Of a stretch of 35,194 bases of DNA, positions 1 to 35,194 are shown one piece after another (the first letter of the stretch is position 1; each line of letters starts with the position of its first letter). This stretch comes from Elusimicrobia bacterium RIFOXYA2_FULL_39_19 (GTDB taxonomy: Bacteria; Elusimicrobiota; Endomicrobiia; CG1-02-37-114; XYA2-FULL-39-19). A program made the position numbers and the translations under genes. The notes beneath the pieces were generated by a model. The model worked only from the letters and a program-made list of their open reading frames with translations, searched no databases and was not told where the DNA came from. Location of the stretch: positions 1 through 35,194 of the forward strand of contig MGVC01000053.1 of the NCBI GenBank assembly GCA_001800285.1, read 5' to 3'.

Positions 1-27
1 GATTGCTTCACTAACGTTCGCAATGAC
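1..27. repeat. GTCATTGC...GAAGCAATC intergenic repeat fragment
   Basis: Read on the - strand this begins GTCATTGCGAACG and ends GAAGCAATC. The same ends (GTCATTGC and GAAGCAATCT) bound a second copy at 4219-4264, so this is one member of a dispersed intergenic family. It lies 27 bases before the point where recognisable MATE coding sequence begins. The copy may continue to the left of the window. Confidence 0.5.
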
Positions 28-107
28 AAATTATAGCAATTATTGTCCCGTAAATTATAGAAGTTATCCACAATTTCCCCATAGATTGGGAGACCCACGG
101 CATCTGG

Positions 108-1349
108 GTGGGCCGGCTGATAGGCCACGAAGCTTTTGCCGCCGTGTCTGCCACTATCCCCATGATTTTTCTTTTAATTTCAGCCATCATTGGCCTTGCT
201 ATGGCAACCAATATTCTTATTGGCCAGGCTTACGGTGCAAAAAATATGGCCTATTTATCCAAAGTGCTTACCAACTCATTCATTAGCACCGGTTTTTTAT
301 GTGTTTTGATTTCGGTGCTGGGTATTGTGTTTAGCAAAGAACTGTTAAGCCTGCTTAATACGCCGGAAGATATAAAGCCCATGTCTCTTATATTTTTAAA
401 CGTAACGCTTTCAGGGCTTATTTTTACTTTTATGTATAACTGGCTCGGCGGAGTTTTAAGAGGCCTGGGTGATGCCAAAACACCGCTTTATCTTTTAATA
501 GTTTCTACATGTTTAAATATTATTATTGTGCCTCTTCTTATCACGGGTATTGGCCCGTTCCCAAAATTGGGTATTGCGGGGTCAGCGCTTGGTACAATAA
601 TTTCAAACGCTGTTATGATTGTTGTTTCTTATTATGCAGTATTAAGGAAGCATGCCCTGTTAAATATTCACCAGTGGGATTTTACCATAGATTGGGAAAT
701 AATTAAAAAAATATTTGTAATTGGAATTCCTATTTCACTGCAAATGATAGTAATCAGTTTAAGCGGCGTGCTGATGGTGTCTCTGGTAAATAGTTTTGGC
801 AGTACCGTTACGGCGGCTTACGGTATAGGTATGCAGCTGGATAACCTGGCATTTATGCCGGTAATGGCTATAGGGTTAAGCGTGTCTTCCATGGTAGCGC
901 AGAATCTGGGTGCTAAACAGTATGACAGAGTAAAAAAAATAATGAAAATGTCTTTTGTTATGTCTTTTGCCTGTTCTGCATTTTTTTTCATTATTATTTA
1001 TGGGTTTCCGCACCTGATAGCCTCTGCTTTCACCAAAGATGAAACAGTAATAATGTTTACTATACATTATGTTAGAATTGTAAGTTTCTCATATTTTCTT
1101 TTTTCAGCAATTATGATTTTGCAGGGAGTGGTAAGAGGTTCAGGTGATACAACCGTTATGCTTATTTTTTCGGTTATAACTATGATATTTATACGTTACA
1201 CGCTAGGATATTACCTGTCAAAACATACCGTTTTGCATGAAACCGGCCTTTGGATATCCATTCCCGTAAGTGCCTGCATGGGGCTTGTGCTTCATTACTG
1301 GTACTACCGGAGTGACCGCTGGAAAAAAAGAGTAGTTGTCCCGCACTAA
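108..1349 (+). CDS. MATE family multidrug/cation antiporter, 5'-truncated
   Basis: Inner-membrane antiporter of the MATE (MatE/NorM-like) family, which exports drugs or metabolites in exchange for Na+ or H+. The frame has two MatE-like halves with about eleven hydrophobic segments. Near the N-terminus WVGRLIGHEAFAAVS matches the family pattern that normally follows the first transmembrane helix. Homology starts abruptly: the same frame stops with TAA at 51-53, and the intervening 18 codons do not encode helix 1, which should be there. The only start before the homology is GTG at 108, without a Shine-Dalgarno sequence. Later ATG codons would remove still more. The C-terminus (RWKKRVVVPH) looks complete. 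About 30-40 residues appear to be lost, so this may be a pseudogene. The product class is secure; function is doubtful. Confidence 0.75.
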   Translation: MGRLIGHEAFAAVSATIPMIFLLISAIIGLAMATNILIGQAYGAKNMAYLSKVLTNSFISTGFLCVLISVLGIVFSKELLSLLNTPEDIKPMSLIFLNVTLSGLIFTFMYNWLGGVLRGLGDAKTPLYLLIVSTCLNIIIVPLLITGIGPFPKLGIAGSALGTIISNAVMIVVSYYAVLRKHALLNIHQWDFTIDWEIIKKIFVIGIPISLQMIVISLSGVLMVSLVNSFGSTVTAAYGIGMQLDNLAFMPVMAIGLSVSSMVAQNLGAKQYDRVKKIMKMSFVMSFACSAFFFIIIYGFPHLIASAFTKDETVIMFTIHYVRIVSFSYFLFSAIMILQGVVRGSGDTTVMLIFSVITMIFIRYTLGYYLSKHTVLHETGLWISIPVSACMGLVLHYWYYRSDRWKKRVVVPH

Positions 1350-1420
1350 AAACTCCGCAAAAGGTACTAAAGCTTAAAAAATCCTTTGTTTTCACGCTTT
1401 TATTTTTTGAAATATTTGTA

Positions 1421-1426
1421 TATAAT
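1421..1426 (+). promoter_or_regulatory. Possible -10 box of the phosphofructokinase gene
   Basis: TATAAT occurs 53 bases before the start codon in an AT-rich stretch. No good -35 box lies 16-18 bases upstream (the sequence there is TTTTAT), so the call rests on the -10 alone. Confidence 0.35.
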
Positions 1427-1479
1427 AAAGTCCTAATCGAAAAATAAACAAAACAAATATATTATTCAGGAGGCCAGTT

Positions 1480-3147
1480 ATGGCAAAAACAAATGTTTCT
1501 GAACTTCAGCTTGAAAGGAAGAAATTTAAACCCGTACTTCCGGCAGTATTAAAAAACGGGCCCTCATCCGTAACACCAAAAACAGGCAAACCCACGCAAA
1601 GCATTTCTGATCCGGAAATAGTACAGAAATTATTTCCCAATACTTACGGTATGCCCCTGGTAAATTTCGGCAAAGGCAAAAACCTGGCCGCGGCAAAAAA
1701 AGCAGTAAAAATAGGCGTAGTACTTTCCGGCGGGCAGGCACCCGGCGGGCATAACGTAATAGCGGGCATTTTTGACGGCCTTAAAAAAGCCAATCCGAAA
1801 AATAAACTTATCGGTTTTTTAGGCGGCCCATCAGGCATTTTAGAAAACAAACAGAAAGAAATTACTTCAGCCCTTATGGATGAATACAGAAATACCGGCG
1901 GGTTTGATATTATCCAGTCAGGCAGGACCAAAATAGAAACTCCGGAACAGTTTGAACAGACTAAAAAGAATATGCTGGAAAATAAATTTGATGCGTTAGT
2001 GGTGGTAGGCGGAGATGATTCCAATACCAATGCAGGCCTGCTGGCAGAATATTTCAAAAAAGAAAATATGCCGGTGAGTGTAATAGGCGTGCCAAAAACT
2101 ATTGACGGCGATTTGAAAAATGACCATATTGAAGCCTCTTTCGGTTTTGATACCGCTACAAAAATATACGCGGAACTTACCGGCAACGTGTGCCGGGATG
2201 TAAACTCAGCCAGAAAATACTGGCATTTTATCCGCCTTATGGGCCGCAGCGCTTCTCATATAGCCTTGGAAGTAGGTTTAAAAACTCATCCAAACATTGT
2301 GCTGATAGGTGAAGAAGTGCGCGAAAAGAAAATGACGCTTTCGCAGATAGTGGACGATATTGCCGGTATTGTGGCAAAACGCGCAGAGGCAAAGAAAAAT
2401 TTCGGTGTAGCTTTAGTGCCGGAAGGCCTGATAGAATTTATCCCGGAAATGAAAGAGCTTATTTCCGCGTTAAACGATGCCTTAGCTGATAATGAAACGC
2501 ATTTAAACACACTTTCCCATATTGATGAAAAGAAAAGTTTTGTCTACTCAAAACTTCAGGAACACCTGGCTGCTTTAATGAAATCTTTGCCGGGCACCAT
2601 TTCATCGCAGCTCATGCTGGACCGCGACCCGCACGGCAATGTGCAGGTATCGCAGATTGAAACAGAAAAACTGCTTATCAGCATGGTGAAAACTAAACTC
2701 TCTGAAATGAAAAAAGAAGGGAAATATACCGGCAAGTTTTCAACCATAAACCACTTTTTCGGTTACGAGGGCCGCTGCGGCGCGCCTTCAAACTTTGATG
2801 CAAACTATACCTACGCATTAGGCTACAATGCCGCGGTGCTGGCGCTTAACGGCCTCACCGGTTATCTGTCATCTGTAAGAAAACTTACCAAACCTTCCGC
2901 TTTGTGGGAATGCGGCGGCGTGCCTCTTACCATGATGATGAATATTGAAAGAAGAAAAGGCAAAGAAAAACCGGTTATCCAGAAAGCTCTGGTAGAACTT
3001 GCCGGCAAGCCGTTTAAAGCGCTGGAAAAAAACAGGCAGCTTTGGGCAGAAACAGAAAGTTATGTATTTCCGGGGCCTATCCAGTATTTTGGCCCCTCAA
3101 CAGTTGCAGATATTACCACGGTCACCCTGAAACTTGAACGGGGATAA
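1480..3147 (+). CDS. pfp: Pyrophosphate--fructose 6-phosphate 1-phosphotransferase (PPi-PFK)
   Basis: Cytosolic glycolytic enzyme that reversibly phosphorylates fructose 6-phosphate using pyrophosphate instead of ATP. At 555 residues it matches the long PPi-PFK subfamily rather than the ~320-residue bacterial ATP-PFK. Visible motifs are GGQAPGG (84-90), GGDD (177-180; the second Asp is the residue typical of PPi-dependent enzymes, where ATP enzymes have Gly), the catalytic PKTIDGD (205-211), MGRSASH (254-260) and GYEGRCGAPSNFD near 430. The start is well supported by AGGAGG about 8 bases before ATG. The gene stands alone and is followed by an intrinsic terminator. A PPi-linked glycolysis is common in anaerobic fermenters; that lifestyle is inference. 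Confidence 0.95.
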   Translation: MAKTNVSELQLERKKFKPVLPAVLKNGPSSVTPKTGKPTQSISDPEIVQKLFPNTYGMPLVNFGKGKNLAAAKKAVKIGVVLSGGQAPGGHNVIAGIFDGLKKANPKNKLIGFLGGPSGILENKQKEITSALMDEYRNTGGFDIIQSGRTKIETPEQFEQTKKNMLENKFDALVVVGGDDSNTNAGLLAEYFKKENMPVSVIGVPKTIDGDLKNDHIEASFGFDTATKIYAELTGNVCRDVNSARKYWHFIRLMGRSASHIALEVGLKTHPNIVLIGEEVREKKMTLSQIVDDIAGIVAKRAEAKKNFGVALVPEGLIEFIPEMKELISALNDALADNETHLNTLSHIDEKKSFVYSKLQEHLAALMKSLPGTISSQLMLDRDPHGNVQVSQIETEKLLISMVKTKLSEMKKEGKYTGKFSTINHFFGYEGRCGAPSNFDANYTYALGYNAAVLALNGLTGYLSSVRKLTKPSALWECGGVPLTMMMNIERRKGKEKPVIQKALVELAGKPFKALEKNRQLWAETESYVFPGPIQYFGPSTVADITTVTLKLERG

Positions 3148-3238
3148 TAGAGAACCCGTAAGCTGGAAGTAGTGAGTGGCAAGTGGTTTGTTGTGTAAGG
3201 ACCAGGGGAAACCCTCAGTTATAATTTAAAAACAAAAA

Positions 3239-3271
3239 AACAGCGATTAAGCATTTAACCGCTGTTTTTTT
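3239..3271 (+). terminator. Intrinsic terminator after the PPi-PFK gene
   Basis: AACAGCGATTAA and TTAACCGCTGTT form a 12-bp stem with one mismatch and a GCAT-type short loop, followed by a run of T. An A-run precedes it, so it could also act on transcripts from the right. Confidence 0.85.
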
Positions 3272-3303
3272 ATATTGACTATTTAGCACATATGTGCTAT
3301 AAA

Positions 3304-3356
3304 GGCAGCGATGAAGCTCGAAAGCAGTAAAAGGCAGTATACTTCAGCGATGAAGT
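3304..3356. repeat. 'GCAGTAAA / GCGATGAAG' word-repeat tract
   Basis: Built from the words GGCAG, CGATGAAG, GCAGTAAAA and TATACTTC. The 34 bases at 3304-3337 recur as the reverse complement at 10839-10872 with 32 of 34 identical. Other members lie around exbB, exbD and folK. Together with the next three entries it fills the 479-base gap between the PPi-PFK gene and lexA, which otherwise holds only the terminator. Confidence 0.7.
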
Positions 3357-3385
3357 AAGTCGTAAGTAGGGATTGTTCTCCGAAC

Positions 3386-3485
3386 TCCTCAAGAGTGTCT
3401 GATGGCAGATTACAGGATAATCTATCAGACCGAACTCCTCAAGAGTGTCTGATGGCAGATTACAGGATAATCTATCAGACCGAAC
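3386..3485. repeat. Two perfect 50-bp tandem units, inserted relative to a nearby empty site
   Basis: The 50-bp unit begins TCCTCAAGAG and ends ATCAGACCGAAC, and is present twice without a mismatch. Each unit holds a hairpin: GTCTGAT pairs with ATCAGAC and AGATTA with TAATCT around a CAGGA loop, with a 3-base bulge. CCGAAC lies before the first unit and at the end of each. The block interrupts a 35-bp sequence that occurs uninterrupted at 3550-3584. There are no variable spacers, so it is not a CRISPR. Confidence 0.9.
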
Positions 3486-3549
3486 AATCCAAAGCATAAA
3501 AAAGCGCGGCGTGCTCAGGGGAGCCCGCCCTACAAAAAAAATGTGATAC

Positions 3550-3584
3550 GTAGGGATTGTTCTCCGAACAATCCAAAGCATAAA
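3550..3584. repeat. Empty-site copy of the palindromic repeat
   Basis: GTAGGGATTGTTCTCCGAAC followed directly by AATCCAAAGCATAAA. The same two blocks flank the 100-bp insertion at 3366-3385 and 3486-3500. The centre is a perfect palindrome (GGATTGTTC, loop TCC, GAACAATCC). Confidence 0.85.
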
Positions 3585-3591
3585 TTTTACC

Positions 3592-3617
3592 AACTTATCA
3601 GCGTGTTCTGATAAGTT
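3592..3617 (+). promoter_or_regulatory. Perfect hairpin abutting the lexA ribosome binding site
   Basis: AACTTATCAG and CTGATAAGTT pair perfectly (10 bp) around CGTGTT. The stem ends one base before CGGAGGA, the lexA Shine-Dalgarno sequence. LexA normally represses its own gene, so this could be an operator, or an RNA structure affecting ribosome access. No established LexA-box consensus is matched exactly; it contains GTTC-N6-GTTC, whereas the alphaproteobacterial box has N7. Confidence 0.45.
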
Positions 3618-3626
3618 CGGAGGAAC

Positions 3627-4217
3627 ATGAAAAAAATTTCGGGTACTACCAAACGGGTGTTAGATACCATAAACCAATGGTTTAAAACCAGGCATTATCC
3701 GCCTACTTTGCGTGAACTGGCGCAAACACTGAATTTTAGCTCTACCTGGCCGGTACGTTATCATATAAACAAGCTTATTGAACTTGGTTACCTGAAAATG
3801 GATAAAAAAATATCGCGCGGTCTGGGGCTGACACAAAAAAATACCGGCATTCCGGTATTAGGCAGAGTCAGCGCGGGCCTGCCTGTGGATGCGGTAGAAA
3901 ATATTGAAGAACATATAGACCTTTCAGCGGAATTTAAAAAAGAAAACGGTATTTTTGCGCTTAAAGTAAAAGGTGACAGCATGAAAGATGCCGGCATACT
4001 GGAAGGCGACACGGTTTTTGTGCGCAAACAGCCGACGGCCGCCAACGGCGACATAGTAGTAGCCCTTATCGGCGATGAAGCGCTGGTAAAAAAATATTTT
4101 ATTACGCCGCAGGGCATAAAACTGGTTGCCGCTAACCCGAAATACAAACCCCTGGTTTCCAAAGAAGCAGTAATCCTGGGTAAAGTAATCTCAGTATTGA
4201 GAAAATATAATAAATAA
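3627..4217 (+). CDS. lexA: LexA repressor (SOS regulator, S24 autoprotease)
   Basis: Represses DNA-damage genes and cleaves itself when RecA forms filaments on single-stranded DNA. Residues 1-65 form a winged helix-turn-helix (recognition region around FSSTWPVRYHINKL). The self-cleavage bond is Ala83-Gly84 in GRVSAGLPVD. The catalytic dyad is Ser118 (KGDSMKDAG) and Lys155 (ALVKKYF), with spacing as in E. coli LexA. Length (196) is normal. GGAGG lies 6 bases before ATG. It heads a + strand group with a conserved small protein, a DinD-like protein and dinB, which agrees with an SOS role. The palindromes just upstream are candidate autoregulatory sites. Confidence 0.95.
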   Translation: MKKISGTTKRVLDTINQWFKTRHYPPTLRELAQTLNFSSTWPVRYHINKLIELGYLKMDKKISRGLGLTQKNTGIPVLGRVSAGLPVDAVENIEEHIDLSAEFKKENGIFALKVKGDSMKDAGILEGDTVFVRKQPTAANGDIVVALIGDEALVKKYFITPQGIKLVAANPKYKPLVSKEAVILGKVISVLRKYNK

Positions 4218-4218
4218 G

Positions 4219-4264
4219 GTCATTGCAAGGGTTTCCATGTTTTTCATGGCTGCCGAAGCAATCT
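4219..4264. repeat. GTCATTGC...GAAGCAATCT intergenic repeat
   Basis: Begins GTCATTGCAAGGG, has an internal hairpin CCATG-TTTTT-CATGG and ends CCGAAGCAATCT. It lies two bases past the lexA stop codon and six bases before the next start, and shares its ends with the fragment at 1-27. Confidence 0.6.
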
Positions 4265-4270
4265 TGTCTC

Positions 4271-4510
4271 ATGGCTACAACTATCAACGAACAAATAAAA
4301 GTAGGGGCTGTATTTGAAAAAGAAATAATAAGGCCCAAATGGTTTGTGCATAACGGCAGGAAACACGCCGTAGAAGAAATCACCTATACCTGGAAAACCT
4401 GCGAGGGGGATGCCCAGCTGATACACTTTTCTGTTACGGAAGGCGGCACGCTTTTTGAAATAAGCTACAATCAGAAAACCCTGACATGGCTGTTGGAAAA
4501 AGTGGAATAA
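4271..4510 (+). CDS. Conserved small protein linked to lexA (DUF6504-like)
   Basis: A 79-residue soluble protein, no signal peptide. The pattern IRPKWFVHNGRKHAVEEITYTW, then HFSVTEGGTLFEISYN and WLLEKV, suggests a small all-beta domain. I recall similar short proteins near lexA, imuB or dinB in other bacteria (DUF6504-like); this is a recollection not tested by search. The frame is open upstream to 4223, but that part is repeat sequence, so ATG at 4271 is preferred. No Shine-Dalgarno is visible, so translation may depend on coupling to lexA, which ends 53 bases earlier. Function unknown; an accessory role in damage response is inferred from position. Confidence 0.65.
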   Translation: MATTINEQIKVGAVFEKEIIRPKWFVHNGRKHAVEEITYTWKTCEGDAQLIHFSVTEGGTLFEISYNQKTLTWLLEKVE

Positions 4511-4520
4511 AAGTTCTTTC

Positions 4521-4590
4521 TGTCATGCCTGCGTATAGTAAGCAGGTACCCATCTTTATTTGTCATACTCGGGCATGACCCGGGTATCCA
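4521..4590. repeat. Two 'TGTCAT...GGTA(C/T)CCAT' repeat units
   Basis: Unit one starts TGTCATGCCTGCG and ends CAGGTACCCAT; unit two starts TGTCATACTCGGG and ends CGGGTATCCAT. Both are short imperfect inverted repeats in direct order. Related ends occur at 26713-26812 and near 14450-14475. Confidence 0.55.
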
Positions 4591-4651
4591 TATTTTCTTG
4601 AAAAAGCCGTTTTTATAAGGTATAAAAAAGCAGTTATGAAGAGAGGGATTC

Positions 4652-5470
4652 ATGGAAACAAAAATAGCTTTATTTAAAGGACGCCGGATCAGAAAAACAT
4701 TGCATAACAACGAATGGTGGTTTGTAATTGCTGATGTTGTTGAAGTGTTGACAGATTCTGTGCAGGCAAGCGGTTATATAAAAGATATGAGGCGTCGCGA
4801 TCCAGAATTAAACAAAGGATGGGGGCAGATTGCCACCCCCCTTTCAGTAGAAACCGAAGGTGGTGTTCAAAAGCTAAACTGTGCCAACACCGAAGGGATG
4901 TTCCGCATTATCCAGTCCATCCCTTCGCCAAAGGCAGAGCCATTTAAGCGCTGGCTGGCAAAAGTGGGTTATGAGCGTGTTCAGGAAATAGAAAACCCGG
5001 AACTTGCCACAAAAAGGACCAGATTACTTTATAAGCTTAAAGGCTATAGTGATGCCTGGATTGAAAAACGTATGCGCGGTATTGCTATCCGGGAAGAATT
5101 AACTGATGAATGGAAAAACAGGGGTGCAGAAGAAGAAAAGGATTATGAGATTTTAACCGCAGAGATATCAAAAGCTACTTTTGGCATTATTCCTTCAAAG
5201 TACAAGGAACTTAAAGGGCTTAAACGTGAAAACCTGCGCGACCATATGGATGATTTTGAATTGATTTTCACTATGCTTGGCGAACGTTCTACTACAGAAA
5301 TTCACCGTAACGAAGATACGCGCGGAGTAAATAAACTTAAATCTGATGCCCGTTCCGGAGGCAAAATTGCCGGTGATGCCAGAAAAGCCCTGGAAAAACG
5401 CCTGAAACGGGCAATTGTTTCAAAACATAATTATTTGAAAGAAAGAGAAGCCAAAAAAAGGATTAGATAA
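4652..5470 (+). CDS. DinD-like protein with BRO-N domain
   Basis: A 272-residue protein. Residues ~5-110 match the BRO family N-terminal domain seen in phage antirepressors (RRIRKTLHNNEWWFVIADVVEVL, then the conserved IQSIPSPKAEPFKRWLAKVG). The C-terminal half (RENLRDHMDDFELIFTMLGE, then GGKIAGDARKALE) aligns by eye with the C-terminal half of E. coli DinD, an SOS-induced protein that inhibits RecA filament activity. ATG is preceded by GAGAGGG. Position between lexA and dinB favours the DinD reading over a prophage antirepressor, and no phage genes are nearby. DNA binding is expected from the BRO-N family; RecA inhibition here is inference. Confidence 0.8.
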   Translation: METKIALFKGRRIRKTLHNNEWWFVIADVVEVLTDSVQASGYIKDMRRRDPELNKGWGQIATPLSVETEGGVQKLNCANTEGMFRIIQSIPSPKAEPFKRWLAKVGYERVQEIENPELATKRTRLLYKLKGYSDAWIEKRMRGIAIREELTDEWKNRGAEEEKDYEILTAEISKATFGIIPSKYKELKGLKRENLRDHMDDFELIFTMLGERSTTEIHRNEDTRGVNKLKSDARSGGKIAGDARKALEKRLKRAIVSKHNYLKEREAKKRIR

Positions 5471-5606
5471 GGTCTTCCCAGCGCGAGCGGGGGTGTTTCT
5501 TCTACTTCTAAGTATTTGCCACCGTGTAGTTTGTGCATGCGAAAGAGGAGCATGGTTAGATATTACGATATTGGTTTTTTGATTTCGTTTGAAGAATAAA
5601 AAAAGC

Positions 5607-5637
5607 TGTCCTTCCCGGGACAAGCCCGAAGATGACA
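5607..5637. repeat. TGTCCTTCCCGGG...GATGACA inverted repeat
   Basis: A short palindrome of the dispersed TGTCAT...ATGACA type in the 266-base gap between the DinD-like gene and dinB. Nothing else is evident in that gap except an AAGTTC-containing stretch near 5712, noted under findings. Confidence 0.45.
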
Positions 5638-5736
5638 CAATGCTGGGTTTCGCAATTCTGCTTGTGGCAAACATTTAGTTTTTATATACCATCTCTGTAA
5701 AAGCACTCATAAGTTCAAGCCCAAAACAATAAACCA

Positions 5737-6969
5737 ATGAACAAAACTATACTGCATATTGATATGAATGCGTATTTTGCGTCAGTGGAACAGGCGTGTA
5801 ACCCTGCTTTGCGCGGAAAGCCTATTGCTGTCTGCGGTGAAATAGCCAAAGGCAGTAAATACCCCAGGACCATTATCACCACTTCTTCCTACGAGGCGCG
5901 CGCCCTGGGAGTGAAAGGCATTATGAGCATTCCCGAGGCAAAGGCAGTATGCCCCGGGCTTATCCTTGTTGCCGGGAACATGGATAAATATATTGATGTG
6001 TCGCTTAAAATACAGAAAATTCTGCTTTCCTTTACAGATACTGTAGAAGTATTTTCCATTGACGAATGTTTTATGGATGTAACGGATATTTTGAAATTTC
6101 ACGGTGATGCAAAAACCATTGCCAAAGAAATTAAAACGCGCATAAAAAGTGAGCTGGGGTTAATGTGTTCTGTGGGCATAGCGCCAAACAAACTGCTGGC
6201 GAAGCTTGGCAGTGATATGAAAAAACCTGACGGCCTTACAGAAATAAAAGAAGAGGATATTCCGTCCGTATTGGAAAATCTGCCCATAGAGGATTTGTGC
6301 GGGATAGGTTCTCATTTACAGGAAAAACTTAACCGGCTTGGCATAAAAACCGCCAAAGGGCTGGGTGATGCTTCTATAAATTTGTTAACAAACCGGTTCG
6401 GGTTTATAGGTTATGCGTTAAAACAGATGGGGCAGGGTATAGACCACAGCCCGGTAAAACTTTACAATGCGCATGACGCGGTAAAATCCGTAGGCCATTC
6501 GCACACACTTACGCAGGATACCTGGGATTTGGATGTGGTGAAAGCTTATATGCTTATGCTTTGTGAAAAAGTGGGCACGCGGTTACGGCAATATAAAATG
6601 GCAGGGAAAACGGTGTCTCTGGTGGTCAGGTATGCTGATTTTGAAACTTACGGCCGGCAGAAAAGCCTGGGTGAATACATTAAAACCGGAAATGAAATTT
6701 ATAATGCCGCATTTTCTCTCTGGAAAGAAAAATTTAAGTTTGATAAAGCGGTGCGGCTGCTGGGTGTAAGTATTTCAAACCTTATGCCGGATGACGGCCA
6801 GCAATACTTAATGGAAAACATGCGTAAACAGCTGGTTATAACTAAAACGGTAGATGAAATAAATACAAAGTATGGGGAGTTTACGGTAAAGCCGTCTGCG
6901 GTAATTACTGCAGAAAAGTTTGGTATACTAAACCGGTGCGGGATAATGAGCAAAAGACTTATAAAGTGA
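5737..6969 (+). CDS. dinB: DNA polymerase IV (Y-family translesion polymerase)
   Basis: Error-prone polymerase that bypasses lesions. Metal ligands are Asp9 (ILHIDMNAYF) and Asp109-Glu110 (VFSIDECFMD); Phe14 is the expected steric gate against ribonucleotides. The thumb motif (IEDLCGIGSHLQEKLNRLGI, ~185-205) and a little-finger domain follow. At 410 residues it is slightly longer than E. coli DinB (351). No strong Shine-Dalgarno precedes ATG. The stop codon lies inside a 34-bp repeat (6963-6996) present again 47 bases later, so the last two codons are repeat-derived. No canonical beta-clamp-binding peptide is obvious at the C-terminus (RCGIMSKRLIK). Confidence 0.93.
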   Translation: MNKTILHIDMNAYFASVEQACNPALRGKPIAVCGEIAKGSKYPRTIITTSSYEARALGVKGIMSIPEAKAVCPGLILVAGNMDKYIDVSLKIQKILLSFTDTVEVFSIDECFMDVTDILKFHGDAKTIAKEIKTRIKSELGLMCSVGIAPNKLLAKLGSDMKKPDGLTEIKEEDIPSVLENLPIEDLCGIGSHLQEKLNRLGIKTAKGLGDASINLLTNRFGFIGYALKQMGQGIDHSPVKLYNAHDAVKSVGHSHTLTQDTWDLDVVKAYMLMLCEKVGTRLRQYKMAGKTVSLVVRYADFETYGRQKSLGEYIKTGNEIYNAAFSLWKEKFKFDKAVRLLGVSISNLMPDDGQQYLMENMRKQLVITKTVDEINTKYGEFTVKPSAVITAEKFGILNRCGIMSKRLIK

Positions 6970-7043
6970 AAACGGTATCCTGCACACAAGAATGTTTATT
7001 ATGCAGGGTAAAGTGAAAACGGTATCCTGCACACAAGAATGTT
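6963..7043. repeat. 34-bp direct repeats overlapping the dinB stop codon
   Basis: The 34 bases from AAAGTGAAAACGG to AAGAATGTT occur at 6963-6996 and, identically, at 7010-7043. TGCAGG (7002-7007) and CCTGCA (7026-7031) can form a stem across the second copy. With the next entry this fills most of the 361-base gap between dinB and the DUF559 gene. The rest (about 7141-7220) shows nothing I recognise. Confidence 0.85.
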
Positions 7044-7045
7044 AA

Positions 7046-7140
7046 AGCGAAAGCTTTATCCAGAAAAACAAATATGTCTGGAAATGAAGGATTAGCGAAA
7101 GCTTTATCCAGAAAAACAATTGTGTTAGGAAATGAAGGAG
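7046..7140. repeat. Tandem ~47-bp repeat with tail hairpin
   Basis: Two units, each starting AGCGAAAGCTTTATCCAGA and ending GGAAATGAAGGA, at 7046-7093 and 7094-7140. In the first, TCCAGA pairs with TCTGGA as a hairpin; in the second this pairing has decayed. Confidence 0.8.
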
Positions 7141-7220
7141 TGGAACGCAGGGCAAAAAATAGTGAAGAGTGGAATGTGAAGATAGATTAGTAATAGGAAC
7201 AATCAAAGGGGTACAAACTA

Positions 7221-7729
7221 AAAGGTGAACTCCCCTAGCCCCTCTTTTACTAAAGAGGGGGATTAAGAAAAGGAAACAAGGGGTTGTTCTCCCCTCTTTT
7301 TCAAAGAGGGGAATAAGGGGAGTTAATTAAATGGATGTATTTAACAGGCAGGACACAAAGGAAAGCAGAAAATCCCTTAGAAAAAACCAAACAGACGCAG
7401 AAAAAATATTGTGGAGCAAATTAAGAAACAAACAATTAAATGGGTATAAGTTTTTCAGACAATACGGTATTGATAAATATATAGTTGATTTTTATTGTCC
7501 AAAATTAAAACTTGCTGTTGAAGTTGATGGCGGCCAGCATTACAACAAGGAAGCAATTGATTATGATAAACGGCGGTCTATATTTCTAGAATCAAAAAGT
7601 ATAAAGACAGTAAGATTTACAAATATTGATATTTTGAAAAATATTCAAGGTGTATTTGTAAAAATCATTGAAGAGATAGCATTAATTAAAGGTGAACTCC
7701 CCTAGCCCCTCTTTTACTAAAGAGGGGGA
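7221..7729 (+). mobile_element. Candidate DUF559 element bounded by 42-bp direct repeats
   Basis: Identical 42-bp sequences (AAAGGTGAACTCCCCTAGCC to AAAGAGGGGGA) lie at 7221-7262 and 7688-7729, in direct orientation around one gene. Each holds a 9-bp hairpin (CCCCTCTTT / AAAGAGGGG). A further hairpin with the same arms is at about 7293-7313, within an outer CTCCCC/GGGGAG pair. The repeats supply the gene's apparent Shine-Dalgarno and its last codons. Repeats of this kind next to DUF559 genes are something I recall from other genomes, but mobility is not demonstrated here. Confidence 0.5.
7331..7705 (+). CDS. DUF559 domain protein (Vsr-like PD-(D/E)XK endonuclease fold)
   Basis: A 124-residue protein of the DUF559 family, related to the very-short-patch-repair endonuclease fold. 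The family pattern is clear: TDAEKILWSKLRNKQLNGYKFF, then IDKYIVDFYCPKLKLAVEVDGGQH (~52-75), where Asp58, Glu69 and Asp71 are the likely metal/catalytic acids, and a C-terminal VRFTNIDIL. AAGGGGAG 11 bases before ATG is part of the flanking repeat. The final residues KGELP and the TAG stop lie in the downstream 42-bp repeat, so the C-terminus is shared with the element. The substrate of this family is not established; nicking of its own hairpin ends is speculation. Confidence 0.85.
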   Translation: MDVFNRQDTKESRKSLRKNQTDAEKILWSKLRNKQLNGYKFFRQYGIDKYIVDFYCPKLKLAVEVDGGQHYNKEAIDYDKRRSIFLESKSIKTVRFTNIDILKNIQGVFVKIIEEIALIKGELP

Positions 7730-7752
7730 GTTAATAAAAGAGGAGAAAGAAA

Positions 7753-8203
7753 ATGAACAAAGAAATTGTAGCAGACAAGAGTTTACTGGCAAAGTGCGGG
7801 CTTTATTGCGGAAGTTGCTGGCAGTAACCGCATTCGTGCCTGCAAGCAGCGTCCTTGGAACAAATGGTAAGAGGGAAAACAAGGACTGCTGGTATCCGAT
7901 AGGAAGGATAGCAGGCGAGCGTATTTGAAACAGAAATGCAAAGGTTGTACGGAAAATGTTAAAGCCACCTGGTGTGCGGTGCGCACGTGTTGCCTGGAAA
8001 ACAAGTACGTTACCTGTGCGGACTGTACAACATTCAGTAATGCCGCGGACTGTAAAAAACTGAATAATTTTATTTCTAAAACGATAAGCTTGTTTACAGG
8101 TTCAGACAGGCCTGCCAGCATTAAGTTAATCAAAGAAAAAGGGTGTGATTATTACTGCAAGGAAATGGCAGATAAGAAAACCCATTGCGTGAAGAAAAGT
8201 TGA
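7753..8203 (+). pseudogene. DUF3795 protein gene split by a ~97-bp insertion
   Basis: DUF3795 proteins are small Cys-rich proteins, probably metal-binding. The first frame (ATG 7753, after GGAG) reads MNKEIVADKSLLAKCGLYCGSC and then stops at 7825. A second frame, from about 7916, reads RAYLKQKCKGCTENVKATWC and continues to KKS at 8203. In the family these two segments are adjacent (CG.CRAYLK..C.GC), so the coding sequence is interrupted after the CGSC motif and shifted in frame by about +1. The second frame has a TTG at 7925 that could start translation but would lack the first Cys motif. Read as an interrupted gene unless the insert is removed from the RNA or bypassed. Confidence 0.8.
7819..7915 (+). 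other. ~97-bp foldable insertion inside the DUF3795 gene
   Basis: Boundaries are set by where DUF3795 similarity stops and resumes, so they may be off by a few bases. Within it GCCTGC (7838-7843) pairs with GCAGGC (7911-7916), enclosing two hairpins: AGCAG+TCCTTG (7845-7857, CG bulge) with CAAGGA+CTGCT (7880-7890), and TATCC (7893-7897) with GGATA (7906-7910). That gives a three-way-junction fold. No obvious target-site duplication was seen. Confidence 0.55.
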
Positions 8204-8281
8204 TAACAAAGATGAGTTTAATTGACAGGTTGATATGTTGATAAGATGATATGATAGGATTTTACCCGCTTTCGCAGAATG

Positions 8282-8446
8282 CCCCGAGTGTAAACTCGGG
8301 GATGAATGCGTTGTAGGGTATCCCCGAAAGCTGCTGATGCAATGCGGCAAAGAGCCGCGAATATTGCAGAAGCGGTTAGCGATAGGGGATGTTTTTCGGC
8401 GGGTTTTGCCGAAAATGAAGCAGATTCTATGGGCGTAAGCCCATAG
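8282..8446. other. Cluster of four perfect hairpins (possible RNA or element remnant)
   Basis: CCCCGAGT-GTAA-ACTCGGGG (8282-8301), GCGGC-AAAGA-GCCGC extended by TGCAAT/ATTGCA (8338-8368), TTTCGGC...GCCGAAA (8394-8414) and CTATGGGC-GTAA-GCCCATAG (8427-8446). The first and last have 8-bp stems and identical GTAA (GNRA-type) loops, followed soon by TGATTCAC. They resemble ends of IS200/IS605-type elements or a structured RNA. No intact transposase or TnpB frame is present. Confidence 0.5.
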
Positions 8447-8450
8447 TGAT

Positions 8451-8484
8451 TCACTTATAAACCTATCAACGTATAATCATATCA
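8451..8484 (-). repeat. 'TTGATAGGTTTATAAG' word repeat after the histidine kinase gene
   Basis: Read on the - strand it begins right at the kinase stop (TAGATAGTTGATATG). ACTTATAAACCTATCAAC is identical to 15550-15567, just beyond the dapA stop. Related words (GACAGGTTGATATGTTGATAAG) start at 8222, just after the DUF3795 frame. Confidence 0.6.
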
Positions 8485-8485
8485 A

Positions 8486-9316
8486 CTATCTATCTATAGG
8501 TAATTTAATTTTAAAGGTTGTGCCTTTGCCCGGCTCACTTTCCACTTCAATAGTGCCGTTATGTTTCTGCACTATCTCATAAACAAGAGAAAGGCCCAGC
8601 CCGGTGCCCTTGCCTACCTCTTTGGTAGTAAAAAATGGTTCAAAGATGTGTTGTTTTATTTTGTCAGGTATGCCCTTACCAGTGTCTGTAACTTCAATTT
8701 CAACATAAGCTCCTGATTTTTTAGCAGAAATACGTATCTCTCCGCCTTCGGGCATGGCATCAATGGCGTTATTGCACAGGTTTATTATCACCTGCTGAAG
8801 TTGATTGCTGTTGGCTGATATTTCCGGTAAATTATTTTCAAGGCTGCGTATAATATCAACATTTTTTATTCTGGCTAAGGTTTCAGATAAAGTTAAAGCG
8901 CCTTCAATAACAGCATTAATATTTGTTTTTTCCATGGTTGTTTTTCCGGTTCTTGAAAATGTAAGCAAGTCGGCAACTAATTTTTTACAGCGATGGGCTT
9001 CTCTTTCTATTGAGGTTACAGGTAAAAAATAAGGGTCCTGTTCTTTTATTGTTTTTGCCATTATCTGAGCAAAGCCCAGTATAACGCCCATGGGATTGTT
9101 TATTTCATGCGCTACACCGCCGGCTAACTGCCCTACAGCAGACATCTTTGCTGACTGCAGCATCAGGGTCTGGGAATTTTCCAGGTCTTTATTTTTCTGA
9201 ATAAGTAAATTGCTCTGCTCTATGGTTGTTTGTTCGTACTCTTTGAGCAATTCTTCAAGAGCAACTATTTTATTAAGCAAAACATCAAAATCTTTTTTGG
9301 TGTATTTTTGTTCCAT
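8486..9316 (-). CDS. Cytoplasmic sensor histidine kinase (NtrB/ZraS-like transmitter)
   Basis: A 276-residue kinase without membrane segments. An N-terminal coiled coil (~10-55) leads to the H-box with phospho-acceptor His70 ([10 protein letters not shown]). The catalytic domain has Asn182/183 (NLCNNAID), G1 DTGKGIP (211-217), F-box FEPFFTTK (225-232) and G2 GTGLGLSL (237-244). There is no input domain of its own. The upstream gene, 11 bases away, encodes a likely sensory protein, so the two probably act as a split sensor kinase. No response regulator is adjacent; the nearest receiver domain in the window is the one fused to the PilB-type ATPase. AAGGAC precedes the ATG. Confidence 0.9.
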
Positions 9317-9327
9317 GATTACAGTCC

Positions 9328-10056
9328 TTATTGATTAGAAAACACGTTGTATTCTAATGGGAGTATGGAAAGTTTTACATCTAAAGACAGGGTTTTGAAA
9401 AGCCCTGCCAATTCTTTGTCTATTTTAGTTTTTGAAAATATTATTATTACATAAAAACTGCCGGAAGGTAAAATTCCGCCGAAACCTATGACTGATTTGA
9501 CGCCGTAAGGTATAACAAAGTTATCTTTTGCAGGTATTAACGGGCTTGTAACCGCATCCGGCACACAAAATACATTATATTTTATTTTTTGAATATCCAG
9601 AATAATTTCCGGTGACGGATTTACAATCTGGTTTATTTCCAGGCCTAATTGAGTGATTAAATTGGAAATCATGGGAAATTCAAGCACAAACTTTTCGCTT
9701 ACTAAAGGAATTGCCTTATGCGAAACAGAGTTTGCCCTTGAGAGCCAGTCCGGGTTTTCACCGGCAGTAGCCAGCAAGGTAAGGCACTTCATATTTTGGG
9801 CTTCCGGTTCTTTTTTTATAATGGACCTGGCAGAAAGCTGAAGCCCTTGGTTAAGTTCGTTATAGGGATGTGTTTTAAAAAACCGCACTAAGGCAATTTC
9901 GTTTGAGCCTGTAATTGGGTCTTTAAAGTTGTTATAAAAATAGTTTATCACAGTACCCGCCGCCTCTTCCATGCTGGAGGCGTTGTTTCCAAAACCTCTC
10001 AAAGCAATGCCCGTTTCCGTCATTTCTTTAAGTGTAAAATTATTAAAGCTGTACAT
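9328..10056 (-). CDS. Uncharacterised soluble sensor-like protein paired with the kinase
   Basis: A 242-residue soluble protein. It has the conserved-looking segments NEIALVRFFKTHPYNEL, CLTLLATAGENPDWLSRANSVSHKAIPL, FPMISNLITQLGLEI and FVIPYGVKSVIGFGGILPSGSFYVIIIFS. I recall this pattern in proteins next to, or fused to, histidine kinases in cyanobacteria and other phyla, with a GAF-like C-terminal part (~150-235), but cannot name a family with certainty. GGGAG lies before the ATG. It sits immediately upstream of the kinase on the same strand, so it probably supplies the input domain. The ligand is unknown. Confidence 0.65.
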   Translation of the reverse strand: MYSFNNFTLKEMTETGIALRGFGNNASSMEEAAGTVINYFYNNFKDPITGSNEIALVRFFKTHPYNELNQGLQLSARSIIKKEPEAQNMKCLTLLATAGENPDWLSRANSVSHKAIPLVSEKFVLEFPMISNLITQLGLEINQIVNPSPEIILDIQKIKYNVFCVPDAVTSPLIPAKDNFVIPYGVKSVIGFGGILPSGSFYVIIIFSKTKIDKELAGLFKTLSLDVKLSILPLEYNVFSNQ

Positions 10057-10082
10057 TGGTTTTCTCCCTTATTAAAAAATGC

Positions 10083-10748
10083 TTATTGTGTTAAAGCGCT
10101 GAAATCTACATGAACTGTTAATTGGTTTTCGCTGAATTCATTTGGCAGGGGAGGGAAGGGTTGGGCATATTCTACAGCCCGCAGGGCAATGTGGTCATAA
10201 TAATTATCGCCGGAGCTTTTTTCTATTTCCAGGCTTCCCAGAGAGCCGTCTCTTTGTATGGAAAATCTTATAATACTGCTTCTTTTCATATTGGATGAAA
10301 CTTCGGTCCACTGCGAGAAAATGCGGTCCCTGACCGTTGAGAGGTACCATTTGTAGGGAAAGTTTGATACAGAGATTCCGCCACCGCCCTGGCCTAACGG
10401 CAGTCCTGCTGCAGCGGCAGAAGTATTAGCGGGGTTATTGGATTGGGTGGTTTTGGATGTGTTTTCTTCTTTGTTAACTTTTTTTATTTCTTCTTTTACT
10501 TTTGTTTTGTCTTTTGAATTTTTCTTTATCAAGAGGTCTTCCGGGTTGGTTTTGGGGATGGTTATTACTTTGCTCTCCCTGGTTTTTTCATTGGGCAGGG
10601 AGGCCTCGGAGCTGCTGCCGGAACTGCCTATAAAATCTACACCGTAATACATAGATACATCAATATGTTTATTAAAAAACAATGAACCGAAAATCAGCAG
10701 AATTATTGCAGTATGAAACCCGGTTGAGTAAAAAAGGTATTTAGCCAT
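10083..10748 (-). CDS. TonB/TolA-type energy transducer
   Basis: A 221-residue protein with one N-terminal membrane anchor (~9-25, HTAIILLIFGSLFF), a periplasmic linker rich in Lys/Glu/Thr/Asn (~70-110), a Gly-rich stretch and a C-terminal TonB-like domain (~130-221: YLSTVRDRIFSQWTE, then RFSIQRDGSLGSLEIEKSSG and ALRAVEYAQPFPPLP). It would carry proton-motive force from ExbB/ExbD to an outer-membrane partner. Its position after exbB and exbD supports this. TonB and TolA C-domains are hard to separate by eye, so either the TonB-ExbBD or Tol-like reading is possible; no tolB, pal or receptor gene is here. No Shine-Dalgarno is seen, and a word repeat lies just upstream. Confidence 0.8.
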   Translation of the reverse strand: MAKYLFYSTGFHTAIILLIFGSLFFNKHIDVSMYYGVDFIGSSGSSSEASLPNEKTRESKVITIPKTNPEDLLIKKNSKDKTKVKEEIKKVNKEENTSKTTQSNNPANTSAAAAGLPLGQGGGGISVSNFPYKWYLSTVRDRIFSQWTEVSSNMKRSSIIRFSIQRDGSLGSLEIEKSSGDNYYDHIALRAVEYAQPFPPLPNEFSENQLTVHVDFSALTQ

Positions 10749-10756
10749 AGTTTTTA

Positions 10757-10872
10757 AATTCAGTAAACGGCAGTATACTTCAGCGATGAGGTTTACTGCA
10801 GTAAAGACTTTACTGCCTTATACTTCATCGCTTCATCGCTGCCTTTTACTGCTTTCGAGCTTCATCACTGCT
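10757..10872. repeat. 'GCAGTAAA / TTCATCGCT' word-repeat tract, exbD-tonB junction
   Basis: A dense mix of CAGTAAAC, TATACTTC, GCGATGAG and TTTACTGC words forming imperfect inverted repeats. 10782-10810 recurs inverted at 12672-12700 (28 of 29 identical), and 10839-10872 inverted at 3304-3337. The tract overlaps the exbD stop codon. Confidence 0.75.
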
Positions 10873-11287
10873 TTTCACTGCTTTTCACTGCCACTCCCAG
10901 CTTATTGGCGCCGGCTTTTTTGGCTATATCCATTACATAAACCACATAATCAAAAGGTGTTTCTTTATCAGCCTGTATAAGTACGGAATTTTTGCCTGAG
11001 TTTGAAAGGTAGGCCACCAGCGTGCTTTCCAGGGATTCTTTGGAAATGGTTCTTCCTTTTAAAAGGATAGTGCCGTCTTTTTCTATCTGCACTTCCAGTA
11101 CCTGTTCGCTGGAAGGCACAGAGGTGGATGCTTTAGGCAGGTTAACTCTTAGTACCGATTGCACTAAAATTGGTGTGATTACCATAAATATGATTAACAG
11201 TACCAATGCAATATCAATAAACGGAATCATGTTTATTTCTGCAAACGGTGCGTATTTTTCATCAATAGTATGGTATTGTTTTTTCAT
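10865..11287 (-). CDS. exbD: ExbD/TolR-type biopolymer transport protein
   Basis: A 140-residue inner-membrane protein with one transmembrane helix (~21-42). Asp25 in FIDIALVLLIIFMVITP is the conserved proton-translocating residue. The rest is a periplasmic ExbD/TolR domain. It forms the stator with ExbB and energises the TonB-like protein encoded next. The last codons (KSSEKQ) and the TGA stop are built from the repeated word TTCACTGCTTTTCACTG, so the extreme C-terminus appears to come from the repeat. TolR is the alternative name; without tol genes nearby ExbD is preferred. Confidence 0.9.
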   Translation of the reverse strand: MKKQYHTIDEKYAPFAEINMIPFIDIALVLLIIFMVITPILVQSVLRVNLPKASTSVPSSEQVLEVQIEKDGTILLKGRTISKESLESTLVAYLSNSGKNSVLIQADKETPFDYVVYVMDIAKKAGANKLGVAVKSSEKQ

Positions 11288-11297
11288 AAATTATATT

Positions 11298-11391
11298 CTT
11301 TTTACTGTAGTAATGATTTTACTGCCTTATGCTACATCGCTGAATTTTACCGTAGTTTACTGCTTTTGTACTCCATCGCTGCCTTTATTCT
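11298..11391. repeat. 'GCAGTAAA / CATCGCT' word-repeat tract, exbB-exbD junction
   Basis: Words TTTACTG, CTTATGCTACATCGCTG and CTCCATCGCTGCCTTTA of the same family. The exbB stop (TAA at 11385-11387, read on the - strand) starts the word TAAAGGCAG. Confidence 0.65.
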
Positions 11392-12002
11392 TCCAGCTTA
11401 TCAATCAGGTCTTCACCGTTAACTTCCAGTGATGTGGCAATGGTTTTAATTCTGTTAATATAAAAGTTATAGGCTACAACAGCCGGAATAGCTACAAATA
11501 AACCCAGCGCCGTGTTTACCAGCGCTTCAGATATACCGCTTGCCACTACTCCCGGGCCGGCAGAGCTGGTCATGCTAAGCGCTCTGAATGCTTTTATAAT
11601 TCCAACCACCGTGCCAAATAAACCAATAAATGGGGTAATGCTGCCTACGGTACCTAAAAACACAAGGTTTTTATTCAGGTCTTCCAGCTCCAGGCGTATG
11701 GTGCGAAACATCATTCTTTCCATATCTTCGGATTTTTTGGAATGGGTTTTTAGTATTTCGGTATAAAGCCGGGCAATGGAATTGTGGTATTTTGAACAAA
11801 CTGTTAAAGCCTCAGGGAATTTTTTCTGATCTGAAAGAGCCTGCACTTTTTGTTCCAGAGCAGGGCTGAATTTTGTGCTTTTTTTAAATCTCAGCCAGCG
11901 TTCCAGGATAATAGCCCAGGATGCAATAGACAAAATTAGCAGTACGCTGACAATGGGCCAGCTTTGGATAAATATTTGTTTTAACGTAAATGAATTAAAC
12001 AT
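11385..12002 (-). CDS. exbB: ExbB/TolQ/MotA-type proton channel protein
   Basis: A 205-residue inner-membrane protein with three transmembrane helices: ~13-32, then a pair in the C-terminal half containing LGTVGSITPFIGLFGTVVGIIKAF and ISEALVNTALGLFVAIPAVVAYNFY. These two segments are diagnostic of the ExbB/TolQ/MotA family. The frame is open 32 codons further upstream, but ATG at 12002 has GGAG eight bases before it and gives the normal length. It is followed by exbD and the TonB-like gene with short repeat-filled gaps, suggesting one transcript. Confidence 0.9.
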   Translation of the reverse strand: MFNSFTLKQIFIQSWPIVSVLLILSIASWAIILERWLRFKKSTKFSPALEQKVQALSDQKKFPEALTVCSKYHNSIARLYTEILKTHSKKSEDMERMMFRTIRLELEDLNKNLVFLGTVGSITPFIGLFGTVVGIIKAFRALSMTSSAGPGVVASGISEALVNTALGLFVAIPAVVAYNFYINRIKTIATSLEVNGEDLIDKLEE

Positions 12003-12047
12003 TTCTTTTTCTCCTGTGTTTTTTCTTTGTGAAATCAAGCATATTGT

Positions 12048-12101
12048 TGTAGTTGCAAAGCTTGCTTTGCTCATTATCTGACGAGCAAGCTCGTCCACTA
12101 C
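12048..12101. repeat. Double-hairpin REP-like element
   Basis: GTAGTT...ACTAC ends enclose two 7-bp hairpins: GCAAAGC-TT-GCTTTGC (12055-12070) and GACGAGC-AA-GCTCGTC (12080-12095). It lies four bases beyond the HIT gene stop, between that gene and exbB. Confidence 0.7.
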
Positions 12102-12105
12102 GAAC

Positions 12106-12603
12106 TTATTTTCTTAATCTATGTTCTTGTTTAAGCGTTTTCTTAAGGCGTTTATACGCGCCTTCAATAGTTTCCGGTATAAATTTTATATTGCAGGCAG
12201 TAGTAGTAAAACTGGCATCCCCTACCCAGCGCGGTACGATATGCAAATGCAGATGCCCGGCTATGCCTGCGCCTGCAGCTTTTCCAATATTCATTCCCAT
12301 ATTAAAACCTTGCGGTTTTGCAGTTTTTGTAAGTATTTTTACCGACAGCTGCGCCAGCTCCATCATTTCTGAAAGTTCCTGCGGGGTAAGTTTATCAAAT
12401 TTGTTCAGGTGGCGGTTTGGTACTACCAGTAAATGGCCGTTGGAGTAGGGATAGAGGTTCATGACAATAAACGCAGTCTTCCCGCGGTAAAGCACGAAAT
12501 TTTTTGCATCATCTTTTGATTTTAAATGATTGCAGAAAATGCAGTCTTTGCCTTTTTTACCTGCCACAAAATTCATTCTCCAGGGTGTGTAAATAATGTC
12601 CAT
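12106..12603 (-). CDS. HIT family hydrolase (Ap4A phosphorylase/hydrolase-like)
   Basis: A 165-residue soluble HIT protein that acts on nucleotide phosphates. The histidine triad is His117-x-His119-x-His121 (GHLHLHIVPRW). N-terminal TPWRMNFV and the CIFC pair (21-24, probably zinc) mark the subgroup annotated as diadenosine tetraphosphate phosphorylase/hydrolase-like rather than short HINT proteins. No Shine-Dalgarno is clear. The true substrate cannot be read from sequence. Confidence 0.88.
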   Translation of the reverse strand: MDIIYTPWRMNFVAGKKGKDCIFCNHLKSKDDAKNFVLYRGKTAFIVMNLYPYSNGHLLVVPNRHLNKFDKLTPQELSEMMELAQLSVKILTKTAKPQGFNMGMNIGKAAGAGIAGHLHLHIVPRWVGDASFTTTACNIKFIPETIEGAYKRLKKTLKQEHRLRK

Positions 12604-12629
12604 GTTTTTAGAAAGTACAGAAACCTAAA

Positions 12630-12806
12630 AATTAGCGATGAAGCTAATGTCAGCGATGAAGCGATGAAGTAAAGTCTTAACTGCAGTAAACCTCATCGCT
12701 AGTTCTTGGTTTTTCTTCCGCTGACTTACGTTTAATCGTTGCAATTCAATAAATTCTACTGTTTTTCTACTGCCTTACACTTCATCGCTGAAGTATACTG
12801 CAGTTT
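12630..12806. repeat. Long 'GCGATGAAG / GCAGTAAAC' word-repeat tract, folK-HIT junction
   Basis: Several runs of GCGATGAAG, AAGTCTTAACTGCAG and TTCATCGCTGAAGTATACTGCAG. 12672-12700 is an inverted copy of 10782-10810. The folK stop codon (TAA at 12805-12807) sits in GAGTAAACTGCAG, the first word of the tract. Confidence 0.7.
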
Positions 12807-13218
12807 ACTCTATCTCTTGATTCTTCAGTTCTTCCAGGGGTTTTATTACAAAATCCCTGTTTTTCATTTCAGGGTGCGGAATTGTAAGAGTTTTTGTTTT
12901 GAGTTTTTTGTTTCCGTATGTAAGTATATCCAGGTCTATCAGGCGCGGGCCCCACTTAAAAGTTTTTTTCCTGCCAATTTTCTTTTCTATTTCTTTAAGA
13001 ACTTTCAAAAGGGCCAGCGGCTGCAATTCTGTTTCTATTTCCAGCACGGCATTTAAAAAATCCGGCTGGTTTTTATAGCCCCAGGCCTTGGTTTTTATTG
13101 ATGAAGAAGTACTGTTAATAACTATATCGTTACGGTTATTTAAAAGCTCATACGCTTTTATAATATTTTTCCGTTTATTGCCTAAGTTTGTGCCGATGCC
13201 TATATAAGCTTTTACCAT
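12805..13218 (-). CDS. folK: 2-amino-4-hydroxy-6-hydroxymethyldihydropteridine pyrophosphokinase
   Basis: Transfers pyrophosphate from ATP to 6-hydroxymethyl-dihydropterin in folate synthesis. The 137 residues start with MVKAYIGIGTNLGNK and carry the signature WGPRLIDLDIL (~88-98) plus the IPHPEMKNRDFVIKPL segment, both typical of HPPK. The length is slightly short (E. coli 159) but the domain is complete. Its start overlaps the end of the dapL-type gene by 7 bases (ATGGTAA), so translation is probably coupled. Confidence 0.92.
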   Translation of the reverse strand: MVKAYIGIGTNLGNKRKNIIKAYELLNNRNDIVINSTSSSIKTKAWGYKNQPDFLNAVLEIETELQPLALLKVLKEIEKKIGRKKTFKWGPRLIDLDILTYGNKKLKTKTLTIPHPEMKNRDFVIKPLEELKNQEIE

Positions 13219-14375
13219 GTAAGCTTTTTCATTCTTTCAAGGGCTTCTTTTATGCGTTTAACATCCTGTGTAATTACAAAACGGACGTAGCCTTCACCGG
13301 ATTTGCCCATACCGTTGCCCGGAGTAGTGACAATACCCGCTTCGGTTAGGAGTTTTTCTGTGGTTTGTGCTGATGTATATCCCTGAGGCACGCCGGCCCA
13401 GACATAAAAGGTAGCCTGCGGTTTTTTTACTTTGAAACCGACTTTGGATAAACCGTTTACTAACACATCACGGCGCTGCTTATACATTTTTCTTGCATTT
13501 TCTACGCATTTCTGTGAACTTTTAAGGGCAACTACGCCGGCTTCCTGTATAGCGCTGAAGACGCCGGAGTCATAATTGTCTTTTACTTTTGAAAAACCTT
13601 TTATAATATCCGCATTTCCGCAGACCCAGCCCAGGCGCCAGCCGGTCATGTTGAATGTTTTTGAGAAAGAGTGAAATTCTACGCCAATATCCATAGCGCC
13701 CGGCACGGATAGAAAAGATACGGGTGCTTTAGTTTTATCATAAAACATTTCTGAATAAGCCGCATCGTGTGCCACAATAATGCTGTATTTTTTGGCAAAA
13801 GCCACAACTTCTTTGAAAAATTCTTTAGTGGCCACCGCTCCGGTTGGGTTGTTGGGGTAATTAATAAACATTATTTTAGCTTTGTTGCAGATGTCTTCCG
13901 GAATCCTGCTTAAATCAGGCAGAAAATTATTTTCTTCCAGTAACGGCATAAAGTACGGCGTCCCGCCTGCAAAAATAGTGCCGGAATTATATACGGGATA
14001 GCCCGGCTCCGGGACCAGTACCACATCACCCGGGTTTAAGAAAGCCAGGGGAAAGTGGCCTATGGCTTCTTTAGAGCCGATATTGGAATGTATTTCTGTA
14101 TCAGGATTGAGCGTAACACCGAAACGTGTTTTAAACCAGCCGGCTATGGCATGCCTGAAGCTTTTTAATCCGGCACCGAATGGGTACTGGTGATAAGCAG
14201 GATTTAGCAAGGCTTTCTGGCAGGCTTTGATAATATGTTTTGGCGTGGGTTTATCAGGGTCTCCAACTCCGAAGCTGATAATGTCTACGCCTTTTTCTAA
14301 AAGTTCTTTTTTCTTCCTGTCTATTTCAATAAATAAATACGGCGGAAGTTTTTCTACGCTGTTTGAATATTTCAT
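13212..14375 (-). CDS. dapL: LL-diaminopimelate aminotransferase-type PLP enzyme (DapL-like)
   Basis: Fold-type I PLP aminotransferase, 387 residues from ATG 14375 (AAAGGACTGC upstream). The frame continues 34 codons upstream, but that stretch is not conserved-looking and is repeat-like. Key features are YHQYPFGAGL (61-70), NYPNNPTG (172-179), AHDAAYSEM (202-210) and the PLP lysine Lys239 in SFSKTFNMTGWRLG. This closely fits the LL-DAP/alanine/glutamate aminotransferase group. DapL makes LL-DAP directly from tetrahydrodipicolinate, bypassing the DapD/C/E steps. dapA, dapB, dapF and lysA are nearby and no dapD or dapE is visible, which favours DapL. A different aminotransferase specificity is possible. 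Confidence 0.82.
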   Translation of the reverse strand: MKYSNSVEKLPPYLFIEIDRKKKELLEKGVDIISFGVGDPDKPTPKHIIKACQKALLNPAYHQYPFGAGLKSFRHAIAGWFKTRFGVTLNPDTEIHSNIGSKEAIGHFPLAFLNPGDVVLVPEPGYPVYNSGTIFAGGTPYFMPLLEENNFLPDLSRIPEDICNKAKIMFINYPNNPTGAVATKEFFKEVVAFAKKYSIIVAHDAAYSEMFYDKTKAPVSFLSVPGAMDIGVEFHSFSKTFNMTGWRLGWVCGNADIIKGFSKVKDNYDSGVFSAIQEAGVVALKSSQKCVENARKMYKQRRDVLVNGLSKVGFKVKKPQATFYVWAGVPQGYTSAQTTEKLLTEAGIVTTPGNGMGKSGEGYVRFVITQDVKRIKEALERMKKLTW

Positions 14376-14551
14376 TTTTTGCAGTCCTTTCCATTTAAAT
14401 ACCCTTCGCGGAAATCCATGTCTATCCAGTTTCTTCCTTTTATAAAACGATACTGGATACCTGCCCGGTAAAGGCATGGATGGAGAGCGATTAAGTCCGC
14501 TCCGGGTATTTCAGCGTAGGGTTTTTACTGCGATGAAAATAAAGTTAAAAT

Positions 14552-14657
14552 CCACGCCTGCGAAGGCGTGGTGCTTCAAAGACAGTGGTTAGTTGTTAGT
14601 GGTTATGTGGTTAGTAAAGACTTAACTAATCACCAAACACTTAATCACATAATCACG
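14552..14657. repeat. GNRA hairpin and 'GTGATTAG / GGTTAG' word repeat after dapB
   Basis: CCACGCCT-GCGA-AGGCGTGG (14552-14571) is a perfect 8-bp hairpin. From about 14585 the words GTTAGTGGTTATGTGGTTAG and CTAATCACCAAACACTTAATCAC form a long imperfect hairpin that ends 4-5 bases from the dapB stop. The other 150 bases before the aminotransferase gene include a GGTATCCAGTATC repeat. Confidence 0.65.
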
Positions 14658-14661
14658 TTTT

Positions 14662-15459
14662 TTAGTTTTCTTCTTTAAACAACACATCCTGCATATTGTA
14701 CAGGCCGGGTTTTTTATCAGCAAGCCATTTAGCGGCGCATAAAGCTCCGCCGGCTAAAGCATCGCGTGAATGAGCCCTATGTATCAGCTCCAGTCGTTCA
14801 GCGGGTCCGGCAAACATTACTGTATGGTCACCTACTATATCTCCGGCACGTACCGCCAGCACGCCTATTTCATTTTTTTTGCGCGGCCCGCAGAGGCCGT
14901 CTCTGCCGGTTACAACATTTAATTTTTCATCAAGCACGCTGTTAATTTCTTCCGCAAGTTTCAGCGCAGTGCCGGAAGGCGCGTCTTTTTTCTGGTTGTG
15001 GTGTGCTTCTATTATTTCAATGTCATAGCCGGGTATTACTTTTGCTGTTTCTTTCACCAGTTTAAAAAGCAGGTTTACGCCAACGCTCATATTCGGGGAA
15101 AGGACTACCGGTATTTCTTTAGAAGCTTTTTCTATTGCTTTAATTTCATTTTCTTTAAAACCCGTGGTGCCTATAACTATGGCTTTTTTTGCTTTCAGGG
15201 CAACGGCCAGATTGGTTAAAGTGGAAGCTGTTGTAGAAAAATCTATTACTATGTCTGCTTTTGAGATTATAGAATCCAGGCTGTCTGCCACCGGATTAGG
15301 CAACTCCCGGCTTAGGGCCTGGATTTTACTGCTTCCTATTAACGGGTGTCCTTTTGCTTCCGTGCCGGCTATTAGTTCCAGCGCCGGGTCAGCTGTACAC
15401 AGGGACGCAATGCGCGAACCCATTTTACCGCCGATGCCGATAACTGCTATTTTAATCAT
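14662..15459 (-). CDS. dapB: 4-hydroxy-tetrahydrodipicolinate reductase
   Basis: Reduces 4-hydroxy-tetrahydrodipicolinate with NAD(P)H in the DAP/lysine pathway. The 265 residues begin with a Rossmann motif (IAVIGIGGKMGSRIA, ~4-18) and carry the family signature EAHHNQKKDAPSGTA (~154-168), where the second His and the following Lys are the catalytic pair, followed by GDHTVMFAG. CGGAGGAA lies just before the ATG. It follows dapA on the same strand with a 113-base gap filled by a word repeat. Confidence 0.96.
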   Translation of the reverse strand: MIKIAVIGIGGKMGSRIASLCTADPALELIAGTEAKGHPLIGSSKIQALSRELPNPVADSLDSIISKADIVIDFSTTASTLTNLAVALKAKKAIVIGTTGFKENEIKAIEKASKEIPVVLSPNMSVGVNLLFKLVKETAKVIPGYDIEIIEAHHNQKKDAPSGTALKLAEEINSVLDEKLNVVTGRDGLCGPRKKNEIGVLAVRAGDIVGDHTVMFAGPAERLELIHRAHSRDALAGGALCAAKWLADKKPGLYNMQDVLFKEEN

Positions 15460-15529
15460 TTATTTCCTCCGGGAAATCATTTTTATTTCTAATCTTTATT
15501 AATTTTGGTGAATTTAATCTGGTTTATTT

Positions 15530-15572
15530 TCTAACTTATCAACGTATCTACTTATAAACCTATCAACCGTAT
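15530..15572. repeat. 'TTGATAGGTTTATAAG' word repeat after dapA
   Basis: Words TTATCAACGTATCTACTTAT and AAACCTATCAACCG. 18 bases (15550-15567) are identical to 8453-8470 beside the histidine kinase stop. It abuts the dapA stop. Confidence 0.65.
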
Positions 15573-16448
15573 TTACTTTATCAAACCATAATCTCTCAGC
15601 TCTTTTTTAAGTTTAGAAAGATTATTTTCATCCATGGGGCACATGGGCAGGCGCAATTCGTCTGAGCACAGTTTCATAAGGCCCATAGCGGTTTTTACCG
15701 GAATAGGGTTTGTTTCAAGAAACATGGCTTTTATGAGAGGGAAAAGTTTATAGTGCAGTTCCTGTGCTTTTTTTAAGTTGCCTTTTAAATAGGCGCCTGT
15801 CAGCTCTGAAACATCTTTGGGAACTATATTTGCAGCTACTGATATAACCCCTGTTCCTCCGATTGACATTAAAGGCAGGGTAAGTGCATCATCACCGGAA
15901 AGTATATCAAGTTTGGAGCAGAGCATTTTTATTTTTGTCATTTGCTCCAGCGACCCGCTGGATTCTTTTACAGCTACTACGTTTTTGCAGTCTTTTACTA
16001 TTTTTGCAAAAGTTTCCGGTTCAATGTTTACCGCTGTTCTTGACTGGATGTTGTAAATCACTATGGGAATGTCTATGGAATCATTTATTTTTTTGTAATG
16101 GTAATATAAACCTCTCTGCGTTGGTTTGTTGTAGTAAGGGGAAACAATTAAAACCGCATCAACTCCGGCTTTTTTTGCAAAAGCAGTAAGTTCCAGCGCC
16201 TCTGCTGTGTTGTTTGAACCGGTGCCGGCAATAACCTGCACGCGGCCGTCGGTGCATTTTACTACGGTTTCAATAACTTTCTCGTGTTCTTCATAGTTAA
16301 GCGTGGCGGATTCTCCGGTAGTGCCGCAGGGTATAATGCCCGCTGTGCCGTTTTTAACCTGAAACTCTACCAGTTCCTCCAGTTTTTTGTAATCAACTTT
16401 GTTGTTTCTAAATGGTGTGACAATGGCTACATACGATCCTGAAAACAT
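15573..16448 (-). CDS. dapA: 4-hydroxy-tetrahydrodipicolinate synthase
   Basis: Condenses pyruvate with aspartate semialdehyde, the first step specific to the DAP pathway. The 291-residue TIM barrel has the Schiff-base Lys161 (VVAVKESSG), Tyr132 (IVIYNIQSR) and the Thr43-Thr44 pair in GTTGESATL, as expected for DapA. GGAGGAG stands before the ATG. The iron-sulfur protein gene lies 10 bases upstream on the same strand, so the two are probably cotranscribed. Confidence 0.97.
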   Translation of the reverse strand: MFSGSYVAIVTPFRNNKVDYKKLEELVEFQVKNGTAGIIPCGTTGESATLNYEEHEKVIETVVKCTDGRVQVIAGTGSNNTAEALELTAFAKKAGVDAVLIVSPYYNKPTQRGLYYHYKKINDSIDIPIVIYNIQSRTAVNIEPETFAKIVKDCKNVVAVKESSGSLEQMTKIKMLCSKLDILSGDDALTLPLMSIGGTGVISVAANIVPKDVSELTGAYLKGNLKKAQELHYKLFPLIKAMFLETNPIPVKTAMGLMKLCSDELRLPMCPMDENNLSKLKKELRDYGLIK

Positions 16449-16458
16449 AACTCCTCCG

Positions 16459-17286
16459 TTATATGGTTTGGTTTGTTTCTTTTAATTTTATGGCATTTTT
16501 TTTGCAGACGCTCCGGCAAATACCGCAGCCGTAGCAGTTGGTTTCATTAATTGACATTTTGCGCGCCGTATTATCAAAAATCAAAGCATCAAACTGGCAT
16601 ACTTTCATGCAGGACTTGCAGCCGGTGCAGGCATCTTTATCAATAGCTGCCATATATTCGGCTTTAAACATTGTAGGGATTTTATTTCCCAATGTCATGC
16701 GCATGGCATGGCAGTCCGGTGCGTTGCAGTTGCACAGACCGCTTATAAAAGGTGTGCCGAAAGTCCAGACTGTATGGCACATGCCCTGTTTTTCATATTC
16801 TTCAAAAAGTTTCAATGTGTCTTCTTTGCTTAAAACTTCCAAATCTTTGTTTTCCGGTCCGAACAGATAAGACGGGTCTATGCTTTTAATTATCTCCGTC
16901 ATCTGCCCGCCGTTTGGCAAAAGGCTTACCGCATAGCAGTAGCGCTGGTTATTGCCTACGGTTGTTTTCCTGCAGATGCATTCCAGGCGGACTATGGATG
17001 TAACAAATTCAAAAATCTTCCGTACGTCTTCCAGAGGAATAACCTGGCCAAAATGCATTTCTTTCTGGTTGCGCGTTATTCTTTTTGAAAGCGCAGCCCC
17101 TATTGCCGGCGGCAGGGTGCTTATTTGTTTTGCTTTTTCTACGTCGCTGGCAATAGTTTCCGGATATTTAAAGAACTTTTCTACAAAAGACCTGCGTTTG
17201 ATATCGCTTAAAAGGTCGTCTGCATAATTTTTTGCCTGCAGGTACCATTTTTTGCCTTCCCCGTGTTTGTGGCAGAACTCGCACAT
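16459..17286 (-). CDS. 4Fe-4S ferredoxin-type protein with Cys-rich upstream region
   Basis: A 275-residue soluble protein. The C-terminal third is a two-cluster ferredoxin domain: CTGCKSCMKVCQF (~222-234) and CYGCGICRSVCKK (~252-264). Earlier cysteines occur at MCEFCHKHGEG (2-5), RLECICRK (~101), CYAV, CHTV and GLCNCNAPDCHA (~188-199), enough for at least one more metal site. The N-terminal pattern CEFCHKHGEGKKWYLQAKNYADDLLSD looks conserved but I cannot name the family. It lies between dapF and dapA with a 10-base gap to dapA. Redox function is likely; a role in lysine synthesis is only suggested by position. Confidence 0.75.
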   Translation of the reverse strand: MCEFCHKHGEGKKWYLQAKNYADDLLSDIKRRSFVEKFFKYPETIASDVEKAKQISTLPPAIGAALSKRITRNQKEMHFGQVIPLEDVRKIFEFVTSIVRLECICRKTTVGNNQRYCYAVSLLPNGGQMTEIIKSIDPSYLFGPENKDLEVLSKEDTLKLFEEYEKQGMCHTVWTFGTPFISGLCNCNAPDCHAMRMTLGNKIPTMFKAEYMAAIDKDACTGCKSCMKVCQFDALIFDNTARKMSINETNCYGCGICRSVCKKNAIKLKETNQTI

Positions 17287-17299
17287 GATTTAAATTCCT

Positions 17300-17423
17300 T
17301 ACTTGAATAGTGATTACGTGTTTAGGTGATTATGTGATTTAAAAGACAGTGATTGGTTATTAGGTGGTTAAGTGATTAGCAATTAAAATTTAAACTAACC
17401 ACTAACAACTAACCACTTAATCA
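17300..17423. repeat. 'TGATTAAGTGGTTAG' word repeat after dapF
   Basis: On the - strand it starts at the dapF stop as TAGTGATTAAGTGGTTAG and runs through GTTAGTGGTTAG. The complementary words CTAATCACTTAACCACC then follow, so the tract can fold into a long imperfect hairpin. It is the same family as 14585-14657, with a short relative at 28128-28150. Confidence 0.7.
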
Positions 17424-18248
17424 CTATTTCTGTGTTTCCAGTGTGCCTTTAAAAGTTACTGCTACTTTGCCTTCAAGCTCAACTTCGGCTACCGGCATGG
17501 CAGTGTCGCCGGGTTTACCGTATTTGAAATAAACTGTCAATAGCTCTCCGCCGGTTGTTGTAAGTTTTACCGGAGAAGTTACCAGCTGTTTTAATCCTGC
17601 AATTACCGCGCTGGCTACAGCGCCTGTGCCGCAGGCATAGGTTTCAGCTTCTACGCCGCGCTCATAGGTACGGATTTTGATGCTATGTTCATCAATAACT
17701 TTTATGAAATTCACATTTGTGCCTTCCGGCCCAAACTGTCTGTGATTGCGGATAGTCCTGCCCAGGCCGGCTACATCAACATTATCTACATCCGAAGTCA
17801 GTATGACCACATGAGGCACGCCGGTATTTACGCTGGATATGTCAATAGCGCGGTTTTCTATGTTAAGGTTCATATCAAGTTTAATGTCTTTGGGCTTGGT
17901 AAGGTTTATTCTGACTTCGGTACCGTTTACAGAGGCTTTTATCGGGCCTGCCCCGGTTTCAAACACCATTGTTTCACCTGCAATTTTATTGGTAAAGGCA
18001 AAGTAGGCTACGCACCGCGCGCCATTGCCGCACATATTGGCATAGGACCCGTCAGAGTTAATGAAAACCATTTTAAAATCAGCTTCAGTTGATTTTTCTA
18101 CCAGTATCAGGCCGTCCGCGCCAATAGAAAACTTTGCCCTGCAAAGGTCCTGCGCGGTTTTAACATAAGCGGAAACAGGGATAACATTTTCCCTGTTATC
18201 TATGATTATGAAGTCATTGCCTGCGCCCTGCATTTTTGTAAAGTTCAT
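17424..18248 (-). CDS. dapF: Diaminopimelate epimerase
   Basis: Converts LL-DAP to meso-DAP for peptidoglycan and lysine. The 274-residue protein has both catalytic cysteines: Cys73 in NMCGNGARC and Cys206 in YACGTGAVAS. MQGAGNDFIIID is at the N-terminus. CGGAG precedes the ATG. It is 24 bases downstream of the Hpt gene. An epimerase fits with DapL, which makes the LL isomer. Confidence 0.97.
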   Translation of the reverse strand: MNFTKMQGAGNDFIIIDNRENVIPVSAYVKTAQDLCRAKFSIGADGLILVEKSTEADFKMVFINSDGSYANMCGNGARCVAYFAFTNKIAGETMVFETGAGPIKASVNGTEVRINLTKPKDIKLDMNLNIENRAIDISSVNTGVPHVVILTSDVDNVDVAGLGRTIRNHRQFGPEGTNVNFIKVIDEHSIKIRTYERGVEAETYACGTGAVASAVIAGLKQLVTSPVKLTTTGGELLTVYFKYGKPGDTAMPVAEVELEGKVAVTFKGTLETQK

Positions 18249-18272
18249 TGTTGCTCCGTATGTAATTTTAAC

Positions 18273-18695
18273 TTATATTCTGTTGGTTGTTTTAAATTTC
18301 TGTATTTTTTCAAACACCGGATGGTTTTTATCCATCAACAATCTTTTACTTTCAGTTGAATCAAAAAAATTATTCAGAAAGGCAACAGTTAAATCTATAA
18401 GATTTATAAGCGCGGTATTTGACCCAAAACCGCTAATTTTAAGTGATTTTAGCAAAAATTCCATTTCTTTTCCAAGAATACTTATAACATCAAATCCGTA
18501 TGTAGTTCCAACACCTTTTAAGCTATGATAGGCATTTATAAGTTCATCAAAACCCTGCAAATCCTTAGGGTTGTTTTTTATTTTATTAAGGGGTATTGTT
18601 ACCCGGTTAATTATTTCTTGCTTGCTTTCAATAAAAAAATTAGCCAGTTGTTTTTTTAAATCAGTAATATCGGCATTATTCGTTTGTCCGTGCAT
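18273..18695 (-). CDS. Stand-alone Hpt (histidine phosphotransfer) domain protein
   Basis: A 140-residue, probably all-helical protein. AYHSLKGVGTTYGF (56-69) is the Hpt signature with phospho-acceptor His57; the Gly-x-x-Tyr-Gly pattern and helices before and after fit a four-helix bundle. It starts two bases after the stop of the PilB-receiver gene, whose end supplies the upstream sequence (a GGAGG-AAA-CCTCC hairpin about 15 bases before the start). This arrangement suggests it exchanges phosphate with the receiver domain encoded just before it. No kinase is adjacent; the nearest is 9 kb away. Confidence 0.8.
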   Translation of the reverse strand: MHGQTNNADITDLKKQLANFFIESKQEIINRVTIPLNKIKNNPKDLQGFDELINAYHSLKGVGTTYGFDVISILGKEMEFLLKSLKISGFGSNTALINLIDLTVAFLNNFFDSTESKRLLMDKNHPVFEKIQKFKTTNRI

Positions 18696-18697
18696 AA

Positions 18698-20824
18698 TTA
18701 ATTTTCGGAGGAAACCTCCATTCTTCTGAAAAGCGATTTCACCCGCGCCAGCACAATTTCAGGTTTAAAAGGTTTTGGGATAAAATCATCTGCTCCGTAC
18801 TGCATGGCCTTAAGTTCAGATTCTGAATTATCAAGGGCAGTAAGAATTATTGCCGGGATATTGCTGGTTGCCAGGTTAGAGCGGATTGTTTTTAAAACTT
18901 GGAAACCGTCCATTTGAGGCATCATAACATCCAGAATAATCAAATCCGGCTGGTGGCGGCCTATAAGTTCAACGGCCGCCTTGCCGTCATTGGCAACAAT
19001 TACCTGAAATCCTGCTGTTTCAAGAACGGCTTTTAACAGATTAGAAATCAGCCTGTCATCATCAGCGACCAGTATCTTCTTTGCAGTTTTATCCTGTGGT
19101 TTTGCGGCAGCTTGAACCATATTTTGTGATGAAGATGCTTTAATATCAATAAAGTGTTTTACTTCGTCTATAGTTGTTAAGCCCAGGCTTACCTGCCAGA
19201 GTGCGTCATCAAGGAGCATTTGCATGCGTTTTTCTTTTGCAGCCGACAAGAGTGTTTTTGCATTTTCACCCCTGGATATCAGTTCGGCAATTTCTTTATC
19301 AACTTCAAATATTTCCATAACACCTATGCGGTCTACAAAACCGGTAAAACTGCATTTACTGCAGCCTTTTCCTTTAAAAAATCTGGGAGGAATATTGTTG
19401 TTTTTCAAAACCTCTACAAATTCCGGATTAACATCATTTAGAGAAATTTCTTCTTTGCATTTATCGCATATTTTTCTTACCAGGCGCTGGGCTACAACCG
19501 CCAGCAGCGAATTTCCTATTTTGTATCTTTCAACACCCATGTCCGCTAAACGTATTATGGATGAAATGGCGTCATTGGTATGCAGTGTTGTAAAAACCAT
19601 ATGGCCTGTAAGCGAAGCTTCAATAGCTATGTCTGCCGTTTCGCGGTCTCTTATTTCGCCTACCATAATTACATTCGGGTCCTGGCGCAGGACTGATCTT
19701 AGCACGGAAGCAAAGGTAAGGCCTGCTTTATTGTTTACCTGCACCTGGTTTATGCCCGCAAGTTTATATTCAATCGGGTCTTCAACGGTGGTAATATTTA
19801 TCTGCTCGGATTTAATATAACCCAGAGTTGAATAAAGCGTAGTAGTTTTTCCTGAGCCGGCCGGGCCTGTAATGATTATAAGGCCCTGGCGGTTTTTAAT
19901 ATATTTTTCAATTTTCTGCAGGCATTCCTTTCTGAAACTGAGTTCATAAAATGGAATCTGGATTTGTCTGGGATTGAGAATCCTTATAACAATTTTTTCT
20001 CCGTGAGCTACGGGCAGAGTGGAAATTCTTAAATCAATTTTAGTTTCCCCGATGGCAACGGTATTGCGCCCGTCCTGAGGCTGCCTGTGATTTGAAATAT
20101 CAAGTTCTGCAATAATTTTAAACCTGGAACACAATGACGGCCCTATGGAAGGAGGCATAACCATAATTGTTTTAAGCAGGCCGTCAATCCTGTATCTTAA
20201 CACAAGCCTTTTTTCTTCCGGTTCAATATGAATATCGCTGGCTCTGGATTTAAAAGCATCGGAAATTATCAGGTTGGTCATTTTTATGACCGGCGGGCTG
20301 TTAATGTTTTTGTCATCATAAGCCTCGCGCGGATGTGTTACCACAACAATCCTGTCGCCTTCAGGCAATTTTTTCATTAAATCATAAACCTGAGCGTCAT
20401 TGCCGTAATATTCATTAATAAGCTGTAAAATTTTTTCCATGGGGCTTACAACAAGTTTTACCTGCCTTCCTGACACAGATGAAACATCTGCGTTAGCAGT
20501 AATATCATGCGGGTCATGAACGGCAATTACAATATTGTCGCCTTCAATGCGCAGGGGCATTAAAATGTGTTTCCTGCAGATAGCTTCAGGGACTATGTCT
20601 TTTGCCATTTTTTCTATTGCAATAGTAGAAAGGTCATCATAGGATGCATGAAAATTGGTTTTTACAAATTCATTAAATGACACCGAAGTAAAAACATTTC
20701 TTTTTATCAATTCCTCATGAAGGGAATCAATTTTCAGGTTTCTTAAATCATTAATTAATTTTGTGTCCACTATTTTGTTTTTAATTAACGGTTTGACCAG
20801 CCATTCATCTTTGAAATTTTTCAT
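18698..20824 (-). CDS. PilB/GspE-type secretion ATPase fused to a C-terminal receiver domain
   Basis: A 708-residue protein. Residues ~1-150 form the N-terminal domain of type II secretion/type IV pilus ATPases (MshEN-like). ~170-560 form the hexameric motor: Walker A GPAGSGKT (320-327, Lys326), Walker B VIMVGEIRD (385-393, Glu390), His box TGHMVFTTLHTND (406-418) and the zinc cysteines 453/456/488/491. After a short Gln/Ala/Lys linker comes a complete CheY-like receiver (~582-700): Asp588-590 acid pocket, phospho-acceptor Asp632, Thr662 and Lys684. Such ATPases usually end at the zinc/C-terminal part. GGAG precedes the ATG. Whether it drives pilus extension or secretion cannot be decided; no pilin or GspF/PilC gene is in the window. 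Confidence 0.92.
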   Translation of the reverse strand: MKNFKDEWLVKPLIKNKIVDTKLINDLRNLKIDSLHEELIKRNVFTSVSFNEFVKTNFHASYDDLSTIAIEKMAKDIVPEAICRKHILMPLRIEGDNIVIAVHDPHDITANADVSSVSGRQVKLVVSPMEKILQLINEYYGNDAQVYDLMKKLPEGDRIVVVTHPREAYDDKNINSPPVIKMTNLIISDAFKSRASDIHIEPEEKRLVLRYRIDGLLKTIMVMPPSIGPSLCSRFKIIAELDISNHRQPQDGRNTVAIGETKIDLRISTLPVAHGEKIVIRILNPRQIQIPFYELSFRKECLQKIEKYIKNRQGLIIITGPAGSGKTTTLYSTLGYIKSEQINITTVEDPIEYKLAGINQVQVNNKAGLTFASVLRSVLRQDPNVIMVGEIRDRETADIAIEASLTGHMVFTTLHTNDAISSIIRLADMGVERYKIGNSLLAVVAQRLVRKICDKCKEEISLNDVNPEFVEVLKNNNIPPRFFKGKGCSKCSFTGFVDRIGVMEIFEVDKEIAELISRGENAKTLLSAAKEKRMQMLLDDALWQVSLGLTTIDEVKHFIDIKASSSQNMVQAAAKPQDKTAKKILVADDDRLISNLLKAVLETAGFQVIVANDGKAAVELIGRHQPDLIILDVMMPQMDGFQVLKTIRSNLATSNIPAIILTALDNSESELKAMQYGADDFIPKPFKPEIVLARVKSLFRRMEVSSEN

Positions 20825-20842
20825 AGATACTCCATAATAAAT

Positions 20843-22078
20843 TTATCTTGAATTTTCTTTTGAGATTAAATCTTCATAAGTTTCACGTTTTCTTACTATT
20901 TTGAAGTTGTTTTTGTCTACTAAAACTTCTGCGGCTCTTCTTCTTGAATTATACTGTGAAGACATGGCAAAACCATAAGCGCCCGCGCACATCACAGCCA
21001 GCAACCCGCCCTGCTTTACCAGCGGCAGGCGCCTGTTTTTACCTAAAAAGTCACCGGTTTCGCAGATGGGCCCTACTACATCTGCTATATGGCTGTGTGC
21101 GGATTTATTTACCGGTAGAATTAAATGATAAGCTTCGTAAAGCGCCGGCCTGATAAGGTCATTAAAGCCCGCGTCAACTATCAGAAATTTTTTATGGAGG
21201 CCTGCTTTCCTATAGATTACTTTTGTAACAAGCGCGCCGGCATTGCCTGTAATATATCTGCCCGGTTCAAGTATTATTTTGGTATTTAGCGGTTTTAATA
21301 CCGGCAGGACTGCTTTTGCCAGGTCCTGCGGATTTGGGGGAACTTCATTATGATATTTAATTCCCAGCCCGCCGCCTATGTCAATGTGTTCAATATTAAT
21401 GCCTGTTTTTTTAAGTTTCATAAAAAGCTCTGCCATTTTTTTTGCCATAAGGTAAAACGGTTTAACGGAAGTTATTTGCGAACCGATGTGGCAGTGAATG
21501 CCTGAAACCGTGAGGTTGTTGCAGGTTTTGGCAAAGGCATATACTTCTACAGCTTTCTGATAAGCAATACCGAATTTATTTTCTGACTTGCCTGTGGTAA
21601 TGTATTTGTGGGTATGGGCATCCACATTCGGGTTAATTCTTAGGGCCAGGCGCGCTTTGGTTTTTAATTGCCCGGCAATTTTATTGATAAGCCCTATCTC
21701 TTCTGTAGATTCCGCGTTAAACATATAGATGCGTTCTTTCAGGGCATAACGTATTTCATCCTCGGATTTACCAACACCTGCAAAAACTATTTTTTCGGGT
21801 TTTGCGCCGGCTTTTAAGGCTCTGAAAAGTTCACCGCCGCTTGTGACATCTGCTCCGGCGCCGCGGCTGAAAAGTTCTTTGCAAAGCTGAGCGTTTGAGT
21901 TTGCTTTAACGGCATAACAAAGTAAATGGTTTACGCCGCCAAAAGCCTGCTGATAGTTATTTAAATTTTCTATCAGTTTATTTTTTGAATATACGTAAAG
22001 AGGTGTGCCGGCTTTGTCAGCCAGGGTTTCTACAGGTACGTTTTCACAGTATAGTCTGTTGTTTTTGTAATGAAACAT
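20843..22078 (-). CDS. lysA: Diaminopimelate decarboxylase
   Basis: Final step of lysine synthesis, decarboxylating meso-DAP. A 411-residue fold-type III PLP enzyme: PLP lysine Lys58 in CYAVKANSN, HCHIGSQI near 195, the Gly-rich IDIGGGLGIKY near 235, EPGRYITG near 275 and the active-site Cys in GPICETGDFLG near 345. GGGAGC precedes ATG. It is 12 bases from the TPR gene upstream and 18 from the PilB-receiver gene downstream. Confidence 0.96.
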   Translation of the reverse strand: MFHYKNNRLYCENVPVETLADKAGTPLYVYSKNKLIENLNNYQQAFGGVNHLLCYAVKANSNAQLCKELFSRGAGADVTSGGELFRALKAGAKPEKIVFAGVGKSEDEIRYALKERIYMFNAESTEEIGLINKIAGQLKTKARLALRINPNVDAHTHKYITTGKSENKFGIAYQKAVEVYAFAKTCNNLTVSGIHCHIGSQITSVKPFYLMAKKMAELFMKLKKTGINIEHIDIGGGLGIKYHNEVPPNPQDLAKAVLPVLKPLNTKIILEPGRYITGNAGALVTKVIYRKAGLHKKFLIVDAGFNDLIRPALYEAYHLILPVNKSAHSHIADVVGPICETGDFLGKNRRLPLVKQGGLLAVMCAGAYGFAMSSQYNSRRRAAEVLVDKNNFKIVRKRETYEDLISKENSR

Positions 22079-22090
22079 TTTTTGCTCCCG

Positions 22091-23050
22091 TTATTGTTTG
22101 TTTTTTAAATTATTTTCAAGATAAAGGCTGTACTCTCTAATCAGGGGCGTATCAGCCAGCTCGGAAGATTTTTCAAACGCTGCCAATGAATTTTCAAAAT
22201 CACCTTTTGTATAGAAAAGCACCCCGGAAAGAAAATGCACAAGCGCGTTTTCCGGATGCTCCTGCTTTATCTTTTCTAAAGTGTAATTTACAGATTCCAT
22301 ATCGCCTTTTTTATAGTAGGCTATCAGCAAGTGAAGTTTTATATCCAGTCTTTCCGGTTCCTGGCTTGATGCTTTTAGAAGCATGTAAACAGAGTCAGTG
22401 TATTTGCCCTGAATTGAATAAAGCGTTGCCAGGCGCAGGTAATCTTCATTAACATATTCAAAGGATAATGCCTGCTTAAGCATAGATGCCGACAGCTCCC
22501 ATTCGTGCATAGTTTCATAACATTTTGAAAGGTTTCTGTAAATTTCCGGAGTAGATTTTAGAAGTAATGCCTGCTTATAATTATCTATGGCCTGCGTATA
22601 AAGGCCCAGCTTCTGGTATATCCTTGCCGTGTATAAATAGGCGTCAAATTTGTTGCTGCTTAAAGCCAGCGCATTAAGATATGATTTCAGCGCCAGGTCA
22701 GTCATGCCGGATTTTTCATAAATACGGCCCAGGTTCATGCTGCAGGATGGTTCTTCATGATCAATTTCAATGCATTCCTGAAAAGTTTCTATGGCTTGCG
22801 CATAATCATTAAGTTTTTCATAACACAAACCTTTCCGGTTCAATGTCTCAAGTTTAGCTTTCTGCGGGAGTTTGTTTTCAAGCAGAGAGCTGTAAGCGCT
22901 TATAGCCTGTTTGAAATCCCTGGCAGAAAAATAATTATCAGCTTTTTGTTTGAGTTCCAGCAGTTTTTTATCAGTCAGAACTTTATCCTGCGCAACAATG
23001 GAAGCGCAGAAAAAAAACATAAGCAATATTAAGTTTATAAAGTATTTCAT
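22091..23050 (-). CDS. Exported TPR-repeat protein
   Basis: A 319-residue protein with a signal peptide (MKYFINLILLMFFFCASIVAQ, cleaved near 21) followed by about seven tetratricopeptide repeats (for example AKLETLNRKGLCYEKLNDYAQAIETFQ). Probably periplasmic and a protein-interaction scaffold. The frame is open nine codons further upstream, to a TTG inside the patatin gene, but ATG at 23050 places the signal peptide at the terminus and starts one base after the patatin stop. That tight junction suggests coupled translation with the patatin gene. Confidence 0.85.
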   Translation of the reverse strand: MKYFINLILLMFFFCASIVAQDKVLTDKKLLELKQKADNYFSARDFKQAISAYSSLLENKLPQKAKLETLNRKGLCYEKLNDYAQAIETFQECIEIDHEEPSCSMNLGRIYEKSGMTDLALKSYLNALALSSNKFDAYLYTARIYQKLGLYTQAIDNYKQALLLKSTPEIYRNLSKCYETMHEWELSASMLKQALSFEYVNEDYLRLATLYSIQGKYTDSVYMLLKASSQEPERLDIKLHLLIAYYKKGDMESVNYTLEKIKQEHPENALVHFLSGVLFYTKGDFENSLAAFEKSSELADTPLIREYSLYLENNLKNKQ

Positions 23051-23051
23051 A

Positions 23052-24011
23052 TCAATTTTTCTTGAATGTTTTTTCAAGAGTTTTATCCATTATGAGTTTT
23101 TTAAGCTGCGGAATGCTTTTTCTTGCCGCCAGTATGCCGGCATCCATGCATTCCCGGGAACGCCATAGTTCGTGTATGGCTACATCTTTAAGCTGGGGGT
23201 TGATAACAATATCAGCGCTTTTAAGTGATTCGCGTGAAAGCTGAGTCCCCTGTATGAAAAGCGCCTGGCTGAAAGTCATTATAACGCTGGACACCTTTGT
23301 CTGGGTCAGGTCAGCGCTTATATCAACGGCAATAATAATATCCGCGTTGAACATTTTTGCTATATCAGTAGGCATGTTATCTACCAGCCCGCCGTCTACC
23401 AGCATGCGGTGCCTGTATTCTACGGGTTCAAACACACCGGGTATAGTGGCGCTAGCGCGCGCGGCCTGGGCCACGTTGCCTTCCGTAAAAATAATTTTTT
23501 CCCCGGTTCTTATATCTGTAGCTACACAAGCAAAAGGTATTTTAAGCTCGTGGAACTGTTTTCCGCCAATGTTGTCTGCAATATATTTTTCAAGTTTTTC
23601 ATTGGATAATAATCTTTCTGTAATGAGCATATTAACAAGCGATGGTGTTGAAAGATTTGAAAGTTTTGACCAGCCGATATCTTCCGCCATCATTTCAATT
23701 TTTCCTATGGGTATGCCGGCGCAGTAGAGCGCGGCTGCCAAAGAACCTACACTGGTGCCTGCTACGGCATCTATGGGAATACCTTCTTCTTCAAGTACTT
23801 TTAACACGCCGATATGCGCCAATCCTCTGGCCCCGCCTCCGCTTAACACCAATACAATTTTCGGCCTTTTAGGCGGAGAGAGCGTAATGATTTCCTGCCA
23901 GAAGTAATGGCTTAAAAAAGTATCCGGGTCAAAAGCTGCACTGCTGTTCTGGGAAAAAGCACCGGAAACGGATGACATTAAAATGATTAGTATAAATAAA
24001 ATACGCAGCAT
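23052..24011 (-). CDS. Exported patatin-like phospholipase
   Basis: A 319-residue protein with an N-terminal signal peptide (MLRILFILIILMSSVSGAFSQ). The patatin domain (~50-240) has the oxyanion loop GGGARGLAHIG (~59-69), the nucleophile serine in GTSVGS (~85-90) and the catalytic Asp in DGGLVDNMP (~200). It acts as a Ser-Asp acyl hydrolase on lipids, here probably in the periplasm or outer membrane. It resembles RssA/PlpD-type patatins but has no recognisable C-terminal beta-barrel, so it is not a full PlpD. Flanked by the TolC-like and TPR genes on the same strand. Confidence 0.9.
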   Translation of the reverse strand: MLRILFILIILMSSVSGAFSQNSSAAFDPDTFLSHYFWQEIITLSPPKRPKIVLVLSGGGARGLAHIGVLKVLEEEGIPIDAVAGTSVGSLAAALYCAGIPIGKIEMMAEDIGWSKLSNLSTPSLVNMLITERLLSNEKLEKYIADNIGGKQFHELKIPFACVATDIRTGEKIIFTEGNVAQAARASATIPGVFEPVEYRHRMLVDGGLVDNMPTDIAKMFNADIIIAVDISADLTQTKVSSVIMTFSQALFIQGTQLSRESLKSADIVINPQLKDVAIHELWRSRECMDAGILAARKSIPQLKKLIMDKTLEKTFKKN

Positions 24012-24065
24012 AATAGATGTTTTTTCTGCAGAAAAACTTAAAAATGTTTTCCTGCAAGACTATTG

Positions 24066-25346
24066 TTATTCCTTAACTAAGGTTTTTCCTATAGCATGTT
24101 CTAAGGCGGCCCGGCTTGTCAGATGTTCTTTCACTGAATCAATATAGTTCAGCTTGTATTTCAGGAAGGATTTATAGGCCTGCAGTATTGAAGGAGCATC
24201 ACTGGGGTTTACCGTTGACAATAAATTTTCCGCATTTTCCAGCTGTGTTTCTCTTTCGCTGATTTCGTTTAACCAGAATGAGTAAGCAAGAAAAGATTTT
24301 CTCACTTCAAATTGTATGGCGTCTTCCAGGTCTTTGCGTTTTAGCAGGTTCTGGTCTTTCTGCTTGCTTTTTTGCCTGGTTCTGTAAATAGAGGCAAAGC
24401 CGTCTGCTATGGGGAAGTTCATATTTATTGTAGCGTTCCAATTTTTGTTTTCAAAGGTCAGGTATTCGCCGGGAAATTCATAATGCGCGCCTAGTGTAAT
24501 TGTAGGAGAACGGGCTGCCTGTGATAATTTTACTGAAAGGGTGTCCGTTTCTTCCTGCAGCTGGGTCTGTTTGGGTTCCGGCCTGTACTGGAAAGCCTGT
24601 GCCAGCAGTTTGTTTAAGTCATAAGCCTCTGGTATCGGTTCAAATTTTCCGGTTAAAACTATATTTGTATTAAATTCCAGGCCGATTATTCTTAAAAAAT
24701 CCAGTTTATCTTTTTCAAATTTGTTTTTTAAAAACGCATTTTCGTTAAGCAGATCCTGCAGGATATCTTTCATGATAATACCCGGGGAAGTGTTTGGCGC
24801 TGTATTGCTGCGCATAATGTCCTCAACAGATGCAATTACCGAGGTATAAGCGTTTAGTTTTTCCTCAACGGATAAAAGATCGTAATAAGCCTGTGTAACT
24901 TCAAAGGTTATCTCATTATTTATCACTTTCAGCTGGTTCTGGGCTCTCAGCATGTTTGATTTTGACAGTTTTAAGTTAGAGGTATATACCCCGCCTGAAT
25001 ATACATGCTGCCATAGGGATAATCTGGTAAGGTAATAATCACCCGTGGTGGACCTGGGAATAATCATGGAGCCGAAAGTAGGAGGCAGAGTCATCCACTG
25101 ATTGGTATTGGTGTGGGAATAATTAAACGTCATATCAATTTTAGGATAGATGTAGGACCCGGCTTCGTTTACTTTCTGAAGCGCCAGATCAATTTCATTT
25201 TGGGCAATCAGCATTTCTTTTCTGTTATTAAGCGCAGTGGAGACGCTTTCTTCTACAGAAATTTTTCTGTCAGGGATAAGTGCCTGGCTGTAAAGCGCCG
25301 GCTGGACTAAAACCAGCAGAATGATTAACTGTTTTAAGTAATGCAT
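24066..25346 (-). CDS. TolC-family outer membrane efflux protein
   Basis: A 426-residue protein with a signal peptide (MHYLKQLIILLVLVQPALYSQA). It shows the paired long coiled-coil helices of the OEP family (EESVSTALNNRKEMLIAQNEIDLALQKVNEAGSYIYPKIDM near the N-terminus and a second repeat from ~225). It should trimerise as an outer-membrane and periplasmic channel. No inner-membrane pump or adaptor gene is adjacent; the truncated MATE gene is far away and belongs to a family that normally works without TolC. Its ATG overlaps the argH stop by one base (TAATG), implying coupled translation with an unrelated metabolic gene. Confidence 0.88.
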   Translation of the reverse strand: MHYLKQLIILLVLVQPALYSQALIPDRKISVEESVSTALNNRKEMLIAQNEIDLALQKVNEAGSYIYPKIDMTFNYSHTNTNQWMTLPPTFGSMIIPRSTTGDYYLTRLSLWQHVYSGGVYTSNLKLSKSNMLRAQNQLKVINNEITFEVTQAYYDLLSVEEKLNAYTSVIASVEDIMRSNTAPNTSPGIIMKDILQDLLNENAFLKNKFEKDKLDFLRIIGLEFNTNIVLTGKFEPIPEAYDLNKLLAQAFQYRPEPKQTQLQEETDTLSVKLSQAARSPTITLGAHYEFPGEYLTFENKNWNATINMNFPIADGFASIYRTRQKSKQKDQNLLKRKDLEDAIQFEVRKSFLAYSFWLNEISERETQLENAENLLSTVNPSDAPSILQAYKSFLKYKLNYIDSVKEHLTSRAALEHAIGKTLVKE

Positions 25347-26671
25347 TAGATTAATTTTGTTAGTTCGGCAATCTGGGCACGCACGGATTTAACTGAACTG
25401 CCGCCATAGGAGATTTTAATTGATGCAGTATTTTTGGCGGAAAGAATGTTTTCTGCACCGCTGTCAAAATATTTTGAATATTTTTTAAGTTCGCTGGCAG
25501 TTAAGTTTTCAAGTTCTGTATCGGTTTTCCGGTATTCATCAACAATTATTTTTACTATAGCATGCGCTTCCAGAAAAGGCAGGCCTTTCCGCACCAGAAA
25601 ATTAGCCAGTTCGGTAGCAATGCTGAAACCCGTTTTAATCTGTTCTTTTGAAAGTGTTTTTACTTTCACAGATGCCAGCATGGCATTGGCAATTTCCAGA
25701 GATGCAGTAAGCGTATCCACTGTATCAAATAACGGCGGTTTATCTTCCTGCATGTCGCGGTTATAAGTAAGAGGCAGAGCTTTCATAAGAGTAAGAATGT
25801 TGACAAGAGCACCGTACACACGGCCGGTTTTGCCGCGGATAAGTTCCGCTATATCAGGGTTTCTTTTCTGGGGCATAATAGATGAGCCCGATGTAAATTC
25901 ATCGGCAATCTCAATATAGTTGAAACTCGGGTTTAACCAGGTGATAATTTCTTCCGATAAACGCGAAAGGTGCATCATAATAATGCTGGCGGCTGAAATA
26001 AACTCAATTACAAAGTCCCGGTCGCTTACGCTGTCCATAGAATTGTTGCTTACTTTTGAAAAGTCCAGCAGTTTGGCTGTATATTTACGGTCTATAGGAA
26101 ACGAAGTGCCTGCTAAAGCGGCGCTGCCTAAAGGCATAACATCTACTCTGGTGTAGCAGTCAATAAGGCGTTCTTTATCCCGGTGCAGCATCCACGCATA
26201 AGAAAGTATGTAGTGGGAATAAAGCACCGGCTCGGCCGGCTGAAGATGTGTAAACCCCGGTATAAGTTTTCCTTCATTCTCTTTTGCTTTTTTAATTATT
26301 GTTTTCTGGAATTCCGTTATAAGACAAATTGTTTCTTTTATTTTATCTTTGAGGTACAAGCGGACATCCAGAGCTACCTGGTCATTTCTTGAACGGGCAG
26401 TTCTTAATTTGCCGGCAGTATTTTCACCTATTTTGCGGATAAGTTCCTGCTCTATGGCAAAATGTATGTCTTCCTGTGCTTTCAGTTTTTTGCCGGTTTT
26501 TATTTCTTTGGCAATGACCTGAAGAGCTGTTGCTATTTTCTGCGCGTCTTTAGCGGGTATAATGGAGCATTTGCCCAGCATTTTCACGTGAGCAATAGAC
26601 CCCGCGATATCATAAAGCGCCAGCCGTTTATCAAACGAAAATGATGCTAAAAAGTCTGTTGTGTTGGTCAT
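25346..26671 (-). CDS. argH: Argininosuccinate lyase
   Basis: Cleaves argininosuccinate to arginine and fumarate. The 441-residue protein carries the superfamily signature GSSIMPQKRNPD (~277-288, with the catalytic Ser in the flexible loop), the TARSRNDQVALD segment (~88-99) and GFTHLQPAEP (~141-150). Length is normal. It follows argG with a 151-base gap containing an inverted-repeat element. Its stop overlaps the TolC-family start. Confidence 0.96.
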   Translation of the reverse strand: MTNTTDFLASFSFDKRLALYDIAGSIAHVKMLGKCSIIPAKDAQKIATALQVIAKEIKTGKKLKAQEDIHFAIEQELIRKIGENTAGKLRTARSRNDQVALDVRLYLKDKIKETICLITEFQKTIIKKAKENEGKLIPGFTHLQPAEPVLYSHYILSYAWMLHRDKERLIDCYTRVDVMPLGSAALAGTSFPIDRKYTAKLLDFSKVSNNSMDSVSDRDFVIEFISAASIIMMHLSRLSEEIITWLNPSFNYIEIADEFTSGSSIMPQKRNPDIAELIRGKTGRVYGALVNILTLMKALPLTYNRDMQEDKPPLFDTVDTLTASLEIANAMLASVKVKTLSKEQIKTGFSIATELANFLVRKGLPFLEAHAIVKIIVDEYRKTDTELENLTASELKKYSKYFDSGAENILSAKNTASIKISYGGSSVKSVRAQIAELTKLI

Positions 26672-26712
26672 GGTTTATCCTGGTTGTTTTATTGTTGTTT
26701 AAGTATTTTGGC

Positions 26713-26812
26713 TGTCATGCTCAAATGATTTAGTTGGGCATCCATATTTTTGGTTTTTCGCTATTGAATTTTTCTTTTTGGATTCCCGATTAGAGTTATT
26801 TCGGGAATGACA
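26713..26812. repeat. TGTCAT...ATGACA inverted-repeat element (MITE-like)
   Basis: Ends TGTCAT (26713-26718) and ATGACA (26807-26812), about 100 bp apart. Inside are GGGCATCCA and GGATTCCCGA...TCGGGAATG, the latter an internal hairpin. It occupies most of the argG-argH gap. The end motifs recur at 4521 and 5607. Confidence 0.6.
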
Positions 26813-26822
26813 TATATTTGTT

Positions 26823-28031
26823 TTATATTTTAGTCTTGTTTTTTCTGAGTATGGAATTTACTTCCACGGGCAGGCCGAAAAGTTTAATGAAACCTTCCGC
26901 GTGCCGCTGGTCATAGATATCCTCTTTTTCAAAAGTTGCCAGTTTTTCCCAGTAAAGCGAATTTTTTGCTTTTCTGCCTTCTACGTTTATGTTGCCTTTG
27001 AAAAGTTTAAGTTTAATAGAGCCGGTTACATATTCCTGCGTTTCATTTATGAAACCGTCCAGCGCATACCTGAGAGGGCTGTACCATAAACCGTTATAAA
27101 TAAGTTCTGCATATTTTTGTTCAACAAGCGCTTTGTAGTGGAATGTGTCACGGTCAATGGCTAAATATTCCAGCTCTCTGTGCGCAAAAATAAGCAGTGT
27201 GCCGCCCGGGGTTTCATAGACCCCGCGGGATTTCATGCCTACCAGCCTGTTTTCTACCAGGTCTGTTCTGCCTATGCAGTGCAGTCCGCCGATTTTATTT
27301 AATGTTAAAACTAGATTTACCGGGTCATAAACTTTGCCGTTAATTTTTTTAGGAATACCTTTTTCAAAAGAAATTTCTACAAAACCCGGCGTATCAGGTG
27401 TTTTGTTTATCGGCGTAGTAAGCTGGAAAATATCTTCTGTTGGCGGATTGTTGGGATTTTCAAGTATACCGCCTTCATAGCTTATATGCCAGAGGTTTGC
27501 GTCTGATGAATAGGGTTTTGCTTTAGTAACAGTAATGGGAATATGGTGTTTATGGGCATAATTGATTTCATCTTCCCGGGACTTAAGCTTCCATTCTCTC
27601 CAGGGAGCAATAATTTTTATTCCAGGCGCGAAAGCCCTGAAAGTAATTTCAAAGCGTACCTGGTCGTTGCCTTTTCCTGTGGAACCGTGGCTTACGGCCC
27701 AGGCGTTTTCTTTTTTGGCAATTTCAACTATTTTTTTTGCTATTATCGGCCGGGCTAAAGACGTGCCCAGCAGGTATTTGTGTTCATATATTGAATTGGC
27801 TTTGATAGCAGGATAAATAATGTCGGTTACAAACTCTTTTTTTGCGTCAATAACATAGGCTTTTGAAGCGCCCGTGCTTAATGCGCGTTTTTTTATTGCC
27901 GGCAGGTCTTCATTCTGCCCAACATCTACAATGGCCGCAATAACATCTGCATTGTAAGTATCTTTGAGCCATTTTATCATTACAGATGTGTCTAAACCGC
28001 CTGAGTAAGCCAAAACTACTTTTTTATTCAT
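26823..28031 (-). CDS. argG: Argininosuccinate synthase
   Basis: ATP-dependent condensation of citrulline and aspartate. The 402-residue protein has the PP-loop AYSGGLDTS (~8-16), the STGKGNDQVRFE segment near 115 and YSSDANLWHISYEGG near 172. The gene has the strongest promoter found in the window and a 5' leader of about 50 bases with a small hairpin (GGCTG/CAGCC) before an AAAGGC ribosome site. argH follows. A carbamoyl-transferase gene is not in the window. Confidence 0.97.
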   Translation of the reverse strand: MNKKVVLAYSGGLDTSVMIKWLKDTYNADVIAAIVDVGQNEDLPAIKKRALSTGASKAYVIDAKKEFVTDIIYPAIKANSIYEHKYLLGTSLARPIIAKKIVEIAKKENAWAVSHGSTGKGNDQVRFEITFRAFAPGIKIIAPWREWKLKSREDEINYAHKHHIPITVTKAKPYSSDANLWHISYEGGILENPNNPPTEDIFQLTTPINKTPDTPGFVEISFEKGIPKKINGKVYDPVNLVLTLNKIGGLHCIGRTDLVENRLVGMKSRGVYETPGGTLLIFAHRELEYLAIDRDTFHYKALVEQKYAELIYNGLWYSPLRYALDGFINETQEYVTGSIKLKLFKGNINVEGRKAKNSLYWEKLATFEKEDIYDQRHAEGFIKLFGLPVEVNSILRKNKTKI

Positions 28032-28089
28032 TTTTTTGCCTTTTCCGGGCTGAAAACCAGCCTATTTAATAATTTAAATAATTAAGGGA

Positions 28090-28119
28090 ATTATACTAAA
28101 ATAAGAGAGAAGGTGTCAA
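28090..28119 (-). promoter_or_regulatory. Sigma70-type promoter of argG
   Basis: On the - strand TTGACA (28119-28114), an 18-base spacer and TATAAT (28095-28090), both perfect to consensus. About 60 bases separate the -10 box from the ATG. AT-rich partial palindromes just downstream (around 28066-28083) could be an operator, but no clear ArgR box is seen. Confidence 0.8.
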
Positions 28120-28166
28120 ACAAAAGGTAGTGATTAGTGGTTAGGGTGTTTGAGGGGTTGCGAAGT

Positions 28167-28526
28167 TTAAAAAAGCAGTTTTCTTATTCTTATTTTGTTT
28201 GGTGAGATTACAAAAATGTTTCCTTTTAAGCTGTCTGCCCTGGTTTCCTTAAGAAAGCGTTCAAATAATGAGCAGATGTCATTCTTGTTGTAGGTGTCCG
28301 GTACCCTTATAAGAATCAGTCCTGCTGGTGCAATTTTTGACAAAGGTAACGGAAAGTCCAGGTCTCTGGTAACCAGTATTTGCTTTTTTTCATGTGCCAG
28401 TTTCCATAAATCTATATCTGCCCGGCCTCTTAAACCTGCTTCAGCTAAATTTGTGGCTTTATAAGCATGTTTTCTTAACAGTTTGGTTAAAGAGTGGGGT
28501 AAGTTTTCGTCAATGAGAAAGTGCAT
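28167..28526 (-). CDS. DUF5615 PIN-like toxin
   Basis: A 119-residue protein with a PIN-like nuclease fold: acidic pair in FLIDENLP (Asp5, Glu6), RGRADIDLWKLA (~33-44) and VTRDLDFP (~52-59), the positions where DUF5615/Mut7-C-type proteins bind metal. It overlaps the end of the DUF433 gene by 17 bases, as expected for an antitoxin-toxin pair. Probably an RNase, with the target unknown. Confidence 0.85.
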   Translation of the reverse strand: MHFLIDENLPHSLTKLLRKHAYKATNLAEAGLRGRADIDLWKLAHEKKQILVTRDLDFPLPLSKIAPAGLILIRVPDTYNKNDICSLFERFLKETRADSLKGNIFVISPNKIRIRKLLF

Positions 28527-28737
28527 GGACTTTTTCTTCGGTCAATGTATCTGCGGCATAAGCCAGGGCGGCTTTGATATCTTTGTTGGTTATATGATAT
28601 TCTCTGCTGACCTCGTCTTCAGTCATTCCGCCGGCCAGAGAACCTACTATAATCTGTATGGGTACACGGGTGCCTTTTATAACAGGTTTGCCTCCCATAA
28701 TTTTTGGATTAAATTGAATTCTGTTTTTCCATGTCAT
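28510..28737 (-). CDS. DUF433 antitoxin
   Basis: A 75-residue DUF433 protein, a small helix-turn-helix-like family usually found upstream of DUF5615 toxins. The pattern IQFNPKIMGGKPVIKGTRVPIQIIVGSLAGGMTEDEV is typical, followed by a helical ITNKDIKAALAYAADTL. GGGAGG is about 10 bases before the ATG. It probably neutralises the toxin and binds its own promoter, although autorepression is only inferred. Confidence 0.88.
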   Translation of the reverse strand: MTWKNRIQFNPKIMGGKPVIKGTRVPIQIIVGSLAGGMTEDEVSREYHITNKDIKAALAYAADTLTEEKVHALSH

Positions 28738-28772
28738 TTTAAGTATACCTCCCTGCTGATTCTTAAAAATAT

Positions 28773-28799
28773 CTTATAATAATTAGTCGGGATTGTCAA
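28773..28799 (-). promoter_or_regulatory. Promoter of the toxin-antitoxin pair
   Basis: On the - strand TTGACA (28799-28794) with TATAAG at 28778-28773 after a 15-base spacer; TAAGAT after 17 bases is an alternative -10. Confidence 0.5.
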
Positions 28800-28837
28800 A
28801 AACGCTCTTTTAAGGAAGCTCTGGGATAGAACAGTGG

Positions 28838-31351
28838 TTATGGTTTGGGGTTTTGGGTTTTTAGGAGGGTGTCAGCCTGGGTTTGGGTAAGGAGTTTTGC
28901 GTAAAAAATATCTGAATCAGGCTCTGTACCGGAAAAAACGGCGCCGTAAACTGTGTTTTTTTCTTTTTCGTTTATTTTCAGGTATATCATGCCTGATTTA
29001 ATCTGCCGGCATTTTAAAAGATAGGTTTTCCAGCTGGATATCTTAACCACGTTTTCAATTTCAGGCACCTTTTTAAATAATCTTTCATCGTTAAACCCTA
29101 CTATGTGTGCTTCCTGCAGTTTTGCCAGCGTGCCCAGCACTTCTTCTACAATAGTTCCGGTATCTTTAACAAATTTTAAGCGGACAGTTTTGGTGTCTTT
29201 TTCTATTAACAGATTTCCGTAATTTATTTTATCCATTTTACAATTAAGCGTAACTTCCGGTTTGTTTTCAAGTACCAGCGGTGCAGGGGAAAAGGTTTTT
29301 CCCGGGGCTTCAGAAAGGTTTTCAACACTGTGAATTTTTGCTTTTTTTAACGGAGGGCCTATTCTGTTGCTTTTGACGGCGGGCTGGGGTTTTTTTGCAG
29401 GCGGTGAAGTCTTTATACCGGTTTTTCTATTAAGCTTGCCTAAAATATCGTTTTTAGAAGCCAGAGATACGCCCCCGAAAAGAAAAAAGCCCTTGCCCAT
29501 TAGCGGGTAATCCCGCGATGTAAAAAGCGGCATGCATTCAGTTTCTCTGCCGAATTTTGACCGGTCAAGAAAAGCTATGTTTGTTTTATATTTTAAGGAT
29601 TGCGTGTCTTTATACCAGGTTTCAAAATTTAAATCCCGTTGTGCGGGCACATCAAAGAGAAAATCCAGAGTATGGTTTTTTTCTTCCTTTAAAATCATCA
29701 GCAGGCAGCTCCATTTTTGTATCTGGTTTAATTTGTGGTACTGGGGCTCGTTGTCTGCCACTGCCGAATAATGCAAGTCCCACCAGCCCAGGAATTCTTT
29801 GCTCTGGTAGTTTGGTTTTGATTCTTTACCGGGAAATAACGGGTCTGAAGAGGCGGCATAAACGCGGGTGGCTATGGGTTCAAATACTGCTTTTGTACCG
29901 TAAACTTCAAAACTTTCTTTTCTTACACCGAACCAAAGCCGGGTTTTTGAGAGTTTTAAAAAGTCCTCCCAGTATTGTTTAGGTATGCTTATTTCCGGCA
30001 TGGTTTTGAAACCGGAAATGGTTTTTGGTGTAAGACCGTTGTAATCCAGAGCCCAAAACTTTGCTGTGAGATCTGTATAAAACAAGACCATGGCAGGCAT
30101 AGTGCCTTTCAGGTTTCCGTCATAACGGGCAGTCTGGTAGGAAGAATCTTTTTCAATTCTTTTTAAGAGATCGCAAAAGCGTGCCTGTGTGTTTTGCTGT
30201 GAATTTGAATATTTGCGCAGTATTACAAGGAGCGGTTCTGTTGATGACTGCTTTCTTATTTTTTCTGCAGTTTGGGAAAGCTCGTTTTTAAGGGAAGAAA
30301 CAAGCGCTGTCATTTCTGCGTCTTCCGGATTTACATAGTTTGTATCAAGTTGTGTTAATTTAAGGATGTCATCAGCAAGACTGGCATAATCCATACCGGG
30401 GTCCAGGGAAAAGCCTATGTTGTCATCGCCTTCTTCTAAACTTCTGTAAGGTATTTTTTCACGGATGTAAGCCATAATATCCGCTTTTTTGGCCTGGCCT
30501 GCGTTGATGGACCTTTTTAGTTTCGGGTTTAACCGTAAAATTTCATCATACTTATTGTTTACGAACATATTATAATCGTGCTTATGTTTTTCTTCTTTTG
30601 CCGGGGTTACCTGCGGTATGTAGGCCTGGTATAAAACAGCTATATCTTCCGCGTTTAAGGCCCTGCCGGTTTCTCCGGAATATTTTCTTGCCTTAAAGGT
30701 CAGGGTGTCTTTGTTCCACTGCATGGATAAAATGTCGTCACAATTAAGCATGAATTGTTTAAAATCATTAAGGTTTTTTACTTCTTTTGTGAAACAGCCG
30801 TAAGTTTCTGAAAATACGGTTTTGCCCGGCTCTGTTTTAAGGAAAGTTACCGTTAAGTCAGCAGAGTTTGTGTTAAGGTTATAACCGAAAATGTGTATTT
30901 TTTCCGGAATGGTGTTGGTAGAGGCAAATTTTTTATCAGCCAGGAAACTTACAATGTTTTTATCTTTATTTTTTTCGATAGGAATCAGTATTACAGCATC
31001 AGATTTTGACAGGTATTCCATTCTGCCGGGCGCGATTGCGTATTTACCGGTGTCTTTCCGGCTTTGAAAGCGCATAGGGGTGCTGTTTTTGAAGAGTTCG
31101 TTTATTTTTTTTTGAGGTACGTTAAGTCTAGCTAATAGGGCGCTGAAAGCCCAGTCCCGGAGCTGTTCTTCTTTTTCATCTACGGGCAGGGTGTCATAAA
31201 AATATTTAAGGGATGAGAAATCTACGGTTATGTTTTTATTTTGTTCAATTATGTTTTGCAGTGTTTCTGAAGCGGAAGTTTTTGGCGCGCAGTTTAACAT
31301 TGCGGCAATAAAGGCAGTAAAAAAGAATGGAAGTATAATATTTATTTTCAT
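28838..31351 (-). CDS. Large probable lipoprotein of unknown function
   Basis: An 837-residue exported protein that I do not recognise. A hydrophobic signal (~4-20) ends at Cys21 (AAMLNCAPK); Asn just before the Cys is unusual for a lipobox, so lipidation is probable rather than certain. Residues ~30-640 look like one or more soluble alpha/beta domains rich in Lys and aromatic residues. A Pro/Lys-rich linker (~655-700, TSPPAKKPQPAVKSNRIGPP) precedes a C-terminal beta-rich domain (~720-830) with NYGNLLIEKD and MIYLKINEKE. No catalytic motif is evident and no ribosome site is seen. It lies downstream of mfd but is separated from it by 435 bases holding two palindromic elements. Confidence 0.75.
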   Translation of the reverse strand: MKINIILPFFFTAFIAAMLNCAPKTSASETLQNIIEQNKNITVDFSSLKYFYDTLPVDEKEEQLRDWAFSALLARLNVPQKKINELFKNSTPMRFQSRKDTGKYAIAPGRMEYLSKSDAVILIPIEKNKDKNIVSFLADKKFASTNTIPEKIHIFGYNLNTNSADLTVTFLKTEPGKTVFSETYGCFTKEVKNLNDFKQFMLNCDDILSMQWNKDTLTFKARKYSGETGRALNAEDIAVLYQAYIPQVTPAKEEKHKHDYNMFVNNKYDEILRLNPKLKRSINAGQAKKADIMAYIREKIPYRSLEEGDDNIGFSLDPGMDYASLADDILKLTQLDTNYVNPEDAEMTALVSSLKNELSQTAEKIRKQSSTEPLLVILRKYSNSQQNTQARFCDLLKRIEKDSSYQTARYDGNLKGTMPAMVLFYTDLTAKFWALDYNGLTPKTISGFKTMPEISIPKQYWEDFLKLSKTRLWFGVRKESFEVYGTKAVFEPIATRVYAASSDPLFPGKESKPNYQSKEFLGWWDLHYSAVADNEPQYHKLNQIQKWSCLLMILKEEKNHTLDFLFDVPAQRDLNFETWYKDTQSLKYKTNIAFLDRSKFGRETECMPLFTSRDYPLMGKGFFLFGGVSLASKNDILGKLNRKTGIKTSPPAKKPQPAVKSNRIGPPLKKAKIHSVENLSEAPGKTFSPAPLVLENKPEVTLNCKMDKINYGNLLIEKDTKTVRLKFVKDTGTIVEEVLGTLAKLQEAHIVGFNDERLFKKVPEIENVVKISSWKTYLLKCRQIKSGMIYLKINEKEKNTVYGAVFSGTEPDSDIFYAKLLTQTQADTLLKTQNPKP

Positions 31352-31381
31352 TTAAAAAGAGTTTCAAAAATTAATGTATTG

Positions 31382-31561
31382 TTTTTTAAAACAGTTTATT
31401 CGCTTCCATAATAATTTTTGCCTTAAAAACCTCGGCACCGGATCAATTTAACCTAAATTTTCAAAACTTGCGACCATAAAATGGTCACTTCGGACAGTTG
31501 AAAATTTTACGGTTAAATTTTTCCTAAAATTATTCATGACGCTCAAAACTGTTTTAAAAAA
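31382..31561 (-). repeat. Palindromic element A (~180 bp)
   Basis: Perfect 16-bp terminal inverted repeats (TTTTTTAAAACAGTTT / AAACTGTTTTAAAAAA). Inside, AATTTAACC...AAATTTTCAA pairs with GAAAATTTTACGGTTAAATT, and the tip is GACCAT-AAA-ATGGTC. Read on the - strand it resembles element B in motif order. With element B it fills most of the 435-base gap between mfd and the 837-residue gene. Confidence 0.8.
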
Positions 31562-31567
31562 GCAAAC

Positions 31568-31727
31568 GAAACGATTTTGAGCGACATTGATGTTTTAGTT
31601 AAAAGAAAATGAAAAAGATTTTCAATTGTTTGACGAACTATTTTTAGTTTGTGAGGAGTTTTGAAAATCTAATTTTCTTTTAACGGTCCGAAAGGGGAAA
31701 CATCATCAGGAGCGATAAAATCGTTTC
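31568..31727 (+). repeat. Palindromic element B (~160 bp)
   Basis: 11-bp ends GAAACGATTTT / AAAATCGTTTC. Nested stems are GTTAAAAGAAAAT (31598-31610) with ATTTTCTTTTAAC (31672-31684), and AGATTTTCAA (31616-31625) with TTGAAAATCT (31661-31670), closing on a hairpin near AACTATTTTTAGTTT. Shares TTTTGAGCG near its left end and a (G)GAAGCGA/GGAGCGA motif near its right end with the reverse complement of element A. Confidence 0.8.
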
Positions 31728-31786
31728 AAAGAAAAAAAAGAACTTCTATTAAAGAGTCTGTTGTTTCGGTAAAAAAACAAAAACAT

Positions 31787-34700
31787 TTATTTTGAAATAT
31801 CAGAAAGCATATTTTGCAGAAACTCCGGATACCCAATACCTTTTTCCAGGGTTTTTGTTTTTATCCTGAAGCCTGCATGGTAAAACTCTATATGTTTGCT
31901 GTACTTTGCCAGCAGGCGGTCCATAATTTTTGCGGCCATGTGCTTGCCGTAAAAAATAACTTCTATATATTTTTGTTCCATTTTAATCTGCGCAATATCA
32001 TTTTCTTTCATTAAACTGCGCAGGCGCACTATTACTGAAAGCTGTGTAACCGGCGTAGGCAGGTTGCCGAAACGGTCTTCCAGTTCCCGGTTTAACAGGT
32101 CCAGCTCTCCTTCTTTTTCAATTGCCATAAATTTTCTGTAATACATTATGCGCAAATCATCCTGTGCTATATATTCCTGCGGTATGTAGGCGGATATATT
32201 AAGGTCAACGGTATAGGTTTTCTCTTCTTCAATGGGTTTGCCTATACCTTTAAGTTTATGCATTTCATCAGAAATATATTTGCAGTACAGGTCCAGGCCC
32301 ACATCATGCACGAATCCGTGCTGTTTGGCGCCCAGCACTTCGCCGGCACCGCGGATTTCCATATCGCGTAGCGCCAGTTTAAACCCGGACCCCAGCGTAG
32401 TAAACTCATGCAGCGCCTGCAGGCGCTTTTTTGCTTCTTCGGTCATTTCCCCGGGCGAAAAGAAAAGGTAGCAGTAAGCTTTGGTGCGGCTTCTGCCTAT
32501 TCTGCCGCGCAGCTGGTAAAGCTGGGCCAGTCCGAATTCTTCTGCCTGTTCAATAATCATGGTGTTGGCGTTGGGCATATCAATGCCGGATTCTACAATG
32601 GTGGTAGAAACAAGGCAGTCAATATTTTTGTGCACAAAATCCCACATAGTTTCTTCTATTTCTGTTGCGTGCATTCTGCCGTGCAGTACAGCAAAGCGCA
32701 CTTCCGGCAATAGTTTTTCAAGGGAAAGTTTGCGGGAATATATACTGTGGATGTAATTGTGAATAAAAAATATCTGCCCGCCGTGGTTTAATTCTGCCAG
32801 AATAGCTTTTTTTATAAGGTTTTCGTCAAAGGTACCTATATGTGTTTCTACCGGCAGGCGCCCTTCCGGAGGGGATTCAATAACAGACAAGTCTTTTATG
32901 CCGGTAAGCGACATAGAAAGGGACCGGGGAATAGGTGTGGCGGTAAGTGAAAGTACGTCTATGGTTTTTTTTACTAATTTTATATGTTCTTTCTGCTTTA
33001 CACCAAAGCGGTGCTCTTCGTCAATAATTAAAAGGCCCAGGTCGCGGAAGTGAATATCTTTTGAAAATAACCGGTGCGTGCCTATCACAATATCAAGGGT
33101 ACCGTTATTTAAAAGTTCAATAGTATCTTTCTGTTCTTTTTTTGTCTGGAAGCGGGTAAGCAGGCCCAGTTTAATCGGAAAAGATTTCAACCGTTCCGTG
33201 AAAACGTTAAAGTGTTGTTCCGCCAGAACTGTGGTAGGGCAGACAAGGGCTACCTGTTTAAAGCCAAGCGCGGCTTTAAAGGCGGCGCGTATGGCCACTT
33301 CTGTTTTGCCGAAACCCACATCGCCCAACACTATGCGGTCCATGGGGTGCGGGCTTTCCATATCATTTTTTACTTCATCAATGGCGCGCAGCTGGTCCGG
33401 GGTCTCTTTATAAAGGAAGGAGTCAGCCAGTACTTTCTCAAAATCGCTGTCATGGGAAAAGCCGTGGCCGGGCGCACTTTTCCGGGCCAGGTAAAGTTCA
33501 TGCAGGTGTTTGGCCACATCTTCTGCGCTTTTTTTGGCGCGCTGTTTTGCGCTTTCCCAGGTAACGCTGTCTAATGAATAGAGCCTTGGCCTTTTGCCTT
33601 CTACGCCCACGTATTTCTGTACGCGGTGAAAATCCGCTACGGGTACAAACAGTTTATCTTCGTTTCTGTATTCAAGGTGGATATATTCAGAAATGTTTTC
33701 ACCGGTATTTATTATTTTAAGGCCGCGGTATTTGCCTATACCATATTTTTCATGAACCACATAATCACCCAGTGATATTTCCCACAGGCCTTCCAGCAGT
33801 TTGCCGGATTTAAACTTTGGTATACGCACCGGCCTTTCATACCGGCCAAAAATTTCGTTGTAAGTGATAAACGCCAGTTTTTTATCCGGGCTATAAAAAC
33901 CCTGAGTAACCGGCGCAATAATGGTTATGCCGGCACTGCGTTTGTTTTCTTCAAATATTTCCGCCAGGCGTTCCTGCTCACCCAGATTGGCGCAGAACAC
34001 AGCGGTTTTATAGCCGTCTTTTTTATATTCATCCAGTGTCTGAAAAAACAAAGGCATGTTCCCTTTAAAAGGCGTGTTCTGGTTAAAGTTTACGTGGTTG
34101 TCTGAAAGAGCTTCCAGCTCTATAGTTTCAAATTTTCCAACCCAGACAGGCAGGTTTTCGCGGGGTATTTTTTCATCAATAAAAATTACAGAATTTTCCG
34201 GCAGGAAATTATCCAGGCTACTCTGGTTTCCTACTATTTGTTTTGCCGGCAGTATAAGCAGTTCGTGTATAATGTTATTTGAGCGTTGGGTTTCAATGCT
34301 GAATTCTTTTATGGATTCCACTTCATTATCAATAAAAACTATTCTGCAGGGTGTACTATACTGCGGGCTCCAGATATCCAGTATTTCGCCGCGCACACTG
34401 TACTGGCACATGTCGCTTACAAAATCTTCACGCATATAATTTGAATCAGCCAGAAACTGCAGGACTTTTTCCCTTGGATAGTTCATACTGCTTTTAAGCG
34501 TAACGGTATTTAGTGTCTCAGGTGACGCTACTCCGGTAGAAACACCCGCCAGGCTTGAAAGAATAAAAAAGTTTTTGCCGGCTTCCCGGGATTTATTTAA
34601 TGCAATCAAATCAAAAAGTGCGGTTATGCGTTTTGTGTTTTCTTCCGGGAAACTTAGTATTTTGGGTGTGGTTTCCAGCCAATGAGCCATGCCGCTTAGG

Positions 34701-34828
34701 TTATCGCTTAAGATTTCTATGGTATCATCATCGGGCAGTATGCACAGGCAGTTTTTGTTTTGCAGATAAATATTTTCCAATAAATAGAAAGCTTTTGCGC
34801 CGTCAGTTGAAAGGCCTGAAATTTTCAT
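31787..34828 (-). CDS. mfd: Transcription-repair coupling factor
   Basis: DNA translocase that removes stalled RNA polymerase and recruits UvrA. 1013 residues, shorter than E. coli Mfd (1148); the N-terminal UvrB-like part is reduced but retains YSVRGEILDIWSPQYSTPCRI (~143-163). The RNA-polymerase-interaction domain starts at LGDYVVHEKYGIGKYRGL (~353-370). The motor has Walker A GDVGFGKTE (502-510, Lys508), DEEHRFG (603-609), SLTATPIPR and the motif VI region QLRGRIGRS, then the TRCF C-terminal domain. The ATG has no Shine-Dalgarno and lies about 9 bases from the -10 box, so the message may be nearly leaderless. Confidence 0.95.
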   Translation of the reverse strand: MKISGLSTDGAKAFYLLENIYLQNKNCLCILPDDDTIEILSDNLSGMAHWLETTPKILSFPEENTKRITALFDLIALNKSREAGKNFFILSSLAGVSTGVASPETLNTVTLKSSMNYPREKVLQFLADSNYMREDFVSDMCQYSVRGEILDIWSPQYSTPCRIVFIDNEVESIKEFSIETQRSNNIIHELLILPAKQIVGNQSSLDNFLPENSVIFIDEKIPRENLPVWVGKFETIELEALSDNHVNFNQNTPFKGNMPLFFQTLDEYKKDGYKTAVFCANLGEQERLAEIFEENKRSAGITIIAPVTQGFYSPDKKLAFITYNEIFGRYERPVRIPKFKSGKLLEGLWEISLGDYVVHEKYGIGKYRGLKIINTGENISEYIHLEYRNEDKLFVPVADFHRVQKYVGVEGKRPRLYSLDSVTWESAKQRAKKSAEDVAKHLHELYLARKSAPGHGFSHDSDFEKVLADSFLYKETPDQLRAIDEVKNDMESPHPMDRIVLGDVGFGKTEVAIRAAFKAALGFKQVALVCPTTVLAEQHFNVFTERLKSFPIKLGLLTRFQTKKEQKDTIELLNNGTLDIVIGTHRLFSKDIHFRDLGLLIIDEEHRFGVKQKEHIKLVKKTIDVLSLTATPIPRSLSMSLTGIKDLSVIESPPEGRLPVETHIGTFDENLIKKAILAELNHGGQIFFIHNYIHSIYSRKLSLEKLLPEVRFAVLHGRMHATEIEETMWDFVHKNIDCLVSTTIVESGIDMPNANTMIIEQAEEFGLAQLYQLRGRIGRSRTKAYCYLFFSPGEMTEEAKKRLQALHEFTTLGSGFKLALRDMEIRGAGEVLGAKQHGFVHDVGLDLYCKYISDEMHKLKGIGKPIEEEKTYTVDLNISAYIPQEYIAQDDLRIMYYRKFMAIEKEGELDLLNRELEDRFGNLPTPVTQLSVIVRLRSLMKENDIAQIKMEQKYIEVIFYGKHMAAKIMDRLLAKYSKHIEFYHAGFRIKTKTLEKGIGYPEFLQNMLSDISK

Positions 34829-34836
34829 GATAGAGT

Positions 34837-34865
34837 AAAATATAATATAATCGCCCTCTTGTCAA
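34837..34865 (-). promoter_or_regulatory. Promoter of mfd, very close to the start codon
   Basis: On the - strand TTGACA (34865-34860), 17-base spacer, TATTTT (34842-34837); TATATT after 15 bases is an alternative. The -10 box ends 8 bases before the ATG. Confidence 0.6.
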
Positions 34866-34894
34866 GAAAACAGGGGGACGTTGTTAAGTAATGA

Positions 34895-35194
34895 AGTATT
34901 GAAATAGCCACCATCTACGGAAACACCACTCTTTGCGGGTACGGCACAGACGTATCAGAAAACGGGGCCGGTACAGTAATTTCAGCTAATTCAATAGGTG
35001 AGCCGGTAGTAGGAATAAGCGGGTATACGAACTCCACAAAGTGTATATTTGGGTATCAGGGCGGAATCTGCGGGAATAACCAGCTATGGAGCGGCTATTC
35101 GGATGATTATGAACCCGGCAATGACGAACCGGTACTAAACAAAATATCAATACCCAGCCTGATAGCAGACTATACGCAAGAAGATACCACCGAA
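34895..35194 (+). CDS. Start-less open frame of a likely surface/secreted protein, runs off the window
   Basis: From the TGA at 34892-34894 the frame is open to the window end (100 codons), but the first third has no ATG, GTG or TTG. It reads IYGNTTLCGYGTDVSENGAG, VISANSIGEPVVGISGYTN and KCIFGYQGGICGNNQLWSGYSDDYEPG. The Gly/Ser/Asn/Tyr-rich composition and the pattern ISANSIGEPVVGISGYTNST recall repeats of large secreted or surface proteins, but no signal peptide is encoded. An ATG AAG TAT TGA stands just upstream in another frame. It could be a gene that lost its 5' end, a frameshift, or a silent cassette. The continuation lies outside the window. Confidence 0.45.

Follow-up and report, generated by a model that had tools for sequence, protein, structure and literature searches.

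In the window analysed here, that is, the whole 35,194-nucleotide stretch of contig MGVC01000053.1 from Elusimicrobia bacterium RIFOXYA2_FULL_39_19, an open reading frame of 124 aa for a putative nuclease of the DUF559 family (PF04480; 7331..7705, plus strand) is accompanied by three repeat units, each composed of a hairpin and an adjoining box. R1 (7221..7262, plus strand) is an extra unit upstream, with the box AACTCCCCTAG and a hairpin at 7239-7260; R2 (7288..7330, minus strand) forms the left end, with its hairpin at 7291-7311 outside and a GGGGAGTTAATTAA box inside; and R3 (7682..7729, plus strand) forms the right end, with TTAATTAAAGGTGAACTCCCCTAG and a hairpin at 7706-7727. Direct comparison bore out the preliminary description, which had reported identical 42-bp repeats at 7221-7262 and 7688-7729 (R1 and R3, which agree in 91% over 54 bp) and a third hairpin with the same arms before the ATG, namely that of R2. 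The exact hairpin CCCCTCTTT-loop-AAAGAGGGG occurs three times in the window, at these three positions, and its expected count in dinucleotide shuffles is none. It had also been claimed that the repeats provide a Shine-Dalgarno-like site as well as the last codons and the stop of the gene, and this is the case: the ribosome-binding site AAGGGGAG (7315-7322) comes from R2 and sits 8 nt 5' of the ATG at 7331, and R3 codes for the end of the reading frame (GGT GAA CTC CCC and the stop TAG, 7691-7705); the view that gene and repeat make up one unit is likewise supported. Because R2 is inverted with respect to R1 and R3, an inverted pair (R2, R3) encloses the gene, the boxes facing it and the hairpins pointing away from it, and R1 and R2 together make a gene-less inverted dimer just 5' of the gene. 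The genome of the window holds 3 DUF559 genes and 10 perfect copies of the window hairpin, 7 of them away from the window gene, and several copies elsewhere share a GGGGAGTT box. Just 3' of R3, at 7754-8203, lies a DUF3795-like gene that appears broken, with an early stop after the ATG, and whose weak DUF3795 match falls in another short frame; between the polymerase gene and R1, at 6962-7139, there are two tandem direct-repeat pairs (35 nt and 46 nt, spacing 47-48).

The window protein matches DUF559 in Pfam with an E value of 2.6e-33, and its domain matches are limited to DUF559, MTES_1575 and PvuRts1I-like. AlphaFold models the protein with confidence (mean pLDDT 93.6), and the predicted fold is not HUH; in Foldseek its best PDB match is 3HRL, a DUF559 protein from Neisseria, and next comes a homing endonuclease, I-Bth0305I, with its catalytic domain (E 9e-5, probability 1.00, TMt 0.76). 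A PD-(D/E)XK, Vsr-like fold had been assigned at first sight; Vsr was rejected as the closest relative, since 1VSR is matched weakly (E 0.33) and ranks behind both 3HRL and the EDxHD enzyme I-Bth0305I. The residues E24, D53, E64, D66, H70 and D79 are invariant or near-invariant among 66 homologs and are all present in the window protein; E24, D53, H70 and D79 are candidates for the catalytic E, D, H and D of EDxHD enzymes. DUF559 has been put in the EDxHD homing endonuclease family in a passage on inteins (PMC9403480), and another paper ties YcjD to Vsr and PD-(D/E)XK (PMC1189080). The window gene thus probably encodes an EDxHD/PD-(D/E)XK-type nuclease, its chemistry being predicted from the modelled fold. 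A role in anti-phage defence was considered and set aside, as the PADLOC matches were only partial and weak.

The flanks of DUF559 homologs, which the preliminary description had proposed to inspect, were compared at 106 DUF559 loci, of which 46 came from named genomes in various bacterial phyla; the others belonged to the phylum of the window, and its own genome was included. Under a strict definition (perfect arm of at least 8, pyrimidine-first, C-rich and at most 250 bp from the gene), about half of the loci carried a hairpin on a given side and about half did not, with 49/103 upstream and 55/102 downstream versus 13/917 (1.4%) in control windows from the same loci; a strict hairpin was missing on both sides at 33 of the 106. 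Flanks absent from most homologs had been named as a refuting outcome, and this is not what was observed. Near DUF559 genes, 129 of 131 C/G-rich hairpins were pyrimidine-first and 2 were purine-first, an arm order that we had considered as strand information and dropped, because a hairpin is its own reverse complement. The conserved layout runs from a hairpin through a purine box such as TTAGGGTGAGGG to the gene, and from there through CCCTCACCCCAA to a second hairpin. The box-plus-hairpin unit in inverted pairs recurs across phyla, and two such units in inverted orientation enclose most of the genes. Boxes point inward at both ends at 20 loci, and the reversed polarity, with boxes outward, is typical of intragenic insertions. 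Being G+C-rich and mainly intergenic, the repeats might be taken for terminators or mRNA-stabilising structures that happen to be common beside small genes, with DUF559 as a passenger; this origin seems to us very improbable in view of the family-specific sequence, the extra unpaired box, the inverted pairing around the gene, the rarity of such hairpins in the control windows, the co-divergence with the protein and the in-frame occurrence within coding sequences (both described below), and also because no Rfam family scored above its own threshold.

The hairpins vary together with the protein. Protein distance was correlated with hairpin-arm distance (Mantel r 0.36, n=85, p 5e-4), also in the cross-phylum set (r 0.37), and the correlation was the same after removal of G+C; when only pairs from different major groups were used and permuted within groups, r was 0.27 (p 2e-4), this group-wise test being the only one that corrects for kinship. 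In the genome counts, which like the locus counts are not fully corrected for kinship, 8/8 genomes of the window's phylum with at least two window-type hairpins have a strong DUF559 gene versus 44/295 overall (p 1.4e-7), and 13 of the 19 genomes with the CCCTCACCC/CCCTCTCC hairpin class, among the 295, have one as well (p 4.7e-8). A RAYT was rejected as the mover, given that none of the 5 Y1 transposase genes in the window genome is linked to such repeats: roughly 3.3 kb checked around each gene contained no such hairpins or boxes. Linkage, co-occurrence, co-divergence and this absence near the Y1 genes point to the DUF559 protein, and we infer, from sequence evidence, that it would be what moves the units.

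Comparison of relatives demonstrates, at the level of sequence, that the units are mobile, with or without the gene. Empty and filled sites, which the preliminary description had hoped to find in sister strains, are present in hsdM and hsdR. In hsdM, a DUF559 element stands in-frame after LWFIRRK in two genomes (G207 and G083), five related genomes have the gene uninterrupted (at the nucleotide level, segments are about 75-92% identical to the filled gene), and the window's own genome has a gene-less hairpin and box, in-frame, at the site of the DUF559 element in G207 and G083. The hsdR gene is empty in five genomes and holds a DUF559 element at one site in G207 and in the window's genome; in G207, an exact copy of the 65-nt right-end unit moreover stands at a second site, at a distance of 348 nt, which is empty in the five relatives. 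By parsimony, the direction of change in both genes is probably insertion. Copies of the repeat being equally common far from DUF559 genes, with no empty and filled sites, had been named as evidence against mobility; distant repeats do occur, yet so do empty and filled sites. The hsdR of the window's genome (G000:C75 end / C65 start; L001, L211) appears to be split, between its DUF559 element and the right-end box, by an insertion-sequence-like end that lies at a contig break. Azospirillum strains differ in a gene-less inverted pair, which four of them carry and three lack; one empty site retains a box-like GGTGGGGGCAACC, so that loss of the unit by deletion is possible there. No clean target-site duplication was seen in the empty/filled alignments of hsdM, hsdR and Azospirillum.

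The gene-less hairpin in hsdM, at the position where G207 and G083 hold the DUF559 element, would also be expected if another enzyme spread the hairpins and DUF559 only cut existing repeats and copied its own gene into them by break repair, thereby tracking the repeats without spreading them. Entry of the gene into a repeat could likewise yield the identical R1 and R3, and such a parasitic life would suit both the nearest functional fold, that of a homing endonuclease, and the name of EDxHD-family homing endonuclease gene given in the intein passage of PMC9403480. We nevertheless regard this explanation as unlikely, because a different spreader should leave repeat-rich genomes without DUF559, whereas all eight genomes with at least two window-type hairpins have a strong DUF559 gene; furthermore, hsdM and hsdR each have five homologs that are empty and contain no full unit, and no other linked enzyme was found, the Y1 transposases being unlinked in the window genome.

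In-frame DUF559 was also found in PriA of three Gastranaerophilales-like genomes, in HsdR of a Chlorobiota genome, in an Eco57I-type enzyme and in an N6/N4 methyltransferase, together with a fusion to HisH, and no intein domain was detected in DUF559-interrupted genes. The in-frame cases (L001, L035, L047, L052, L109, L110, L111, L113) lie mostly in restriction-modification genes, for which target preference, tolerance and co-transfer are all possible reasons. This predominance of restriction-modification subunits (HsdR, HsdM, Eco57I-type, N6/N4 methyltransferase), like the conservation of the putative catalytic residues, could mean that DUF559 has been recruited for host benefit as a useful nuclease domain in restriction-modification and other proteins, the repeats being scars or regulators. 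We find this explanation improbable, since gene-less hairpins of the same kind stand in-frame in hsdM and hsdR without a nuclease domain, stand-alone genes are the majority of DUF559, and PriA is a host as well.

Many DUF559 genes look stationary, as RAYTs do, and some, such as E. coli ycjD and the Sinorhizobium gene, look vertically fixed. In E. coli K-12, ycjD (L163) lies between sapF and fabI and is followed by CCCTCACCCC-type repeats; it was rejected as a source of a clean empty site because the lineages inspected have an efflux cassette after sapF, at the position of ycjD in K-12, which makes the site uninformative about insertion. The Sinorhizobium gene lies between a DsbA-family gene and smc, and S. 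meliloti could not serve as a clean empty site either, as it carries a degenerate remnant instead. The repeats adjoining the Sinorhizobium gene (L162 downstream flank) may resemble the rhizobial RIME1 palindromes. A different repeat, of CCCTCTCCC type, flanks the DUF559 locus of Neisseria gonorrhoeae (L161; 3HRL family) and occurs in clusters elsewhere in that genome. As to an empty site for the window's own element, a sister-genus genome (G156) has the orthologous polymerase gene with the element absent downstream; this candidate was rejected, as the intergenic DNA does not align and the junction at the window locus is therefore undefined.

We propose, with a probability of about two in three, that these loci represent a minimal REP-like mobile system, consisting of a box-plus-hairpin unit and a DUF559 nuclease that acts on its own repeats. 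The mobile unit would be a short DNA hairpin whose stem is pyrimidine-first, together with a C-rich box next to it, and the DUF559 gene would be carried between two inverted units. The nuclease may recognise the box-hairpin of its own family and cut or nick it, and the break may cause the unit, in some cases along with the gene, to be copied to a new location by either a homing-like (repair-copying) or a transposase-like route; gene-less copies would be mobilised in trans. The window locus would then be a gene-bearing copy beside a gene-less dimer. To our knowledge, no activity of a DUF559 protein on such hairpins is known. The preliminary description had suggested a minimal mobile element analogous to REP-associated tyrosine transposases but with a different nuclease, a suggestion that is supported in part, by the organisation, the recurrence in many phyla, the gene-less copies and the empty and filled sites. 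More tentatively, and at somewhat less than even odds, DUF559 could constitute a third and very widespread REP superfamily, present even in the model organism E. coli (ycjD) and able to insert in-frame into genes such as priA, whose units travel in trans, driven by an EDxHD nuclease, along a homing-like or hairpin-based route that would be new for mobile elements.

In the open-access literature, to which the search was confined, we found no link between DUF559 and repeats, and the combination of a DUF559 gene with a hairpin system has apparently not been described before; it would represent REP-like elements with a different enzyme. Short palindromic repeats rank among the commonest repeats of bacterial genomes, and several families have no known moving enzyme, so if DUF559 moves C-rich hairpin families, this would offer one testable explanation for many unexplained repeats. 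The same explanation would cover the unusual inserts rich in Pro, Gly and Ser that some annotated proteins contain, as well as a conserved gene of E. coli whose function is unknown; an unrelated nuclease would join the few enzymes that underlie REP-like elements, and genes would be invaded in-frame without splicing.

Among known systems, the Rickettsia palindromic elements (RPE) are likewise short palindromic units that occur in-frame in genes, but they are unrelated in sequence, and we know of no nuclease encoded by them. YcjD of E. coli K-12 and NGO0050 (PDB 3HRL) belong to the same DUF559 family, and in the open-access literature neither a function nor a repeat association is described for them. 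The EDxHD homing endonuclease I-Bth0305I (PDB 3R3P; PMC3943268) is the best functional match to the predicted fold of the window protein, but it is intron-associated and has extra DNA-binding regions and a target of ~60 bp, whereas the window protein consists of the 124-aa domain alone, with hairpins on either side. EDxHD homing endonucleases are encoded in a self-splicing intron or intein; here the interrupted genes showed no intein domain, and the window locus gave no Rfam intron match. The CGTC-tagged REPs, described as having no dedicated transposase (PMC3733652), are also REP-like, form dimers, occur in several phyla and are sometimes intragenic; however, they combine CGTC with an 8-9 bp stem opening with complementary A/T pairs (PMC3733652), and the window's unit, whose stem is CCCCTCTTT, shows neither feature. 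The closest parallel in organisation is with REP and RAYT (TnpA_REP), REPtrons and REPINs (PMC2817692, PMC3116915, PMC3733652, PMC8266576), which share palindromic units tagged on one side, inverted dimers and many gene-less copies, here the 7 further copies in the window's own genome and the Azospirillum pairs, as well as a nuclease gene placed between units in inverted orientation (R2/R3 and many homologs) that is often stationary and sometimes intragenic. Their enzyme is an HUH tyrosine transposase (Y1_Tnp), whereas here it is DUF559, of EDxHD/PD-(D/E)XK-like type; their tag is GTAG, whereas the units described here have a C-rich box (AACTCCCCTAG or GGGGAGTTAATT) with no adjacent GTAG, and the stems are pyrimidine-first. 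With neither an HUH transposase nor a GTAG tag, the system is thus REP-RAYT-like in its working and stands beside that family rather than within it.
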